A DNA stretch of 64,000 bases, taken from the NCBI GenBank assembly GCA_002839375.1, contig PGXY01000003.1, positions 405,863 through 469,862 of the forward strand, read 5' to 3'. The translations under genes and the position numbers were made by a program. This DNA is from Spirochaetae bacterium HGW-Spirochaetae-1 (GTDB taxonomy: Bacteria; Spirochaetota; UBA4802; UBA5550). Below the pieces are notes generated by a model. That model did not search any database and was not told the origin of the DNA. It saw only the letters and a program-made list of their open reading frames with translations. Below, piece by piece: positions 1 through 64,000 of the stretch (the stretch's first letter is position 1; every line of letters begins with the position of its first letter).

Positions 1-1123
1 CCATGTCATGATTGACATCAACCAGGACCGTGCAGGGCAGAAACTGCCCCCCGGTTCCCTGCGGCGGCTGTGATTCGGCAAAAATTCTGGCGCCTTTTTT
101 AAGGGCGTCCTTTATATGCGACCTGACCGTGTCCATCTGCCGCGATGTTGTCATGGCGCCTATATCAACATTGTAATCACTATCATAACCGATACGCAGG
201 GCAAGTATCTCTTTCCGCAGCAGATTCAGGAATTCATGATACACATTACTGTGAACATATATCCTTTCGACGCCGCCGCATGACTGCCCGGCGTTCTGGC
301 AGCCAGCCCAGACAGCGCCCTTCGCGGCCCTCTCGAGATCGGCATCCTCGCATACCACCATGGGATCATTGCCTCCCAGCTCAAGGGATACCGGTGTCAG
401 GGTTTCCGAGGCCTTTTTCATGAGATACATGCCTATCTTCACTGATCCGGTAAAAAAAAGCTTGTCGATACCGGCCTCAAGAAAAGCGTCGCCAGCCTGG
501 CTCCCGGGCATATTGATATAGGTAAAGACGTTCTCAGGCAGAGCCCCTGCGTCGACACACTTTTTCAAAACATGTCCCACCATCTGGGTTTCCGAAGCGG
601 CCTTAAAAATTACGGTATTGCCGGCCAGAAGCGCCATGACAATTTCAGAGAAGGGAATTGAAAAGGGATAATTCCACGGCGCAATAATTCCCACAACGCC
701 GAAAGGAACGCGCGCTATCCTGCTTCGTTTGTTAATGAACATGATATTTCCCATGCTCAGTTTCCTGTCTTTTAAAAATCTTCTGGAATTATTGCAGTAA
801 TATGAAGCGGCCATGGCGGAACAGAGAACTTCCGTGGCAAGGGCATCGACGCGGGTCTTGCCGTTATCGCGGGAAATAATTTCTGAAAGTTCATCGAGAT
901 TATCAATGATGTATCGCCGCATTTTTTTGATATGAGCTATCCGCTTTTTAAGGGGGAGAGCCTCCCATGCGGGCTGCGCCTTCCCGGCCTTCCGCACAGC
1001 CTCCTTAACGTCATTTACGTTGTTCACATCATATTCCGCCAGTTTTTCCCCCGTGGCAGGATTGATGCAGATTGTTGTGTTTTTCCCTGATGAGGCTTTT
1101 TTCTGGATTTTCGGTTTGTTCAT
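1..1123 (-). CDS. aldehyde dehydrogenase (C-terminus beyond window)
   Basis: This is an NAD(P)-dependent aldehyde dehydrogenase that oxidises an aldehyde to the acid in the cytosol; about 374 residues are visible of the usual 450-500. Visible family motifs in order are APWNYPF (substrate/cofactor fold), FTGS in the Rossmann segment, ELGGNDP with the general-base glutamate, and NAGQSC with the catalytic cysteine. The ATG at 1121-1123 follows an AGAGAG ribosome site. The gene runs off the left edge, so the 3' end is not seen. It is divergent from a GntR regulator and lies near a second aldehyde dehydrogenase (2223-3617), with related palindromes in front of both, so the two are probably co-regulated. 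Substrate is unknown; succinate-semialdehyde-type or broad specificity are both possible. Confidence 0.93.
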   Translation of the reverse strand, partial: MNKPKIQKKASSGKNTTICINPATGEKLAEYDVNNVNDVKEAVRKAGKAQPAWEALPLKKRIAHIKKMRRYIIDNLDELSEIISRDNGKTRVDALATEVLCSAMAASYYCNNSRRFLKDRKLSMGNIMFINKRSRIARVPFGVVGIIAPWNYPFSIPFSEIVMALLAGNTVIFKAASETQMVGHVLKKCVDAGALPENVFTYINMPGSQAGDAFLEAGIDKLFFTGSVKIGMYLMKKASETLTPVSLELGGNDPMVVCEDADLERAAKGAVWAGCQNAGQSCGGVERIYVHSNVYHEFLNLLRKEILALRIGYDSDYNVDIGAMTTSRQMDTVRSHIKDALKKGARIFAESQPPQGTGGQFLPCTVLVDVNHDM

Positions 1124-1296
1124 AATTATCTCTCTTTTTGTTAAATTTTTCTGGATAATTCACCAGAACTATGTTTGAATTGGAAATAAAACATGAACAG
1201 GCAAAGAGCTTTAACCGGTTTCAAGACAGGCATGTATGAGTTCTTTTTATATATTTATTTTGTGAATTCTTATTATTATCAAACAAGAATCACCAT

Positions 1297-1342
1297 TAAC
1301 CGTTTAACGGTTATCGATTATCGTTTTAAAGTCAACGATAAT
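1297..1342. promoter_or_regulatory. operator-like palindromes between divergent ALDH and GntR genes
   Basis: Two inverted repeats lie in the 302-bp divergent spacer: TAACCG-N5-CGGTTA (1297-1313), and ATTATCGTT-N8-AACGATAAT (1317-1342), a perfect 9-bp repeat. The second shares the GATTATCG core with the palindrome at 3657-3672. They are probable sites for the GntR protein encoded at 1426. The rest of the spacer is AT-rich and shows nothing else I can call. Confidence 0.55.
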
Positions 1343-1425
1343 TTTAATTTAAAAAATACTTAACAAATAAACACAGTACCTGTCATTATCCATAATCTGT
1401 TACCAAAAATAGGAGTGATCCACAA

Positions 1426-2082
1426 ATGGCTGTGCTAAAATCTCAGAACCTCGCTTATGAAATAGCGGAACATCTATCGGGCAGGATTATCAGGATGGAG
1501 TTGGGCTCCGGTGAACGTCTGATCGAATCAAAAATAGCTAAAGATCTCGACGTAAGCCAGAGTTCCGTCCGTGAGGCCCTGCGCATCCTTGAAAAAAACG
1601 GCCTGGTTGAAATAAACCAGAGACGGGGCACCTATGTAACGGAATTATCCATATCGAATATCGATATCATGTATGATATCGTTTCGGAGCTCTACGCGCT
1701 GCTTATACGAAAAGCCATGGAGCGCAAAACAGAGCTCTACATTAAAGAAATTCTTGAGGTCTTTAAAAAACTCGAGATATCGGCAAAGAATAATGATGTG
1801 GAAAACTACTTCAATAACATATTCGAAATCGCCATGGTAGCCCTCAGGGCCGTAGACAGCTCCCTGCTGAAAAATATCATCACCGATCTGTGGCCCAACA
1901 AGCGCAGGGTCGAATATATGACCCTGAAATACCGGAAAGACGAACTGTTAAAGAACCTGAAATATTTCAAGCAGCTGGAAAAATACATGCTGGAAGCCAA
2001 CCTGGATAAATTGATTGAAACGATCAAAGAATATACCCGGAATGAAAAAAGAATCGCCATCGGCATCCTGGAAAAGTCCTGA
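1426..2082 (+). CDS. GntR-family transcriptional regulator (FadR/FCD-like)
   Basis: A 218-residue DNA-binding regulator. The first ~70 residues form the GntR winged helix-turn-helix (AYEIAEHLSGRIIRMELGSG, then SQSSVREALRILEKNGLV and the wing NQRRGTYV). The remaining ~140 residues are all-helical and fit the ligand-binding FCD class by length, although clear metal-ligand histidines are not obvious. It lies between two aldehyde dehydrogenase genes and is flanked by palindromes with a common ATTATCG core, so it most likely represses or induces both dehydrogenases in response to a small acid or aldehyde-derived ligand. The upstream AGGAG at about 1410 sits somewhat far from the ATG but is the best ribosome site. 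Confidence 0.9.
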   Translation: MAVLKSQNLAYEIAEHLSGRIIRMELGSGERLIESKIAKDLDVSQSSVREALRILEKNGLVEINQRRGTYVTELSISNIDIMYDIVSELYALLIRKAMERKTELYIKEILEVFKKLEISAKNNDVENYFNNIFEIAMVALRAVDSSLLKNIITDLWPNKRRVEYMTLKYRKDELLKNLKYFKQLEKYMLEANLDKLIETIKEYTRNEKRIAIGILEKS

Positions 2083-2106
2083 TGGGTTTTCACGCGACTT
2101 TTTCCT

Positions 2107-2141
2107 GCAGGCAGCCCCGCCACGCGGCGGGGAATACCTGC
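2107..2141. terminator. strong hairpin between convergent genes
   Basis: A nested stem lies between gntR and the convergent dehydrogenase: outer GCAGG/CCTGC (2107-2111 with 2137-2141), inner CCCCGCC-ACGC-GGCGGGG (2115-2132). No U-run follows on either strand, so it may be a factor-dependent or bidirectional stop, or simply a structured 3' end. Confidence 0.4.
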
Positions 2142-2222
2142 GATCAGTATTTTCAAAAAACCTGTCAGGGAAACAGTGACAATCAACCGCCGATGCGGTG
2201 TTCCCCCGGTGTGGATTAAGTA

Positions 2223-3617
2223 CTATTTGAAAACCATTTTCGCATACTTCAGCTTATCCCCATAAGGCGCGTATCTCAGGGGAATATCAAAAAGCGTTGT
2301 CTTGGCCAGAATGGAACGGTGGTGACTGAAGGTGTCGAAACTGTATTTACCGTGATAGGCTCCCATGCCGCTGTTCCCCACACCGCCGAAAGGCATACGC
2401 GGATTAGTCAGGTGCACCATAGTATCGTTGATACAACCGCCGCCCGATGAAGTCTGCGAAAGAACCAGTTTTTCTTTTTTCCGGCTCGATGTAAAGAAAT
2501 AGAAGGCCAGGGGCTTTTCTCCGCTGTTAATGTATGATACGACCTCGTCGAGATCATCGTATTCCATGATGGGGAAAATCGGTCCAAAAATCTCTTCCTG
2601 CATTATGGGGTCCCCGGGCTTCACATTGTCCATGAGCGTTGGTGCCATATAGCGGTCCCTCACATCGACATCACCGCCAAAAATCACCTCGCCAGTTTTC
2701 AGTAATTCCGATAATTTTTTAAACTGGGCGTCATTAATTATCCGGCCGTAATCAGGACTGACATGTGGATCGGTTCCATAAGAAAGTGTAATGTAATGTT
2801 TTAATTTTTCAATGAGCCGGCTCTTTACTTTCGCATTTACAAGAAGATAATCGGGTGCGATACAGGTCTGCCCGGAATTGAGAAACTTGCCGAAAACTAT
2901 TCGCCGGGCCGCCACATCCAGGTTGGCATCATCCTCGACTATGCAGGGGCTTTTGCCTCCCAGCTCCAGGGACACGGGTGTCAGGTGCCGTGCCGCTTTT
3001 TCCATGACGATTTTCCCAAGAAAAGGACTGCCGGTGAAAAAGATATAATCAAAACGGTGTTCAAGAATTTCCTGAATAGCGTCTCGGCCCCCGGTAAAAA
3101 CACTGATATATTCACGGTCAAAAGTTTCACCTATCATACGTACTATGACATCGGTAACATGCCTGGAATAATTTGCCGGTTTGAGCACGGCACAGTTACC
3201 CGCCGAAATGGCGCCTACAAGTGGGTCCATGAGGAGCTGGAACGGATAATTCCATGGAGACATGATGAGCACGACTCCGAAGGGTTCATGAAGGACATAA
3301 CTCCGCGAACCAAAATTCACCAGGTCAGTCCTGACCTTTACCGGTTTCATCCACTTTTTCAGGTGCTTTATATGATGGGATATTTCCTCAAGGACAAAAC
3401 CAACTTCCGTGGCAAAGGCCTCGAACTTCGCCTTATTAAGATCCATTTTCAGGGCCTCAAAAAGGTCGTCCTCGTACTTCAATATGGCCTTTTTCAATTT
3501 TTTCAGGTTTTCGATCCTGAATTTAACATCCTTTGTTCTTTGTGTAAGGAAAAAGCTTCTTTGCGAATCAAGGGTCTCGGCCACATTCCACTGTTCAGTT
3601 TTGATAGCGGTATTCAT
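2223..3617 (-). CDS. aldehyde dehydrogenase, class 3 / coniferyl-aldehyde type
   Basis: A 464-residue NAD(P)-dependent aldehyde dehydrogenase of the shorter class 3 type, which lacks the N-terminal extension of class 1/2 enzymes. Motifs include MSPWNYPFQL, ELGGKSP with the catalytic glutamate, SGQTCIAPDY with the nucleophilic cysteine, and EEIFGPIFP near the C-terminus. Such enzymes act on aromatic or medium/long aliphatic aldehydes. I prefer the ATG at 3617 because GGAGAGG stands just upstream; an in-frame ATG at 3632 is also possible. The promoter region holds a perfect 16-bp palindrome resembling that next to the gntR gene. Confidence 0.93.
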   Translation of the reverse strand: MNTAIKTEQWNVAETLDSQRSFFLTQRTKDVKFRIENLKKLKKAILKYEDDLFEALKMDLNKAKFEAFATEVGFVLEEISHHIKHLKKWMKPVKVRTDLVNFGSRSYVLHEPFGVVLIMSPWNYPFQLLMDPLVGAISAGNCAVLKPANYSRHVTDVIVRMIGETFDREYISVFTGGRDAIQEILEHRFDYIFFTGSPFLGKIVMEKAARHLTPVSLELGGKSPCIVEDDANLDVAARRIVFGKFLNSGQTCIAPDYLLVNAKVKSRLIEKLKHYITLSYGTDPHVSPDYGRIINDAQFKKLSELLKTGEVIFGGDVDVRDRYMAPTLMDNVKPGDPIMQEEIFGPIFPIMEYDDLDEVVSYINSGEKPLAFYFFTSSRKKEKLVLSQTSSGGGCINDTMVHLTNPRMPFGGVGNSGMGAYHGKYSFDTFSHHRSILAKTTLFDIPLRYAPYGDKLKYAKMVFK

Positions 3618-3656
3618 ACATCCTCTCCACATATGATCAATATTTTTTTATTATAT

Positions 3657-3672
3657 CGATTATCGATAATCG
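3657..3672. promoter_or_regulatory. 16-bp perfect palindrome upstream of ALDH (putative GntR operator)
   Basis: CGATTATCGATAATCG is fully self-complementary and lies 40 bp upstream of the dehydrogenase start. It shares GATTATCG with the repeat at 1317-1342. A further TTTATCG follows at 3673-3679. A GntR dimer site is the simplest reading. Confidence 0.55.
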
Positions 3673-3844
3673 TTTATCGCAATAACAGTGTAATTGTCAA
3701 GCATTTTTAACAATTACATCAGGGGAATTAAACACCGGGAAAAATCAGGAATATCGTCATCGCGAAGATGATATGCGTAACTGTAAGCATCGCCGGAAAT
3801 ATATTTCCATTGACACGGGAAAATATCCAGGCCATTATCACATC

Positions 3845-4366
3845 ATGAACATAATCATCCGCCTCGAAAACAGCAGCGACTACGACGAGATCACCGCCGT
3901 CAATGACCTGGCCTTCGGCCAGACCAACGAAGGAGTAATGATAAGGGAACTGCGAAAGAATAAGGCTTTCATTCCCGGACTGTCTCTCGTGGCGATGGTG
4001 GGCGATGAACTCACGGGCCACATCCTTTTTTTCCCCGTACCGCTCCTGGACGACGCCAAACGTCATACTATACTGTCACTGGCCCCCATGGCCGTTCTAC
4101 CGGAATACCAGTATCGCGGCATAGGAAGCAGGCTCGTACGCAGCGGGCTCGAGGCCTGCGTGAAACAGGGATTCAAAGCAGTGCATGTCCTGGGCCATGC
4201 AGACTACTATCCCCGCTTTGGTTTTAAACGTGCTTCGGCATGGAATATCCGCCTCCCCTTTGACGCCCCTGACGAAGCTTCCTTGGCCATTGAACTTGTC
4301 CCGGGCGGGCTTGCGGAAATCTCCGGGAAAGTGGAATATCCGAAGGAATATTTCGGGGCACTGTAA
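3845..4366 (+). CDS. GNAT-family N-acetyltransferase (YhbS-like)
   Basis: A 173-residue acetyl-CoA-dependent acyltransferase. Motif A of the GNAT fold is visible as PEYQYRGIGSRLV, which carries the pyrophosphate-binding Q/R-x-x-G-x-G/A signature. The C-terminal stretch HADYYPRFGF matches the YhbS/COG3153 group, whose members are predicted amine or protein acetyltransferases. The ATG at 3845 is chosen because conserved sequence begins there; the open frame extends to 3773 but the extra 24 residues look non-coding. It stands alone and its substrate cannot be inferred. Confidence 0.85.
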   Translation: MNIIIRLENSSDYDEITAVNDLAFGQTNEGVMIRELRKNKAFIPGLSLVAMVGDELTGHILFFPVPLLDDAKRHTILSLAPMAVLPEYQYRGIGSRLVRSGLEACVKQGFKAVHVLGHADYYPRFGFKRASAWNIRLPFDAPDEASLAIELVPGGLAEISGKVEYPKEYFGAL

Positions 4367-4377
4367 ATCCTCATTGG

Positions 4378-4391
4378 GGGGTCAGAGCCCC
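4378..4391. repeat. dispersed REP-like motif GGGGTCAGAGCCCC
   Basis: This short self-complementary-ended motif (GGGG-TCAGAG-CCCC) occurs intergenically here, at 60644-60657, and in a paired inverted form at 32947-33005. It resembles REP-type elements mobilised by tyrosine (Y1) transposases, none of which is present in the window. Confidence 0.5.
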
Positions 4392-4578
4392 TGTTCGGGC
4401 AGAATAGAAATTTGTGAGATAAATCGAAAATTATCGCCAATGCCATAATTTTTACTCCACAAATATCATGACTTTCAGTATATTTGTGTGATTAATTATG
4501 GAGGTGGCAGGGGAAAGCGGTGATTTCATGCTGCACAGGTGACGCCTTCCTGAAAAAACTGATTTCCCCCAAAGGCAC

Positions 4579-5559
4579 ATGGGTATTAAAAAAAAGATAA
4601 TCATTCTGCTCACACTCCTGCCATTGTCCCTGACGGCCCGGACCGTCGATCTCTATGAACAATATTACGCCATATGCGCCATCAAGAACACCGGAGTCCA
4701 GGTAATTGCCCTGAGAAAATTCAGACATAACGGCAACAACCTGATTCTGACAATTCACCCCGTAACCCTTCAGACCGCCATATATTCCCGCGACTCCCTG
4801 ACCATGGTTCCGGCCGACATGAAAAAGATACGGGAAACTTTCAGGGGTACTCCCTATTGCCGGCTGTTCTCCTATGCGGAATCAAGGGGAAAAAAGCTCC
4901 TCAACGCGGGAATCACCCATTTTTCACCGCAGAACCGGAAAACCTATCTCACCGTTGACCTGTGCCCGTCACGGCATCCCCTGGACAGGAAGCTCTTTAC
5001 CGAGGTTATCCAGCAATTCACGACGGCGGGAAGGCCGGTCCCCATGGCAGTGGCGGTCACGGGTCTCTGGATGGAAAAACATGAGGATGATATCATCTGG
5101 CTCCGCCGCATGGAGACCGATGGCAAGATTGCCATTACCTGGATCAACCATACATACTATCACCACAGTAAAAAAGGGACACCGCTGCGCAAAAACTTTC
5201 TCCTGGGCGACAAGCTGCACATTGAGGAGGAGATTCTGAAAACCGAGAAGGCCATGATCGAAAGATCTATCAAGCCATCAATATTTTTCCGTTTTCCCGG
5301 ACTCACATCGGACCTGACCCTTTTTAATAAAATTACCGGTTTCGGCCTTATACCCATCGGAACCGATTCATGGCTGGCAAAAAACCAGTGGCCCCACAAT
5401 GGAAGCATTATCCTGGTGCATGGCAACGGGAATGAACCCGTGGGTATACGCAAATTTCTGGGCCTGATGAAGAAGAAAAAAATGGATATAGAGAGCCGTA
5501 ACTGGGCCCTGTATGACCTGCGCGAAGGCGCCCGCGATCTGGGCAGGGAAATTCGGTAA
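4579..5559 (+). CDS. secreted polysaccharide-deacetylase-like (NodB-fold) protein
   Basis: A 326-residue exported protein. The N-terminus (lysines then IIILLTLLPLSLTA) is a typical signal peptide. A NodB-type deacetylase pattern can be traced: TVDLCPS (motif 1, but only one aspartate where TFDD is usual), INHTYYHH (motif 2, a metal-binding NH/H-x-x-x-H arrangement), FFRFPG (motif 3) and ILVHGNG near the end (catalytic-base His region). Such enzymes remove acetyl groups from peptidoglycan or polysaccharide. The single-Asp motif 1 makes activity uncertain. The ribosome site is weak (AAAGG), so the exact start is less sure. No operon partner is evident. Confidence 0.7.
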   Translation: MGIKKKIIILLTLLPLSLTARTVDLYEQYYAICAIKNTGVQVIALRKFRHNGNNLILTIHPVTLQTAIYSRDSLTMVPADMKKIRETFRGTPYCRLFSYAESRGKKLLNAGITHFSPQNRKTYLTVDLCPSRHPLDRKLFTEVIQQFTTAGRPVPMAVAVTGLWMEKHEDDIIWLRRMETDGKIAITWINHTYYHHSKKGTPLRKNFLLGDKLHIEEEILKTEKAMIERSIKPSIFFRFPGLTSDLTLFNKITGFGLIPIGTDSWLAKNQWPHNGSIILVHGNGNEPVGIRKFLGLMKKKKMDIESRNWALYDLREGARDLGREIR

Positions 5560-5647
5560 TTTTTACACTTCCGTCAGAAGCAATTCCGATTACCTGCTCC
5601 ACTCCATGCAGCGGTTTGATCAATGAATTCTTCCATTACAATTCCAG

Positions 5648-6886
5648 CTACCGCCTTCTTTTTGTAAAATGACAGAAACTGCAGTCATTCTTCGTATGGC
5701 ATGATGTACATGAAGAAAGCCTTAAACGGGCCTTGCGCTTGTGAAAGTTCGGCGAACCGGCTGTTAGCCATCCGGCGGGGTGAGGACTACGATACTTTTT
5801 GCTCGCCGTGGTTACCCCCCGTGCGGTGTGACAGTTCCTGCAGTATCGTTCGCTATGACAGGATTTACAATTTTTCAATGATACACGGGACTCATACCGG
5901 TGCGTAAGCTCGAAATTCGGATTATGACTGTTCAGAGGTTTCCGGACCCCGTTGTGGCAGCTGCTGCAGAAATCTTTGCTGATGTGACAGCTCTTGCATG
6001 CTTTCAGATTCGTAGCCGCCTTTACCTTATGCTGCCTGTCCCAGTCGGGGCCATGGTCTACCGGTTTTATGGGCGTTATATGACAGTACATGCAGTACCC
6101 CGATGCCGTTTCATTATCATGGCAGGCACAGCAATCCTTATAATCCTTAACGATCTCAAATTGTTCCACCCTGTTTTTTATAAAAAGGCTCTCATGACAG
6201 CCCTTGCATTCAAGGCCCTGCTCCTTCGTATGATACGTATGATTGAATTTATATGATTGCCTGTACTGAAAATCCGTTACCTCGCCGTAACCATCCTCTT
6301 TTTCATGACAGTCATTACAGGATGCTTTGCCGGGAATATCAGGGCCGTTATCGGTTTTTATGCTTTTGGCAATTTCCGTATGGCACCCATCGCAGCTCAA
6401 CGACGCGTCAATATGCGTTTTATGAGGAAACCGGACTTTTTCACTGTGGCACTTTGTACATTTCTTTTCCGCCATGTCATTGTTATGACATTCAAAACAG
6501 AGCTTCATTGCCGGGAAAGCGCTGCCTGGAACAAATTTATCAGCGGCAATCCCCTTATGGCACTTCTGGCATTTCATGTCCAGATCGGCGTGCATTTTAT
6601 GATTGAAGTCGAGACGGTATCCGGGCCTGGACCCGGCAGGGGCGAATTTCTTCAGGATATCCTTCTCATGACATTCCCCGCTGCATTTTTTCAGGTCGGG
6701 AAGATTATTATCACGGGCCTTTTCACTGGCCGCAGCACCGGTGTGACAGGCCGTGCATTCCATCTCCATATCCATATGCGGCTTATGCGGGAACACCCGG
6801 CTGTTCTCCGAATAGAGAAATACGGCAAATACAAGCATAATTGCCGCCGATATGATAATAAGCATGTGTCGTCCGTTCCTGGTCAT
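5648..6886 (-). CDS. periplasmic multihaem cytochrome c (16 haem motifs)
   Basis: A 412-residue protein with an N-terminal membrane anchor or signal (MLIIISAAIMLVFAVFLY) and sixteen haem-attachment motifs. Fifteen are CxxCH, starting with CTACH and ending with CTSCH/CSFCH; one (CSGECH) is CxxxCH. Many extra histidines are available as distal ligands. The density (one motif per ~25 residues) is that of periplasmic electron-wire proteins. It starts 11 nt after the outer-membrane barrel gene, with AGGA seven bases before the ATG, so the two are co-transcribed and translationally close. By analogy to porin-cytochrome conduits it probably carries electrons between the inner membrane or periplasm and the outer membrane. 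No specific named family is claimed. Confidence 0.9.
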   Translation of the reverse strand: MTRNGRHMLIIISAAIMLVFAVFLYSENSRVFPHKPHMDMEMECTACHTGAAASEKARDNNLPDLKKCSGECHEKDILKKFAPAGSRPGYRLDFNHKMHADLDMKCQKCHKGIAADKFVPGSAFPAMKLCFECHNNDMAEKKCTKCHSEKVRFPHKTHIDASLSCDGCHTEIAKSIKTDNGPDIPGKASCNDCHEKEDGYGEVTDFQYRQSYKFNHTYHTKEQGLECKGCHESLFIKNRVEQFEIVKDYKDCCACHDNETASGYCMYCHITPIKPVDHGPDWDRQHKVKAATNLKACKSCHISKDFCSSCHNGVRKPLNSHNPNFELTHRYESRVSLKNCKSCHSERYCRNCHTARGVTTASKKYRSPHPAGWLTAGSPNFHKRKARLRLSSCTSCHTKNDCSFCHFTKRRR

Positions 6887-6897
6887 GTCATGTCCTG

Positions 6898-8190
6898 TCA
6901 GAAAAAATATTTTAGCGAAAAAATACCCCGTAGATCATAATCGTATTTAGGGTTATGATAATATTCCATAGTAACGGAAAGAAGAAGATCCTTAAGAATG
7001 GAAGCCTCGGCTCCGCCCATGCCATAGATGCCTGTATCGTATGTATCGCCGCCTTCGCCATCCTGATAAAATACTATACCGCCTCCGGCTATGGCATCAA
7101 TTATAAAAAACCGTCTGTTGAGAACCGTCATGAGTGTTATTTTATCGCCTTCGGGCCCGAAGATATATTCACCGTTGACCTTTATCCGGGTATTGTAAAA
7201 GCTGCCGTGCTCAAATCCGGCCGAAACTTCATGACCCGGCGTACCTTCGGCCTCATAGAGGATAACCCCGTACCTGATATCGGCCGTGACGTATTCAGTC
7301 AGGGAATAAACCATCATGCAGCTTATCTCCTGGTTGCCATAGGGAATAAAATAATTCCAGAAATAGGAATCACGGGGATATACGGGACGATAGTATTCAT
7401 GTTCAATTATGACAGAGAGCTTATCCACGGCGTTGATCTGCGTCGCCGCAAGAGTATTTGAAGGAAGTCCCTCGATGAGATCGAAGGTACCGTAGCCGTA
7501 GAAGCGGATCTTTTTTGAAAAAAGAGTGTCAAAGTCAAGGGATATATACTGCTCCGCCAGAGAACCGCCGTTGAAAAGGGTCTGATAATCAAGTCCCACA
7601 AAGGCAATATCTTTGATATGACAGTTAGTCTTCATACCCGCCGTATAGTCCCCGGCCCTCTGCTTTATGAAAAAATTCTTGAAATCAAAACTGTTAAACC
7701 CGGCGATCGAATCCTCGTCAAGATAATCGTCATTGACCAGCATACCGCCGTAGAGATTGAAAGTAAAATCCTGTTTAAACATAGTCAGGCCATACTCAAG
7801 ATTGGCGCCGTCAAAATAAGTCAGGGATAAATTTCCGGCGTCCATAATGCGGCCCATCTGCATAACCAGCTTTTCCGTAAAGGCGTACTGAAAATAGCCG
7901 TAATAACAGTTGAAGGCCAGCTGTTCGGGATTTTCATATTCATTGGTCCGGTAAATTACCCTGCTGTTGAGATGAAACCCGAACGCATCGGTGAACTCCA
8001 CATCGAAAAGAACACCCTGTTGGAAGCGCCAGTTAGTTTCGGTTCCTGTCAGATCCTTATTCTCCGTGGGATACATATAGGCTGAAGTATCGGAAACCCC
8101 GCTGAATTTGATTTCAGACCGGGCTCCTTGATTCATTACTATAACCTGCACAAAGAACAAAAAGAAAATATAAAAATACTTAATCTTCAT
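6898..8190 (-). CDS. outer-membrane beta-barrel protein of the cytochrome locus
   Basis: A 430-residue protein with a signal peptide (hydrophobic run to about residue 24, ending QGARS) and a body of alternating polar/aromatic strands (for example FYGYGTFDLI, ADIRYGVILY, VTMEYYHNP). It ends in ...LKYFF, the terminal phenylalanine expected for BAM-inserted barrels. No haem motif or catalytic signature was seen. Its position immediately upstream of a 16-motif cytochrome and downstream of a large haem lipoprotein suggests the pore of a trans-outer-membrane electron conduit, as in the Pcc and Mtr systems. Sequence similarity to those porins could not be checked, so porin function is inferred. Confidence 0.75.
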   Translation of the reverse strand: MKIKYFYIFFLFFVQVIVMNQGARSEIKFSGVSDTSAYMYPTENKDLTGTETNWRFQQGVLFDVEFTDAFGFHLNSRVIYRTNEYENPEQLAFNCYYGYFQYAFTEKLVMQMGRIMDAGNLSLTYFDGANLEYGLTMFKQDFTFNLYGGMLVNDDYLDEDSIAGFNSFDFKNFFIKQRAGDYTAGMKTNCHIKDIAFVGLDYQTLFNGGSLAEQYISLDFDTLFSKKIRFYGYGTFDLIEGLPSNTLAATQINAVDKLSVIIEHEYYRPVYPRDSYFWNYFIPYGNQEISCMMVYSLTEYVTADIRYGVILYEAEGTPGHEVSAGFEHGSFYNTRIKVNGEYIFGPEGDKITLMTVLNRRFFIIDAIAGGGIVFYQDGEGGDTYDTGIYGMGGAEASILKDLLLSVTMEYYHNPKYDYDLRGIFSLKYFF

Positions 8191-8273
8191 ATCAGAACTC
8201 GCTGTATTCTCATAAAGGCGGCACAGCCGTGTTGCACGTTTGAGACCCCGACTCTCAGACCATACAGCCGCTT

Positions 8274-10417
8274 TTACCAGTATTTAGTTTCCCATCCCGG
8301 GGCCGATTTGTTATGGCAGCCCAGACCAACCCGTCCGCAGGAATTATTGGAATCATCCCAGAGCAGGAGAATGCTCGCCGGATCTTCAAAAATTACCAGG
8401 TTCACCGCCTCATTATCCCGGTCCCCCGTTCCGTTTATATGCGTCCCGCTGTTAGTGTATTCATGATGACAACAATCACATGTATCGGCGTAGCCAAAAT
8501 TACGGGCATACCCGACATGCGTGTCATGGTGACCGGAATCAAGAGGATCAGGATAGTAGGCAGAATAGGCGCTGCTGTGGCATGATGTACATGTCATCAG
8601 TGATGCTCCTTCCCATGAGGCATTCCCGTGGCAGCTCATGCTTTCACAGGTCCCCTGGACATCATTCCAGGAGCCGCCGTATTCCACGCTGAAGCTCACC
8701 ATTCCCGACAGGTCCGTCGTTCCATCGGTGTGCGCGGCGTTGTCACGGTAATTGTAATGACACGTTTCGCAGATCATGCCATTCATCTCAGCCTGATTTG
8801 TCGACAGATGAACGCTGTGCCTCCCCTTCCCCAGGGGGTCCAGGACCGTTCCCGGCGCGTGGCACGATACGCAATCCAGTTCTTCCGTGGTATACCAGGA
8901 GATTGATCCATGACAGCTCAAACTTGCGCAGGTCCCGGTGCTGTTGTCCCATGTTGCGGTGAATCCGTCGGCAAAATAAATGATCTGCCCGGCTCCATCG
9001 GCATCGTCTCACATGAATAGCCGTGCTCACCCACGTGAGCGATATGTTTCCCATAACTGCCGGAACCGTTAAGGGTCATGGGGTCATTTGCCAGGCCCGA
9101 TGCGTGACAGAGCTGGCAGGTCGACTCTTCAGTCGTATACCAGCTCACCGATCCGTGGCAGCTCAGATTTGCGCATGTCGCGGTACTGTTATTCCAGGTC
9201 GCCGTGTCTTCTTCGGCAAAGACAACAAGCTGCGCCAGTCCATCAGTATCCAGTTCTCCATTGCTGTGCAGAGGATTGCTTTTATATCCGTTATGACAGG
9301 TCTCGCAGGAATAGCCCCGGTCGCTCACATGAGTCAAGTGCTTTCCATCGCTGCCCGAACCGTTAAGAGCCAGAGGGTCATTGGGAAGACCCGGTCCGTG
9401 ACAGAGCTGACAGCCTGATTCCTCTGTCGTGTACCAGTTTATCGATCCGTGACAGCTTAAATTAGCGCACGTCCCGGTGCTGTTGTCCCATGTTGCGGTG
9501 AATCCGTCGGCAAAATAAATGATCTGCCCGGCTCCATCGGCATCCAGCATGCTTTTGTATCCGTTGTGACAGATATCGCATGAATAGCCGTGCTCACCCA
9601 CGTGCGCAACATGTTTCCCGTCGCTACCGGAACCGTTAAGAGTCATCGGGTCGTTTGCCAGGCCCGATGCGTGACAGAGCTGGCAGGTCGACTCTTCAGT
9701 CGTATACCAACTCACCGATCCGTGACAGCTTAGATTGTCGCATGTCCCGGTACTGTTATTCCAGACTGCCGAATCTTCCCCTTCAAAAGAAATAAGCTCT
9801 GCGGTACTATCCGAATCAAGCTGGCCGTTCATATGCAGGGGATTGGTTTTATAATTACTATGGCATGTCTCACAGGAATAGTCCAGGTCTTGGGCATGAA
9901 TCGAATGCTTTCCATTGATCCCGTCACCGCCCAGCACAAGAGGGTCATTGGCAAGACCCGGGCCATGGCAGAGCTGACAGCTTGATTCCTCTGTCGTGTA
10001 CCAGCTCACCGTTCCATGGCAGCTCATGTTGGCGCAGGTTCCGGTGCTGTTGTCCCAGACTGCATCGGCATTTTTAGCACTGAAAAATATTATATCACCC
10101 CCGGTCTGTGTTTCATTGACACTATCGTATCCGTTCAGTATGCGGTCTTTGTGGAGCGGATGATCAAGATAGCCGCTATGGCAATCATCACAGGTCATAT
10201 TGAGCGCCGGGGATAAATGGGATTCATGTTTACCGCTTCGGGGCGGATACAAGCCCAGGGTTGTAGACACATGACAGAGTGATGCTTCGCATGACGCGTC
10301 AGTATCATACATTTCTTCTTCGGCAAAATTGGAATTTATATCTCCGCAGGCCGACATGGCAAAACAACTTATTATGACGAGCAGTGCGCAACTGCAGGAA
10401 TACATTCTATGTCTCAT
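8274..10417 (-). pseudogene. large multihaem lipoprotein (CxxxxCH/CxxCH repeats), frameshifted
   Basis: The first frame runs from 10417 and the second continues to 8274. Together they would give ~723 residues if a 28-nt gap at about 9005 were restored. The N-terminus has a lipobox (CFAMSAC). The body repeats a CxxxxCH-(~15)-CxxCH-(~40)-CxxCH unit, e.g. CANLSCHGS, CQLCHGP and CETCHNG, the pattern of the Geobacter-type 'C4xC/C2xCH' cytochrome family. About 20 haem motifs are readable. At 9005 the sequence lacks 28 nt that are present in the adjacent 567-bp repeat copy. This shifts the frame, removes one CETCH motif and truncates the product at 499 residues. It is either a real pseudogene, a heterogeneous population, or an assembly slip in a repeat. 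The unbroken form would be a surface electron-transfer lipoprotein partnering the downstream barrel and cytochrome. Confidence 0.8.
8941..10046. repeat. 567-bp tandem duplication inside the haem lipoprotein gene
   Basis: The same sequence (CTGTTGTCCC and flanks) begins at 8941, 9480 and 10047. The 9480-10047 period is 567 bp (189 codons); the 8941-9480 period is 539, i.e. 567 minus the 28-nt deletion. Points upstream of the deletion (9021 versus 9588) keep the 567 spacing, which locates the deletion at about 9005. Confidence 0.8.
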
Positions 10418-10485
10418 AGGGCTTTGTCCCCGATGTATAACATCTTAAAAAATATTTTTCAGACCCAGAAACGGTGGTCTGGATG

Positions 10486-10516
10486 GGCAGATTTCATCTT
10501 TCTGATGAAATCTGCC
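10486..10516. other. 13-bp inverted repeat between cytochrome genes
   Basis: GGCAGATTTCATC-TTTCT-GATGAAATCTGCC forms a perfect 13-bp stem with a 5-nt loop in the 160-bp spacer between the small cytochrome and the haem lipoprotein gene. A smaller CAGACC/GGTCTG stem lies beside it. No U-run follows, so RNA processing, mRNA protection or regulation is as likely as termination. Confidence 0.5.
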
Positions 10517-10577
10517 GCTCCATCAGCCTTCATATTATCATTCGTAATCAGACATGATTCTCAGACAAAATATGATC

Positions 10578-10847
10578 CTAGTGGCATCCGCTTCCCGCGC
10601 AATTTTGAATTCCCTTGATCTTCTGAAAATTGGTCTCCCCTTTCAAATAGCCAAGCTTTTTCTTTTCAATATTGGCGACCTTGTGGCAGTAATCACATTT
10701 GTTAACTGCCTGCCCATTTTTTTGTGCAAAATGGACCTTCTTTCCTTCCACTTCCTTGTTCATGATCTTCGGACTGGCCAGCAGACCGGAGCTGATGAGC
10801 AGGGCGGAAAGAAATAAACCGAGATACATCGACAGGTTCTTTTTCAT
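10578..10847 (-). CDS. small secreted dihaem cytochrome c
   Basis: An 89-residue protein with a clear signal peptide (MKKNLSMYLGLFLSALLISS, cleavage near LLA-SP). It has one canonical haem motif, CDYCH at about residues 51-55, and a C-terminal CAGSGCH that is a CxxxxCH-type motif ending the protein. The mature part is only ~65 residues. It lies directly upstream of the multihaem lipoprotein on the same strand and is probably the first gene of the redox locus, serving as a soluble periplasmic electron shuttle. No named family is assigned. Confidence 0.8.
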   Translation of the reverse strand: MKKNLSMYLGLFLSALLISSGLLASPKIMNKEVEGKKVHFAQKNGQAVNKCDYCHKVANIEKKKLGYLKGETNFQKIKGIQNCAGSGCH

Positions 10848-11296
10848 AAAATCTCCCCGTTAAAATTTAAAAATTTGAGACTGTTAAAAATAAATCAGTA
10901 CTCCCATATTTCTATTTTTCTTTATTATTTCCTTATTTCCACCGTCATATGCGGGAGCGACAGCTGAAAACCGGAAATATAATCATGTATGAAAATAATA
11001 TGCGGGTTTGCAGGGTAGTTGCTCAGAGTAAAATCTTCGCAGACCCCATAGTATCTCCTGCCTGTTATACAATTGGGAGTGGAAAAAGTGGACAAAATTT
11101 ATTAAGAAAAATTGAATATTTAAAAATTATTTCGTCCCGTAGATGAAAACAATACATCAATATCATAGAAAATTAAAAAAATATTTCTACTACACATAAT
11201 TTTTGCTAAACATTTATATAGTTATACCGATGTATAGTATATAAAGGCTATATAAAAAGCCTGCGATATGAAATTCAATAATCCAGGGGGAACAGT
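10848..11296. other. 449-bp AT-rich divergent spacer
   Basis: This spacer separates the minus-strand cytochrome locus from a plus-strand hypothetical gene. It is strongly AT-rich, especially 11100-11260, and contains a small AGGCT/AGCCT stem (about 11245-11262). It should hold promoters for both sides, but I could not pick a convincing -35/-10 pair. The short open frames in it have no ribosome site or protein-like composition. Confidence 0.4.
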
Positions 11297-11662
11297 ATGA
11301 AAATATATGATTTTGCACAATTCAGCGAAACTCGATGGAACCATACCGGACGTCACAATGGGACACCGGGCCCGGATTCATTTCTCAAGAAAGCTGCAGG
11401 CGGCGAGGATATGATCATGATTTCTCCCGCAGCCATGGAAAAGTTTGAGAAAAACGTCTATATTATGCGTTCCCGCGAGGAACGGGAACAGCGTCTGCGG
11501 GACTATTTTACGGAAAAGGTTATTATGCGCGCTACCAGAGGTTTAGACCGGGCATTTCCCGGCGATGAAACGGAATCTCTGTATGATTCGGACATCGCGC
11601 CCGAAGACGGCGATATCATATTGAAAAGGACAGTTGAGATTCTACTGAAACAGTTGTCCTGA
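11297..11662 (+). CDS. hypothetical protein, 121 aa
   Basis: The frame starts behind a good AGGGGG ribosome site and codes for a soluble, charged protein. Residues ~45-75 (a run rich in E, R and K around MRSREEREQRLRDYF) are likely helical, and the C-terminus is also helical. No signal peptide, membrane segment or known motif was recognised. It lies 160 bp upstream of trmB on the same strand, separated by two hairpins, so co-transcription is uncertain. Function unknown. Confidence 0.65.
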   Translation: MKIYDFAQFSETRWNHTGRHNGTPGPDSFLKKAAGGEDMIMISPAAMEKFEKNVYIMRSREEREQRLRDYFTEKVIMRATRGLDRAFPGDETESLYDSDIAPEDGDIILKRTVEILLKQLS

Positions 11663-11682
11663 TTAAGTGTTGATAAAAAAAG

Positions 11683-11720
11683 TTCACGGGAAGTGCGCGC
11701 CCTTCCATCCTTCCCGTGAA
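11683..11720 (+). terminator. hairpin after hypothetical gene (possible terminator)
   Basis: TTCACGGGAAG (11683-11693) pairs perfectly with CTTCCCGTGAA (11710-11720), an 11-bp stem with a 16-nt loop. A T-run (11735-11739) follows only after 14 nt, so termination is plausible but not canonical. Confidence 0.4.
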
Positions 11721-11776
11721 TAATCCCGTCCGACTTTTTAATTGACAAAAAGAGCCACGACAAAGTCAGGTTATGT

Positions 11777-11798
11777 ATGCCCCACTGCAGCGGGGCAT
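11777..11798 (+). promoter_or_regulatory. hairpin just upstream of trmB
   Basis: ATGCCCC-N8-GGGGCAT forms a 7-bp stem that ends 12 nt before the GGGAG ribosome site of trmB. It could influence translation of the TTG-started gene; this is a structural observation only. Confidence 0.3.
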
Positions 11799-11823
11799 AA
11801 TACATTGACGGGAGCTCCCTATC

Positions 11824-12489
11824 TTGGCACGAGGAAAACTGCGTAAATTCGACCACATCAGGACCCTTCCCAATGTCCTGGAGAACAACCTGATCAGCCC
11901 CGATCCCCTCGTGCTGAGCAACTGCTGGGAAACCAGCATTTTCAGGGACCGTCAGGACCTGACACTGGAACTGGGCTGCGGCTGGGGAGAATATGCCCTT
12001 AACCTTGGCAAAAGGCACCCCGGACGCGATTTTATCGGCATCGACATCAAAGGCTCACGGCTCTGGCACGGCGCCGTGCGTTCCCTGGAAGAGGGACTCA
12101 GCAATGTATTTTTCATCCGGATGCAGATCAGCCACCTTGCTTATTTTTTCCCCGATAAGAGTGTTTCGGAAATCTGGCTCACGTTCCCCGATCCCCATAA
12201 GGACAGTCCCGTGCGAAGCGACCGGCGAAGGCTCACGTCGCCGCGGTTTCTTTCAATTTACAAAAAAATTCTGAAAGAAGGCGGGCTTGTGCATCTGAAG
12301 ACCGATGACAGTTTTCTCTATAATTATACCATGGATACGGTGCGGCGGGAAGGAGGGATGATACTCCGAAATACCGACAATCTCTACTCTTCAGCCCTTT
12401 CCGGCGATGCCACGGAAATCCAGACCATCTACGAAAAACGGTACCTTCTCCAGAATAAATCCATCAGGTATGTGATGTTTTCATTGTAG
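11824..12489 (+). CDS. trmB: tRNA (guanine-N7)-methyltransferase
   Basis: A 221-residue SAM-dependent enzyme that makes m7G46 in the tRNA variable loop. The class I methyltransferase glycine motif is LELGCGWGEYAL, followed by the acidic ribose-binding FIGIDIKGSRLW. The family-specific segments are IWLTFPDPHKDS and RRRLTSPRFLSIY, with the later HLKTDD. Length matches TrmB. The start is a TTG at 11824 with GGGAG about nine bases upstream; no better ATG precedes the conserved region. It appears to be a single gene. Confidence 0.93.
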   Translation: MARGKLRKFDHIRTLPNVLENNLISPDPLVLSNCWETSIFRDRQDLTLELGCGWGEYALNLGKRHPGRDFIGIDIKGSRLWHGAVRSLEEGLSNVFFIRMQISHLAYFFPDKSVSEIWLTFPDPHKDSPVRSDRRRLTSPRFLSIYKKILKEGGLVHLKTDDSFLYNYTMDTVRREGGMILRNTDNLYSSALSGDATEIQTIYEKRYLLQNKSIRYVMFSL

Positions 12490-12563
12490 GCCGGCGGGCT
12501 CATCGCCGAATTCTTCAATATCGCGGTTCATCTTTTCAACTTTTCCCACCAGGGCCCGGTCCC

Positions 12564-12998
12564 TCAGGCTTTGAGACTGAAAGGACAGAACCCCTTCCTC
12601 GGGCCCGCCACATCGGGATGTTCCCGGCAGACCCTGGGCCTCATGTCATAAATTGAACAGAGTTTCCTTTCATCCAGAAAAATGCACTCGCCCTTGGCCG
12701 TTTGTTCAAGGACAAATTTTCCCGTTCTGATGTTATATCGTTTTATAATTCCCTGCTTTTTAAGAGACTTAACCAGCCCCTTCATGTCATGCTGCGTTTC
12801 CCAGAGAGAAGCATATCCGCAATTAATCATATCCTCGGCATTTACTTCCACAATGAGTGTGCAGCAGCGGGCTGCACAACGGGAACACATGCCCTTGTTG
12901 TACCGGCTCCAGGTGCGGGTATCATCAATACCCGCACCTTTTATAATGGTGGTTGTTTTTGCCGCGGAATTCATTGTCTGCATACTCCCGGTTCCCAT
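12564..12998 (-). CDS. YkgJ-family cysteine-cluster protein
   Basis: A 144-residue cytosolic protein with the cysteine pattern of the YkgJ/UPF0153 zinc- or iron-chelating family: CSRCAARCC near residue 38, then C-x-x-L-D-x-x-x-x-CSIYDMRPRVCREHP, and a final FCPF. Members are thought to bind a metal or Fe-S cluster; biochemical function is unknown. The frame starts at 12998, but ATGs at 12983 and 12974 sit closer to a GGGAG ribosome site and are equally possible. Confidence 0.85.
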   Translation of the reverse strand: MGTGSMQTMNSAAKTTTIIKGAGIDDTRTWSRYNKGMCSRCAARCCTLIVEVNAEDMINCGYASLWETQHDMKGLVKSLKKQGIIKRYNIRTGKFVLEQTAKGECIFLDERKLCSIYDMRPRVCREHPDVAGPRKGFCPFSLKA

Positions 12999-13115
12999 AT
13001 GTACGGTTTTCTTTTACATAAAAAAAGTGAGTATTAAAAAGAGGGGGCAAATTTGACAAGAAAAAAATGCGGGCTGGAATTATTCAGTGTATGGGGCAGC
13101 GGCTATACCCAGACC

Positions 13116-13508
13116 TCACCTTCTTTTCCGGTGATAGGCAATCTCAATAATACGTTTAACCTTTTCATTGATTGCCGAGGGGTTGATATCACAGGCCTGG
13201 CCTATAAAATGTACGGCATTGCGAAAATCGCCGTCCTTGTAAGCGTATTTGGCCATGAGATAATAAATACGGTCAAAGGCCGGGTCATGGTGTGTGGCTT
13301 TTTTCAGAACATGAATAGCATCATGAAAGGCGCCATTCAGGGCATGAATATAGGCGAGATCGATATAGGCATAGACAAATCCCGGGTTAAGATCAATTAC
13401 ATGATTAAGACATTCTTCCGCTTTTTCATAATTGCGGTGATTTATCCACGCCGATGCCATATCGTAGTAATCTTCTGCTTCGATGTACCGGTAGTTATCC
13501 ATAATCAT
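13116..13508 (-). CDS. tetratricopeptide-repeat protein
   Basis: A 130-residue helical protein consisting almost entirely of TPR units, with motifs such as ...YEKAEECLNHVIDLNPGF, HDAIHVLKKATHHDPAF and RNAVHFIGQACDINPSA at ~34-residue spacing. TPRs mediate protein-protein contacts. No signal peptide is present, so it is likely cytosolic. The second in-frame ATG (13502) has the better spaced AGG. It is close to the 3' end of the hybrid kinase gene on the same strand but separated by 139 bp. Confidence 0.85.
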   Translation of the reverse strand: MIMDNYRYIEAEDYYDMASAWINHRNYEKAEECLNHVIDLNPGFVYAYIDLAYIHALNGAFHDAIHVLKKATHHDPAFDRIYYLMAKYAYKDGDFRNAVHFIGQACDINPSAINEKVKRIIEIAYHRKRR

Positions 13509-13647
13509 ACCTGCTTATACATATTTGCCCGGTGCCGTTGCCCGTGCTTACCGATTATTAGAACCATGACCGGGGGGAAATGTATCAGAAAAAATAACCG
13601 GCACACCGCTTTTTCAACGACACGCCACGGTAAAATCATTGTACCTT

Positions 13648-16215
13648 TTATGCACTGTACAGAACCTGATGAACCGCTTCAGCAAGCTTTTCTGCCGTAT
13701 AAGGTTTCTGAAGAAAACCGGACACACCCATATTGATGATGGCACTCACGCGGTCATCCTGACGGAAACCCGAAGAGAGGATTACTTTCACGGAGGGATC
13801 AAATGCCTTCAATTCTATAAAGGCCTCCTTCCCTGATTTTTTCGGCATCACCATATCCAGGAGCACCAGGATAATATCATCCCGTTTCTCTTTATAGAGA
13901 CGCACTCCCTCCTCGCCATCCCCGGCCAGAATCACTTCGTAGCCGCACTCCTCGAGAATGGACTGTGCCGACCGGCGCATAATATCTTCATCGTCAATTA
14001 CGAGAACAAGCCCCGATCCCCGGGTGAGCTCTCCTGATCCGGGCCTTTCCTTTATCTCGGGAAGGAGCTCAGTTGCGGCAGGAAGATACATGGTGAATGT
14101 TGACCCTTCACCGACTTCGGAGTAGAGGTCGATGAATCCCCGATGCTGCCGGACGATATTATACGTCACGGAAAGACCAAGGCCCGTTCCCTTGCCTTTA
14201 TCCTTTGTGGTAAAAAAAGGATCGAATATTTTTGCAGCCACGGTGGCATCAATCCCCACGCCCGTGTCGCTCACGGAAATGGCCCAGTAGTCCCTGATTT
14301 CCGATTCGGGGTGCGTGGCGCAGAAACGGTCATCGGCGAACCTTTTTTGAATATCAACCCTGAGCTCTCCACCCTGTGGTTCTCCCTCCCCCCGCATAAG
14401 TGTCATGGCATGGTAGCCGTTTACGCAAAGATTCAGCAGGACCTGTTCCATCTGGGTAAGATCGGCCCTGATCACGGCACTGTCACTGCAGTATTCGGCC
14501 GAGACGGTCACTGATTTATCAAAAGAGCTCTGACAGACCTTCAGCACGTGCCGCACCGCCTCGTTCAGGTCCACGGGAACAAGAACCAGTTCCTGCTTCC
14601 TCGTGAGTGTAAGAAGCTGCTGCACCATATCCGCAGCTCGCTGTGATGATTCATCGAGGAGAGAGAGATACCGTTCGATGTCAGGCGCATGAACATCCAG
14701 TTTCGCAAACTTCACTTTCAGGAGGGAAATAGCGCCGATAATCCCCCCCAGGACATTATTGAAGTCATGGGCCAGGCCGCCCGCCAGGCTTCCCACGGTT
14801 TCCATTTTCTGCGCCTGCCTGAGCTGCAGGTCTTTTTTCTCCATTTCGGTCGTATTATCTATGCGTATCACGATACCGCTGCTGCTGCCGTCACCTGCGA
14901 TGGGGAAAAGCGTCACGTCATGATAGGATATATCGCCTTCATGGAATACTTCGCGACGCAGTTGAACTTCCCTGCCGTCTCGTATTATATTCTCAAAATA
15001 CTTCTTGTACTTCTTCAGGAGCCCCGTTACTTCCCAGAAAGGCCTTCCCAGGGCGTCGATTGCGGATACGCCCGTCATCGTATGGGCTGCACGGTTCCAC
15101 TGCGTGATCATGCCATCCCTGCCAACTCCCACCAAGAGCGATGGCATGGAATCGAATACGTTGCCCAGGTAATTGTGCGCCCTCTCCAGTTCTTTCTCAG
15201 TTTCCTTCATTTTAGTAATTGCATCATTATAAGTCGTTTCAAGAACTTTCCATTCCGCATAACGGGACTGAAGAACCAGAGACGATGCTGCCTTATTCTT
15301 TATGAAACCGAGAAATTCATACAGGGGGGCAAAAAATGATTTATTGAACCAGAATATCCTTATAAAATAAAATCCGATTACAAGAAAAACAAGGGATATA
15401 AAATAATATCGGATTATTGACGATGATTCGTGGTACACTTTGTAGGGAGTGAGTATGACGAGATGGAGCTTCAGGCTCTGTATGATCTGTTCAAGATAAT
15501 GATACCGGACATCATTGATCACCGTCTCCTCATGAGGGCCTCCCCTGAATTCCCAGTAGGGATACTTTTCAGGGGATGAACGGTACAAAACCTGTTTTGA
15601 GTCGGCCTTGAGAAGAAGAATAATCGATTCGGAATGGAGCCTTATCAGTCCGGTCCTCTTGATGAGACTGAAGAGGGCTCTGATATCGATCTCCCCCACC
15701 ATGACCCCCCGGTGATGAGGAAAAATGAAGCTGAATGTTTCCTTACCCGTTATCACCGATGAATACACCGGTGTTACCAGGGGTTTTTGTGTATCCTGAA
15801 CCTCACGCAGATACCGGGCCATTCCGGTTCCCGAGAGGTCGAGAAAATCCATGGCTCCGCTTTCATTGCGCAGGTAATAAAAATCGCCGATAATCTGGCG
15901 TCTGTTCACGTGATAAAGGGCCTGGAGGTATTGAACCCTGGCGAGAAAATTTTTCCTGTCCTGCCACTGTAATCCCGTCCTTTCCACCATTGAAGCGGCA
16001 ATCTGGAGATTGTTCATTTCACTTAAAATGTAGTTGTCAATACTCCCGATCATGCTGTGGACACGATTCTCCCGCTCCTGATCAAGCTGCATGACAATAC
16101 GTTCCGTGGCGTTTACATAGATCATGTAGGAGATGAGTATGATAAGAACGATCAGAAGCGCATCAATGATATAGGAGGTTTTTCTCAGTGAGACGTTTCT
16201 ATTCGATTTTCTCAT
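13648..16215 (-). CDS. hybrid sensor histidine kinase with PAS and receiver domains
   Basis: About 855 residues. An N-terminal membrane helix (LLIVLIILISYMIYV) is followed by a ~220-residue extracytoplasmic sensor of Cache-like size, then a second helix (YYFISLVFLVIGFYFIRIFWF). A coiled stretch and a PAS domain (MTGVSAIDALGRPFWEVTG) lead into the dimerisation H-box AGGLAHDFNNVLGG. The ATPase boxes include SDTGVGID and GKGTGLGLS, and the C-terminal receiver has LVIDDED and the phosphoacceptor in LLDMVMPKKS. The start MRKSNR at 16215 overlaps the 3' end of the periplasmic binding protein gene by 17 nt; the frame extends to 16266. The pair is therefore probably a two-part ligand sensor, with the binding protein presenting its ligand to this kinase. 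No dedicated output regulator is adjacent. Confidence 0.9.
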   Translation of the reverse strand: MRKSNRNVSLRKTSYIIDALLIVLIILISYMIYVNATERIVMQLDQERENRVHSMIGSIDNYILSEMNNLQIAASMVERTGLQWQDRKNFLARVQYLQALYHVNRRQIIGDFYYLRNESGAMDFLDLSGTGMARYLREVQDTQKPLVTPVYSSVITGKETFSFIFPHHRGVMVGEIDIRALFSLIKRTGLIRLHSESIILLLKADSKQVLYRSSPEKYPYWEFRGGPHEETVINDVRYHYLEQIIQSLKLHLVILTPYKVYHESSSIIRYYFISLVFLVIGFYFIRIFWFNKSFFAPLYEFLGFIKNKAASSLVLQSRYAEWKVLETTYNDAITKMKETEKELERAHNYLGNVFDSMPSLLVGVGRDGMITQWNRAAHTMTGVSAIDALGRPFWEVTGLLKKYKKYFENIIRDGREVQLRREVFHEGDISYHDVTLFPIAGDGSSSGIVIRIDNTTEMEKKDLQLRQAQKMETVGSLAGGLAHDFNNVLGGIIGAISLLKVKFAKLDVHAPDIERYLSLLDESSQRAADMVQQLLTLTRKQELVLVPVDLNEAVRHVLKVCQSSFDKSVTVSAEYCSDSAVIRADLTQMEQVLLNLCVNGYHAMTLMRGEGEPQGGELRVDIQKRFADDRFCATHPESEIRDYWAISVSDTGVGIDATVAAKIFDPFFTTKDKGKGTGLGLSVTYNIVRQHRGFIDLYSEVGEGSTFTMYLPAATELLPEIKERPGSGELTRGSGLVLVIDDEDIMRRSAQSILEECGYEVILAGDGEEGVRLYKEKRDDIILVLLDMVMPKKSGKEAFIELKAFDPSVKVILSSGFRQDDRVSAIINMGVSGFLQKPYTAEKLAEAVHQVLYSA

Positions 16216-17320
16216 AGACTCGCCCGCCGTAAGAATAATAGTACAGCCTGCCCTCCAGGTCTCCATATTTGTCGAAGGAAATGGTCCCCATGGTTGTCTG
16301 GTATTTACGGAAGAGGATATGACTCTTCAACACCGGCGCTTCGGCCTTCCCTGTTTTTTCCAGGGCGTCGAGCAGTATTTTAGCCATGTCATAGGCGGCC
16401 GGGGCGTAATAGCCGGTTAAAGGTCCGAAATGCTTCTCATAGGTATTTTTAAAATTCATGTACCGGGTATTTTCTTCGGACATAAAAGACTGTGAAGGGA
16501 TAAATACATTTTTATCCGACTTTCCCGCCGCTTCCTCGAAAATGGTGCTCGTTATCCACAGGGTGTTCATGATGCCGATGGCTGGATTTATTTTCCTCAC
16601 ATTCTGGATGATAAGGCCCGCTTCCCTGGATGCTCCACCCGCCAGGATATACACAAAGCCGACTCCTCCCCTGCGCAGTATTTCCAGTCCCTTCGTGATA
16701 TCCATCCGCCGGGCTGAAAACCGGCTGACAATCAGGGGTCCCTTGAAATAGCGGGAAAATAATTTGAAAGCCGGTTCCGTATAGGCCTTGTTGCTTTCCG
16801 TTTCCAGAAAAACCAGGGTCCTGCCCGCGTTCTTTTTATTCAAAAACCAGGCAATATTTTTCTGTTCCTGTTCCAGGTCCATGCTGCCGCGGATAATGTT
16901 GTCGTCGTGGCCGCTGATGATCGTCGTAGAGGGACCGATTACACAGTGGAGTTTAACGGGATTCTTCAACACATCGTCATATACCGCGAGAAATGACGTA
17001 GAGGTAGTGAGGAATACAACGATATCACATTTATCTGCGATTGACGCATAGGCCTGGCGGGTCTTTTCCGGATCAAAACTGTTGTCGATGGCGAGCAGTT
17101 CAATTTCCGGCGACGCGGGATTCACGGCCCTGGACTCCTCATAAGCAAGCTTGATTGCATTGAAACCGAATATGGATGGCTGGGCATTGCTTCCTTCAAA
17201 ATTGGAAATAACGCCCACGGTATACCCATGCCTGCTTTTCCCGCAGCCGAAAGCCGCAATTGCAGCAATCAGAAAAATAACGCAGCCAATGACATATTTA
17301 ATTCCTGCCAGTCTTTGCAT
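16199..17320 (-). CDS. ABC-type periplasmic ligand-binding lipoprotein (LivJ-like)
   Basis: About 373 residues with a hydrophobic N-terminus ending in a lipobox-like AAFGC at ~residue 26, then a type I periplasmic-binding fold. Opening VGVISNFEGSNAQPSIFGFNAIKLAYEE is the family's first Rossmann segment, and TGYYAPAAYDMAKILLDALE is characteristic of Leu/Ile/Val-type receptors. The ATG at 17320 is preceded by GGGGG at good spacing (the frame begins at 17332). No permease or ATPase genes are near; instead it overlaps a hybrid kinase gene. A sensory rather than transport role is therefore likely. The ligand is unknown. Confidence 0.85.
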   Translation of the reverse strand: MQRLAGIKYVIGCVIFLIAAIAAFGCGKSRHGYTVGVISNFEGSNAQPSIFGFNAIKLAYEESRAVNPASPEIELLAIDNSFDPEKTRQAYASIADKCDIVVFLTTSTSFLAVYDDVLKNPVKLHCVIGPSTTIISGHDDNIIRGSMDLEQEQKNIAWFLNKKNAGRTLVFLETESNKAYTEPAFKLFSRYFKGPLIVSRFSARRMDITKGLEILRRGGVGFVYILAGGASREAGLIIQNVRKINPAIGIMNTLWITSTIFEEAAGKSDKNVFIPSQSFMSEENTRYMNFKNTYEKHFGPLTGYYAPAAYDMAKILLDALEKTGKAEAPVLKSHILFRKYQTTMGTISFDKYGDLEGRLYYYSYGGRVYEKIE

Positions 17321-17485
17321 TGCGGCCCCCATACAATAATAACCATATAATGATATTTATCCCAATTTGGGATATGACTGAATTATACCATCAGGGAACC
17401 GATAGTAAAGCATAAAACGGGACAAATGCCTGTTTTCTATGAGAAAAAAGATAAAGGCGCGAAGCAGGATAGAGCCGGCCATGCA

Positions 17486-19600
17486 TCAGCGTTCAGCGGC
17501 CCGGCGCATGGAGAGGCTTATGCGCCCCCGTTCCCGGTCCACGGCAATGACCTTCACCAGAACCCGGTCGCCCACGGAAAGAACCTTGTTTATGTCCTTC
17601 ACATATTCCACCGATATCTCCGAGATATGGACCAGCCCTTTGTCCTTTATCCCCACATCGACGAAGGCGCCGAAGGCCGTGACATTGTCAACTATGCCGT
17701 GGAGAATCATGCCGTCGCCGATATCATCAATAGATTTTAACTTCTCGTCAAAGGATACGGGCGTATATTCTTTGCGGGGATCGAGCCCCCTGCTCAGGAG
17801 CTCGCCCATGACAGCCTCTGCTTCAGTTATGTGCAGTTGCTTTTTAATATCATCCTTGTTCATTATCTCCGGGCCGGCCACAAGCTCGACAACACTTTTA
17901 CCGTAATAATGAGCGATCTTTTCAACATCATCGTAGGATTCGGGATGCACACCGGTCCGCTCGATACTGTTATCGCCGTCCATGATGCGCAGAAATCCGG
18001 CACACTGCTGGAAGGCCTTGTCACCGATGCCCTTTATTTTCTTCAGTTCCTTCCTGGACCTGATACGGCCGCTTTCCGTGCGGTACTTCACAATCTCCCG
18101 CGCCCTGTTTTTATCGAGGCCCGAAACAAAGGCCAGAAGATGATAACCGGCCGTATTGAGATTCACTCCCACCCTGTTCACGGCCCACTCCACGGTCTGG
18201 CGGAGCTTTGTCTCCAGGAGCGACGCAGTTATGTCATGCTGATATTGGCCCACGCCGAGAGAACGCGGATCAATCTTGACCAGCTCTGCCAGTGGGTCCT
18301 GGAACCTCCGACCGATGGAGATGGCTCCCTTTACCGTCACATCCAGGCCGGGAAACTCTTCCCGGGCCGTTTCACTGGCGCTGTAGACGCTGGCTCCGTC
18401 CTCATCAACCAGGGCCGCCACTACTCCCCTTTCCCCGAGCAGATCCCGGATCATGGACCATGTCTCCCGCCCGAAGGTTCCGCTTCCCACGGCAATCCCC
18501 TCCACGCCGTATGTCGCCAGCCAGGGGAGAATCTTCCCTGCCTCGGAGGGATTTCCATTGAGCTGCATCGTGAGAAAATCACGGTACACGCCGTTCTTAT
18601 CGATCACCGCGGCCTTGCACCCCGTGCGGATGCCGGGATCAATGCCGATAACCGCCCTCTCCCCGAATGGTGCGGCCAGGAGTATCTTCTCCAGGTTGCG
18701 GGCAAAAATTTCCAGGGACTCCCTTTCGGCCTTTTCCCTTAGTTCCTTCAGTATCTCATTTCCCATGGAGGACAGGAGATGCCTCTCGAGAGATTCCGTT
18801 GCGCTCTTCAGGAGGACTTCGCCCCTCTTCCCGAAACAAGCCGTCATAACCGTCCCGGCCAGTTGTTCAGTTCCCACAGCCGATTCCAGTGATACATTGA
18901 GAATTCCCTCCTTGCCTCCCCGCAGAACAGCCATGATGCGATGGCTTGCCATGTGCTGCGCCTTTTCAGAAAAATCAAAGTAATCACGGTATTTTTGTCC
19001 TTCTTCCTTTTTACCGCGCTTCACCGCGGCCCTTACGCTCCCCTTCTGCAGATCGACGCGCACTATCCGCCGCACATCGGCATTATCGGACACACGCTGG
19101 GTCAGAATGTTCATGGCATGCTCAAGGGCTATACCGGGTTCAGCAACGTCCCCGCCGGTAAATTCAGCGGCAAGGGCCAGTACCCGGTCAAGCGACGGGT
19201 TTTTCTCCACGATGAGATCAGCCAGGGGTTCCATGCCCAGCTCGATGGCCCGGTCGGCCAGGGTTTTCTTCCGTGGCTTGTAGGGAAGATAAATGTCTTC
19301 GAGTTCCGCCATGGTCAGGGCCTTCCTGATCCGCGTATCGAGCTCCGGCGTCAGTTTATCCTGCCCGGTGAGGTACTGGAGAATATATTCCCGACGCTTT
19401 TCCAGCTCCGTATGCCTTTCAAAGGATTCCAGTATTGCGCTGATGGCCACCTCGTCAAGGCCGCCGGTCTTCTCTTTTCTATAACGGGCGATGAAAGGGA
19501 TGGTGCATCCCTCGGTGGAGAGGGCCACTACGGCCTCAGCCTGATTAACTTTCAGTGACAGCTCCAATGCTATTGTCTGCAAAATCAGGCTTTGTTCCAT
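17486..19600 (-). CDS. tex: Tex-family S1 RNA-binding protein
   Basis: A 704-residue cytosolic nucleic-acid-binding protein of the Tex/YhgF family, conserved in bacteria and linked to transcription fidelity and toxin expression. The N-terminal helical region contains CTIPFIARYRKEKTGGLDE. The YqgF/RNase H-like domain follows (IGIDPGIRTGCKAAVID), then helix-hairpin-helix motifs (VNLNTAGYHLL, LKKIKGIGDKAFQQC). A C-terminal S1 domain has GMILHGIVDNVTAFGAFVDV and GLVHISEIS. Start at 19600 is favoured by AAGGGGATATC directly upstream, not the frame's 19633 ATG. It is a single gene with no apparent operon partner. Confidence 0.95.
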   Translation of the reverse strand: MEQSLILQTIALELSLKVNQAEAVVALSTEGCTIPFIARYRKEKTGGLDEVAISAILESFERHTELEKRREYILQYLTGQDKLTPELDTRIRKALTMAELEDIYLPYKPRKKTLADRAIELGMEPLADLIVEKNPSLDRVLALAAEFTGGDVAEPGIALEHAMNILTQRVSDNADVRRIVRVDLQKGSVRAAVKRGKKEEGQKYRDYFDFSEKAQHMASHRIMAVLRGGKEGILNVSLESAVGTEQLAGTVMTACFGKRGEVLLKSATESLERHLLSSMGNEILKELREKAERESLEIFARNLEKILLAAPFGERAVIGIDPGIRTGCKAAVIDKNGVYRDFLTMQLNGNPSEAGKILPWLATYGVEGIAVGSGTFGRETWSMIRDLLGERGVVAALVDEDGASVYSASETAREEFPGLDVTVKGAISIGRRFQDPLAELVKIDPRSLGVGQYQHDITASLLETKLRQTVEWAVNRVGVNLNTAGYHLLAFVSGLDKNRAREIVKYRTESGRIRSRKELKKIKGIGDKAFQQCAGFLRIMDGDNSIERTGVHPESYDDVEKIAHYYGKSVVELVAGPEIMNKDDIKKQLHITEAEAVMGELLSRGLDPRKEYTPVSFDEKLKSIDDIGDGMILHGIVDNVTAFGAFVDVGIKDKGLVHISEISVEYVKDINKVLSVGDRVLVKVIAVDRERGRISLSMRRAAER

Positions 19601-19843
19601 GATATCCCCTTTTATAGTAACATTTATAATCACTGCTGCGAGACGATTCCCGGACTGGAATGCAGTAATTTCCTGATGACAGTTTTATATACTCAAACTG
19701 ACCTGTCAAATTTATTTAAAAATGACATTCCCCTGGAGAAATACCGGTTGAATTATTACCGGGGATATGTATCATACAATATTAAAATTGTACACCATGA
19801 TACTCCGGCAATCCCATAAACCGGATACAGGCAGGTAGCAGCG

Positions 19844-20851
19844 ATGAGAATACTGAAAATCACATCCATAGCGGCAGGCATCCCTTTTTTCATTCTTTTT
19901 ATTTTTCTGCTTATGGGCAGCATCATGGCCCGCTGGCCCGAAGGAAATATTGTTTATAAAAAATATTCCATCCCTGGCAGGCTTGTCATTGCCCATCGCG
20001 GTGCCTCATACCTGGCCCCGGAGGAAACGGAACCGGCATACCTGCTTGCCCGCAATATGGGAATCCATTACCTGGAAATGGACGTTCAACGGACCAGGGA
20101 CAATGTTCTTATATGCTTTCATGACGAGACCCTGTCACGAAATACCAACGTTGCCGAAACCTTTCCCGGCAGGGAAGAAGATCCCGTGGGAAGCTTCACC
20201 CTGGCCGAGCTGAAAAAACTCGATGCCGGGACCTGGTTTAACCTTCGTTATCCCGAAAGGGCCGATGATCGCTACAGGGGCCTCCGAATTCTGACTCTGG
20301 AGGAAGTCCTGGATATTGCCGAGGGTTCGGGCAGGAAATCGGGCCTCTACATCGAGACCAAGGACGCACACCTCTATCCCGGCATTGAAGAGCAACTCGC
20401 ATCAGCACTTGCAAAAAGGCGGTGGATACCGGCCCCGGGCGGAAATAAACCCGCCGGAGATTACCTGGTCACTACAGTCACCGGGCAGGAAATTGCGGCG
20501 GTCATCTTCCAGTCCTTTGATCTGGACAGCCTGATGAAACTCCAGGCCCTTTCACCGCAGGTGCCGCGTATCTATCTTATAAAGGAAAAAATGAAAGAGA
20601 CCCAGGGCTGGGACCGGCTTCTTGAAAACGCCCTTTCGGCCCGTTGCGCCGGAGTGGGTCCCGTTGGATATCTGGGCTGGCCCTGGAATACCGCAAAAGC
20701 CCATGAAAAAAACCTTCTTGTACATATCTACACAATCAATGAGAACTGGCAATACCGGCTCTTCAGCTGGTTCGGCGCCGACGGGTTCTTCACCAACCGG
20801 AGCGACCAGTTGGCCTCCTTCTATGATATTCCCGTCGCAGGGAAGATGTGA
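19844..20851 (+). CDS. glycerophosphodiester phosphodiesterase
   Basis: A 335-residue GDPD-family enzyme cleaving glycerophosphodiesters to glycerol-3-phosphate and an alcohol. It has an N-terminal membrane anchor (IPFFILFIFLLMGSIM), so it is likely periplasm-facing. Catalytic signatures are IAHRGASYLAPEET (first His and Glu), LEMDVQRTRDN (metal-binding Glu/Asp) and CFHDETLSRNT (second catalytic His), with YIETKDAH later. The C-terminal VHIYTINENWQYRLF and GADGFFTNR match the TIM-barrel end. It is isolated, with the weak promoter region AT-rich upstream. Confidence 0.92.
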   Translation: MRILKITSIAAGIPFFILFIFLLMGSIMARWPEGNIVYKKYSIPGRLVIAHRGASYLAPEETEPAYLLARNMGIHYLEMDVQRTRDNVLICFHDETLSRNTNVAETFPGREEDPVGSFTLAELKKLDAGTWFNLRYPERADDRYRGLRILTLEEVLDIAEGSGRKSGLYIETKDAHLYPGIEEQLASALAKRRWIPAPGGNKPAGDYLVTTVTGQEIAAVIFQSFDLDSLMKLQALSPQVPRIYLIKEKMKETQGWDRLLENALSARCAGVGPVGYLGWPWNTAKAHEKNLLVHIYTINENWQYRLFSWFGADGFFTNRSDQLASFYDIPVAGKM

Positions 20852-20932
20852 AAGGCCGGTCAACCTGAAAATTTTATTGCCATTTTTACTCACCGTATAT
20901 ACTTGTCCCATCATACAAATGGAGATAATGTA

Positions 20933-21439
20933 ATGATCCGTCCCTGCAATGAAGCCGATTTCGAGACAATGCTTCTGGTCATTAACGATTCCGCGCAGGC
21001 ATACCGCGGCGTCATCCCCCCGGACCGGTATCATATACCCTACATGACCGCAGACTACCTCCGCGCTGAAATCGACAGCGGTGTTATGTTCTATGGATAT
21101 GACAAAGAAAATAATCTTCTCGGGGTGATGGGGATACAGCATGTCCGCGATGTCACGCTTCTGCGGCACGCTTATGTTCTCACGGAAAAAAGAGGCTGCG
21201 GGATAGGTTCAGAACTTCTGCAATTTCTGGTTCAACGGACGGAACGGCCCACTCTTATCGGGACCTGGTCTGCGGCGGTATGGGCCGTACGTTTTTACGA
21301 AAAACACGGCTTCACCTTGGTGACTGAAGAGGAAAAAAACAGGCTGCTCACAGCATACTGGTCCCTTCCGGACCGGCAGGTGGAGACATCGGTGGTGCTG
21401 GCCGATAACCGGTATTTCAGTTCGATGCGGAGTAAGTGA
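20933..21439 (+). CDS. GNAT-family N-acetyltransferase
   Basis: A 168-residue acetyltransferase. GNAT motif A is VLTEKRGCGIGSELLQFL, and motif B-like WAVRFYEKHGFTLV follows. The start ATG at 20933 has GGAGA seven bases upstream; the open frame reaches further to 20903. It ends 3 bp from the convergent lipoprotein gene. Its substrate is unknown. It is 80 bp after the phosphodiesterase gene and may be transcribed with it. Confidence 0.85.
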   Translation: MIRPCNEADFETMLLVINDSAQAYRGVIPPDRYHIPYMTADYLRAEIDSGVMFYGYDKENNLLGVMGIQHVRDVTLLRHAYVLTEKRGCGIGSELLQFLVQRTERPTLIGTWSAAVWAVRFYEKHGFTLVTEEEKNRLLTAYWSLPDRQVETSVVLADNRYFSSMRSK

Positions 21440-21442
21440 TAT

Positions 21443-22927
21443 TTAATTATGTGGATCCAGTGACGTCTGCCAGTTAGACTCCGTTCCGGTAAGTTCACTG
21501 TTACTACCGCTGAAGTCAGCTATTTCTGTATCGGTACCTGAATCAACATAAAAATCAACGTTCATGGCAGTGCCGTTGATGGTCATAGCTCCCGAATTCA
21601 AGAGACCGCCGGCATTGCGCGTTATGGAATTATAGGAAGTCGGATTGGATGTATTATATGTGGAAGCGATGACCACCGCTCCTCCCGACTCGTCGGTTTC
21701 CAGCGTTCCGTTTACCGATAGAATTATATCACCGCTATCAGGTTCGTACTGCCGATATCGGAAGCCGCTGAGATAGCGGTAACTCTTTCTTTCAACCTCT
21801 TCGGCGGTCGTATAAGCAGTTCTAAAACTACCGGTCACCGTATAATCACGGTTATCGTTATCTGACAGGGTGACTCCCTCTTCCCAGTACAGACTATCAG
21901 GAAGAATCCCCCGGTTATAGTCTTCACTCACGGAGTAGTTTATCTCCCACCCGCCGTACGAAACATCTACCGATGCTTCGTCATAAGAGGCCTGAAGAGT
22001 ATCGGCGGCTGAAATCGATACGGAGGTGATTTCGAATCTCTTTACTTCATAGTCAACGTTTAATTCAAACTCTCCCTGCAGTTTCACGGTTATATCGGAG
22101 GAAGAGGCTCCCGTATATATGCAGTCGCAGGAATCGGGGATAAACTCATTGACATCGATGACAAGGCTGCCATTGAAGGTGTATATTAAATTCCATTGAT
22201 CCCAAAGTGTATCAAACCAGGCTTTCATGGTCAATGTCGTACGGTAGAGCAGTTCATCATCGGTATCATGTTCCTCGTCGATCACATCTATTTCCTTACC
22301 GTCTACCAGCAGATCATAATATTCCGACAGCTCAAGTCCTGTTACCATTGAATCAGCCATCTCCATGGAGACCCTGTTGAGATCATCTATCATCACTTTG
22401 TAGAGTACAGGGACATCATTGCCTGAACCCGGAGACTCCGATGCTATTCCGGCGTAGGCAGCGAAGAGAATATCCTTATATTGACCGAGACTGTTGAGAG
22501 TGACCGTTTTTTCAACCGTTATGGTTACATTATCAACGGCAGTCTGGCCGCTGTCGTCGGTAACGGTAAGGTGCAGGTCGATTGTATCACCATCATCAGC
22601 ATTTGTGGGAATTAGCAGGACCGGACTGGCAACATCGTCGCGGGACAGAAGAGGTGAGGTGACACTTCTGGTATTCCAGGAAGAATCGGTAACGGCCCAT
22701 TTATACAGAACCACCTTTCCATCGGGATCATAGGAATAGGATCCGTCAAGGTACACCAGTGCGCCGGGGATCGTCGTCTGATCGCTGCCGGCCAGGGCCA
22801 CGGGGGCAATTTTACTCTTCTCTTCCGCCAGCGGATCGGAAAAGCAGGACGCAGATATCATGGCAACACATAATAACATTATATTTAAAAACAAAGACGA
22901 TGCGGTTATTTTCATTTTCCGTTTCAT
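21443..22927 (-). CDS. PKD-domain surface lipoprotein
   Basis: A 494-residue exported lipoprotein. The signal peptide ends at the lipobox ISAS-C around residue 26. Residues ~45-130 are a PKD/Ig-like domain (PVALAGSDQTTIPGALVYLD, YSYDPDGKVVLYKWAV, IDLHLTVTDDSGQTAVDNVTI). The remainder is beta-rich without a recognised fold. The ATG at 22927 overlaps the upstream gene's TGA (TGATG), so the two are translationally coupled; a GTG one codon earlier is possible. It is probably a cell-surface protein that partners the SBBP-repeat lipoprotein. Function unknown. Confidence 0.8.
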   Translation of the reverse strand: MKRKMKITASSLFLNIMLLCVAMISASCFSDPLAEEKSKIAPVALAGSDQTTIPGALVYLDGSYSYDPDGKVVLYKWAVTDSSWNTRSVTSPLLSRDDVASPVLLIPTNADDGDTIDLHLTVTDDSGQTAVDNVTITVEKTVTLNSLGQYKDILFAAYAGIASESPGSGNDVPVLYKVMIDDLNRVSMEMADSMVTGLELSEYYDLLVDGKEIDVIDEEHDTDDELLYRTTLTMKAWFDTLWDQWNLIYTFNGSLVIDVNEFIPDSCDCIYTGASSSDITVKLQGEFELNVDYEVKRFEITSVSISAADTLQASYDEASVDVSYGGWEINYSVSEDYNRGILPDSLYWEEGVTLSDNDNRDYTVTGSFRTAYTTAEEVERKSYRYLSGFRYRQYEPDSGDIILSVNGTLETDESGGAVVIASTYNTSNPTSYNSITRNAGGLLNSGAMTINGTAMNVDFYVDSGTDTEIADFSGSNSELTGTESNWQTSLDPHN

Positions 22928-24678
22928 CACTTATCCACCGGATCGACATAGAATTTTTTTATCCACCAGTCGTTGTTGCTGACGGGGTCGCTGCTGCTGA
23001 GAAGATTGCTGCCGTAACCCGCTGCATAGAGAGAGTCACCATAGGCACAGAGGGCCAGAACAGCGTCGTCTCCCGCCGAAGAAGACCCGTCGTACATGAC
23101 CTCCCACAAATCGGAAGCATAGTCGCCTGCGGGATTCAATCTTCTGACCCACCAGTCATAATCACTCTGCCCCCCCACGATATTCTTGCCGTATCCGGCT
23201 GCAAAGACATTACCGTCACCATCAACAGATAAAGCCCTTGCGGCACTTTCCGTTTCCCAGATAGATTCGCGCTGCCAGTCTATAGAAACCTCACCATTAT
23301 CTGTATCAATTCTACTTATAGCCCAGTCACTACCCTTTTTTCCTGCACAATACAGATTTCCCGAAGCATCAAGGGCAATGTCATACAACATATCACTGAA
23401 AGAATCATCGGTTTCTGTTTCCGAACCAATGATTGCATACCATTGCTCCACGCCGGAACTGTCGAATTTCTTCACCCACCAGTCTTCCCTGCTGGATTCT
23501 TCAAAGGTTACTTCGGAATACCTCACAAGCCCATAGGCGTATCCAGCCACATAGATATCTCCTGATGCACTGTCCACACTGATTGCTGTTGCGCAATCAC
23601 GCCTGATAGAATTTGTATGAAGTTGCGTATTAAATACAGTCGCATCTTCAACTCCGTCCGACCCGTATTTTTTAATCCAAAAGATACTGCTGCTGTTATA
23701 TTCATCTGTGCTGTATCCGGTTATATAGATAGTATCACCCGGTCCTACGACAATGCCCCCGGGATAATCATATATATACTCTGCACTACCGCTTATATTT
23801 CCTATTTTCTTGTTCCACACTGGATCTTCCACACCGGCACTGTTGTATTTTCTGATATGAACATAATCCTCGGTAAAGTCTTCTGACGAACTAAGCCCCA
23901 GAACATACAGGTTATTGCCTGAATCGACGGCCAGAGCGATTACCTCTTCAAGGTCTCCATCGATATCCAGTTTTTTATCCCAACCCTGGTCATCGCCAAT
24001 TTCTGCTCCCAGACTGCTGAATTTCTTAATCCACCAGTCCATGCCTGAATCCGTATTGGCCACATTCGTTCCGAAGCCAGCTGCATAAACATTACCCAGA
24101 CTGTCAACGGCCAGCGCCTTCACACTATCATAACCACCATCACCGTCAAAACGCAGATTCCAGGTTTCATCCTCAATAATCTGATTACATCTTCCGGTTA
24201 CATCGATGAGAAAGGCAGCATCATCGCCATCGCTATTGAAGATACAAAATGTATTATCCACGCTGTCAGTCTCTTCTTCTGACTCAAAGATTATTGAGAC
24301 CATGACACTCTCACCCTGTTGCAGTTCCATAGGGAGTTCAATATCATCCAGACCATCAACGGTGAAAAGAGATTCTTCGTCAAACATGAACATATCGTGT
24401 ATGGTGAGAGGACCTATCCCGGCATTTTCGATGAGGAACTGAACTGATCTTTCCTGGGCAAGAGGGATGTTCCCGAAATCATACTGTGATCCGGAGAGAA
24501 ACTCCTCCCCCTCCTGTGTTACAGAAATTTCGGGCATGAGAGGATCGGTCCAGGTAAATGGATTATCATCTCCGCCGCCGCTTCCGCCGCAGGCCGAGAA
24601 GATGAAGGCGATCAGTATGATGAGATGAAAACAGAATAACTTTTTTATTCTCTGGTTGATTAACGACGGGTACAACAT
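22927..24678 (-). CDS. SBBP/beta-propeller-repeat lipoprotein
   Basis: A 583-residue exported lipoprotein with a lipobox (IFSAC, then GGSGGGDD) and a short N-terminal Ig-like segment (FGNIPLAQERSVQFLIEN, of the choice-of-anchor kind). This is followed by at least six repeats with the SBBP signature (ALAVDSLGNVYAAGFG, VDSGNNLYVLGLS, VDSASGDIYVAGYAYG, LDASGNLYCAGK, VDGDGNVFAAGYG). Each is ~50-60 residues and they should close into a beta-propeller. The GGGGG ribosome site lies nine bases before the ATG. It shares an operon with the PKD lipoprotein downstream. Function unknown; surface display is likely. Confidence 0.85.
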   Translation of the reverse strand: MLYPSLINQRIKKLFCFHLIILIAFIFSACGGSGGGDDNPFTWTDPLMPEISVTQEGEEFLSGSQYDFGNIPLAQERSVQFLIENAGIGPLTIHDMFMFDEESLFTVDGLDDIELPMELQQGESVMVSIIFESEEETDSVDNTFCIFNSDGDDAAFLIDVTGRCNQIIEDETWNLRFDGDGGYDSVKALAVDSLGNVYAAGFGTNVANTDSGMDWWIKKFSSLGAEIGDDQGWDKKLDIDGDLEEVIALAVDSGNNLYVLGLSSSEDFTEDYVHIRKYNSAGVEDPVWNKKIGNISGSAEYIYDYPGGIVVGPGDTIYITGYSTDEYNSSSIFWIKKYGSDGVEDATVFNTQLHTNSIRRDCATAISVDSASGDIYVAGYAYGLVRYSEVTFEESSREDWWVKKFDSSGVEQWYAIIGSETETDDSFSDMLYDIALDASGNLYCAGKKGSDWAISRIDTDNGEVSIDWQRESIWETESAARALSVDGDGNVFAAGYGKNIVGGQSDYDWWVRRLNPAGDYASDLWEVMYDGSSSAGDDAVLALCAYGDSLYAAGYGSNLLSSSDPVSNNDWWIKKFYVDPVDK

Positions 24679-24700
24679 ATTGCTGTGCCCCCTTTTTTTT

Positions 24701-24751
24701 TAAAAAAAATAAAGGCCCTTTTCCGACGGTCTGTGCCGGCAGGAAAGGGCC
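24701..24751 (-). terminator. rho-independent terminator after the 641-aa lipoprotein gene
   Basis: On the minus strand GGCCCTTTCC (24751-24742) pairs with GGAAAAGGGCC (24724-24714). TTTATTTTTTTT follows at once. This is the clearest intrinsic terminator in the window and ends the gene at 24780-26705. Confidence 0.85.
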
Positions 24752-24779
24752 GTCTATTATATGTCAATCGAGGATATTT

Positions 24780-26705
24780 TTATATGTCAAATCCAAGTAT
24801 GAGACGGGCAATGATATAATTGTTTTCAAAATCATTACCCACGAATTCCACTTTGGGAGACGCACCGTACAAATCAATGGCCGGTATGTCCTGATCCATG
24901 GTGAGCGAGAGCGTATCGTTGATGAGCATCTGCGCCACGGATTTAATCGTGGAAACGAAAGCATCGCCCACACCGGCATTGATGTCGGTGCAGTACAGGA
25001 GCTTCAGATCGACATCACTGAGAGTGAAATCGGCCCGCGCCTCGAGCTTTCTCATGTCTTCACTGAGAACCAGGTTTACCACCGCATCGGCGTCAACACC
25101 GACCCTGGCGTCCATGGGCGAGGAGAAAGGCGTGAGCTTCAGACTCTTGATATTGAGCACCAGGTTGGCGATCTTGAACCGTCCGAATTTCTGGAAATCC
25201 TCGCTTATTATGGCTTCCTCATTAAAATCAGCAACAGGCGGCGTGTTGATCTGAACCGTCACTTTCAGGTCCTCGTTATACAGCGCCAGATCCGGCATAT
25301 CCTTTTTAAGTTTTTCCGTGATGTCCAGGTTCATAAGCATGCCGGACTGAACCAGTATAAAGGCCGCCTGGTTGACGAAATCGTCGGAAACGGCCACAAG
25401 AACATTCTCATCGCCGGTAAGGGCGTAGTCAGGCATGGCGTCGCCGGGAGTGGAGATGAAGCGATCCACGCCGGGATTGAGAGCCGCGCTCCAGTCCACG
25501 AGAGACATGGCAATTCCCAGGTCAATCTTCATCTGGTCGTTCGTCGAGGTGAAGATGGGATTGGCATTCATGGGCCATACGCCCAGGTGCATACCCATGA
25601 TATCGGCCCCCAGGCTTCCCGCATCCATAATGGGGATATCGATGGGGATGTGCTTGAGTACGAATTCAACGACATCGATAACAATGCCCATGAGCCATGA
25701 TGGAATGCTTAAAATGCCGTATTCCACATTCGCCCGTGGTATATCGATCGAGCAATTGGAAAAATCAAGCTTTGCACATATCTTGTTTTCCGAGTTGATA
25801 TGGAGCTGTATTTTAAGATTTGTCACGTTGACGGCGGCCGCATACACCGTGAAGTGAGGAAAGCCCGTCAGCCACCAGTCGTGGTATCCCTGGACAAAAA
25901 TGGCACTCTCGCCGCCGCGGGGATTTACACCGCTTTCGGGCGCCATGGTCAGTGTGGCGCCGATATTGTTGCCGTTCTGGAGATCAACGCCCAGGGAGAC
26001 CTTGCCGAAATTGATAAAGCCCTGTTTGTTGCCGCCCACATTATTATCATTGTCAATTACTATACTGCCGAGCCCATCGACGGGAACATCGAGAGGAAGA
26101 AGTTTTGTATTTCCCAAAAGCGGATCGGGAGTGCCTGAACCGTACACTGGATCGTCATATCCATACACCAGATCGTATTTTACCGTGTTGATCACCCTGG
26201 CTATGACTATGGCCAGCGTATCCATGATGTCCTGCGTAAGAAGGGCGCCGATAGCGTCGTCCACCACACCGGGATCTCCCGCTCTCACTGTTGTACCCAT
26301 GGTAAAGGAAATGCGCTCCAGGTTTGATATACCCTCGGCATCGAGAACCTCAAAAGTACAGGTGGAATGGACTTTATCCTGATCGAGTGTGAATGTATAG
26401 GAAAACTCTCCCGTCGTCTCATCGAAGGCCAGGTTCTCACCCAGGATGCTGTTGCCCACATAGAGTTTTTCCACGGGAACTTCCACGACAAGTCCGTCGT
26501 CATCGACGGTCTCTCCCGGGATGACACGGCCCGTGATAACCACCGATTCCGTTCCCGGGGCATACACCGTGGCGTTGCCGGGACTGATAAACTCAATGGA
26601 AGCCGGAGTATAGTTCTGATCAAAATTACCGCAACCCGTAGTTACATACGGCAGTGCCAGTACAAGTGCCAGGAAACATATGTGCACAAAACCCTTTCTC
26701 ATCAT
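24780..26705 (-). CDS. large exported lipoprotein, unknown function
   Basis: A 641-residue protein with a lipobox (TTGC at ~residues 22-25). An Ig-like region follows (PGNATVYAPGTESVVITGRV, then FSYTFTLDQDKV). The rest is ~500 residues of alternating hydrophobic/polar strands and helices with no named motif, reminiscent of lipid-binding tubular proteins only in composition. GGGGGG stands before the ATG pair at 26705/26702. It is terminated separately from the next two lipoprotein genes by a strong hairpin, so the three lipoproteins are neighbours but not one operon. Function unknown. Confidence 0.8.
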   Translation of the reverse strand: MMRKGFVHICFLALVLALPYVTTGCGNFDQNYTPASIEFISPGNATVYAPGTESVVITGRVIPGETVDDDGLVVEVPVEKLYVGNSILGENLAFDETTGEFSYTFTLDQDKVHSTCTFEVLDAEGISNLERISFTMGTTVRAGDPGVVDDAIGALLTQDIMDTLAIVIARVINTVKYDLVYGYDDPVYGSGTPDPLLGNTKLLPLDVPVDGLGSIVIDNDNNVGGNKQGFINFGKVSLGVDLQNGNNIGATLTMAPESGVNPRGGESAIFVQGYHDWWLTGFPHFTVYAAAVNVTNLKIQLHINSENKICAKLDFSNCSIDIPRANVEYGILSIPSWLMGIVIDVVEFVLKHIPIDIPIMDAGSLGADIMGMHLGVWPMNANPIFTSTNDQMKIDLGIAMSLVDWSAALNPGVDRFISTPGDAMPDYALTGDENVLVAVSDDFVNQAAFILVQSGMLMNLDITEKLKKDMPDLALYNEDLKVTVQINTPPVADFNEEAIISEDFQKFGRFKIANLVLNIKSLKLTPFSSPMDARVGVDADAVVNLVLSEDMRKLEARADFTLSDVDLKLLYCTDINAGVGDAFVSTIKSVAQMLINDTLSLTMDQDIPAIDLYGASPKVEFVGNDFENNYIIARLILGFDI

Positions 26706-26994
26706 GATTGCCCCCCAATCTGCAAGTTTTTCTAAAATAGCCTCTGAACAGAAATAACGTTACTGTTCCCTCAATTATTCAGTAAAATGACAAGTACGCT
26801 ATCCGGTTTTAAAATTTATTTTTATACAATATTATAATACGTCCGGACGGTTTATTTTAAAACAGGGATATAAATCTGTCAATATTTTTTTCATCATTAA
26901 ATATGCTCTTTCACATTTTTTCACGTATTTGTCATGGTTTTACCGACAAATTTAAATTGCAATTATCATCAAAATCCCCCATTGTTCAGTTATT

Positions 26995-28125
26995 ATGGAT
27001 CATGAAAACACCATGGCGAAGCCTGATAATTTTTTTGGACGACAGGCCAAAAAAATTATTGCCGGCAAAATATATAAACATTTCATTGGTATATGTAAAT
27101 ACGTATTTTCATTATCATTTAAAAGTGATTTGGACACTTGCAATATGTACCAGGAACGACTCAACCTATTACATGAATTCACCGCCCTCTCCTTCGGCAG
27201 ACCATTACTTGCCAGCGAAGAGAGGGCTTTCTACGATGCCTTCAACCGACACATGATCGACCTGGTATATTCCCTGCCCGTGTCGATGCAGACCGAGTCC
27301 CTCCTCTTTCTCATGCAGTATGCGGGGATGCGGATCGGCGAAAAACTTGATCTCTTCAGGAACTATCATTCGCCGTCATGGTCCTTCCTGTACTGGATCG
27401 GCCATGCCGAAAAGGTATCCCGCCGCCTGACACCGGACGAAATGGAATGCGCCGCCGGGGCCCAGGCCATGGCCATGTTTCTTCACTCCCTGGACGATCA
27501 TATCCATGACGGCTCCATGACCCCGTCGCACCTGCTCCTGCTGCTGAGAAGCCAGGCCTGGCTTCTCATGAAGGAAAAGCTGATACGTTTCACCGGCGGC
27601 AATGCCGTGGACCGGGCAACCATCGACGACTTCATCAACACCTATTATGAGGGGATAAGCAGCAGGGCAACCCTTTCAGGGCTCGACGAATACTGCCGCC
27701 TCTTCCGCCGTCAGATGGCCACCTGGACCCTGATACCCTACCTGGCAAGCCTGAAGCGCTACCGCGACCGCAGTTTCGCCGACGACATCAAAGAGGCCTA
27801 TGAATGTTTCGGCATCGCCTGGCGGCTCCTCGACGACATCAATGACGTAGAAGAGGACATGCACAACCATGAGCACAGCGCCGTGTACTACCTGCTTCCC
27901 CGCCAGTGGCAGATCCTCTGGGACTCCCACGAGACCGTGCGCGATATAAACGAGCTCATGCTTCACATCCACGCCGCCGATACGATCGACACCCTTATTC
28001 TCACCGCCGAAAAATATCTTCTCAGGGCGGAAACCATCGTCCGTGACCGGGGCATGACAGAACTGGCCGATGAACTCATGACGCTCCGCGGGCCCCTGGC
28101 CCTGTGGCTCCATGACCGCCCATGA
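26995..28125 (+). CDS. class I isoprenoid-synthase-fold protein (divergent polyprenyl synthetase-like)
   Basis: A 376-residue, mostly helical protein. Two aspartate-rich motifs are present at the right spacing (~125 residues): MFLHSLDDHIHDG in the middle and WRLLDDINDVEED towards the C-terminus. These match the DDxxD Mg-diphosphate-binding motifs of trans-polyprenyl diphosphate and terpene synthases. Other conserved prenyltransferase segments (GKR and the FQxxDD context) are weak, so it is a divergent family member; a cyclase or prenyl transferase are both possible. The 3' end overlaps the next gene by four nt (ATGA), showing tight coupling to a radical SAM protein. The start is not supported by a strong ribosome site and could be internal (27013 or 27145). 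The N-terminal ~50 residues look atypical. Confidence 0.6.
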   Translation: MDHENTMAKPDNFFGRQAKKIIAGKIYKHFIGICKYVFSLSFKSDLDTCNMYQERLNLLHEFTALSFGRPLLASEERAFYDAFNRHMIDLVYSLPVSMQTESLLFLMQYAGMRIGEKLDLFRNYHSPSWSFLYWIGHAEKVSRRLTPDEMECAAGAQAMAMFLHSLDDHIHDGSMTPSHLLLLLRSQAWLLMKEKLIRFTGGNAVDRATIDDFINTYYEGISSRATLSGLDEYCRLFRRQMATWTLIPYLASLKRYRDRSFADDIKEAYECFGIAWRLLDDINDVEEDMHNHEHSAVYYLLPRQWQILWDSHETVRDINELMLHIHAADTIDTLILTAEKYLLRAETIVRDRGMTELADELMTLRGPLALWLHDRP

Positions 28126-29180
28126 ACCGGATCAGGCATAATCTAACCGGGGAAGCCGTTTCCATTGAAATAAGCACGCGCTGCAACAGCTCCTGTTCGC
28201 ACTGCTTCGCCCGGGCCGGACGCGGGCGGGATTTCTCCCTGGACCATGATACCGCGGCGGCCATACTCCGCGAGGCCTTCACCCTGGGATACCACCGCCT
28301 TCACATAACGGGTGGTGAACCCTTTCTCTATGAATCGATACTGGAACTGCTGGATGAGGCTTTCTCAACAGGATATGAAACCGTTTTCATCAACACCAAC
28401 GGGACTCTGCTCAGCGATTCCCTGTGCAGTGTGCTGGCGGGATACGGCCCCGGCCTGTCTCTTTCCGTGAGCCTCCAGGGCCCCCGGGAGCTGCACGATA
28501 CTGTACGCGGTCCAGGATCATGGGACAGGGCCGCCGCGGGCATCGGGAACCTCCTGAACCGTTCCATCAAGACCGCCGTGTATACAGCCACGGGCCGTTC
28601 GCTCCTCCCGGGGCTTTCCCGTTTCGTTGCCGATATCTTTAAGCGGTTCAGCGCCATTGAGTACCTTGCCTTCATCCAGATGATCCGTGTCGCCGGGGAC
28701 GCGCTCGATCTTTCCCGCGAGGTACTGCGGCCTGAAGATTTCATTTCCCTGGTAAAAACGACGGCGCTCCTGGACCTGGGAGGATACGGGGTCACCATAC
28801 TGGAAAATCCCCTGGCAGCCGTGACGGCCCGTTGCCTCGGTATGCCCTGGCTGCCCGTGGAACCGCACCTGCACCGCAGTGGACGCCTGGTCATCATGGC
28901 CGACCGCAATGTAACCCTGGCCCATTCCACGCGGGAATCCTTCGGAGAGTACCGGCGGGGTCTGCTTGAAGAGATACTGGTCTCGGGAGAATACGACACA
29001 GCCGTGGGTCCTGATGAAAAAACATGCCCCTCGTGCCGTCACAATGATTTATGCGTGAAATGCGGCCTGGTTCGGCCTTCAGAATGGTATCGCGACATGA
29101 ACCCGGAGATTCCCTACTGCATGAGGGTGATGGACCTGGCCTGCGCGGAAACGGTGTCCGATACGCAGGGCGAATCATGA
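28122..29180 (+). CDS. radical SAM protein with SPASM-like C-terminal cysteines
   Basis: A 352-residue enzyme. STRCNSSCSHCFAR carries the CxxxCxxC motif for the SAM-binding [4Fe-4S] cluster, followed by LHITGGEPFLY (GGE motif) and a partial TIM barrel. The C-terminus has CPSCRHNDLCVKCG and later cysteines (IPYC, DLAC), the arrangement of SPASM/twitch domains that hold auxiliary clusters in peptide- and sugar-modifying enzymes. Its start codon lies inside the stop of the isoprenoid-synthase-like gene, so the two are one translational unit. The substrate is unknown: a prenylated metabolite or a peptide are both possible. It ends 10 bp from the convergent signalling gene. Confidence 0.85.
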   Translation: MNRIRHNLTGEAVSIEISTRCNSSCSHCFARAGRGRDFSLDHDTAAAILREAFTLGYHRLHITGGEPFLYESILELLDEAFSTGYETVFINTNGTLLSDSLCSVLAGYGPGLSLSVSLQGPRELHDTVRGPGSWDRAAAGIGNLLNRSIKTAVYTATGRSLLPGLSRFVADIFKRFSAIEYLAFIQMIRVAGDALDLSREVLRPEDFISLVKTTALLDLGGYGVTILENPLAAVTARCLGMPWLPVEPHLHRSGRLVIMADRNVTLAHSTRESFGEYRRGLLEEILVSGEYDTAVGPDEKTCPSCRHNDLCVKCGLVRPSEWYRDMNPEIPYCMRVMDLACAETVSDTQGES

Positions 29181-29190
29181 CCCACCGGCT

Positions 29191-32100
29191 TCAGGAAAGG
29201 CGTCGCACCACCATGAGGGTGATATCATCGTCATCGAGACGGTTCTTTTTATAGTCGCCTTTCATGTCGATAATTATGTCCCGGCACATGGCCTCCACAT
29301 TATCCCCGACGGCGTTTTTCCCGATGGTTTCCCGGAGATAGCTCTCTCCTTTTATAATACGCCTGTTATCATGTTCCGAAGCGGGCCTTCCCGCATAGCC
29401 CTCAATGAGGCCGTCGGTGAACAAAAAGAGCGTCGATCCCGGCGGAAAATCACACGTTATCTCGTGATATTCCAGGTTGTTCATCATACCGATGATGGGC
29501 CGCCGAGTCCACAGGTCTTTAATTTCACCGCCGGGCAGGGTGCAGTACTGCTTCGGGTGGCCCGCCGAGGCCACGGTGAGTGTACCGGCGTGCAGATCTA
29601 TGTCGGCCAGGCAGCAGGTGAATACGATATGATAGGGGGCCTGCTCCATGCAGAACCGGTTGTTGAGCTGCTCCATGAGCCGGGCCGGTGAGAGGTCTTC
29701 GCGCTTCAACAGGTTGTATTCCGAAAGTATCGTTATGAGATTCATGGATGCGTTGATGCCGTGCCCCGTGGCGTCTGCCATGAAAAAGCGTACGCGGCCG
29801 TCAGGCAGTTCCTCCATGTCATAGAGATCACCGCCGATAGTGATGAGGGGATCGTAGTGGAGACAGGCGGCGACCCTGTCCGTTCGCAGTTCTCGGTTCA
29901 TCATTTTTTCCAGGAAATTCTGTGAAAGGACCAGGTCCTTGGCGATTATATTCTCCCAGTCCCGGAGCTTCCGCACCGTGTCGCTGAAAAGGCGGCTCCT
30001 CTCCAGGGGTGACGGCGCGTCATGATTGTTTCCCTCCAGGTCACGGTTGACATGGCGCTCCGTATCGAAAAAATGCTTCATGACCAGCTGGTTTTCCACG
30101 CGCACCAGGAGCTCCCGGGGATTGAAGGGCTTGGTAAGATAATCGTTGCACCCGAAGATGAATCCCTTCACCATGTCTTCCATCTGGTTGCGCGCCGTTA
30201 CCATGATGACGGGAAGGAACTCCTCGCGGTACCGGCTCCGAAGCTGCATCATGACGTCATAGCCGCTCATGCCGGGCAGCATGAGGTCCAGAAGAATGCA
30301 CTGGGGCCTCTGCCGTGCAATTATTTCCAGGGCCTCGGGTCCGGTGCGGGCCGTAGCGGTCGTATATCCCTCTTCGGCCAGAATGCGCTGCAGTATTTTG
30401 AGATTCACGGGATCATCGTCGACGAGGAGCACCGTATCGCCGCCCCCACCGGCGCTTCGGGCGTCAATGTCGGATATTTCCTGCATGATCTTCGCCTGGT
30501 TCATTCCCGGGTCAATGATCACGGAAGGCAGAGTCTCGGCCTGCTCCATTTTCCTGCGTGATATGCCGGCCATGTTCCGCGGCGGTTCCAGGGGAATAAA
30601 GACATGAAAATCGCTCCCCAGGCCCGGTTCGCTGCCGGCCCATATCCTGCCGCCGTGGAGCTCCACGAGATGACGGGCGATGGCCAGTCCCAGGCCCGTG
30701 CCTCCGCTCTCGCGGGAATCGGCATCGTCGGCCTGTTCATAGGGATTCCAGATGCGCTCCAGTTTTTCCCGGCTGATGCCCTTTCCCGTGTCGCTCACAG
30801 TTATGTGCACGCCGCCCTCTTCGGGAACGGCTGAAACGGTGACGGACCCCGTCGCGGTGAACTTTATAGCATTGCCTATGAGATTCAGGAGAACCTGTTC
30901 TATGCGCTCTTTGTCGCCCATAATGGCCGGCAGGTCCGGTGCCAGTTCATATTTCAGCTCCAGGGACTTCTCCCCCAGAAGGCCCCGCGACAATGACACC
31001 AGGGAGGGAATGACCGTGTCAAGGCGCACCTCGCCGAGAAAGAGGTCCACGCGACCGGCGCGGATCTTGCTGAAGTCCAGTATTTCCTCCACGAGGCGGT
31101 TCAGCCTCTGGGCGCTCGATTCGATGAGCAGGAGGTCCTCCATCTGCTGTTCCGTGACCGGTCCGCTCCCCCGGGACTGCAGGGACTGGGTCAGGCCGAT
31201 GATGCCGTGCAGGGGCGTACGCAGCTCATGTGAGGTCGTGGCGAGAAACTCGTCCTTCATTTTATCCATGACCAGCAGCTCGCCATGGGCCGTTTCCAGG
31301 TCCGTGTGGACCTGGGCGAAACGCGAGGCCAGGACCCATGCGAAGACCAGGGTCATGGCGAAGAAGCCTTCTATAAGAACAGCTTCACTTTTAATGATGT
31401 CCATGAATGTGAGAATACTGTAGGCATAACCGGCAGTTAAAAGGAAAAACCCCATGAAGGTCATGCCCGCATAAGGCTTTTTGTCCCTCATGGACTTGAT
31501 GCATATGATATTTCCGTACACAAGCAGCATCAATGAAATAAAAATGAAAGGGAAGTATATATATTTTGTAAAATACTCTATCTGATTAAAAACAATATAT
31601 TCGATCACTATCCACAACGACATGAAAGCATACAAGCCGGTAAATAGTTTTTCAATAATATTGCTCTTGATGGACAAAAAAGAATGGATAAACTGAAGCA
31701 ACATCACCGAGGCAAGAAAAGAACATATATATGTCGTAAAAAGATATACGGAGTAATAATCGATAAGCCAGAGAATGAGTCCCTTGTAACCCCCGATCCA
31801 TAATCCCAGTGAAAGGGAAAGAATGGAGAAGTAAAGATAGTACTTGTCCTTGCGGCGATTCCAGTAGATGATGAGAAAATAAATCGACAAAAATAGATTG
31901 ATGACTGTCAGTGTGGCAAAGCGAAACAGATAATACAACCATTCCCGTTTTATTTCACCGAATCCGCCGATCCGCATTGAACCATCAAAACCGCCATCGG
32001 AACTCAAGGTTCCTGTTTTTATCAGCAACACATTATTGCCGGGCCTGATGATCATGGCCGGTATCTTTATCAGATCAGGTTTGCCTACAATTAGTGGTGA

Positions 32101-32499
32101 GTCCCCCCTTTCATTAAAAGGACGCGTTTCATATATGAGTGTACGATTGAAGAAAAACTGTGCCCCTCGGTAATGCACAGGGACAAGCAGAGACAGATTC
32201 TGTAAATTATTGTTGATAATGCAATTGAGCCCATACCATGCGATTCCATGGTATTCACTAAATTGTGGATAACTTGTCCAGGATAAGTTGTTGCTGATAG
32301 CATCCCATCCAGAAAAATCACCGGCCATTTCTCCTGCACTGATATGCTTTTTGTTTTTAAAATACCACTTACCAGATAAAGTAATTGTCGCAGTATCATC
32401 GATAGTTATTTTTCCATCACTTGTTTGTGCTGACGCTGATTGGCCTGCCAGTATTAAAACAGCAGATACAGTGATAATTATTTTTTGGAATAACATCAT
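29191..32499 (-). CDS. 7TMR-DISM / histidine kinase / receiver / SpoIIE-type phosphatase
   Basis: About 1102 residues joining two signalling outputs. A signal peptide leads to a periplasmic 7TMR-DISM extracellular-2 jelly-roll-like domain (to ~residue 170), then seven membrane helices (~190-390). A cytosolic histidine kinase follows, with ATTSHELRTPLHGIIG (H-box), NAIKFT, DTGKGIS and GTGLGLAIARHL. A receiver domain has VLLVDDDPVN and the acceptor in LLDLMLPGMSG. The C-terminal PP2C/SpoIIE-type serine phosphatase has FFMADATGHGINASM and FTDGLIEG. Such chimaeras are common in Leptospira-like spirochaetes and control anti-sigma switches or secreted outputs. The ATG at 32499 is preferred over the TTG at 32520. 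Confidence 0.9.
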   Translation of the reverse strand: MMLFQKIIITVSAVLILAGQSASAQTSDGKITIDDTATITLSGKWYFKNKKHISAGEMAGDFSGWDAISNNLSWTSYPQFSEYHGIAWYGLNCIINNNLQNLSLLVPVHYRGAQFFFNRTLIYETRPFNERGDSPLIVGKPDLIKIPAMIIRPGNNVLLIKTGTLSSDGGFDGSMRIGGFGEIKREWLYYLFRFATLTVINLFLSIYFLIIYWNRRKDKYYLYFSILSLSLGLWIGGYKGLILWLIDYYSVYLFTTYICSFLASVMLLQFIHSFLSIKSNIIEKLFTGLYAFMSLWIVIEYIVFNQIEYFTKYIYFPFIFISLMLLVYGNIICIKSMRDKKPYAGMTFMGFFLLTAGYAYSILTFMDIIKSEAVLIEGFFAMTLVFAWVLASRFAQVHTDLETAHGELLVMDKMKDEFLATTSHELRTPLHGIIGLTQSLQSRGSGPVTEQQMEDLLLIESSAQRLNRLVEEILDFSKIRAGRVDLFLGEVRLDTVIPSLVSLSRGLLGEKSLELKYELAPDLPAIMGDKERIEQVLLNLIGNAIKFTATGSVTVSAVPEEGGVHITVSDTGKGISREKLERIWNPYEQADDADSRESGGTGLGLAIARHLVELHGGRIWAGSEPGLGSDFHVFIPLEPPRNMAGISRRKMEQAETLPSVIIDPGMNQAKIMQEISDIDARSAGGGGDTVLLVDDDPVNLKILQRILAEEGYTTATARTGPEALEIIARQRPQCILLDLMLPGMSGYDVMMQLRSRYREEFLPVIMVTARNQMEDMVKGFIFGCNDYLTKPFNPRELLVRVENQLVMKHFFDTERHVNRDLEGNNHDAPSPLERSRLFSDTVRKLRDWENIIAKDLVLSQNFLEKMMNRELRTDRVAACLHYDPLITIGGDLYDMEELPDGRVRFFMADATGHGINASMNLITILSEYNLLKREDLSPARLMEQLNNRFCMEQAPYHIVFTCCLADIDLHAGTLTVASAGHPKQYCTLPGGEIKDLWTRRPIIGMMNNLEYHEITCDFPPGSTLFLFTDGLIEGYAGRPASEHDNRRIIKGESYLRETIGKNAVGDNVEAMCRDIIIDMKGDYKKNRLDDDDITLMVVRRLS

Positions 32500-32542
32500 A
32501 TTGCTTATTGTCAACAACAACCATGTGAAGAAAAACTGATAT

Positions 32543-32563
32543 CATTCTGAAATTTTCAGAATG
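32543..32563. promoter_or_regulatory. near-perfect 21-bp palindrome between Nif11-like gene and kinase
   Basis: CATTCTGAAA-T-TTTCAGAATG has 10-bp arms about one base. It lies 44 bp upstream of the kinase start and 43 bp downstream of the Nif11-like stop. On the minus strand TTTTTCTTC follows some eight bases later, so it may serve as the peptide gene's terminator, or as an operator for the kinase gene. Confidence 0.4.
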
Positions 32564-32605
32564 TTCTATCTACAAATTTAGCCGGTCTATTGTAGATCTA
32601 TAAAT

Positions 32606-32824
32606 CTAGTATGAAGCTTTTACAGTAACATCTTTCATATCTTGCAAAGTTTTCCGGTTATCAAAAATCCTGTCCAGGTCTTCCTGTGCAATGTAATATT
32701 TTTTACTTTTGAACCATTTTTCCAGTTCCTCAACAGATTTTACTGTTTCAAGCTTTTCAATCAGCTCCTTGCCCAGTTTGGGATTTGCCGCCGCCTTTAC
32801 CACGAAATCCATAAAATCTGACAT
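32606..32824 (-). CDS. Nif11-like leader/peptide family protein
   Basis: A 72-residue protein with the shape of the Nif11 family: helix 1 (MDFVVKAAANPKLGKELIEK), a VKSVEELEKWFKSKKYYIA middle that mirrors the 'sxxEvlaiAkexGyxfs' pattern, and ...QEDLDRIFD. Nif11 domains serve as leaders of modified peptides (RiPPs) or as small regulators in nitrogen-fixing genomes. There is no obvious double-Gly cleavage site, and the tail after the domain (RKTLQDMKDVTVKASY) is short with no Cys/Ser-rich core, so a classic RiPP precursor is not certain. Start at 32824 follows GGGGGG; the upstream ATG at 32893 is less likely. A radical SAM/SPASM gene lies 3.4 kb away but is not adjacent. Confidence 0.6.
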   Translation of the reverse strand: MSDFMDFVVKAAANPKLGKELIEKLETVKSVEELEKWFKSKKYYIAQEDLDRIFDNRKTLQDMKDVTVKASY

Positions 32825-32946
32825 AGTGTGCCCCCCACAGATTAGATTATTTAAATTTGGACAAATTTTTATAGATTTATTTTCATTTGTCAAATGAAAA
32901 TAGCACGAACAGAATTTTTATTAGCATTGAAGATGCTTTTTCAACA

Positions 32947-33112
32947 GGGGTCAGAGCCTTCCCTGCATTTTTAGGGAAAAACTGCCCATAGAGGGCTCTG
33001 ACCCCCTTGCTGCAGCATCCATGCTCTGTCCCCTCCCCGTCAGAAAATCCAATTTTCTCTTGACTTATATTGAGCATATGCCCATAACTGTCCTATACAG
33101 GGGACAGAGCAT
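32947..33112. repeat. nested inverted repeats (REP-like) upstream of DUF134 gene
   Basis: GGGGTCAGAGCC (32947-32958) pairs with GGCTCTGACCCC (32994-33005), and ATGCTCTGTCCCCT (33021-33034) pairs with AGGGGACAGAGCAT (33099-33112). The second pair carries the ribosome site and start codon of the next gene in its right arm, so the hairpin could mask translation. The first motif recurs at 4378 and 60644. Confidence 0.65.
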
Positions 33113-33503
33113 GACCAGACCAAAATGCTGCAGAAGAATCGGCCGCGGGCCTGTAACAAGCTGTTTTCAGCCTGAAAACGGCACGGGAACACCGGGCGAG
33201 GAGATCGTCCTCACCCTGGACGAGTTCGAGGCCCTGCGCCTGGCCGATTACGAGGGACTGTACCAGGAACAGGCTGCGGCACGCATGAACGTGTCGCGCC
33301 AGACCTTCGGCCGCATAGTCGATTCCGCCCGGGGCAAGATGGCGCACATGCTTGTCCAGGGATGCACCCTGAGGATAAAGGGCGGCGACGTGGAAATGGC
33401 TTCTCCGCCGGGCCTTCGCTGCGAACAGTGCCACCGCTATTTCGAAGGGCCCTGTGACGGTGACGGCAGGGTCGCCTGCCCGAAATGCAGCAAAAAAACA
33501 TAA
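33111..33503 (+). CDS. DUF134-family putative DNA-binding protein
   Basis: A 130-residue protein of the DUF134/UPF0251 family. It opens with MTRPKCCRRI, has an acidic LDEFEALRLADYEGLYQEQA segment and a helix-turn-helix RMNVSRQTFGRIVDSAR, and ends with a four-cysteine zinc ribbon (CEQCHRYF ... CPKCSK). These proteins are usually found beside NifX/NifB-type iron-molybdenum-cofactor proteins, exactly as here. It is likely a transcriptional regulator responsive to metal or cluster status. The start at 33111 (AGGGG seven bases upstream) is chosen over the frame's 33021. Confidence 0.88.
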   Translation: MTRPKCCRRIGRGPVTSCFQPENGTGTPGEEIVLTLDEFEALRLADYEGLYQEQAAARMNVSRQTFGRIVDSARGKMAHMLVQGCTLRIKGGDVEMASPPGLRCEQCHRYFEGPCDGDGRVACPKCSKKT

Positions 33504-33529
33504 CAACCAAACAACAAGGAGAATAGAAA

Positions 33530-33898
33530 ATGAAAATCGCACTGCCCACCCAGGGAAAAAACATCGACGGCCACTTCGGCCACTGCGAATGCTTCACGGT
33601 CTACACCGTGGACGATAACAAAAAAATACTTTCAGAAGAAATCGTGCCCTCGCCGGCGGGATGCGGCTGCAAGTCCGACATCGCCGGGACCCTGGCCAAT
33701 ATGGGCGTCACCATGCTCCTGGCCGGCAACATGGGCGGCGGTGCCGTGAATGTTCTCAACGCCCAGGGCATCGACGTGCTCAGGGGATGTTCCGGCGATG
33801 TACGCACCGCCGCTGAATTATGGCTCCAGGGAAAGCTCAGCGATTCGGGCGTAACCTGCTCGCACCATGAACACGGCCACGACTGCCATCATGACTGA
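33530..33898 (+). CDS. NifX/NifB-type (dinitrogenase Fe-Mo cofactor biosynthesis) domain protein
   Basis: A 122-residue cytosolic protein of the NifX/VnfX/NafY family. It has KIALPTQGKNIDGHFGHCEC at the N-terminus, the MLLAGNMGGGAVNVLNAQGI core, and a His/Cys-rich tail (CSHHEHGHDCHHD) suited to metal binding. Family members carry Fe-S or FeMo-co intermediates; stand-alone copies occur widely in non-diazotrophic anaerobes. It follows the DUF134 regulator by 26 nt with AAGGAG before its ATG, so it is in the same transcript, and overlaps the methyltransferase gene. Confidence 0.9.
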   Translation: MKIALPTQGKNIDGHFGHCECFTVYTVDDNKKILSEEIVPSPAGCGCKSDIAGTLANMGVTMLLAGNMGGGAVNVLNAQGIDVLRGCSGDVRTAAELWLQGKLSDSGVTCSHHEHGHDCHHD

Positions 33899-34727
33899 GA
33901 AGCGCGAAGACTTCGTCCGCTACTACGACGAAAATTACGGTGATTATGCCGCGGGCTGGTCCCCGGACCACATGCACTACGGGTTCTGGCTTCCCGGCAC
34001 CAATGACCACGAGGAATCCCTGGTCAACACGGTAAAGGAAATAATAAAGGAGCTCGATATTTCCACGCGGGACACGGTCCTTGACGCCGGGTCCGGCTCG
34101 GGCGGCACGTGCCGGTACATAGCCCGGCATACCGGCGCCCGGGTCACGGGCATCAATCTTTCGCCGGTGCTGCACGGCCAGGCCCTGCTCCTCTCGGAGA
34201 ACCTGCCAGACAAAGAACGGCCCCGCTTCGAGCTCATGGACTTCACGGACACGGCGTTCCCCGACGGGTCCTTCTCGCGCGTCCTGGCCCTGGAGAGCGT
34301 GTGCCACACTCCGGACAAGAACGATTTTGTCCGCGAGGCCTTCCGCCTGCTGCAAAAAGGCGGGCGCCTTCTCGTGTCGGATTTTTTTCTCACGGATAAA
34401 AAGATGACGGAAGATGAGAAAGAAATGCTGAACCAGTGGCTCCGGGGCTGGGCCATGCCGAACCTGGCGGGCATTGAAGAATTTAAAATCATGCTGGCCC
34501 GCGCCGGGTTCCGGGACCTTCAGCATCACGACAAGACCGAACTCATTTACAAAAGCAGCAGCCTCATGCACGACGGCGCAAAGGAAACCCTCCCCGCGGC
34601 CCTCCTGCGGTACCAGAAGGGCGAGGTTCCTCAGTCATATCTTCTGCACACCGTTGCCCTGGCGCGCCAGAAGGAGTGCCTCGACGCGGGGCTCTGGCGG
34701 TACTTTTTTTTCACGGCGGGCAGGTAA
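33891..34727 (+). CDS. SAM-dependent methyltransferase (class I)
   Basis: A 278-residue methyltransferase. VLDAGSGSGGTCRYIARHTG is the SAM glycine motif, preceded by MHYGFW, a segment shared with small-molecule C- and O-methyltransferases of the tocopherol/cyclopropane type. ESVCHTPDKN and LLQKGGRLLVSDFF complete the fold. The ATG at 33891 sits in the 3' end of the preceding gene (8-nt overlap), making DUF134-NifX-methyltransferase one unit. Its substrate is not known; a link to the metal-cofactor gene is suggested only by neighbourhood. Confidence 0.88.
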   Translation: MTEKREDFVRYYDENYGDYAAGWSPDHMHYGFWLPGTNDHEESLVNTVKEIIKELDISTRDTVLDAGSGSGGTCRYIARHTGARVTGINLSPVLHGQALLLSENLPDKERPRFELMDFTDTAFPDGSFSRVLALESVCHTPDKNDFVREAFRLLQKGGRLLVSDFFLTDKKMTEDEKEMLNQWLRGWAMPNLAGIEEFKIMLARAGFRDLQHHDKTELIYKSSSLMHDGAKETLPAALLRYQKGEVPQSYLLHTVALARQKECLDAGLWRYFFFTAGR

Positions 34728-34784
34728 TATCGCCGCAGAGACCCCGGCGAATAAATCTCCTTTCATGAACAACAAACTCCCGCC

Positions 34785-34804
34785 ACCCCTTCAAGGGGTT
34801 TTTA
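34785..34804 (+). terminator. rho-independent terminator after methyltransferase
   Basis: ACCCC-TTCAA-GGGGT forms a 5-bp GC-rich stem with a 5-nt loop followed by TTTTAATT. It lies 58 nt past the stop codon. The rest of the 304-bp spacer to aroF holds one copy of a CCCCC-TCC-GGGGG hairpin (34876-34888) and nothing else I can identify. Confidence 0.65.
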
Positions 34805-34875
34805 ATTCAATTATAGAACCGGTATCTTTGCGCTCCTGGCAAATATTTTTTATTCAATCACTATAAATTCCTCGG

Positions 34876-34888
34876 CCCCCTCCGGGGG
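34876..34888. repeat. CCCCC-TCC-GGGGG hairpin (dispersed element, reverse copy)
   Basis: The hairpin is the reverse complement of CCCCC-GGA-GGGGG found at 38585-38597 and 38648-38660. Flanking bases (GTCGCC on the reverse strand) are also partly shared, so this looks like a short dispersed intergenic element. Confidence 0.5.
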
Positions 34889-35031
34889 CGGCGACAGGAA
34901 TTTTTAATTCACATATAATCTATCCGCCGGGGGCTGCGCGTACTTCCTGAGACATCCCCCGAACACAGTCGCCCTGATTAAACCCCCCTGTGCCTCAGTG
35001 CCCCTTTGGTTGCATTTTCTTTTCTTTAAAA

Positions 35032-36045
35032 CTACACCAGTTCCCTGCCCATCATGGTACACAGGGGACGCAGTTCCTTCATGAGCGCGTCGAACTTGTC
35101 GGGCCGCAGGGACTGGCCGCCGTCGCAGAGGGCCCGGGCCGGGTCATTGTGGCACTCGATCATGAGCCCGTCGGCCCCGGCTGCCACGGACGCCTTTGAC
35201 ATGGGCGATATGAGTTTCCAGTGCCCCGTGCCATGCGAAGGGTCAACAATCACGGGCAGGTGCGTCTTCTGCTTCAGCACCGGTATGGCCGATATGTCCA
35301 GGGTGTTCCGCGTCTCGGTCTCGAAGGTGCGGATGCCCCGCTCGCAGAGAATCACGTTCATGTTTCCCTCGGAGAGGATGTATTCCGCCGACATGAGAAA
35401 TTCGTTAATAGTGACCATCATGCCGCGCTTGAGAAGAACGGGTTTTTTCGAGCGGCCCACTTTTTTCAGCAGGGAAAAATTCTGACAGTTCCGCGCGCCG
35501 ATCTGAATAATATCGGCGTATTCCTCCACGAGGGGCAGGTCTTCGGGGTCCATGACCTCGGTAATGACGGGAAGCCCCGCCTCGTCGCCCACCTTACGCA
35601 GCAGGTCCAGGCCCCGGCCGCCCATGCCCTGGAAGGCATAGGGAGAGGTGCGCGGCTTAAAGGCCCCGCCGCGCAGCACCGTGGCCCCCGAGGCTTTTAC
35701 TGCCAGGGCCGTCTGCCTGATCTGGTCTTCGGACTCGATAGAACAGGGCCCGGCCATAACACAGAGGCTTCCGCCGCCGATAGTGCCGCCGCCGGGCAGG
35801 GTGATGACCGTGTCGGTGTCCTTGAGATTGCGGCCCGCCAGGATATAGGGTGTATCACATGAAAGCAGATGATAGTCCTCAAAATAGGGCTTGAAGGCCA
35901 GGAGATCGTTCTCCTTCACGTTCAGGGCGGCGCAAATCGGCCCCTTCGTGGTCTCCATAGAATAGGTGCGGTATCCCCGCTCCTCCAGCATGGCCCTGCG
36001 GGCCTGCGTACTGCCCGGACTGTTTTCCTGCATCAGAACTATCAT
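35032..36045 (-). CDS. aroF: 3-deoxy-7-phosphoheptulonate (DAHP) synthase
   Basis: A 337-residue enzyme catalysing the first step of aromatic amino-acid synthesis, from phosphoenolpyruvate and erythrose-4-phosphate. The N-terminal ~85 residues are the short ferredoxin-like domain of type I-beta enzymes. The catalytic domain has [51 protein letters not shown] and VDPSHGTGH with metal-binding residues. The ATG has GGAGG at ideal spacing. A leader with mutually exclusive hairpins (36080-36163) lies upstream, suggesting control by attenuation. It is a single gene here; other shikimate genes are not in the window. Confidence 0.95.
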
Positions 36046-36079
36046 CGTCTTCCTCCAATTGGTTGGTTGCCGTATTAAG

Positions 36080-36163
36080 AAGGCCGCCTGGAGGGTGGCG
36101 GCCTTTATTCTCTGAGGGGGATTCCCTGAAACGAAGAAGGCCGCCGGCTTCCCGCCTGCGGCC
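36080..36163 (-). promoter_or_regulatory. attenuator-like leader of aroF
   Basis: Four segments read on the minus strand: 1 GGCCGC (36163-36158), 2 GGCGGCCTT (36145-36137), 3 AAGGCCGCC (36105-36097), 4 GGCGGCCTT (36088-36080). Segment 1 pairs with 2, 2 pairs perfectly with 3, and 3 pairs perfectly with 4, so only alternative sets can form. This is the layout of a transcription attenuator. The usual U-run after 3:4 is short (CTTAATA), which weakens the terminator reading. A 20-codon frame (36167-36105) overlaps the hairpins, but it has just one aromatic codon and no ribosome site. Confidence 0.55.
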
Positions 36164-36260
36164 TCATGGTATTACAATATCCACAAAGGCTACAGACGAG
36201 CCCAGTTAAAATAAAAATACCAAAAATAATAATAGCTTTTGTGGTTGTTGTAATAAACTG

Positions 36261-36302
36261 TTGCGTTCATGGTTTTTTCCAGTGAGAAAACCATGAACGC
36301 AA
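36261..36302. repeat. 16-bp perfect inverted repeat
   Basis: TTGCGTTCATGGTTTT (36261-36276) and AAAACCATGAACGCAA (36287-36302) are separated by 10 nt. It lies between the aroF leader and the divergent Rpn-family gene. The length, perfection and isolation suggest a mobile remnant or a regulatory stem, but no function is visible. The remainder of the 36046-36402 spacer is AT-rich. Confidence 0.7.
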
Positions 36303-36402
36303 ACATCCCCCTTTGTCAATTAAAAATTTCCAGATCCTTTCATTTTATTAAACCACTGTAAAAAATATTTCATTCAAATCCCGCCCCAAACGTATTATCT
36401 GC

Positions 36403-37317
36403 ATGAGCATACAAAATCCCCACGATACATTCTTCCGGGAAGTATTCACGGACACGGAAAAAGCCCGGGAACTCATATCGCTGGCCCTTCCTCCTCAGGT
36501 CACGTCGCTCTTTGACTGGAAAAAGTTTGTCCATGAAAGCGGGACATTCATCGATGAAGCTATGAGGGAGTATCATTCCGATATTCTTTTTTCAACAGGA
36601 CTCACGAAGGGAAGCCGGATAAAAATATATATTTTATTCGAGCATAAATCCTATCATGACGCACATCTCTTCGCACAGCTGTTAAGATATCTTACGCAGC
36701 TGTACGCAAATATGAAAGAACTGACTCCCGTCATCCCCCTGGTATTCTACCATGGAACCGGCAAATGGAAAGTACCGGAAACATTCCTCGATGATTTCCG
36801 CCTTCCCCGGGAACTGAAGCCGGTCCTTCGCAGATATATCCCCGATTTCAGGTATGAGCTCATTAACTTGCAGAGCAGGAACATTGATGATATGATTATT
36901 TCATTGACAATGAAGGTTCTGCTCTATACTTTTAAGCATATACGGAATTTCCAGGATGATTGTATTCTTGAGAAATTCATAGTACTTGCAAGGGACCTGT
37001 TCTTTGAGGATTCGGGCCTGAAAATTATTGAAAAAATGCTTCTCTACCTTTTTGCGGTTAACGACATTCAACCGGAAAAGGTGAGGGATTCCATAGACAG
37101 ACTTATTTCGGCGGACAAAGGAGACATTGCCATGACTACTGCTGAGAGATTGATACAACAGGGTATTGAGAAAGGTATAGAGAAAGGCCTTGAGAAAGGC
37201 ATCCTGAACGGCAAAAAAGAAACGGCCCTGAATATGCTCCGCAGGGGTTACTCCCGCGAGGATATAGCCGATATCACGGGACTGTCCATGGAAGAGATTG
37301 ATAAATTGAGACAATAA
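36403..37317 (+). CDS. Rpn-family recombination-promoting nuclease / PD-(D/E)XK transposase-like
   Basis: A 304-residue protein of the Rpn/PDDEXK family. The N-terminus PHDTFFREVFTDTEKARELI is the signature start of the family. The nuclease core is seen as HSDILFS (Asp) and IYILFEHKSYHD (E-x-K), then YLTQLYANM and PLVFYHGTGKW. The C-terminus holds a charged repeat (GIEKGIEKGLEKG) and ends in a ~30-residue segment RRGYSREDIADITGLSMEEI typical of these proteins. They cut DNA and aid RecA-independent recombination. Such genes often multiply in genomes, so this copy may be mobile; no terminal repeats of its own were identified. Confidence 0.88.
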   Translation: MSIQNPHDTFFREVFTDTEKARELISLALPPQVTSLFDWKKFVHESGTFIDEAMREYHSDILFSTGLTKGSRIKIYILFEHKSYHDAHLFAQLLRYLTQLYANMKELTPVIPLVFYHGTGKWKVPETFLDDFRLPRELKPVLRRYIPDFRYELINLQSRNIDDMIISLTMKVLLYTFKHIRNFQDDCILEKFIVLARDLFFEDSGLKIIEKMLLYLFAVNDIQPEKVRDSIDRLISADKGDIAMTTAERLIQQGIEKGIEKGLEKGILNGKKETALNMLRRGYSREDIADITGLSMEEIDKLRQ

Positions 37318-37430
37318 ACCCTCCGCTATCCACCATCCATCGCCTTATATAAATTAATTGACACAAATTATGTTCTGTGCAAAAGAGTTACAATTCGCCG
37401 CAGGACAACTTATATTCTCAGGGAGCTTAT

Positions 37431-38507
37431 ATGGATACTCTTGCCTTCATAAACGCATCATTTTTATGGTTCTTCAGTGCCGTCATGCTCTACCAGGTCA
37501 TTTTAACCTGGGGTAAGCCGGAGAAAAAAATCATACAGTATTCCGAACTCTTCTACGTCCTGGAATTCTTTATCGTGGGTTTTTATGTTCTCTTTCTTTT
37601 CAAGGGCATGAATATAACAGGAGGGATGCACAACAGGCTGTATGGGTACATGCTCCTGGCCTTCATCATCAGCAATCTCTGGCTCCATCTCTTCAACATG
37701 CTGCCCACATACCTCAAGGTGAAACGCAACCCGTCACTCGTTGATAATGATCCGGTCCTCACCCGCAATTACGCTGTTTTTTTGAAAGAACTGGATGAGA
37801 AATATAAAAAAGACAATTCAAAGGATATCCTGAAGGACCTGAGCCGGAAGGCCCTTCACTTCATACTCCTGGCCCTGGTGATCGGCATCCACGAAATGAG
37901 TTTCCGCATGGAGGCAACGGTCGCGCAGTGGGGCCTCACTCCCCTGGCCTTCCGGAACTTTCTCTATGTCCTGGCCGCCATGTTCTTCGTTTTCATGTTC
38001 ACCACGGGAGACCTGTATCGCCAGTACGCCTTCCAGTACATTCCCCAGTGGGGGAGAAAGTGGTATGGCAAATCACTGGAGGCCCGCACCGAGGCGCACA
38101 CCCTCATATCCAGCGTTCCCTTTCTGCTCACGCTCATGCTCTTCATCAACTCCCGGGTTCACGTCCTCTTCGCGGCCGCCATTGTATCGGCCGTGGCCGA
38201 CGCCATGGCCAGCATGGTGGGGAAAAGCTTCGGAAAGCATAAAATGATTCATTTCGGCGTATATCCGGAAAAAAGCTACGAGGGACTCATAGCCGGAGCC
38301 CTGTCGGCCTTCATCGGCATAATCGTCCTCTTTCATTATTATCCCGTTACGGGTGGGTTCCCGGGAATTTCCGTGGTGATCGCCCTTGTCTGCGCCCTGG
38401 TCTTCATCTATACCGACGCCTATTCCCGGTATCTCTGTGACAATATCACCAACAGCCTGTTCCCGGGCCTGGCCACCTGGCTTATCCTCTATTTCTTTGC
38501 GGCGTGA
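37431..38507 (+). CDS. dolichol/phytol kinase-like CTP transferase family membrane protein
   Basis: A 358-residue protein with about nine to ten membrane helices and a cytosolic loop (DEKYKKDNSKDILKDLSRK). The segment SRKALHFILLAL and the core AAAIVSAVADAMASMVGKSFGKHK...EKSYEGLIAGALSA match the CDP-alcohol/polyprenol kinase superfamily (SEC59, phytol kinase, CTP-dependent diacylglycerol kinase): the DA in SAVADAMAS and the EG in KSYEGLIAG are the conserved catalytic residues. It would phosphorylate an isoprenoid or diacylglycerol alcohol in the membrane. The start at 37431 follows GGGAG; the frame opens earlier at 37377. Its substrate cannot be told. Confidence 0.75.
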   Translation: MDTLAFINASFLWFFSAVMLYQVILTWGKPEKKIIQYSELFYVLEFFIVGFYVLFLFKGMNITGGMHNRLYGYMLLAFIISNLWLHLFNMLPTYLKVKRNPSLVDNDPVLTRNYAVFLKELDEKYKKDNSKDILKDLSRKALHFILLALVIGIHEMSFRMEATVAQWGLTPLAFRNFLYVLAAMFFVFMFTTGDLYRQYAFQYIPQWGRKWYGKSLEARTEAHTLISSVPFLLTLMLFINSRVHVLFAAAIVSAVADAMASMVGKSFGKHKMIHFGVYPEKSYEGLIAGALSAFIGIIVLFHYYPVTGGFPGISVVIALVCALVFIYTDAYSRYLCDNITNSLFPGLATWLILYFFAA

Positions 38508-38583
38508 TGTAAATATTTTTGATTAAATATCCTGCGTTCACCGCGGCGCAGGCACTCGATCCGTTCATGAATCTACAGGCGCC

Positions 38584-38665
38584 ACCCCCGGAGGGGGTTA
38601 CCCCCGGCGCAAATATGCAAGGTCAATTCATGCATCCCTGAGCGACACCCCCGGAGGGGGTTTTT
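38584..38665 (+). terminator. two CCCCC-GGA-GGGGG hairpins; second with U-run
   Basis: The first hairpin is at 38584-38598 (A-CCCCC-GGA-GGGGG-T, followed by TACC). The second is at 38647-38661, followed by TTTTAA, giving a convincing intrinsic terminator for the membrane kinase gene. Both resemble the reverse copy at 34876. Confidence 0.6.
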
Positions 38666-38768
38666 AATCCGACGATAGTAGATTTCCTTTTTCCTTTAAC
38701 ACGTTCCTGCTTCGCGATCTTCGCGCCCTTCCTGTAATTATTTCTATTTTTTGCTATCTGTTTTAAAT

Positions 38769-39140
38769 TCAGAAAAAGTATTTCTTCAGCAGGCCCAGTT
38801 TGCCCTTCTTTATCATCTGCATTCCGGAAAATTTCATGACCTGGCGGATCTTGTCCCGGTAGGCCGGCTCATAGCAGTGTGTTTCGCAATTTTTACAGGA
38901 AGGCTTCGGGTCATAGGGGCAGATGATTCTTTTTGAAGCGGCATGAAGCAGGAGCGCACGGCAGTCCCCGCAGAGCGTTATTTCCCGCGCGCCAAGATAC
39001 ATCTGCATGGCACCGGCGGTTCTTACCGGTTCCCGCGGCAGGTTTCCGTGTTTCGCGTCGCAGTACAGGGCGATGAAATCCGCCAGCACATCGACGTCCT
39101 TTTTGATTTTTTCATCGATAAGGGCAGTCTCCCCCTTCAT
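38769..39140 (-). CDS. nitrous-oxide-stimulated-promoter (YgbA) family protein
   Basis: A 123-residue cytosolic protein. The pattern DVLADFIALYCDAKHG, a central MQMYLGAREITLCGDCRALLLHAASKR and the cysteine pairs CPYDPKPSCKNCETHCY match the family named for expression under nitrosative conditions (YgbA_NO). The cysteines could hold an Fe-S cluster or zinc. It is the third gene of the HcpR-boxed operon, with an ATGA overlap to the amidotransferase. The genomic link to NO-responsive control supports a role in nitrosative-stress tolerance. Confidence 0.82.
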   Translation of the reverse strand: MKGETALIDEKIKKDVDVLADFIALYCDAKHGNLPREPVRTAGAMQMYLGAREITLCGDCRALLLHAASKRIICPYDPKPSCKNCETHCYEPAYRDKIRQVMKFSGMQMIKKGKLGLLKKYFF

Positions 39141-39844
39141 AACGACACGGTGTTCCCTTTCACTAAATTTTCCATGATATCCTTCATGAGCCCGTTCGAT
39201 TCACTAAAAAAGTCACGGCGCGACAATTCGCGGGCATCCTGGACCCAGGCGCTGCCGTCCAGTTCATGACGGGCGTTTTCTATGAGAAGATCCACGCTCT
39301 CGGGCGTCGACTCCAGGTGGAACTGCAGGCCCAGGACCCGGTCATCATAGATAAAGGCCTGGTTCTCGCAGGCTTCGCTGCGGGCCAGGTGCACGGCCCC
39401 ACGGGGAATATCGAAGGTGTCGCCGTGCCAGTGGAAGGCCGTGAAGCGCTGCGGCAGAACGAGACGCGATGCCGGACCGGTATCGGTTAAAGGAACTGAC
39501 GTCACGGGAAACCAGCCGATTTCCCGGTACGGGTTCTTCCGCACTTGCGCGCCCATAACATGGGCGATGAGCTGCGCTCCCAGGCATATGCCCAGGACCG
39601 TGGCGCCCCGGGAAATACACTTTTCAATAAACAGCATCTCCTCTTTCAGCCAGGGGTACCGGTCACCGTCATGGACGCCCATGGGCCCTCCCATGACGAG
39701 AAGAAATTCAACGCCGCCCGGATCGGGAAGCGCCTCGCCCGCATAGACCCGGGTGCCCGACAGGGGCATGCCCAGCTCCCGCAGAATCACCGCCGCATGG
39801 GCCGGTCCTTCAAAGGGGACATGCTGGATACAATGCGCTCTCAA
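39137..39844 (-). CDS. type 1 glutamine amidotransferase-like protein
   Basis: A 235-residue GATase1-fold protein. The nucleophile elbow is VLGICLGAQLIAHVMGA (Cys), with LLVMGGPMGV before and the C-terminal FHLESTPESV supplying the His-Glu pair, so the catalytic triad is intact. It resembles the free amidotransferase group related to GuaA. Its start is a TTG inside the stop of the ferredoxin gene, and its own stop overlaps the YgbA-type gene, so translation of all three is coupled. Its substrate is unknown; the role in NO stress is inferred from context. Confidence 0.85.
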   Translation of the reverse strand: MRAHCIQHVPFEGPAHAAVILRELGMPLSGTRVYAGEALPDPGGVEFLLVMGGPMGVHDGDRYPWLKEEMLFIEKCISRGATVLGICLGAQLIAHVMGAQVRKNPYREIGWFPVTSVPLTDTGPASRLVLPQRFTAFHWHGDTFDIPRGAVHLARSEACENQAFIYDDRVLGLQFHLESTPESVDLLIENARHELDGSAWVQDARELSRRDFFSESNGLMKDIMENLVKGNTVSL

Positions 39845-40722
39845 ATTATTTCACCTTTTATGGAAATGGTATAATCTTTTACGAAAATATTTTTCCCCGC
39901 TCGCTCCATGGCCTTTTTCAGTATCATGTTCACGCCGCCGCAGCAGGGAACTTCCATGTGCAGAACCGTGATGGACTGTATCTCATGGGTAGTCAGAATG
40001 GCCGTCATTTTATCAACATACTCTTCAACATAGGGGTCCAGTTTCGGACAGAACATGATGACGATCTTGTCCTTTAGGAACCGGTTATGGAAATCGCCGT
40101 AGGCAAAGGGCACGCAGTCGGCGGCCAGCAGCAGGTGCGCGTTGTCGAAATACTGCGCTGCCGGGTTGAGAAGCTTGAGCTGCACGGGCCACTGGCGAAG
40201 CTGCGACGCAACGGGCCCGGCCTGCCCGGCCTCCCCGGTTCCGGAGCCTTCTCTCACGATGGTCATGGCCGCGGCGCCGGGACATCCTCCGCCTCCTGCG
40301 TGGATATGCTTATGGACATGCTGATGAGCCTGTCCCTGGGCCTGGTGCGCCGGGGTCTTCTTTTTCCCGAATTCCGGCACGGCAATATCCTGCTCAACAA
40401 GATACTCCAGAGCCTCGTTCAGGAAACGCGTCTCACCGTGCGCATCGAGATGTTCAAGGTGGGCACGGATGACCATTTCTCCCTGCTTCACGATATTCTC
40501 CATGACCCGTCTCTCGTTATAGGCCTCGGCCTCGCGCTCCTCGATATGGATGGCGTCCTGCGGACAGGTGGAAATGCAGGCCCCCAGGCCGTCGCAGAAA
40601 AGGTCGCTCACCAGGCGGGCCTTCCCGTCAATGAGCTGCAAAGCCCCCTCGGGACAATCGGGAATGCAGAGCCCGCACCCGTTGCATTTTTCATGGTCAA
40701 TATGTATTATCTGGCGTTTCAT
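39841..40722 (-). CDS. 2[4Fe-4S] ferredoxin-domain protein of HcpR regulon
   Basis: A 293-residue protein. CNGCGLCIPDCPEGAL and CDGLGACISTCPQDAIH are two 4Fe-4S ligand sets in the first ~70 residues. A His-rich linker (QAHQHVHKHIHAGGGGCPG) follows, then a C-terminal domain containing CPKLDPYVEEYV and MEVPCCGGVN that may bind another cluster or metal. Similar ferredoxins (FrdX-type) accompany Hcp in HcpR regulons. The start is 40722 (AGGAG seven to eight bases upstream); the frame could extend to 40794, but that would put the HcpR box in coding sequence. It likely delivers electrons to the hybrid-cluster protein. Confidence 0.85.
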   Translation of the reverse strand: MKRQIIHIDHEKCNGCGLCIPDCPEGALQLIDGKARLVSDLFCDGLGACISTCPQDAIHIEEREAEAYNERRVMENIVKQGEMVIRAHLEHLDAHGETRFLNEALEYLVEQDIAVPEFGKKKTPAHQAQGQAHQHVHKHIHAGGGGCPGAAAMTIVREGSGTGEAGQAGPVASQLRQWPVQLKLLNPAAQYFDNAHLLLAADCVPFAYGDFHNRFLKDKIVIMFCPKLDPYVEEYVDKMTAILTTHEIQSITVLHMEVPCCGGVNMILKKAMERAGKNIFVKDYTISIKGEII

Positions 40723-40752
40723 GGATGTATCTCCTGTTACTATGATATCAGA

Positions 40753-40794
40753 AGTATATCCATTTTGTAAAGAAGGTTCATTGACATAGGTCAA
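40753..40794 (-). promoter_or_regulatory. HcpR-type operator and -10 element of ferredoxin operon
   Basis: TTGAC-ATAG-GTCAA (40781-40794) matches the HcpR/CRP-FNR-type palindrome. On the minus strand TATACT (40758-40753) is a near-consensus -10. The box centre (40787.5) lies about 41.5 bp upstream of the start point expected from that -10 (about 40746), the class II activator geometry. The box is inside the 3' end of the neighbouring zinc-ribbon frame. Confidence 0.8.
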
Positions 40795-41110
40795 CTGGGG
40801 AGGAAAGATGAATTTTTCTTTCTATAAGTTTTATATTCAGCAGTTTAACGATGAAAAACACGGCAATTTCCAAAACCATGACCGCCGAAAAAGCTACTAA
40901 AAGAAACATTTTTAAAGAAATATGTATCCAGCCAATGTAAAATCCAATTACTCCTGCAAAAACAATGATGAAAAGCATAATTCGCTTTTTATATTTTTCC
41001 AGTTTCAATTTTATTTTACAGTGCTTGCATGTAAGATGCCAGGGCGTCATTGCAGTCATGAATGTTAAAAAATTCATTTCTTTTGAGCATTTTGGACAGA
41101 GTAATTTCAT
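40778..41110 (-). CDS. zinc-ribbon membrane protein, hypothetical
   Basis: 110 residues. The N-terminus has two cysteine pairs (CPKC and CKHC) that can form a zinc ribbon, and two membrane helices follow (IMLFIIVFAGVIGFYIGWI and MFLLVAFSAVMVLEIAVFFIV). AAAGGAG is 13 nt upstream of the ATG. Its last codons carry the HcpR-type box of the next operon. Function unknown; related zinc-ribbon/TM proteins are common in bacteria. Confidence 0.6.
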   Translation of the reverse strand: MKLLCPKCSKEMNFLTFMTAMTPWHLTCKHCKIKLKLEKYKKRIMLFIIVFAGVIGFYIGWIHISLKMFLLVAFSAVMVLEIAVFFIVKLLNIKLIERKIHLSSPVDLCQ

Positions 41111-41208
41111 GTTTTAGGTGGAACTCCTTTTGTTAGTTAATATTTGATTACCGGTAATTTCAGGCGACTGTCAGGTTATTACCATCACTGTTCAAGTAAC
41201 TCATAATA

Positions 41209-41544
41209 TTATTTGTTCTTTCTATATTTTATTAGCATAAAAATTCCATGTGGTAACATTAATATCGTCATTCCCCCGTATGGTATCATATAAACGCCAA
41301 TTAAAATTACTATAAGATACGTCAATATAAAGCCGAAAGGAGGTATTATATTTCTCTTTTCAACAATATCAAGAAGCACACCAAAGGGAAAAAGTATTAG
41401 GCCGAAATATAAGCACCAAAAGGAAGCAAAGGTTTCATAATTTATTTGTGACTCCATGAAGCCATCATTGATTTTGAAAAAGAATCTTTCTGCAAAACTC
41501 AAAAACTGTCTGCTATAGACAAACGACGTTAATACGGCAGACAT
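41209..41544 (-). CDS. small membrane protein, hypothetical
   Basis: 111 residues with three probable membrane segments (CLYFGLILFPFGVLLDIV, FILTYLIVILIGVYMI, TILMLPHGIFML). The ribosome site is not convincing. A repeat copy starts almost at its 5' end, so the start of the frame might be disturbed. Function unknown. Confidence 0.5.
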   Translation of the reverse strand: MSAVLTSFVYSRQFLSFAERFFFKINDGFMESQINYETFASFWCLYFGLILFPFGVLLDIVEKRNIIPPFGFILTYLIVILIGVYMIPYGGMTILMLPHGIFMLIKYRKNK

Positions 41545-41651
41545 ATCTACTGCACAATACGTATCCCGTTCTCCGCTATTAAAACAATTTCCCTATTTTT
41601 AATAAAAAAACCATCAACACCCGCCGATCCCGAAATCCCCTGGGAAGGTTG
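41538..41651. repeat. left copy of direct repeat flanking the TA module
   Basis: This ~105-115-bp segment is repeated imperfectly at 42557-42672. The best block is 27 identical bases (41614-41640 versus 42637-42663), and ACAATACGTATCCCGTT is also shared. Offset between copies is about 1023 bp, the interval containing the VapBC-type pair. Confidence 0.75.
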
Positions 41652-41778
41652 GTCCTCCGTTCACAGCGAACGAGTTCATAGCAGTTTAAATGGACTTTCA
41701 CCTTATGAATTTATTGAGAGAATGGCATGAGATTTACCTCATTTGATGGTACAGAAAATGGGTGGCACGTCAAAAGCT

Positions 41779-42207
41779 CTATAGGTTATTGATAAAAGGT
41801 AAAAGTAAATTATTCAAGGTCTTTTTATTCTTTGTTTTATAAATGTAGTAATCAGAATCAATTGTAATTATTTCATTTATATTTGTCATTTCAGCGATTA
41901 TAATCAGAGATGAGTCTGCGAGATCCATTGGGACATCAGAATACTTTTTCGATAGTTGGATTATCCTTTCAAGGTGGTTGTTTTCTAAATTAATAATAGT
42001 AATTGCTTCCCGTTTTAGCCATTCTAAAAAATCAATCTGAACATTTATATTAAAGCTCAATAAATGTGTAACTTCAGTAATGACCGGCCAGGTTGTGATT
42101 AAGTGTCCTTTAAATTGTTTAAGAAATGAAACTACAGAAATATGATATTTGTCGTCCTTATCAAATAGGGCTATTAATGGACCAGCATCAACGAGAATGT
42201 TTTTCAC
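41779..42207 (-). CDS. PIN-domain toxin (VapC-like)
   Basis: A 142-residue PIN-fold RNase. ILVDAGPLIALFDKDD supplies the first acidic ligand, ITEVTHLL the second, MDLADSSLIIIAE the third and ITIDSDY the fourth, the usual set of PIN metal ligands. Its 5' end overlaps the antitoxin gene by 20 nt. VapC toxins cleave tRNA or rRNA. Base use is more AT-rich than most neighbours, hinting at acquisition. Confidence 0.88.
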   Translation of the reverse strand: MKNILVDAGPLIALFDKDDKYHISVVSFLKQFKGHLITTWPVITEVTHLLSFNINVQIDFLEWLKREAITIINLENNHLERIIQLSKKYSDVPMDLADSSLIIIAEMTNINEIITIDSDYYIYKTKNKKTLNNLLLPFINNL

Positions 42208-42436
42208 GTAATTTTCCTTTCAGAATATTTTTATAATTCTGTGACAAGCTTCCATCGCCACTGCCATATTTTCCGAAAAGGTCAGAACCTAAATCATACG
42301 GTGAATGTGTTTTCTGATAATCTTCGAAATATAGAACAAGAGCTCTTTTGACAATTTCAGATTTTGAAATCTTCTCATTTTTTGCGATTTGATTTAATTT
42401 GTCATCTAAGTCTGTAGATAGTCTTAAAGAAATCAT
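42188..42436 (-). CDS. ribbon-helix-helix antitoxin (VapB/CopG-like)
   Basis: An 82-residue protein. MISLRLSTDLDDKLNQIAKN forms the beta strand and first helix, and SKSEIVKRALVLYFEDYQ the second helix of an RHH DNA-binding domain. The C-terminal ~35 residues would wrap the toxin. It is followed by the overlapping PIN-domain gene. A 7-bp inverted repeat sits right before its start, so autoregulation is likely. Confidence 0.85.
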   Translation of the reverse strand: MISLRLSTDLDDKLNQIAKNEKISKSEIVKRALVLYFEDYQKTHSPYDLGSDLFGKYGSGDGSLSQNYKNILKGKLREKHSR

Positions 42437-42452
42437 TGTTTAACTCCTTGAT

Positions 42453-42471
42453 GTAATACATAAAGTATTAC
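42453..42471. promoter_or_regulatory. operator-like palindrome of the TA module
   Basis: GTAATAC-ATAAA-GTATTAC is a perfect 7-bp inverted repeat lying 17 bp upstream of the antitoxin ATG, where an RHH antitoxin would bind to repress its own promoter. Confidence 0.65.
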
Positions 42472-42556
42472 AATACCAATGAAAAGTCAATTCTATTACT
42501 AAAATATTTCAAAAAAATGTGAAATTTCAGGCAGGAAAGGCGGCCCATATCTCCTG

Positions 42557-42672
42557 CCGACATGCATTCCTACAGTACAATACGTATCCCGTTCCCTGCC
42601 ATTAAATCAATTTTCCTGTTTTAAATAAAAATTCTGTCAACACCCGCCGATCCCGAAATCCCCGGCCAGGTT
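42557..42672. repeat. right copy of direct repeat flanking the TA module
   Basis: Second copy of the segment described at 41538-41651, with the same order of shared blocks. Sequence between this copy and about 42960 is intergenic and holds no recognisable gene; a few short C/T-rich repeats (CTCCGTT) are seen at 42695-42745. Confidence 0.75.
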
Positions 42673-42979
42673 GTGGCCATACCCGTGGATTCTTCCTCCG
42701 TTGCTGCGCCGTTGCTCCTCCATTCTTCCTCCGTTACTCCTCCCATGTTCCTGACATGATGCGTCCATGCTCTAACTATCACATTTCAAAGGTTGACCAG
42801 AAGTAGAAAAAATTTTAACCTCGGCAAGAAACGGAAAAATAATTTTAATTTTTATCATCCCGACGCGTATTAATAGCAAAGAGCATAACGGACCCGCACA
42901 GGGTTTTAAACATATAGCTCAGTCATTTATTCGATCTTTGAAAACAGGTATTTTTGATACACAAAATGGTGTGGTGAAA

Positions 42980-43302
42980 CAAATGCCACCCGAAAGCGAG
43001 GGCACGGATGTCCGAACGCGGTGGCTGCGGCCGACCCACAGGACGTGGGAAGTGCCGCGAAGGACATGGATGTCCGAGAGCGGCCGAGGACGGCACAGGA
43101 TGTGCCTCCGCAGGCCGCACAGGACGAGTTACCTGAAAGAGAGAGTCTCAAGCCCTTCGCGGCGTCTGAGCGAACGCGACCAACACGACGTTGGAAGTGC
43201 CGGCGAAGGCACGGATGCCGTGAGCCGGCCGGGGGTGGTGCAGGAGGGGCGCCGCGCTCGCGCCCCTTCTGCAAAGAGCCAAGTCCCGGCTCCACCGGGA
43301 CA
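42980..43302 (+). ncRNA. CsrB/RsmZ-like structured RNA with GGA-loop hairpins (putative CsrA sponge)
   Basis: Five or more hairpins present GGA in or beside the loop: GGGCA-CGGA-TGTCC (43000-43013, one G-U), CCCAC-AGGAC-GTGGG (43035-43049), GGACA-TGGA-TGTCC (43062-43075), GGCACA-GGA-TGTGCC (43092-43106) and GGCA-CGGA-TGCC (43208-43219). A sixth, CCAAC-ACGAC-GTTGG (43180-43194), lacks the GGA. Unpaired ACAGGACG stands at 43119-43126. Several are enclosed by outer stems: GCCACC/GGTGGC (42985-42990 with 43020-43025), GCCGC/GCGGC (43054-43058 with 43080-43084) and GCCGGC/GCCGGC (43199-43204 with 43224-43229). Repeat units at 43030-43095 and 43176-43235 differ by paired changes that keep the stems, i.e. 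covariation. The sites match the CsrA consensus (ACAnGGAnGU). A 14-bp stem (43239-43273) and GTCCCGG-CTCCA-CCGGGAC (43283-43301) close the 3' end. Open frames here have implausible protein composition. Strand is set by the GGA motifs; promoter not identified. Confidence 0.65.
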
Positions 43303-43337
43303 TAAATTCACCCGCCGTTAATAACGGCCAGACACCG

Positions 43338-44957
43338 CTATTTCCCTGCCATGATGGCTTTCACATCATCGGCAACTGCCCCTACAGGTTTGATGTCGAA
43401 GTTCTCCACCAGAACCTTGGCCACGTTTGGCGAGAGGAATGCCGGCAGCGTGGGACCGAGCCTGATACCCTTTACTCCCAGGGCAAGCAGCGCCAGGAGC
43501 ACGGCCACGGCCTTCTGCTCGTACCAGGCGATATCATAGGAGATGGGAAGCTCGTTGATATCGGCCAGGCCGAAAACCTCTTTCAGCTTCAGGGCGATGA
43601 CGGCCAGCGAATAGGAGTCGTTGCACTGCCCGGCGTCGAGAACGCGCGGTATACCGCCGATGTCTCCCAGGTTCAGCTTGTTATACCGGTACTTGGCGCA
43701 TCCCGCCGTGAGGATGACCGTATCGGCGGGAAGTTCCTGCGCCACATCGGTGAAGTAGCTGCGTCCCTTCTGCCGGCCGTCACAGCCCGCCATAACAACG
43801 AATCGCTTGATGGCGCCGGACTTAACGGCCTCCACGACCTTGTCGGCCAGCTCCAAAACCTGGTGATGGGCGAACCCGCCGGTAATGCTTCCCTTCTCTA
43901 TCTCCACCGGGGCCTTGCAGGTCTTTGCCAGTTTTATAATTTCAGAAAAATCCTTGGCGCCGCCCGCTTTTCTTTCCGGGATGTGTTTCACGCCGGGATA
44001 TCCCGCCATGCCCGAGGTAAATATCCTGTCTTTATATGAATCCTTCACGGACACGATACAGTTCGTGGTCATGAGGATGGGCCCGTTGAAGGATTCGAAT
44101 TCCTCCTGCTGCTTCCACCATGAGCCGCCGTAGTTGCCCACAAAATGCTTATATTTTTTGAAAGTCGGATAGTAGTTCGCCGGGAGCATTTCGCCGTGAG
44201 TATAGACATCGACGCCCGTGCCTTCGGTCTGCTTCAGCAGTTCATCCATGTCCTTCAGATCATGTCCTGATATAAGAATTCCCGGATTGGCGCGCGTCCC
44301 GATATTGACGCTGGTGATCTCGGGATTGCCGTAGGTCGACGTATTGGCCTGATCCAGAAGCGCCATGGTCTTCACAGCCACATCACCGGCCTTTAACACC
44401 AGGGCCACCATTTCATCAGCAGTGAGGTCTTTCGTGGTTGAAGCAAGACCCTCAACAAGAAAAGCATCGATGGCGCTGTCCCGGTATCCCAGGACCTCGG
44501 CGTGATGCGCATAGGCGGCAATACCCTTGAGCCCGTAAACCAGGAGTTCCCGCAGCGAACGCACATCTTCGTTTTCCGTTGCAAGAACGCCCGTCGACAC
44601 GGCCTTTGCCCGGAACGCATCAATCCCGTTCCCGGACCATGAGGCTGCATCATGGGCGATAACTGCACCTCCGCCCTTCACGGCATCGCGAACCTTCAGG
44701 GCCTCGGTGATGAGCGATGCTATGCGCGCCTCATCAAAATTCGCATTGGTGATGGTGGTGAAAAGAGCGCCGCTGATAAATGATCCCACGGAGGCATCGG
44801 CCTTGCCCTCCTTTTCCGCGTACAGGGAAATTCCTTTCAGGGTATGGATGAGAAGGTCCATCAAATTTGCCGTATCGGCCGTCTTGCCGCATACGCCACG
44901 CACGGTGCATCCCTCGTTTTTCGCCGTTTCCTGGCATTGATAACAGAACATGCTCAT
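43338..44957 (-). CDS. hcp: hybrid-cluster protein (hydroxylamine/NO reductase)
   Basis: A 539-residue enzyme of nitrosative-stress defence that reduces NO or hydroxylamine with a 4Fe-2S-2O hybrid cluster. The N-terminus [20 protein letters not shown] gives the C-x2-C-x8-C-x5-C ligand set of class I (strict-anaerobe type) proteins. Later cluster ligands fall in VFTHGEMLP-like [64 protein letters not shown] and [24 protein letters not shown] gives a strong ribosome site for 44957. It is divergent from its probable regulator HcpR, with a box in the spacer. Confidence 0.97.
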
Positions 44958-45106
44958 GGTATATCTCCTTAAACAATAATAGTGATAATATAGCAGTATT
45001 TACAGCCCGTTTCTCTTTTCTCGTGTCACTATGTCCGATATTTTAACGGCATCGTGAAAAAACTCTTGATCGAAGAGTGTACAGGGGAAATAAACTGTTT
45101 ATGCCT

Positions 45107-45150
45107 ATAATAAAAGGGAAATGAACCACTTGTGCATTGACCTAAGTCAA
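45107..45150 (-). promoter_or_regulatory. HcpR-type operator and -10 element between hcp and hcpR
   Basis: TTGAC-CTAA-GTCAA (45137-45150) is the HcpR-type palindrome. On the minus strand TATTAT (45112-45107) is a possible hcp -10, placing the box near -43, consistent with activation; the hcp leader would then be about 143 nt. The same box ends 20 bp before the regulator's ATG, where it could mediate autoregulation. The rest of the spacer shows no second box. Confidence 0.75.
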
Positions 45151-45170
45151 CAGCGGGAGAGAAAAAGAAC

Positions 45171-45827
45171 ATGAAGGATATTATGCATGCCCTGAAGGAA
45201 TCGGACCTCTTCAAAGACCTCGATGAGACGTCACTGAAGGAACTGGCGGAACTCTGCCGGATACATGAGCTTAAAACAAAGGAAGTTCTCTTTCATGAAG
45301 GCTTCGAGGGATCGCATTCCTATTACCTCACGAAGGGAGCCCTGCGCCTTTTCAAGACTTCCTTTGAGGGAGAGGAAACAACGATAAAGATCATACATCC
45401 CGGTGAATTTTTCGCCGAGGTCGTGCTCTTCGGCTCCACCACCTATCCGGTGACGGCCATTGCCGTGGCCGATTCCGAGGTGCTTGCCCTGCACCGTGAT
45501 TCTTTTCTGCACATGCTGGAGAGCCCCGGGGGACGAAACGGTTTCATCGCCTCGCTTTTCCGGAAACTGCGTTTCCTCTCGGACCGCATCCACTATCTCA
45601 CGGCCCATGATGTGGAGGACCGATTTTTTCATTTTCTTTCCGACAACTACGGGAAACAGTACCACTATACCATCACCATTCCCAAGAAGGACATAGCCTC
45701 GGCCATCGGCACCATTCCCGAGACCTTTTCGCGGCTCATCCTGCGCCTGACAAAACGGGGCATCATCGCCTGGAAGGAAAACACGCTTATCCTGAAAGAG
45801 GGATTCTGGGATGAAAGTGATTTTTAA
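45171..45827 (+). CDS. hcpR: CRP/FNR-family regulator of HcpR type
   Basis: A 218-residue regulator with an N-terminal cyclic-nucleotide-binding-like domain (LKTKEVLFHEGFEGSHSYYL, IIHPGEFFAEVVLFGSTTYP) and a C-terminal winged HTH (IPKKDIASAIGTIPETFSRL, then LTKRGIIAWKENTLIL). FNR's four-cysteine cluster set is absent, as in HcpR, which senses NO through haem. It is divergent from hcp across a TTGAC-N4-GTCAA box, and a second such box is in front of the ferredoxin operon. It is probably an activator of both. It overlaps the convergent dehydrogenase gene by 4 bp. Confidence 0.85.
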   Translation: MKDIMHALKESDLFKDLDETSLKELAELCRIHELKTKEVLFHEGFEGSHSYYLTKGALRLFKTSFEGEETTIKIIHPGEFFAEVVLFGSTTYPVTAIAVADSEVLALHRDSFLHMLESPGGRNGFIASLFRKLRFLSDRIHYLTAHDVEDRFFHFLSDNYGKQYHYTITIPKKDIASAIGTIPETFSRLILRLTKRGIIAWKENTLILKEGFWDESDF

Positions 45828-46930
45828 AAAGGAAAGTCGTACCCTTTTATCTTGAGTTCATCACGCATGGTGATGATCTCCTGCTGGAGGCTCTCGGTTA
45901 CAGGGACTCCCTTGTCCTTCCGCTCGAGCCAGACGTCGTGTTCCTTTTCTCCGGCCGTGTAGATGCGGGGCTGCCCGGGCATCTTCTTCGAAGCGCGCAG
46001 GGCCCGGAGTATCTCTCCCGTGGTCTTTTTAAACTCGTCGAGCTCCGTAAACTGCGATACATCAACGGCCATGAAAAAATGGCCCAGCCTGTAGGGGACT
46101 TTATTCCCGTTCTCAAAACCGCTCAGCATCTTCAGGTAGGCCCCGCCCTGGAGCGCGGCACAGAGTATCTCCACCACCGTGGCATAGCCGTATCCCTTGT
46201 ATCCGCCCATCTCCTCGCCAATTCCTCCCAGGGGAGTGAGCGCCGCCGTGCCGTCGATGAGGTCCTTCAGCGTGAGCTGGGCATCGGTACCGGCGGTGCC
46301 GTCCTCGCGGATGACCCATCCCTCGGGAAGGTCTTTCCCGTGACGGGCGTAAACTTCTATCTTGCCGCGCTGGGTCACTGATGTGGCGCAGTCTATCACA
46401 AAGGGGAAATCCTCATCAGTGGGGATGCCGAACACCAGGGGATTGGTTCCCAGCATGTTCTCGATGCCGAAGGTCGGCGCTATGGAGGGCCGCGCGTTGG
46501 AGCCCGTGATGCCGATCATGCCGTTGTCCGCGGCCATGATGGAATAATATCCCGCTATGCCGTAATGCGTTGAGTTCCGCACGGCCACCATGCCCATGCC
46601 GAATTTTCGGGCCTTGTCTATGGCCATCTGCATGGAGCGCTGCCCCACGACATGGCCCATACCGTTGTTGCCGTCGATGACCGCCGTTGTGGGGCCTTCC
46701 TTTACAATATCGAATTTCGTTTTCGGGTTCTGGATTCCCTCTTTGATGCGGTCATAATATATGGGTTTCAGACGGTTGATTCCATGGGATTCGATGCCGC
46801 GCTTGTCAGCGGTGATAAGAACCTCGGCGCATATGCGGGCCTCGTTTTCCGGAACACCCAGGCCCATGAAGACATCGGCCATGAATTTTTCCATAACATC
46901 AAACTGTATCCAGACACTTTTATCGCTCAT
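45824..46930 (-). CDS. Ldh-family (malate/L-lactate/ureidoglycolate-type) dehydrogenase
   Basis: A 368-residue NAD(P)-dependent oxidoreductase of the Ldh_2/YlbC family, which is unrelated in fold to classical lactate dehydrogenases. Motifs include ADKRGIESHGINRL (His and Arg of the active site), DGNNGMGHVVGQ, VAVRNSTHYGIAGYY, GSNARPSIAPTFG and LGTNPLVFG, and the C-terminal GGIGEEMGGYKGYG. AAGGAG precedes the ATG at 46930. It reduces a 2-oxo-acid or oxidises a 2-hydroxy-acid; the substrate is not known. It is convergent with hcpR and alone. Confidence 0.93.
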   Translation of the reverse strand: MSDKSVWIQFDVMEKFMADVFMGLGVPENEARICAEVLITADKRGIESHGINRLKPIYYDRIKEGIQNPKTKFDIVKEGPTTAVIDGNNGMGHVVGQRSMQMAIDKARKFGMGMVAVRNSTHYGIAGYYSIMAADNGMIGITGSNARPSIAPTFGIENMLGTNPLVFGIPTDEDFPFVIDCATSVTQRGKIEVYARHGKDLPEGWVIREDGTAGTDAQLTLKDLIDGTAALTPLGGIGEEMGGYKGYGYATVVEILCAALQGGAYLKMLSGFENGNKVPYRLGHFFMAVDVSQFTELDEFKKTTGEILRALRASKKMPGQPRIYTAGEKEHDVWLERKDKGVPVTESLQQEIITMRDELKIKGYDFPF

Positions 46931-47147
46931 TGAAGGCTCCTTGTTCTATTTCAGAATTTACGGCGGTTTCCCCGTGGACGAGGGACACATCTAACAGAAA
47001 ATAAATATCAGGCAAGCAGAAAATATAGTCCTTTCCGTAAAGATAGCCTCAATTCAAGGATGGAATGCGAAAACATGCCAAAAAAGGTTTTCCACAGCAT
47101 ACTATTCGCTCAAAAGGTTGTAATATAATCCCACAATCCCGGGCTGC

Positions 47148-47285
47148 CCTGGCCAGAATATCGATAAACCTGATCGCACCCTGAATCACTTTCACGACTC
47201 TGGAGAGCAGGAGATCCCCGGTTTTATGACCGAAGGTATCATTGATAAGTTTGAAATTGTCAATATCGATATAGACCAGAGCAAG
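47148..47285 (-). pseudogene. remnant of a GGDEF (diguanylate cyclase) domain
   Basis: Minus-strand residues LALVYIDIDNFKLINDTFGH, KTGDLLLSRVVKVIQ and RFIDILARA match the first half of a GGDEF domain (DxDxFKxINDTxGHxxGD). After ARA the expected GGDEF active site reads ARDCG, and downstream sequence is not protein-like. No start or earlier domain is present. It is a decayed fragment. Confidence 0.7.
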
Positions 47286-47356
47286 CTTGAAGTAGCATAG
47301 AATTTTCTTGACATAAAAACAACAATTCATTATCATTTTTTCTAGTGGAGATACCC

Positions 47357-47578
47357 ATGGTAAAAAAATTATCAAATTACATAGTTCTGTCTTTCGTCAT
47401 AATTGTGACAATCATTTCAATGGCAAACCTGAATAGTGTAGCCGTAAAGATATTGTTTTTTACTTTTGAAGTTCCACTGATTTTCCTTATATATTTGCTT
47501 GTAATAATTGGCTTCCTCGCAGGGTATCTTACAAAAGGAATTATGGATCACCGAAAAAAGAAGGAATCCGATCAATAG
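47357..47578 (+). CDS. small LapA-domain-like membrane protein
   Basis: 73 residues: a first helix (YIVLSFVIIVTIISMANL), the NLNSVAVKILFFTFEVPLIFLIYL turn typical of LapA/DUF1049 proteins (N-x-x-x-V-x-I-x-F...PL), a second helix (LLVIIGFLAGYLTKG) and a basic cytosolic tail. LapA proteins take part in lipopolysaccharide assembly or its regulation. The ATG at 47357 has GGAG six bases before it; the frame extends upstream to 47345. No LPS gene is adjacent, so the role here is only suggested. Confidence 0.7.
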   Translation: MVKKLSNYIVLSFVIIVTIISMANLNSVAVKILFFTFEVPLIFLIYLLVIIGFLAGYLTKGIMDHRKKKESDQ

Positions 47579-47749
47579 AAAATAATAGTTTATTATTTCT
47601 TCCCTTAATTTAAATCTAATCTGAACAAATATGGCATCACCAATTATCGAAAACGATTCTTTTCTATAACAAATTACTGATGTGTAAAATTACCGGATCG
47701 TCTTCAGTGTATATTTCTCTGAAGACTCTACAATACATTATTGTCATCA

Positions 47750-49474
47750 TCAACGAAGAACAGTCTGATCTTTCCCATCATTCGTCTCCTGCGCATCAAT
47801 GGGCAGGCGGATAAAAAAAGTGGTTCCCTTATTCTCCTGTGACGACAATCGTATGGAACCATGATGCTTCTTTTTTACAATAGCATAGGAAATGGCGAGC
47901 CCCTGACCGGTCCCCTGGCCGACTTCCTTTGTAGTGAAAAAGGGATCAAAGATTTTGGGAATGTTCGCTTTCGTAATGCCGATCCCATTGTCACTGATGG
48001 TGATCTCCACGCTCTTCCCGACATTTTTTGTTCCGATCCCGATATATCCCCTGCTGATATGCCCTGCCGCTATAGATGATTTAATAGCTTGCGAAGCATT
48101 TACCAGCATATTCAATAAAACCTGGCTGATTTCAGCGGGAAAACAGAGTATTTCCGGAAGCGATAAATCCAGGGCCGTTTCAACATCCGAATCATATTTC
48201 CATTCACTGCGTAAAATAGTAATAGTATCTTGTATAATCTTGTTTATATTTGAGAATACCTTCGAGTCATTCCCGGGATGTGAAAAAGTCTTCATTGATT
48301 TAACGATCTGTATAACTCTATTAATTCCTTCCAGAGACTGGTCAATGGCCTGGGGAATCTCCTTTTTAAGAAATTCAATATCGAGGCTGCTTTGCAGATT
48401 CTCCAGACGTTCTACCCCCTCCTCCACAGCACTCTCCCCGGAACTGGTCTTGATACTTCGGATGAATCCCAAACAGGTTTCATACATGCCGAGTATGTTC
48501 GAAAAGGAATCTTTCAAAAAATGGGTATTATCGCTGATGTATTGCATGGGAGTATTAATTTCGTGCGCCACGCCTGATGCCAGTTCACCGATGGATTTCA
48601 GTTTCTGGTCCTGCAAAATCTGCATTTCCATCATTTTTTTTTCGGTTATATCCCTGCCGTAGATCAGAAATCCTCTCATCCTGCCGTCATTACTTTTAAT
48701 GGGACTGATGGTTATGCCGAGAGTACGGTCCACCCCGTCAGAGGTGGTAAGTGTAATTTCCGGAAGACTCACGGCCTCTCCGGTCGTCATTCCTTCGGCG
48801 ATACCGAGATAAATCTCCTTCCAGTCCCATTGCAGTCCGATGACGATTTTATTCATGTTTTTACCGATTGCGTCATGAGCCTTTATCTGAAAGACAGCTT
48901 CAGCATTGGCGTTCCAGTGCGTGATTATATCTTCGAACGAAACACCGATGAGTATGGAGTTTATTGCCGAGAGGAGATTATATTCCTCATACATTGCAGC
49001 AGTGCCGGGATATAATTCATTTCCGGGTGAAATGCATCCTGCTTTTATTATATTAATGTTAAGACACAGAGTCTCTTCGTTAACGGAAAACAGGGAGTAA
49101 GTCCGCAATTCCTTGCTGTCTTTATTCATCGCCTTCATTGTTGTACACCCGTTGGAGCTCACGAGATCGACCGCCAGGCTTTTCCAGCCGGTAAATATTT
49201 TTGAAAAAGTCTTGTATTCAGTAATAATCGATTTGCCCGCGTCGATATTCTTTATCTGAGTATGAAAGGACCTGTTGGCCTTTACAACGATCAGGTCACC
49301 AGCAGATCCATTCTTACAAAGGACACGGAGCAATACTGCGGGATTACATGACTCATCAAAGACTTTTTCATACACAGTCCCCAAGGATACACTGTTCATT
49401 GCTGTTTTGCACCTGTATTCTATCGTTAAACATTCGATCAACCTCAGTATATCACCTCTGAAAAGCTCTGTCAA
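47750..49474 (-). CDS. soluble PAS sensor histidine kinase
   Basis: A 574-residue cytosolic kinase without membrane helices. Residues 1-~165 are an unassigned sensor region. A PAS domain (ITHWNANAEAVFQIKAHDAIGKNM, with a PAC-like FLIYGRDITEKK) follows. The H-box is GELASGVAHEINTPMQYI, then a long insert and the ATPase boxes NMLVNASQAIK, SDNGIGIT, DPFFTTKEVGQGTGQGLA. It is a typical two-component kinase (HisKA_4-like, NtrB/ZraS relatives). No cognate response regulator is next to it. A GTCTTCAG/CTGAAGAC stem (47700-47726) is 23 bp past its stop. Confidence 0.88.
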   Translation of the reverse strand: MTELFRGDILRLIECLTIEYRCKTAMNSVSLGTVYEKVFDESCNPAVLLRVLCKNGSAGDLIVVKANRSFHTQIKNIDAGKSIITEYKTFSKIFTGWKSLAVDLVSSNGCTTMKAMNKDSKELRTYSLFSVNEETLCLNINIIKAGCISPGNELYPGTAAMYEEYNLLSAINSILIGVSFEDIITHWNANAEAVFQIKAHDAIGKNMNKIVIGLQWDWKEIYLGIAEGMTTGEAVSLPEITLTTSDGVDRTLGITISPIKSNDGRMRGFLIYGRDITEKKMMEMQILQDQKLKSIGELASGVAHEINTPMQYISDNTHFLKDSFSNILGMYETCLGFIRSIKTSSGESAVEEGVERLENLQSSLDIEFLKKEIPQAIDQSLEGINRVIQIVKSMKTFSHPGNDSKVFSNINKIIQDTITILRSEWKYDSDVETALDLSLPEILCFPAEISQVLLNMLVNASQAIKSSIAAGHISRGYIGIGTKNVGKSVEITISDNGIGITKANIPKIFDPFFTTKEVGQGTGQGLAISYAIVKKKHHGSIRLSSQENKGTTFFIRLPIDAQETNDGKDQTVLR

Positions 49475-49750
49475 TGGCGTTGATTGCTTTATTATTCCAT
49501 TTATATTTAATGTTAATTAAATTCCTTAACCAGTAATGGTTTCCAAAATCCGGACCGGTCGCTGTGAATATTAATAAATTACCTGATGGACTGCCTTTCA
49601 TGTTCACAACAACGGAAAACTTCCCGATAAAACACACCATTCGACATTTCTACGGTTCTTATATCCCACAATTTGAAATAAAAATGAATTGCACGATGGG
49701 CGGTCCTTGTATAGAATTGAAAACGCCAAAAAAACTAACGGAGATATGAC

Positions 49751-50815
49751 ATGCTCAACCTGCTCAAGGGAAGAAAAGGAAAAATAGGCCTCCCCGCCGG
49801 GACCCTCCTCCACGTGGGTGAACAAAAGGCCGCTGAGGTCCGCATAACGCTCATAGACTACAACCAGAACGACCTTCACGAGCAGGAAATCAGCGATGTC
49901 AGGGACTGTATACCCTTTCTGAAAACCGAGGGGATTACCTGGATCAATGTCTGCGGCCTCCACGATACCACGGTCATTGAAAGTATCGGTAATATATTCG
50001 GGCTCCATCCACTGATACTGGAAGACATCCTCAATACGAACCATCGCCCTAAGATCGAAGACTACGACGATTACATCTTCACTGTTTTGAAGATGATTGA
50101 TTATGATATGGAGAAAGATGAAATACAGATAGAGCAGTACAGCATCATTCTGGGCTCAAATTTCATCATCACGTTCCAGGAGCAGTCCGGCGGCGTCTTC
50201 AACATTATATGGGACCGCGTTCGTTCCAGCAAGGGACGCCTGAGAAAAATGGGACTGGATTATCTCCACTACTCGCTCCTGGATGTTATTGTGGACCATA
50301 ATTTCCTGCTGCTGGAAAAAATCGGCGAACGCATTGAAGACATAGAAGAGGAACTCACCACGGACCCTACGCCGACCACGCTCCAGTCTATCCACAGGCT
50401 CAAGAGGGAGATGATATACCTGCGGAGATCCGTATGGCCCCTGCGGGAGATAATAGGCTTTCTCCAGCGTACCGAATCGCATCTCATATCGGACAGCGTC
50501 ATGCCTTACCTGCGGGACGTTTACGACCACACCGTCCAGGTCATTGACACCATCGAGACATTCCGCGACATGATATCCAACATGTTGGACATCTATCTCT
50601 CGAGCATGAGCAACAGGATGAACGAAGTCATGAAGGTCCTTACCATTATCTCCACTACCTTCATTCCCCTGACATTCATCGCCGGCGTGTACGGCATGAA
50701 TTTTAAATTTATGCCTGAACTGGAAACCCCCCTGGGATACCCCGTCATTATGGGAATCATGTTTTTCATCGGGATCGGCATGGTGATTTATTTCAGGAGA
50801 AAAAACTGGCTGTGA
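49751..50815 (+). CDS. corA: CorA-family magnesium/cobalt transporter
   Basis: A 354-residue inner-membrane channel for Mg2+ (also Co2+ or Ni2+). The long soluble funnel domain includes TLIDYNQNDLHEQEI, WINVCGLHD, HPLILEDILNTNHRPKIED and YIFTVLKMIDYD. Two C-terminal helices follow the signature YGMNFKFMPEL (GMN motif) and IMGIMFFIGIGMVIYF, and the basic tail RRKNW is correct. GGAGATATGAC precedes the ATG. Upstream 276 bp up to the kinase gene are AT-rich without a recognisable riboswitch. Confidence 0.96.
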   Translation: MLNLLKGRKGKIGLPAGTLLHVGEQKAAEVRITLIDYNQNDLHEQEISDVRDCIPFLKTEGITWINVCGLHDTTVIESIGNIFGLHPLILEDILNTNHRPKIEDYDDYIFTVLKMIDYDMEKDEIQIEQYSIILGSNFIITFQEQSGGVFNIIWDRVRSSKGRLRKMGLDYLHYSLLDVIVDHNFLLLEKIGERIEDIEEELTTDPTPTTLQSIHRLKREMIYLRRSVWPLREIIGFLQRTESHLISDSVMPYLRDVYDHTVQVIDTIETFRDMISNMLDIYLSSMSNRMNEVMKVLTIISTTFIPLTFIAGVYGMNFKFMPELETPLGYPVIMGIMFFIGIGMVIYFRRKNWL

Positions 50816-50818
50816 ATT

Positions 50819-51247
50819 CTAAGCCTCCAGCTTTGACTTCAAGGCTGCGAGGCTTTCCTCGGCCTCCTTCTCATTCTGCTTGAGGACAAGCTTCTCGGCC
50901 ACTTTTCCCAGCACCGGGATGGGCACCGAGTAATCAATGTCCAGCTTTAGTTCTGTAGTTCCGCCCAGGTCCCTGAAATTAAAGTCCCAGACAGCATCAA
51001 TACCACCGGTGCTGTGTACCACCTGTTTTTTATTGGGGATATGTTCGATAATTTCAGAATCACCGTTAAAAGTAATACCGGCCATTTTGTACGTCCACTT
51101 AAAATGATCTCCTTTCCCGCTTCCGGAAATATCGCTGGATGTTTCCATGCTGCGAATCCACTCCGGTGAGTGATGGGCGTCGGTTATATACCGATAGACC
51201 TGATCAACAGGGGCTTTGATATTCACGCTCTTTTCAACATGTGCCAT
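50819..51247 (-). CDS. SRPBCC/polyketide-cyclase-like protein (CoxG type)
   Basis: A 142-residue lipid-binding-fold protein. MAHVEKSVNIKAPVDQVYRY and ...PEWIRSMETSSDISG match the START/SRPBCC N-terminus, and the last helix (EESLAALKSKLE) closes the hydrophobic cavity. These proteins bind hydrophobic ligands; function is unknown. It starts 27 nt after the membrane-protein gene with AGGAGG, so the two form an operon. It ends 3 bp from convergent corA. Confidence 0.85.
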   Translation of the reverse strand: MAHVEKSVNIKAPVDQVYRYITDAHHSPEWIRSMETSSDISGSGKGDHFKWTYKMAGITFNGDSEIIEHIPNKKQVVHSTGGIDAVWDFNFRDLGGTTELKLDIDYSVPIPVLGKVAEKLVLKQNEKEAEESLAALKSKLEA

Positions 51248-51274
51248 GATTCAATCCTCCTTTACATGGTTTTT

Positions 51275-51649
51275 TCAATCTTTCGCCAGGAACCGACAGT
51301 ACCCCAGACCCAGGGCAAGCACCAGCCAGATACCCACATTAAACCATCCCAGGGCATTTGTGACACCGGCAAGCTGAGCCAGGAGGGCAACAACGAATCC
51401 TATACTGTCGCATATCAGTAATGACAACAGCACTCCCTGGCGGAGGTCATTCTTATCGGTATTCGATACAAACCAGCAGATGAGGCCTATTCCCAGAAAA
51501 CAGGCTCCAGTATAATTAACAAAGAGCATACCTGCGCTGTCCACTGTTGCTCCGAAGAGAGATACAAGCCACCCGCCTGCCAGAAGCGTGCCAATCCCGA
51601 AAATAACTGAAACAACCGATTTGAACTTCATAAATATACTCACTGTCAT
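51275..51649 (-). CDS. four-helix membrane protein, hypothetical
   Basis: 124 residues with four membrane segments (VVSVIFGIGTLLAGGWLVSL, LFVNYTGACFLGIGLICWFV, LLSLLICDSIGFVVALLAQL, FNVGIWLVLALGLGYCRF). GGAGG six bases before the ATG at 51649 favours this over the 51655 start. It is co-transcribed with the SRPBCC protein. No family name can be given. Confidence 0.75.
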   Translation of the reverse strand: MTVSIFMKFKSVVSVIFGIGTLLAGGWLVSLFGATVDSAGMLFVNYTGACFLGIGLICWFVSNTDKNDLRQGVLLSLLICDSIGFVVALLAQLAGVTNALGWFNVGIWLVLALGLGYCRFLAKD

Positions 51650-51752
51650 AACCATCCTCCTGCATTATTTTAATATTATGCTCTCTTCACCATATTTTGG
51701 GAAGATCACAAGAAGACCGCGAAGAGCACGTAGTTCCGAACAACAGTTTCAC

Positions 51753-53024
51753 TCACCGGGTTGCCCCATGCTCAAGCCCATGCTCTTCCCAACGGACCTC
51801 CACAGGCCTTTTATCTTCACCGGATCTTTGAGCCACACCGGCCCGTTCCATGTTTACACAACGTACAGGCCGGTTTGCCGTCAGATTGCCAAAGCAGCGG
51901 TTACAGGAAACACAGCTCACGGTGCGAATTTTTCCCTCGCGCATCTTTCTGACCAGGTGCGGTTCCCGGATAAAGGGTCTGCTCATGGATACGAAATCGC
52001 TGTGGCCGCCATTGATTATGCCTTCCATATCATCGATACGGCGAACCCCTCCCACCACGGAAAGGGGTGTGTCAGCAGTAACCTGCCTTATCTGTTTTAA
52101 CGCGTCAACATTATAGGGGCCTGAAAAATTGTATTTGCCCGACATGCTTTTCATGAGCATCCAGGCGGCAGGCTTCATATAGACCGGCATGGCGTGGACC
52201 AGTTCTTTGACCGGCACATCGCCGCGCACCATATTCATCCAGGAAAAATTCGACGCGCCGCAGCTTACCTCTATAAGGTCCACTCCCAGATCGGACATCC
52301 ATGCTGCGTACCGGGCTGCCAGATCGGGAGTGATCCCTTCTTTTGGCGTATAATCACAGGCATTTATTTTTACCGATACAATACGGTCCGGCGGCATGCT
52401 TCTGCGCACGGCGTTATATATTTCCACGAATAAACGGAACCTATTCTCGTCGGATCCGCCCCACCGGTCTTCCCGGTGATTGAAAAAGGGAGAGAGAAAC
52501 TCGTTCACCAGATACCCGTGTGCTGCATGAATCTGTACACCGTCGGCCCCGGCCGCAGCGGCCCGCAGTGCAGCCTCCCCAAAAGCGTAAATGACTTCTT
52601 CAATGTCCGTCTCGCGCATTGCCCTGGGCTTAAAGAACGTTATGGGATCACGATGGTCAGCCGAGGGTGACATGGGAATTCCGCCGATTACTTCTTTCTT
52701 TGTCTGCTGACCGCAATGAGCAAGCTGAAAAAGGATATCACTCCCTTCGTCATGGACCGTGTCAACCAGGGATTTCAATCCCGGAATAAAACGGTCATCA
52801 TTGATCCCGGTCTGCAATAACGCAGCCTTTCCCTGCGAATGAACATACATGTGCCCGGGAATAATGAGTCCCACTTCTCCCCGGGCCAGTGTATGGTAAC
52901 GATTTACCAGGCTTTCCGTGACAAAACCATCGGGAGTCGCCATGCACTCATAAGTGGCCGAATGGATAAATCGGTTTTTAATCTTGCGTTTTCCTATCCT
53001 GAACGGTTTGAACAGTAGTGACAT
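51753..53024 (-). CDS. old-yellow-enzyme-family NADH:flavin oxidoreductase
   Basis: A 423-residue FMN-dependent ene-reductase-type enzyme. SATYECMATPDGFVTE, LFQLAHCGQQT, HAAHGYLVNEFLSPFFNHRED (substrate-binding H/x/x/H and Tyr) and VGGVRRIDDMEGI form the TIM barrel. The C-terminal part CVSCNRCFGNLTANRPVRCVN has the C-x2-C-x2-C-x11-C set for a 4Fe-4S cluster, as in 2,4-dienoyl-CoA reductase-like and trimethylamine-dehydrogenase-like members, but the FAD/NAD half is absent. AAGGGGG stands upstream. It follows a 38-residue membrane peptide gene by 12 nt and shares its promoter region. Confidence 0.9.
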   Translation of the reverse strand: MSLLFKPFRIGKRKIKNRFIHSATYECMATPDGFVTESLVNRYHTLARGEVGLIIPGHMYVHSQGKAALLQTGINDDRFIPGLKSLVDTVHDEGSDILFQLAHCGQQTKKEVIGGIPMSPSADHRDPITFFKPRAMRETDIEEVIYAFGEAALRAAAAGADGVQIHAAHGYLVNEFLSPFFNHREDRWGGSDENRFRLFVEIYNAVRRSMPPDRIVSVKINACDYTPKEGITPDLAARYAAWMSDLGVDLIEVSCGASNFSWMNMVRGDVPVKELVHAMPVYMKPAAWMLMKSMSGKYNFSGPYNVDALKQIRQVTADTPLSVVGGVRRIDDMEGIINGGHSDFVSMSRPFIREPHLVRKMREGKIRTVSCVSCNRCFGNLTANRPVRCVNMERAGVAQRSGEDKRPVEVRWEEHGLEHGATR

Positions 53025-53036
53025 GTTTATCCCCCT

Positions 53037-53153
53037 TCAATGTAAAATTTCAAGCATGGCATGGAAAATCTGATAAAAAATAAAAACCATCCACAGGAAA
53101 AAAATCAGCACTATCATGGATAATGTCATAACAGTGACGCGCAGCGCTTTCAT
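53037..53153 (-). CDS. 38-residue single-span membrane peptide
   Basis: A frame not listed by size-limited ORF callers. It starts behind GGAGGCTGTC and codes a positively charged start (MKALR), then one membrane helix of about 22 residues (VMTLSMIVLIFFLWMVFIFY) and a short tail ending H. It is 12 nt before the reductase ATG, so both come from one transcript. The strong ribosome site, exact charge/helix pattern and position argue it is translated. It might anchor or regulate the reductase. Confidence 0.65.
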   Translation of the reverse strand: MKALRVTVMTLSMIVLIFFLWMVFIFYQIFHAMLEILH

Positions 53154-53239
53154 GACAGCCTCCCTTCCGTACCGAAGCGATTACTCCCCCTTAAATACAT
53201 TCAATGAAAACAATATAACCGGAACTGGAGGCACTGTCT

Positions 53240-53268
53240 GGCCATCAGCAGTATGTCTGCAAATGGCC
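53240..53268. promoter_or_regulatory. 12-5-12 palindrome upstream of the peptide/reductase operon
   Basis: GGCCATCAGCAG-TATGT-CTGCAAATGGCC has arms that match at 10 of 12 positions. Its flanks (CTGTCTGG...CCGGT) are shared with the site at 55624-55652. It lies 87 bp upstream of the peptide start. Confidence 0.6.
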
Positions 53269-53310
53269 GGTCATAACGGTCATTTTTTATTTTGAACAAC
53301 AGACCATCCA

Positions 53311-54609
53311 TCACGTACAGAGCCTCTGCACGACATCGGTGTACACATTACAGCCTGTGGTCAGTTCTTCCACGGATATCTTTTCATCATTGCCGTGTAT
53401 CATTTTCAGATGGTCCATGGTAATGAAAATGGGACAGAACCCGTAGGCGGGCACGCCCCTTTCCCTGAAAAAACGCGAATCCGATATCCCCATAAGAATT
53501 GATCGCGTCATGAGGGAGTCGGGGAAATGGTCCCGCAAAGAGGCCTGAAGTATCGCGTAGTCCTCATTGTCCACGGCAGACTCACTGCCCGGGGTCGTCA
53601 TAACAGGTTCGATTAATATTTCATCATCGGCCAGTGACTTTTTCACGAAGTCGATAAACTCCTGGACGTCCTGTCCCGGAAGAAGGCGTATGTCCAGGCA
53701 GGCTGTGGCCTGATCGGGAATGACATTGATCTTTATGCCAGCATCCACCATGTTGAGGCTGATGGTGTTACGAACCATGGCATTGAGCTGTGGAACACCC
53801 AGCATGCCGCTTTCCGTCAATACACGGGCCAGGGTTTCGAATTTCCCGTCTTCGGCATAGGGGGCCAGGAATTGCCATTCCTGTGAAAGATTTTTAAAGT
53901 AAACAGCAACCACATGGGTTATGGTGACAGGAAGCGGCGTCGCAAGAAGTCGCGCCAGCGCTTCGTTCATTTTCACCAAGGCGTTCTGACCATGAGGACA
54001 TGACCCATGTCCCGGCATCCCCTTCCTTGAAAGGCGGAGCCAGCAGGCGCCTTTTTCAGCCGTGGAAATCATCATCACTTTCCTGCCTGGAAGCATGTTG
54101 GATATGCCGAAGCTTCCCTCGTTGAGAACGACTCCGGCCCTGAACTCTTGGGCATGGCTCTCCAGGAGGAAACGTGCGCCATGTTTTCCGCCCTCTTCCT
54201 CATCTGCCACGGCAAGAAAAAGTAGATCACGATTCAGGTTCACACCTCCCCTTTTCATTGCCAGAAAGGCCATGAGTTGCATGATGCCGATTCCCTTCAT
54301 GTCCAGGGCACCTCGGCCGCAGACAAAGCCGTCCCGGATTTCACCGCCGAAGGGATCGAAGCTGAAATCCTGGCCCGTGACCGGCACCACGTCCATGTGG
54401 TTCAACAATATAAGAGGTTCCTTTTTGCCACTGCCTTTGACACAGGCGCGCACTGAAATCCGGTCCCTTACCGGTTCATAGAATGTATACTCTATCCCTT
54501 CCCGGTCGAATATATCGGCAAAGAAACGCGCCGTCTCCCTTTCATTCCCCGGGGGATTGGATGAATCGATCCGCAGGTACCTGCTTAACAATTCCACACA
54601 TTCATGCAT
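53311..54609 (-). CDS. M20-family metallopeptidase/deacylase (ArgE/DapE-like)
   Basis: A 432-residue zinc hydrolase. ILLNHMDVVPVTG contains the first zinc histidine and aspartate, GRGALDMKGIG the bridging aspartate, and FLAVADEEEGGKHG the catalytic Glu-Glu pair; the dimerisation domain is in the middle and the last metal His is in HLKMIHGNDE. Substrates of the family include N-acyl amino acids and dipeptides. The start at 54609 is chosen for GAGGTGAT upstream; the frame extends to 54705. It follows the alpha/beta hydrolase gene by 22 bp on the same strand, so the two form an operon. Confidence 0.92.
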   Translation of the reverse strand: MHECVELLSRYLRIDSSNPPGNERETARFFADIFDREGIEYTFYEPVRDRISVRACVKGSGKKEPLILLNHMDVVPVTGQDFSFDPFGGEIRDGFVCGRGALDMKGIGIMQLMAFLAMKRGGVNLNRDLLFLAVADEEEGGKHGARFLLESHAQEFRAGVVLNEGSFGISNMLPGRKVMMISTAEKGACWLRLSRKGMPGHGSCPHGQNALVKMNEALARLLATPLPVTITHVVAVYFKNLSQEWQFLAPYAEDGKFETLARVLTESGMLGVPQLNAMVRNTISLNMVDAGIKINVIPDQATACLDIRLLPGQDVQEFIDFVKKSLADDEILIEPVMTTPGSESAVDNEDYAILQASLRDHFPDSLMTRSILMGISDSRFFRERGVPAYGFCPIFITMDHLKMIHGNDEKISVEELTTGCNVYTDVVQRLCT

Positions 54610-54631
54610 AGCATCATCACCTCTCATCGTT

Positions 54632-55564
54632 TCATAGAAATTCCATAACCAGACGATTGAATTGTTCCGGATATTCCTGGTTGGGGCTGTGGCCCGCTTT
54701 TTCAAAAATCTCCAGTTGCGATCCCTTCCACATCAGGTTCAGGCGCTGGGAGCAACTCAGTGGCACCGCCCTGTCCTCCCGCCCGTGCACGATCAGAATC
54801 GGAGGAAGGTTCTTCGAAAGCATTTCAGCTTCAGCCGTCACTATGGGCGGCGCCAGCATGGAGCGCTGCATAAAGACCATGCCGTCCAGAGTCCCCTGCA
54901 CCTTCAAGGGTCGTATCACCCTGTCGGCATATACATCGGGGGCCTTTGAGCTGTCAAAGAACCATACCTTTCGCACTGTGTCCTTCACCATGGAATCGGT
55001 GGCGATGGCGTTCATGAATTCACCGATAACGGGAAGAATGAACATCTTGGCATCGAGAGGAATGTCATAGGGAATGACGGCGGGCGCAACCAGTATCAGT
55101 TTTTCGATGCGCTGCGGATAACGGGCTGCCGTGTATACCGCAACACCGCCTCCCATGGACTGGCCGGCAAGCGACGCCCTTTTAATTCCCAGGGCGTCCA
55201 TGAAGCCCGTAACCTGGCGGGCATACACATTAAAGGAGTAGGTATCAGCATCGAGCCTTTCACTGAATCCCCAGCCCCAGAGGTCAAGGGCAATGACTCG
55301 ATATTTTTTTGACAGGGCCTCCATGTTCCTTTCCCACATTATTGTATGAAACACAAGGCCATGAAGAAGAATCAGCACAGGGCCCCTGCCTTTGTCCATG
55401 AAATGAACCTGCTTACCATCCACGGTAATGGTTTTTCCCGGGGCATACTTTTCCGTCATTTCGGCAAGGGGATATTCCTGCCCGGGGAAAAGTACGGGAA
55501 CGAGAAAAAGAGCAGCGATAAAGAGGGCCATTACCGCAGAGGTTATAATGAGCACTTTCTTCAT
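54632..55564 (-). CDS. alpha/beta hydrolase, membrane-anchored
   Basis: A 310-residue hydrolase. The N-terminal helix (VLIITSAVMALFIAALFLVPVLF) anchors or exports it. The oxyanion segment is LLHGLVFHT, the nucleophile elbow is LAGQSMGGGVAVY, and DLWGWGFS, HGREDRAVPL (acid) and EKAGHSPNQEYP (His) complete the triad. Esterase or lactonase activity is likely. The palindrome at 55624-55652 is 60 bp upstream. It forms an operon with the M20 peptidase. Confidence 0.9.
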   Translation of the reverse strand: MKKVLIITSAVMALFIAALFLVPVLFPGQEYPLAEMTEKYAPGKTITVDGKQVHFMDKGRGPVLILLHGLVFHTIMWERNMEALSKKYRVIALDLWGWGFSERLDADTYSFNVYARQVTGFMDALGIKRASLAGQSMGGGVAVYTAARYPQRIEKLILVAPAVIPYDIPLDAKMFILPVIGEFMNAIATDSMVKDTVRKVWFFDSSKAPDVYADRVIRPLKVQGTLDGMVFMQRSMLAPPIVTAEAEMLSKNLPPILIVHGREDRAVPLSCSQRLNLMWKGSQLEIFEKAGHSPNQEYPEQFNRLVMEFL

Positions 55565-55623
55565 AGAATCCTCCCTGGAGTGTTTTATATGGGATAATGC
55601 ACCAGATATTCGACAGGCTGTCT

Positions 55624-55652
55624 GGTCATTTGCAGCATGTCTGCAAATGACC
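55624..55652. promoter_or_regulatory. 12-5-12 perfect palindrome upstream of the hydrolase operon
   Basis: GGTCATTTGCAG-CATGT-CTGCAAATGACC is a perfect 12-bp inverted repeat, preceded by CTGTCT and followed by GGTTTT. The same framework recurs at 53240-53268 in front of the reductase operon, so a shared operator is likely. The AraC-type chimaera at 55765 is the nearest regulator gene. Confidence 0.65.
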
Positions 55653-55764
55653 GGTTTTCTCAGTGCAGGGTCAGAACACTTGGCTTTCTATTTTTTTTCA
55701 AAGTGACAGGACTTTCCATCAGGGGAGTCGAGGATTGCAGACAATCACTTCAAGTAAAAGGCCA

Positions 55765-58700
55765 TCAGGGTTTACAGTTTTGCCGATACTTCTTCGGCGA
55801 TTCGCCGGTAACGCGGTAAAAAGACCGGTTAAAGGTTCGCAGGCTTTCGAACCCGGCATCAAAAGCGACATCAATGACTCTGCGGTCCGTATTTTTAAGC
55901 TCTTCCAGCGCCCATTTAACACGCACCTCGTTTGTGTAATCGTGGATACTCCTGCCGATGTGTGCTTTGAATACTTTACCGAGATAATCGGGATTGACTC
56001 CCAGCTCCCGGGCTACATCTTCCCGAGAGAACTCCTCACAAAAACGCTTTTCGATACATTCAATGGCGCGGCTGCAGTAATCTCTTCCCATTGCAGTTTC
56101 ATCGTCCTCCTTCGGCGCAGGGCCCTCCTTCAGTTTCCCGGCAAGAAGGGCATTCTCTATGCGGATCACGGAAGTGGAGAGAAAGTACTGCATAAGGCGC
56201 GCGTCATCGCGTGAAAATACGCCTGCGGCAAGGGAATTATCCAGATAACAGACGCCGATAAGCAGGTCATTGCGCTGCAGTGGCAGGCACAGTATGGACT
56301 TGAGCCCCGCAGAGGCCACACTGTGGTAGGGCGAGTAATCTTCGCTCTCCTCGGCGCTGGTGGTGATGATAAGCCTCCGTGTACTGAAACACTCATCGAC
56401 GATATGCTGCGAGTACTCGAAGTCACTCTCATCAACGGAGGCCCGGACCTCGAGGCGCAGGACGCTCGTGTCCGTATCGGCGATAAAGAGACCGCAGGAA
56501 CGCGCCCCGCAGATTTCCATGGAGCACTGCGCCACATAGTCAAGCAGTTCCCGGTATCCTCCGTAATTGCCTATCCCTTCGACACAGGCCATAACATGGT
56601 CCTTCCGTTCCCGGTCAAGAAAGCGCCGCAGGGGACTGCGCCGTTCTCCTTCATTTTCCATGAGGGCGAGTATTTTCTGCTGGTAATGGGGGATGTCGAT
56701 TTCCCTGAACAACATGTACGAGCGGTCGAGGTGAACCCAGGCCCGTTCATACTCCTTTCGTTCCAGGAGCCAGAGCCCGTACTCATACCGCGTGCGGGCC
56801 TCCTCATAGCGCTTGCCCATGGCATGACTTTTATCAACAGCCTGAATAAAATAAGATTCCGCCTTTTTTATATTATTCTTCAACAAGAAGTACTTACCGG
56901 CAACCCTCAATGCTACATCGTGGTGATGATTAAAACATTTTGTTGATCTAAGACCTTTTTTTATATATTTCTTAATAATATACAGTGTTTTCATTTTTGA
57001 AATACTGTTCTGTGTATTATTGTCATTATATTCCATAATAAGAGTATCACAGTAGAATGGATAGACCATATTTAAAAAATGCATTGGCAATAATTCCTTT
57101 TTGATGATATGCATGCACCACGCAAACACTTCTTTGCTTTTAGCATATAGTCCTTGCTCATGATATAAACGTCCCAGACTGGATAATGTAACCGCATAGA
57201 GAAACCATATTTTATTCTTTTCTAAAAAGGTTGCATATCTTTTGATCATCTTTTCAGCATTAATGTAGTCTGCTTTTTCAATGTATTCTCGTAATGGATA
57301 AAAAGTTCCTCCATAAGTAAGTTCATCAAAAAAACTTTTATTTATATAAAAATAATAATTATAGGTGGAAAATGCCTCTCTATAATTGCTCATAAAATAA
57401 TTAACAAAGATAATAAATTGCGAGAATTTGCTGATTTCAACATAATCGCCGATAGTCTGCATTCGCTGTATTCCCTGTTTGCAAAGTTCAAGACTTTCCT
57501 GAAATTGACCTTTCATAATAAGCACAAGAGCTTTTCCATTAAGTGTTTGAATACACCCTTTTTCATTGTTATTTTCTTCATGTAATTTCGTTGAAAGGCT
57601 GAGAAAAAACTCAGCCCTTTTATAAAAACCTGTTGTTGTGAATAAAAGCCCATAATGATAATATAATTCCGCCAACTCTTTTGATCCTGATAAATATTTC
57701 TCACAAAGATTTCCCATTCGCAGAATTACCCTCAATCCCTTCCAGCCATCATGCCAGTAATAAGTATAAAGTAGCCATTTATAACAACTAATTATGTTCC
57801 TTACAATATTCGCTTTTTCCTCATTAGCATTATATTTTTTAGAAATATACCGCGGCCTGAATAGATGAATTATTATTTCTTTGATTGTACCCAATATCAC
57901 TCTTGATTTTTTTCCTGGGACTATTTCTCCAAATAATTTGAGGCCCTCGGACGCATATGATTCACAATTTTTAAAATCACCTTTTCTTAATGAGGCAAGA
58001 GTCAAATATTGATAATAATATGCATTTTTATTATTATCAATATTTTCATTAAGCAGCCTCTCAAATACGGCAATGCCTTCATCAGAGCGTCCCACGAAGA
58101 CCAGGCTCTCGCCGTACTTCTCCATTGCCTGAAGCCATATCTCTTTTTCATCTTCGTTCTGCCTGAAATTATCGTCTCTCTCGATGGCCTTAAGGGTCTC
58201 GCCGAGAAACCCGATGGCATCATCAAAGGCGTAATCTTCCATGGCCCGCGTACCGGCACGGCAGGCATAGGTTATGATTTTATCGCGCCTGCCCGACTCC
58301 AGGGCGTGATGAGCCAGATCAAAAAGCGTGGCACACTCATCCTCGTTTTGTTTCTCTTCCAGGGCGGCGATAATCATGGCATGCAGTTTTTTCCGTTGCC
58401 TTTTACGGAGCCTCTCGTAAAAAACCTGGCGTATGCGGTCATGGGTGAATATAACCATGCCGCGCTCGGCCACGTCCTCCATGACAATACACTGGCGTGC
58501 CGCGTCGGCCATGACAAGCATAGTCTCTCGCAGGTTTTCCAGCGTGTCCGCCGTTTCCGGAATTATCTCCAGGAGTATATCGACACTGAAACTTCTTCCG
58601 ATGACCGCGGCGCGGGAAAGAATTTCCCTGGCCTTTTCCGGGAGCGCCGCGACCCTCGCCTTTATGGCATCCATGACATTGTCGGGCAGGTCGACACTTT

Positions 58701-60504
58701 TTAGTTTTTCCGCGTTTATATGCCACGCCCCTTCTTCACGGACAAGAACACCGTCATGAAACAGGTGTCTTATCATTTCCCCGGTAAAGAGGGGGTTCCC
58801 ACCGGTCTGCCTGAACACATGTTCCGCCAGGAGCGATGTCCATACGCCGTCCTCGTGTAGCATGGCACCCAGGCAGCGCGTGACGTCTTTGACGCCCAGG
58901 GGGCTCAAGACCACGGACCGCACCGGGATACCCCGTTCGTTCCTTAGCCGTTTGAACAATTCAAGTACGGGTCCCGTCGTTTTTTCGCCGCTGCGCGTGG
59001 AAACAACTACAAAGAGCCGGGTGCGTTTCAGCTCCTTCAGGGCATCCTCAATGAGTTTCAGGCTCCCCTCGTCGGCCCACTGCAGGTCGTCAAAGAAAAC
59101 GGCCAGTCCTTCCTCGGCATCGACAAGGGCCCGCAAGAACCTGACCAGTGAAATCATGAAGCGTTGTGATTCCCGGTCGCGGTCCAGTTCCACCATGGGA
59201 GGGCACTTCCCCAGCAGGAGTTCCAGATCCGGCACAAGTCCCGTGACAATACTGCCAAAATCGGCGCATTCCCGGCGAAATACCGCTGTTATTCGCTCCT
59301 GTTTTTCCATTCCGTACTGCTGGAATATCTTCAGGTATGTCTTCATGGTGCTCCGGAAAAGTGACCAGGGTTCGCGCCCCTCATGCTCCACGGCCCTGCC
59401 TTCAAGGACCAGCCAGGACTTTGCCATGAGAGATTTTTTCAATTCCTGGAGGAAACGCGTTTTCCCAATACCGGCTTCGCCGGTTAACAGACAGTACACG
59501 GCGTTGCCTTCTAAAACCTGCGCCGCCATCTCCTCCATTTCAGACATTTCCCTTTCACGGCCGATCACAGGGGACCTGAAGGTGACACGGCCAAAGTCCT
59601 GTTCACCGGGCCTGAAGTCATATTCCCCCCTGCTGATGCGTTCAAGGTCATGGAGAAGGCCGCTCACTTCGGAGTACCGGTGCGCCGGTTCCTTTTCAAG
59701 GAGTTTCATGACAATCTCATCGAGCACAGCCGGTACTTCGGGGTTATACACCGAGGGTAACGGCGGTGTCCTGGATATCTTGCTGTGAAGCAGGGCCGAG
59801 AGAGAATCACCCTTGAAGGGATAAGTCCCGGCGAGAAGTCGGTAAAGGAGAACGCCCAGCGAATACAGATCGCTCGCCTCCTCAACGGCGGCATGAATGA
59901 GCCCGCACTGTTCCGGGGCGATACAGGCAAAGGTCCCGTCGATAAATTCCCCGCTCCTTTCTCTTTCGAATTTCTTCAAACGGGCCGATCCGAAATCAAT
60001 CAGAGTGACGGACATTGAAACAGCGTCCCTTGCGGTAACGATGATATTTTCTGGTTTGATATCACAGTGAATGAGGCCCTGGCCATGAACGGCCTCAAGG
60101 GCGCCGCAGAGATTGATGGCGCCGCTGATGATTTCCTGGAAGGTGAAAGTATCGCCATCCCCGAGGGCTTCGCCGAGGGTTATACCTGGAACATGCTCCA
60201 TAGCCACATACTGTTCCGGCCCGCCAAAACGGCCCATGCTCCCGTGATCATGTATCTTTACCACCGAGGAATGATCAATCTCGGCGATAATCTGTTGTTC
60301 CGAATGAAAGCGAATAATATCGCCCAACCTTCCCGGCTCCACGGTAAAGGCCTTGAGTACCACGGGACGTTTATTTCTCGTATCAAAGGCGGCATAGACA
60401 CGGCTTGCCGGGCCTTCCTTCAGCAGCTTCCCGATCCTGTAACGGTCGGCAATCATGGTGTTTTCGCTGTACATGATCTGTCGTGACGCCACCGGTGTAT
60501 CCAT
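55765..60504 (-). CDS. Ser/Thr kinase-ATPase-TPR-GAF-AraC chimaeric regulator
   Basis: A 1579-residue cytosolic regulator. Residues ~20-290 are a protein-kinase domain: ADRYRIGKLLKEGPASRVYAA (an altered Gly loop), VVLKAF (Lys), LIHCDIKPENII (catalytic loop, HCD not HRD) and LIDFGSARL. Residues ~310-650 are an AAA/STAND ATPase with GEAGIGKTRF (Walker A) and VFFDDLQWADEG (Walker B). The central ~600 residues are TPR-like helices. A GAF domain (LLDYVAQCSMEICG...) follows, and the last ~100 residues are an AraC-type double HTH (FSREDVARELGVNPDYLGKV, VIDVAFDAGFESLRTFNR, SPKKYRQNCKP). The layout suggests phosphorylation- or ligand-gated transcription control. Probable targets are the palindrome-preceded operons next to it, though AraC proteins more often bind direct repeats. 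Confidence 0.92.
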   Translation of the reverse strand: MDTPVASRQIMYSENTMIADRYRIGKLLKEGPASRVYAAFDTRNKRPVVLKAFTVEPGRLGDIIRFHSEQQIIAEIDHSSVVKIHDHGSMGRFGGPEQYVAMEHVPGITLGEALGDGDTFTFQEIISGAINLCGALEAVHGQGLIHCDIKPENIIVTARDAVSMSVTLIDFGSARLKKFERERSGEFIDGTFACIAPEQCGLIHAAVEEASDLYSLGVLLYRLLAGTYPFKGDSLSALLHSKISRTPPLPSVYNPEVPAVLDEIVMKLLEKEPAHRYSEVSGLLHDLERISRGEYDFRPGEQDFGRVTFRSPVIGREREMSEMEEMAAQVLEGNAVYCLLTGEAGIGKTRFLQELKKSLMAKSWLVLEGRAVEHEGREPWSLFRSTMKTYLKIFQQYGMEKQERITAVFRRECADFGSIVTGLVPDLELLLGKCPPMVELDRDRESQRFMISLVRFLRALVDAEEGLAVFFDDLQWADEGSLKLIEDALKELKRTRLFVVVSTRSGEKTTGPVLELFKRLRNERGIPVRSVVLSPLGVKDVTRCLGAMLHEDGVWTSLLAEHVFRQTGGNPLFTGEMIRHLFHDGVLVREEGAWHINAEKLKSVDLPDNVMDAIKARVAALPEKAREILSRAAVIGRSFSVDILLEIIPETADTLENLRETMLVMADAARQCIVMEDVAERGMVIFTHDRIRQVFYERLRKRQRKKLHAMIIAALEEKQNEDECATLFDLAHHALESGRRDKIITYACRAGTRAMEDYAFDDAIGFLGETLKAIERDDNFRQNEDEKEIWLQAMEKYGESLVFVGRSDEGIAVFERLLNENIDNNKNAYYYQYLTLASLRKGDFKNCESYASEGLKLFGEIVPGKKSRVILGTIKEIIIHLFRPRYISKKYNANEEKANIVRNIISCYKWLLYTYYWHDGWKGLRVILRMGNLCEKYLSGSKELAELYYHYGLLFTTTGFYKRAEFFLSLSTKLHEENNNEKGCIQTLNGKALVLIMKGQFQESLELCKQGIQRMQTIGDYVEISKFSQFIIFVNYFMSNYREAFSTYNYYFYINKSFFDELTYGGTFYPLREYIEKADYINAEKMIKRYATFLEKNKIWFLYAVTLSSLGRLYHEQGLYAKSKEVFAWCMHIIKKELLPMHFLNMVYPFYCDTLIMEYNDNNTQNSISKMKTLYIIKKYIKKGLRSTKCFNHHHDVALRVAGKYFLLKNNIKKAESYFIQAVDKSHAMGKRYEEARTRYEYGLWLLERKEYERAWVHLDRSYMLFREIDIPHYQQKILALMENEGERRSPLRRFLDRERKDHVMACVEGIGNYGGYRELLDYVAQCSMEICGARSCGLFIADTDTSVLRLEVRASVDESDFEYSQHIVDECFSTRRLIITTSAEESEDYSPYHSVASAGLKSILCLPLQRNDLLIGVCYLDNSLAAGVFSRDDARLMQYFLSTSVIRIENALLAGKLKEGPAPKEDDETAMGRDYCSRAIECIEKRFCEEFSREDVARELGVNPDYLGKVFKAHIGRSIHDYTNEVRVKWALEELKNTDRRVIDVAFDAGFESLRTFNRSFYRVTGESPKKYRQNCKP

Positions 60505-60643
60505 GAATGAGAACGACTGGAAACCAGGGCCTTTCTCATATATACGGGAAGCCCGCCCCCCTGATCAGGCAACATTATAAAAACATCATAGTAAAAACAA
60601 GAGGGTAAATCAAATTTTTTACGCTATTCCAGCAGTTTTATAA

Positions 60644-60657
60644 GGGGTCAGAGCCCC
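60644..60657. repeat. dispersed REP-like motif GGGGTCAGAGCCCC
   Basis: Third occurrence of the motif described at 4378-4391, in the 166-bp spacer upstream of the AraC chimaera. No other element was seen in that spacer. Confidence 0.5.
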
Positions 60658-60670
60658 CGATGCACTACAT

Positions 60671-60957
60671 TTACATCCTGCTGGAATTCCAGTCAACCGT
60701 GGCAATCCCCTCATGATCCTCTCTGACATGCCCCAGTATGGTCACATCATAATCACCGGGAGGATAAAGCTTTTTCAACAGGGCGTCGAGGAGTCTGCCC
60801 GGCAGGGACCGGTATCCCATTGTCGCCTCATAGATGACCATGGTACCGCCATGGACGGCCTCATAGCGAAAGGAAAAGGTGGCGGGCAGGCCCACCAGTC
60901 GAAGGCCCGGTGAGGCGTGAGGCCCTTGACGATGAAGGAATCTTTAATTGTGATCAT
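60671..60957 (-). pseudogene. broken small SRPBCC-like gene
   Basis: Two minus-strand frames together look like one protein. The first begins MITIKDSFIVKGLTPHRAFD (ATG at 60957, GGAGG upstream) and changes frame near 60900. The second reads GLPATFSFRYEAVHGG and TMGYRSLPGRLLDALLKKLYP to the stop. At ~95 residues it is also shorter than the ~140-residue family, so a deletion with frameshift at 60900 is likely. The SRPBCC link is tentative. Confidence 0.5.
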
Positions 60958-60990
60958 GGCGGCCTCCTCCATTGAATATATAACATCATC

Positions 60991-61629
60991 TCAGCGATAC
61001 GTTACCTCTAGATACGGCGGCATGTTCACTCCACAGCAGGAATCCTCATAGTCAGTGAAATTGACATAATCATTGCCGCCGTCATCGTTGCCGTCCGCCA
61101 CTGAAAAGCGCAGCCTGAACTGACTATACTGCCTGGCTGCAGTGTAATCAGTCCGCACATAAGTGGTTACATCAAGTGTTTTATATTCTAATATTAAATT
61201 GTCGGAAAGAGTCCCTATATTCTCCTCCAGCGCGGCACTGTCATAGTCGTCTGACGTCAGCGAATCACCATAATCAACATGGTCTACTATCACGCTACCC
61301 AGCTCAGCATAAGGATCTCCACTGTAGTTTGCCTGGTATAAATGCACGAAAGCCTCTTCTATCTCGTTTCCTGGAGATATTATGGAGATATCAAAACTGT
61401 AGAACTGCCGGTAACCCAGGCCGGGATAGCTGCTGTCAAAATCCCCGGTCAGTGGTCCTCCACGGTCCCAGCTCGCGTCGCCGTCACTGCGGACCCATCC
61501 GTCAAGGTCAACTACACTGTCGATGGAGCGAGTAACAGATATATCGACGTTGCTGTTATTTCCATCACAGGTCACCAGCATAAAAAACACAAGGGGCAGA
61601 CAGCACGGCAATAAATGATTCCATTTCAT
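60991..61629 (-). CDS. surface lipoprotein, DNRLRE/CBM-like
   Basis: A 212-residue exported lipoprotein with a lipobox (FMLVTC) followed by beta-rich sequence: SSYPGLGYRQFYSFDISI, IEEAFVHLYQANYSG, LDVTTYVRTDYTA, SQFRLRFSVAD and PYLEVTYR. This order resembles the DNRLRE (disaggregatase-related/CBM96-like) fold, in which the end of each strand set is 'LDVTxxV...FRL...LEVxY'. It could bind carbohydrates at the surface. The assignment is by pattern only. Confidence 0.65.
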   Translation of the reverse strand: MKWNHLLPCCLPLVFFMLVTCDGNNSNVDISVTRSIDSVVDLDGWVRSDGDASWDRGGPLTGDFDSSYPGLGYRQFYSFDISIISPGNEIEEAFVHLYQANYSGDPYAELGSVIVDHVDYGDSLTSDDYDSAALEENIGTLSDNLILEYKTLDVTTYVRTDYTAARQYSQFRLRFSVADGNDDGGNDYVNFTDYEDSCCGVNMPPYLEVTYR

Positions 61630-61761
61630 TTATTTCTCCTTCTGAAATTATTGTGGAGGACTTATCGCATCCCGGTATGAATATCTGCTTCACCCCCGAT
61701 GAAGATACATGGAATATACTGACTGCCAATGGCGCTTTCCAGAATTTTCAGGATATTTCCG

Positions 61762-62390
61762 TCAATGGGCAATGGCTTTCCCGATCATCCGGTCCTGGAC
61801 GAATTCATACATGCCGGGCAGAAGAGGGTCACGTTGATACCGTGCTTTTTCAACTCGCTGCGCAGGCTCAGGGTAAAGCCGGTCACGGCGAACTTGCTCG
61901 AGGAGTAGGCCGTGAAACCGTAACCTCCGGAAAGCCCCGCCACCGACGAGACATTGACGATATCCCCGCCCTGTTTCTTCATCAGCGGTATAAAGCTGCG
62001 GCACATATTCACGGTGCCGAAAAAGTTTATTTCCATCAGTTCCCTGAAATCACGGGACGGCAGGTCCTCAAAAGGTCCGGGATGGTCCGCCACTCCGGCG
62101 CAGTTCACCAGGACATCGGGCACGCCGTGAATATCGACATACTTCCCGGCGAAGTCCTTCACGTCTTCTTCTTTCGATACATCCAGGGCAAAGAAATCAG
62201 CGAAGGGGCACGCGCCGCCCCGTTCCTTCACTATTTCATCCACGGCCTGCCTGAGAACATCGCCGCGGCGCGACACCAGGCTGACGCCTGCCCCGTCCCC
62301 GGCAAAGATTCCCGCCGCGGCCCTGCCGATGCCGCTGGAACCGCCGGTGATGATCACCTTTTTGTCCTTGAGCTTATGGTTGAAGTTCAT
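61762..62390 (-). pseudogene. short-chain dehydrogenase/reductase with internal deletion
   Basis: Starts at 62390 (GGGAGG upstream). VIITGGSSGIGRAAAGIFAG is the cofactor-binding TGxxxGIG, NCAGV the NAG motif, and SSVAGLSGGYGFTAYSSSKFAV the Ser-Tyr-Lys centre. Residues after VTLFCPA run into CMNSSRTG and a stop (201 residues, where ~270 are expected). In the next frame LLPGMYEFVQDRMIGKAIAH continues plausibly to 61762, as the tail of such enzymes. The junction has microhomology (TTCTGCCCGGC is both ends), so a deletion of roughly 60 codons with frameshift is likely. The enzyme keeps its catalytic residues and might still be expressed. Confidence 0.7.
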
Positions 62391-62463
62391 GGGAGACCTC
62401 CCGGGTGAAGTGATGTGGAGATGGAAAAAATACAGGGAGCCCTGCCAGCGAAGTACTCGCTGC

Positions 62464-62474
62464 GGGGGGGGGGG
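62464..62474. repeat. 11-bp G homopolymer (C-tract on minus strand)
   Basis: A run of eleven G lies 73 bp upstream of the SDR start and next to TATACT on the minus strand (CACTATACTCCCC...). Such tracts change length by strand slippage and could alter promoter spacing; they are also prone to base-calling error. Confidence 0.6.
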
Positions 62475-62512
62475 AGTATAGTGCACTAAACTTTATTTTA
62501 TCTAATACTTAT

Positions 62513-64000
62513 TCAATCCCATGTATCCCCGCCATCGATGGATTTTGCAAACCAGAGAGTGTTATCCCTATAATAGACTATATAAACATCATTACCCTCT
62601 ACATCTATTGACGTATGAATGCCACCGGAGTCATCTACAGTTCGAATTATCCATGTTTCGCCACCATCAAGCGATCTAGCAAATTTAAGTGCATTATCAG
62701 CAATATAACTTAGATAAATATCATCATCGTTAGTATCATCTTTGATTACTTTTATTGAAGTGGATTCACTGCCAGTTATATTTGTTTCAATATCAAAAAG
62801 ATCAAAGTCTGAGGAACCATCACAATTTCTCGCCATTTTTAAATGATCATCGGCAAAATATACAATATAAATATTATCAATATTGTTAGAAACACCGGGC
62901 AAAGCAGATATTACAACTTCTGAAATAGTATCAGCATAATCAATGTAATAAACGGATTCCCATAACAAACCATCATCATAGGATTTTTTTAAACTAAGAT
63001 CAAAAAAGGAAGGAAGATCATAAGTTGTAAAGAATGCATAAATATTATTACCATCAATTGTATCTTCAACAATATCAAAAGGCACATGGGAATATTTGGG
63101 AGCAGGGGGGCCATTAATAAATTCATTGGCTATCCATGTTTCACCTTCATCGATACTTTTTGAAAATCCTACTGCCAAATTCAATGAAGAATCTTCTCTA
63201 AAATAAGCACAATATAACTGGGCCTGATCACCAACAATTTTAATTTCAGGTCTCCATGATTCAAAACCATCCTCCTCATATATTTTAGGATGTATCGGAT
63301 TTATACAACTTGCATAGGCACAATGAGACCATGACAAACCATTATCATCAGATTTAATGAATTCAACCAGATTCCCTAAAAAATCGTTCGATTCATTTAC
63401 AACAAAAATATTAATTGTATTATTCTTGAAACATGTTGCCACTGAACTATAATGACAGGCGTCATTTACATAATCTGTATAATAATTCAGCACTTTCTGA
63501 TTCTTTTCAAATGGCCAAGTTAAACCTTTATCGCTAGAAAATGCCAGTTTCAATTGATTAACACTGAGACCAGCAAATGCATCATCCCACTCTTCATAAT
63601 AACTTATATACACACTGCCATTTAGGACTGCAATATCAGGCTCATTACCTGTGAGTCGCTCATTGAGACTCGATTCATCAATTTTTTTAATACCATGGAA
63701 TCCCTTTGAAAAAATAAAATTGTTTTTTCTTTCAGAATTATCTCCATATTCATTCCTTACCGTGAGTGTTACATCATACCTCCCTTCCGTCTGAAATACA
63801 TAGACCGGATTCTGATCCGTCGAATCAACGGTACCGTCACTGTCAAAATCCCACTCCCAGGAGTCAGGCAGATCCTTACCTGTTGTTGCATCGGTAAACT
63901 GAACAGTGAGAGGTGCGTCTCCCTCAGTGACATCAGCCGAAAAATCCGGGGCCATGTAGGTATAATACTCATCCCCGTACACATCCTCGGGATTATTCCT
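62513..64000 (-). CDS. PKD-domain, BNR/sialidase-like exported protein (N-terminus beyond window)
   Basis: At least 495 residues are visible; the frame stays open through 64000, so the start and any signal peptide are outside. The first visible part is a PKD domain (DFSADVTEGDAPLTVQFTDA, SWEWDFDSDGTVDS, YDVTLTVRNEYGDN). It is followed by several Asp-box-type repeats such as SSDKGLTWPFEK, SDDNGLSWSHC, SIDEGETWIANEF, SLDGGETWIIRT and SIDGGDTWD, typical of BNR/sialidase-type beta-propellers. A secreted glycan-binding or hydrolase-like role is possible but catalytic residues were not identified. Confidence 0.8.
   Translation of the reverse strand, partial: RNNPEDVYGDEYYTYMAPDFSADVTEGDAPLTVQFTDATTGKDLPDSWEWDFDSDGTVDSTDQNPVYVFQTEGRYDVTLTVRNEYGDNSERKNNFIFSKGFHGIKKIDESSLNERLTGNEPDIAVLNGSVYISYYEEWDDAFAGLSVNQLKLAFSSDKGLTWPFEKNQKVLNYYTDYVNDACHYSSVATCFKNNTINIFVVNESNDFLGNLVEFIKSDDNGLSWSHCAYASCINPIHPKIYEEDGFESWRPEIKIVGDQAQLYCAYFREDSSLNLAVGFSKSIDEGETWIANEFINGPPAPKYSHVPFDIVEDTIDGNNIYAFFTTYDLPSFFDLSLKKSYDDGLLWESVYYIDYADTISEVVISALPGVSNNIDNIYIVYFADDHLKMARNCDGSSDFDLFDIETNITGSESTSIKVIKDDTNDDDIYLSYIADNALKFARSLDGGETWIIRTVDDSGGIHTSIDVEGNDVYIVYYRDNTLWFAKSIDGGDTWD

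Follow-up and report, generated by a model that had tools for sequence, protein, structure and literature searches.

A dispersed, modular repeat with GGA-loop hairpins resembling CsrA sites in a spirochaete genome

Introduction

A GC-rich non-coding stretch in the genome of Spirochaetae bacterium HGW-Spirochaetae-1 carries a series of hairpins with GGA in the loop, which raises the question of what kind of element holds them. The window is the whole stretch of DNA analysed here, 64,000 nucleotides of contig PGXY01000003.1 (positions 405,863 to 469,862), and coordinates refer to it. The original prediction, made from the sequence alone, read positions 42980-43302 as one RNA gene of the CsrB/RsmZ type that sequesters CsrA, and suggested that the neighbouring genes could tie it to stress.

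Results

Hairpins and modules of the window copy

The element and its neighbours comprise the following features.

42980-43302, + strand: whole composite repeat copy, a mosaic of modules; blastn matches in its own genome are mostly partial modules
42995-43019, + strand: hairpin of the 5' module, CGGA loop, GCGAGGGCACGGATGTCCGAACGC; the module recurs in other copies
43027-43118, + strand: cluster of three GGA hairpins; the layout is also predicted in Firmicutes copies
43035-43084, + strand: core two-hairpin unit, copy 1 (hp1, linker AAGT, hp2)
43092-43106, + strand: hp3, GGCAC-AGGAT-GTGCC, from the sequence and a comparison of own-genome copies
43118-43163, + strand: conserved module GAGTTACCTGA...GAGTCT...GCCCTTCGCGGC, recurring in about 14 own-genome copies
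43180-43229, + strand: core two-hairpin unit, copy 2; covariance model R1 matches 43181-43229 (32.0 bits, E 2e-5)
43239-43273, + strand: long GC hairpin TGCAGGAGGGGCGC/GCGCCCCTTCTGCA, an inverted repeat; the module recurs in other copies
43283-43302, + strand: terminal hairpin GTCCCGG-CTCCA-CCGGGAC, the 3' end of the module; other copies have it at their 3' ends too
43338-44957, - strand: prismane / hybrid-cluster protein gene, convergent with the GGA strand (Pfam Prismane, E 5.5e-176)
41779-42436, - strand: RHH antitoxin-like and PIN toxin-like genes (Pfam RHH_1 and PIN)

All of the predicted loops are located, within 43000-43229: five hairpins with GGA in the loop, one with CGA instead, and one unpaired GGA (near 43122). 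In the 5' module, GGGCA-CGGA-TGTCC forms a GGA-loop hairpin at 43002-43014. The three-hairpin cluster is closed by the stem GCGGCC/GGCCGC (43027-43032 / 43113-43118), which shows paired variation among own-genome copies. In copy 1 of the core unit, hp1 (43035-43049, CCCAC-AGGAC-GTGGG) presents the loop AGGAC, and hp2 (43054-43084) has a tandem-GA internal loop, GAA/GAGA, and the loop ATGGAT; the apical hairpin of hp2, GGACA-TGGA-TGTCC (43061-43075), lies within GCCGC/GCGGC. In copy 2, hp1 (43180-43194, CCAAC-ACGAC-GTTGG) has lost GGA and carries the CGA loop, and hp2 has the loop ACGGAT and the apical hairpin GGCA-CGGA-TGCC (43208-43219). The compensatory changes claimed between the two units are present: CCCAC/GTGGG becomes CCAAC/GTTGG, and GGACA/TGTCC becomes GGCA/TGCC. 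R1, a covariance model built from such units, matches copy 1 at 43036-43084 with 69.2 bits (E 3e-14), this copy being itself part of the model alignment.

The + strand folds with -169.1 kcal/mol (z = -5.9), and 0 of 100 shuffles is equally stable. This bears out the claim of a structured element, as does the covariation of the stems in wider alignments. The - strand is also stably folded (z = -4.8). The window copy contains internal inverted repeats only, with no terminal inverted repeats bounding it. A coding repeat was rejected: the ORFs are mechanical, overlapping ones on both strands, and the stems covary. Upstream of the element, positions 42690-42760 hold short imperfect CTCCGTT/CTCCATT repeats, and similar CTCCGTAGATG repeats follow the element copy in locus L053.

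The stretch is a copy of a dispersed, modular repeat

With the element as blastn query, the own genome (5.2 Mb, 14 contigs) yields 42 matches at E<=10, of which 23 reach E<=0.001. Most of them are partial, covering query modules 6-55, 101-184 and 251-323, alone or combined. The modules seen across about 20 regions are a 5' GGA hairpin that varies, a hairpin closed by the stem GCGGCC/GGCCGC, a GAGTTACCTGA...GCCCGTCGCGGC module, the long GC hairpin and the terminal GTCCCGG...CCGGGAC hairpin. Both the window and locus L055 carry the two-hairpin unit as an insertion at GCGGCC^GAGGA that is flanked on either side by GCGGCC. At the remaining paralogous junctions listed, the unit is missing and the sequence reads GCTGCGGCC-GAGGA or a close variant, that is, an empty site. 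Because the element is multicopy with an inserted unit, the two internal units of the window are repeat copies, and the covariation between them is covariation between repeat copies. The stretch is, with near certainty, a composite copy of a dispersed structured repeat. Outside the repeat, 464 kb of the genome show no excess of GGA hairpins.

A divergent form of the unit, resembling TwoAYGGAY, occurs in three copies in locus L054 of the own genome (contig C12:8500-11900). This contig also carries short ORFs, including nucleotidyltransferase-like and GIY-YIG-like ones identified by eye.

A dedicated sRNA gene of the CsrB/RsmZ type, about 320 nt long, would account for five GGA hairpins in one stretch, in a genome that has csrA, and for the promoter-like sequence TTGAAA-N18-CAAAAT at 42938-42967, just upstream of the element. 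However, the stretch is a multicopy mosaic, and the upstream regions differ among the own-genome copies. Promoter-like sites are at chance level (2 versus 1.2 by chance), and the + strand has no T-run terminator for the element. At gathering thresholds, the window matches no Rfam family, and at E<=10 it gives chance matches only; the CsrB and RsmX/Y/Z models match at neither threshold. In addition, the csrA-fliW pair described below suggests control by FliW. A dedicated gene is highly improbable, and this part of the original prediction gives way to one mosaic copy among many. The proposed tie to stress is likewise unsupported: the copies are not linked to stress genes.

The core two-hairpin unit is conserved across phyla

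The core of the repeat is a 49-nt two-hairpin unit with the loop pattern C-A(N)GGA-Y-G. In hp1, a stem of 4-5 bp with a C-G closing pair presents the loop AGGAY or AYGGAY. A short linker, which ends in T and is usually RRT-like, leads to hp2, which consists of a 5-bp stem, the internal loop GRA/GAGA, a 4-bp stem and the loop AYGGAY. A literature search for the core sequence found nothing relevant.

Matches to R1, counted at E<=0.01, place the unit in 70 of 296 Spirochaetota genomes, with up to 20 matches among the 20 candidates scored per genome. In the Firmicutes class around Gracilibacter BRH_c7a, the unit is present in 49 of 83 genomes, with up to 59 copies in one closed genome. When one genome per species is scanned with the exact pattern, 34 stretches match; they lie in Spirochaetes, many Gammaproteobacteria (Sedimenticola, Woeseia and others), a Gracilibacter and a Rhodospirillaceae assembly. 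A viral, phage or plasmid origin was rejected, there being no matches for the exact pattern in viral contigs, for the element in phages or for the unit in plasmids.

The Firmicutes element is about 160 nt long and consists of an outer stem of about 20 bp, a second stem and, inside these, hp1, hp2 and hp3. Its hairpin loops are mostly GGA, its fold is about -80 kcal/mol, and 18 of 51 consensus pairs show double-sided changes. The window cluster at 43027-43118 can adopt the same three-hairpin layout.

The pairing of the unit is maintained while its sequence changes. In 23 aligned units, 98% of the cells are paired, with 51 double-sided changes; in 37 distinct Firmicutes units, 99.6% are paired, with 52 double-sided changes, in an alignment that was fitted to the model and so leans towards structure. 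None of 500 shuffles reaches the covariation score of either set, and pairing falls to about 45% or less when the structure is slid as a control. The C-G loop-closing pair is invariant in both alignments. In one own-genome variant, the outer stem is wholly replaced (GTCTGT/ACAGAC) and the internal loop and GGA loop are kept.

The loop of hp2 is nearly constant in its GGA. A scan on stems and tandem GA, with no rule for the loop, finds a GGA apical loop in 45 of 46 units, a sample partly biased by loci that were fetched with the GGA pattern. Loci derived from blastn agree, with varied loops (ATGGAT, ACGGAT, AAGGAT, AGGGAT, AGGAA and AGGAG). The neighbours and the size of the loop thus vary around a fixed GGA, as expected if GGA itself is read. 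In the 14 own-genome copies of hp3, the loops are GGA (7), CGA (6) and TGA (1), and the stems remain paired. Extra neighbouring hairpins show a weak GGA enrichment (p = 0.03). Among the core pairs, G-T occurs 8 times and A-C 0 times, a bias which suggests single-strand selection on the GGA strand. The outer stems of the Firmicutes element show no obvious bias of this kind.

Compensatory changes might also arise by replicative template-switch correction of quasi-palindromes, with no selection on RNA. Such upkeep is consistent with the outer arms of the Firmicutes element, which differ widely between copies and are still complementary. It cannot, however, explain why an unpaired GGA and an internal loop stay the same from phylum to phylum when the stems change, and we regard it as very unlikely.

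Copies lie in the context of a mobile or amplifying repeat

In the own genome, most copies have the 3' end of a convergent gene at a distance of 30-250 nt. Of 9 tandem cases there, read by eye from crude gene calls, 8 have the GGA strand antisense to the genes on either side; the pattern-matched set has 7 antisense and 4 sense cases. The Firmicutes sample has 22 sense and 10 antisense cases. The orientation of the element relative to genes is inconsistent.

The position near convergent 3' ends, together with the stable folding of both strands, would fit a BIME-like repeat with a cis role in termination or in mRNA 3'-end stability and with no specific protein partner. A role of this kind leaves the fixed GGA, the tandem GA and the bias of G-T over A-C unexplained, and the + strand is without a T-run terminator. 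We consider it quite unlikely.

Individual copies occupy diverse sites. In a Firmicutes rRNA operon (G364), the 16S-tRNA-23S spacer contains a unit in antisense orientation (locus L202:2937-2984, - strand); in G320 (locus L224), a unit begins after a similar AGTTTTCAAA sequence, perhaps likewise a spacer. In three gammaproteobacterial loci (L083, L098 and L093), units lie just 3' of tRNA genes and their terminators, with the tRNA 3'-end stretch repeated after the unit, and L083 holds a three-fold tandem array. A unit in G380 (locus L227:2992-3041, - strand) overlaps the 5' part of an apparent ORF shortly after the ATG. In G018, about a dozen near-identical MITE-like repeats of about 270 bp (L060-L071) carry the unit and have the ends GGGGTTGTCTAATAAG / ...TTTAGACAACCCC; a second element of this genome (locus L058) has the ends ACGGCAGAACGACATTCTC. 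Dense arrays of GGA hairpins in both orientations are found in G182 (loci L147 and L144), with about a dozen model matches within 6 kb in L147.

In G018 and G007, units lie inside elements with inverted ends of differing sequence. Taken as a whole, the context of the copies is the behaviour of a mobile or amplifying repeat.

REP hairpins are recognition structures for RAYT transposases. By analogy, the hairpins of the repeat, GGA included, might be ssDNA (or RNA) recognition sites of some mobility protein, CsrA being irrelevant. The inverted pairs, the arrays in two orientations and the copies inside inverted-end elements (G018, G007) argue for this, as do copies beside tRNA ends and terminators, in an rRNA spacer and over an ORF, and the lack of dependence on csrA shown below. 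In addition, the shape of hp2, a long hairpin with an internal loop, resembles long REPs (PMC6006769). Against it, the GT[AG]G foot is absent 5' of the hairpin, where the foot is NRRT-like, and in the own genome none of the five Y1 transposase genes has the unit at its flanks. Of 14 motif-rich genomes, 7 have no Y1_Tnp match, two of these 7 carrying about 20 copies, and only three weak-to-moderate R1 matches lie near the 33 Y1 loci scanned. A loop of variable size around a fixed GGA would also be unusual for a transposase site. A REP/RAYT system as such was rejected on the missing foot and the unflanked or missing Y1 genes; recognition by some other mobility protein is a doubtful but sizeable possibility.

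The loops match the consensus for CsrA

The own genome has, as the original prediction required, a csrA gene: there is one, with the MLVLARR and VHRKE segments intact, and a fliW-like ORF lies just upstream (FliW features seen by reading, not by profile). The CsrA SELEX consensus is RUACARGGAUGU, with GGA in a hairpin loop (PMC4347634). The loops of the element and their invariant C-G closing pair match this consensus, in agreement with the flanks predicted. For spirochaetes, CsrA of Leptospira biflexa is known to bind a GGA hexaloop, whereas the AAA mutant of that loop is not bound (PMC8668096). The same work mentions a candidate CsrA-related ncRNA in L. biflexa, which weakens the statement that no CsrB-type sponge is known in the phylum. 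From sequence, CsrA binding would be the most natural reading of the loops.

csrA is present in 14 of 16 motif-bearing genomes checked. In Spirochaetota, motif and csrA are not associated (Fisher p = 0.10 and 0.27). In the Firmicutes class, the motif occurs in 8 of 14 genomes without a csrA match and in 41 of 69 with csrA, many of the csrA-negative genomes looking like fragmented drafts. The association tests fail because csrA is so common. Six Firmicutes genomes (G328, G331, G340, G341, G342 and G348) have 3-4 csrA-like genes each, some of them adjacent.

The CsrA reading is weakened because the presence of the motif does not track csrA and because hp3 keeps GGA in only half of the own-genome copies. 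It is further weakened by the frequent antisense position of the GGA strand relative to both flanking genes and by one copy that is antisense in an rRNA spacer.

Discussion

The original prediction is partly supported: it has the right kind of loop and the wrong kind of gene. Our best explanation is a dispersed, structured repeat with hairpins that, once transcribed, are CsrA ligands. The dispersal is observed, as are the modularity, the covarying structure, the near-invariant GGA of hp2 and the presence of csrA; the statement as a whole stands at about an even chance. We infer transcription, CsrA binding, a physiological effect and the mechanism by which the repeat spreads. The repeat is BIME-like and modular, and in some relatives it sits in MITE-like elements. 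Its kernel is a conserved hairpin pair, often with a third hairpin, with loops presenting C-A(N)GGA-Y-G. Transcription of the GGA strand should make a CsrA site of every loop, and such sites in pairs would suit the CsrA dimer. The repeats would then act as scattered mobile CsrA decoys, or as portable CsrA sites within a host transcript.

A wider reading, which we put forward tentatively as possible rather than probable, is an undescribed superfamily of mobile CsrA-decoy RNAs, in which a GGA cassette of two or three hairpins rides on unrelated dispersed elements. Such a superfamily would span at least Spirochaetota, Gammaproteobacteria and Firmicutes. Its members would tap or titrate host CsrA and could bring neighbouring genes under CsrA control.

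Should CsrA bind the hairpins, a genome with tens of copies would hold a large, movable pool of CsrA sites. This pool would lie outside the gammaproteobacterial CsrB/RsmZ systems, in phyla whose main CsrA antagonist is believed to be FliW, and the binding would provide a function for TwoAYGGAY-like RNAs. Should CsrA not bind them, a near-invariant hairpin with GGA and tandem GA across phyla would point to an unknown mobility system.

Comparison with known systems

The element resembles CsrB, RsmX, RsmY and RsmZ in having several GGA-loop hairpins with the CsrA consensus. It differs from them in its many mosaic copies and its conserved tandem-GA hairpin, as well as in the Rfam and terminator searches given above.

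With REPs and BIMEs it shares short palindromic units, many intergenic copies, mosaics and alternating orientation. Canonical REPs have a GT[AG]G foot, long REPs are long hairpins with an internal loop, and REPs are species-specific (PMC6006769), whereas the sequence of the unit is conserved far more widely. In contrast to REP/RAYT (TnpA_REP) systems, the element has conserved GGA loops and neither the foot nor a linked Y1 transposase. The likeness to MITEs lies in G018 and G007, where the unit is within repeats of about 300 bp with inverted ends; however, these ends are not the same from genome to genome, the window copy lacks them, and the unit also occurs outside such elements.

Two RNA families come closest. 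Bacillaceae-1 RNA (RF01690), also a predicted CsrA ligand (PMC4333381), gives a weak match of 13 bits on the reverse strand, covering the same two hairpins; its cut-off is 35. TwoAYGGAY (RF01731), reported from gamma-Proteobacteria, Clostridiales and the human gut (PMC2864571) and likewise predicted to bind CsrA (PMC4333381), is the best Rfam match of one own-genome copy, in register over both hairpins, and gives no match in the gamma-proteobacterial or Firmicutes loci scanned. Its score of 18.5 bits is below the cut-off of 43, and membership of the unit in RF01731 was rejected; the layout nevertheless resembles the family. Both have two adjacent GGA-loop hairpins, a linker AG- and tandem GA in one stem (PMC4333381). 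The element described here differs in its shorter hairpins and in an hp1 loop that is usually AGGAY in the own genome, and is a dispersed repeat that reaches 59 copies per genome and extends to Spirochaetota.
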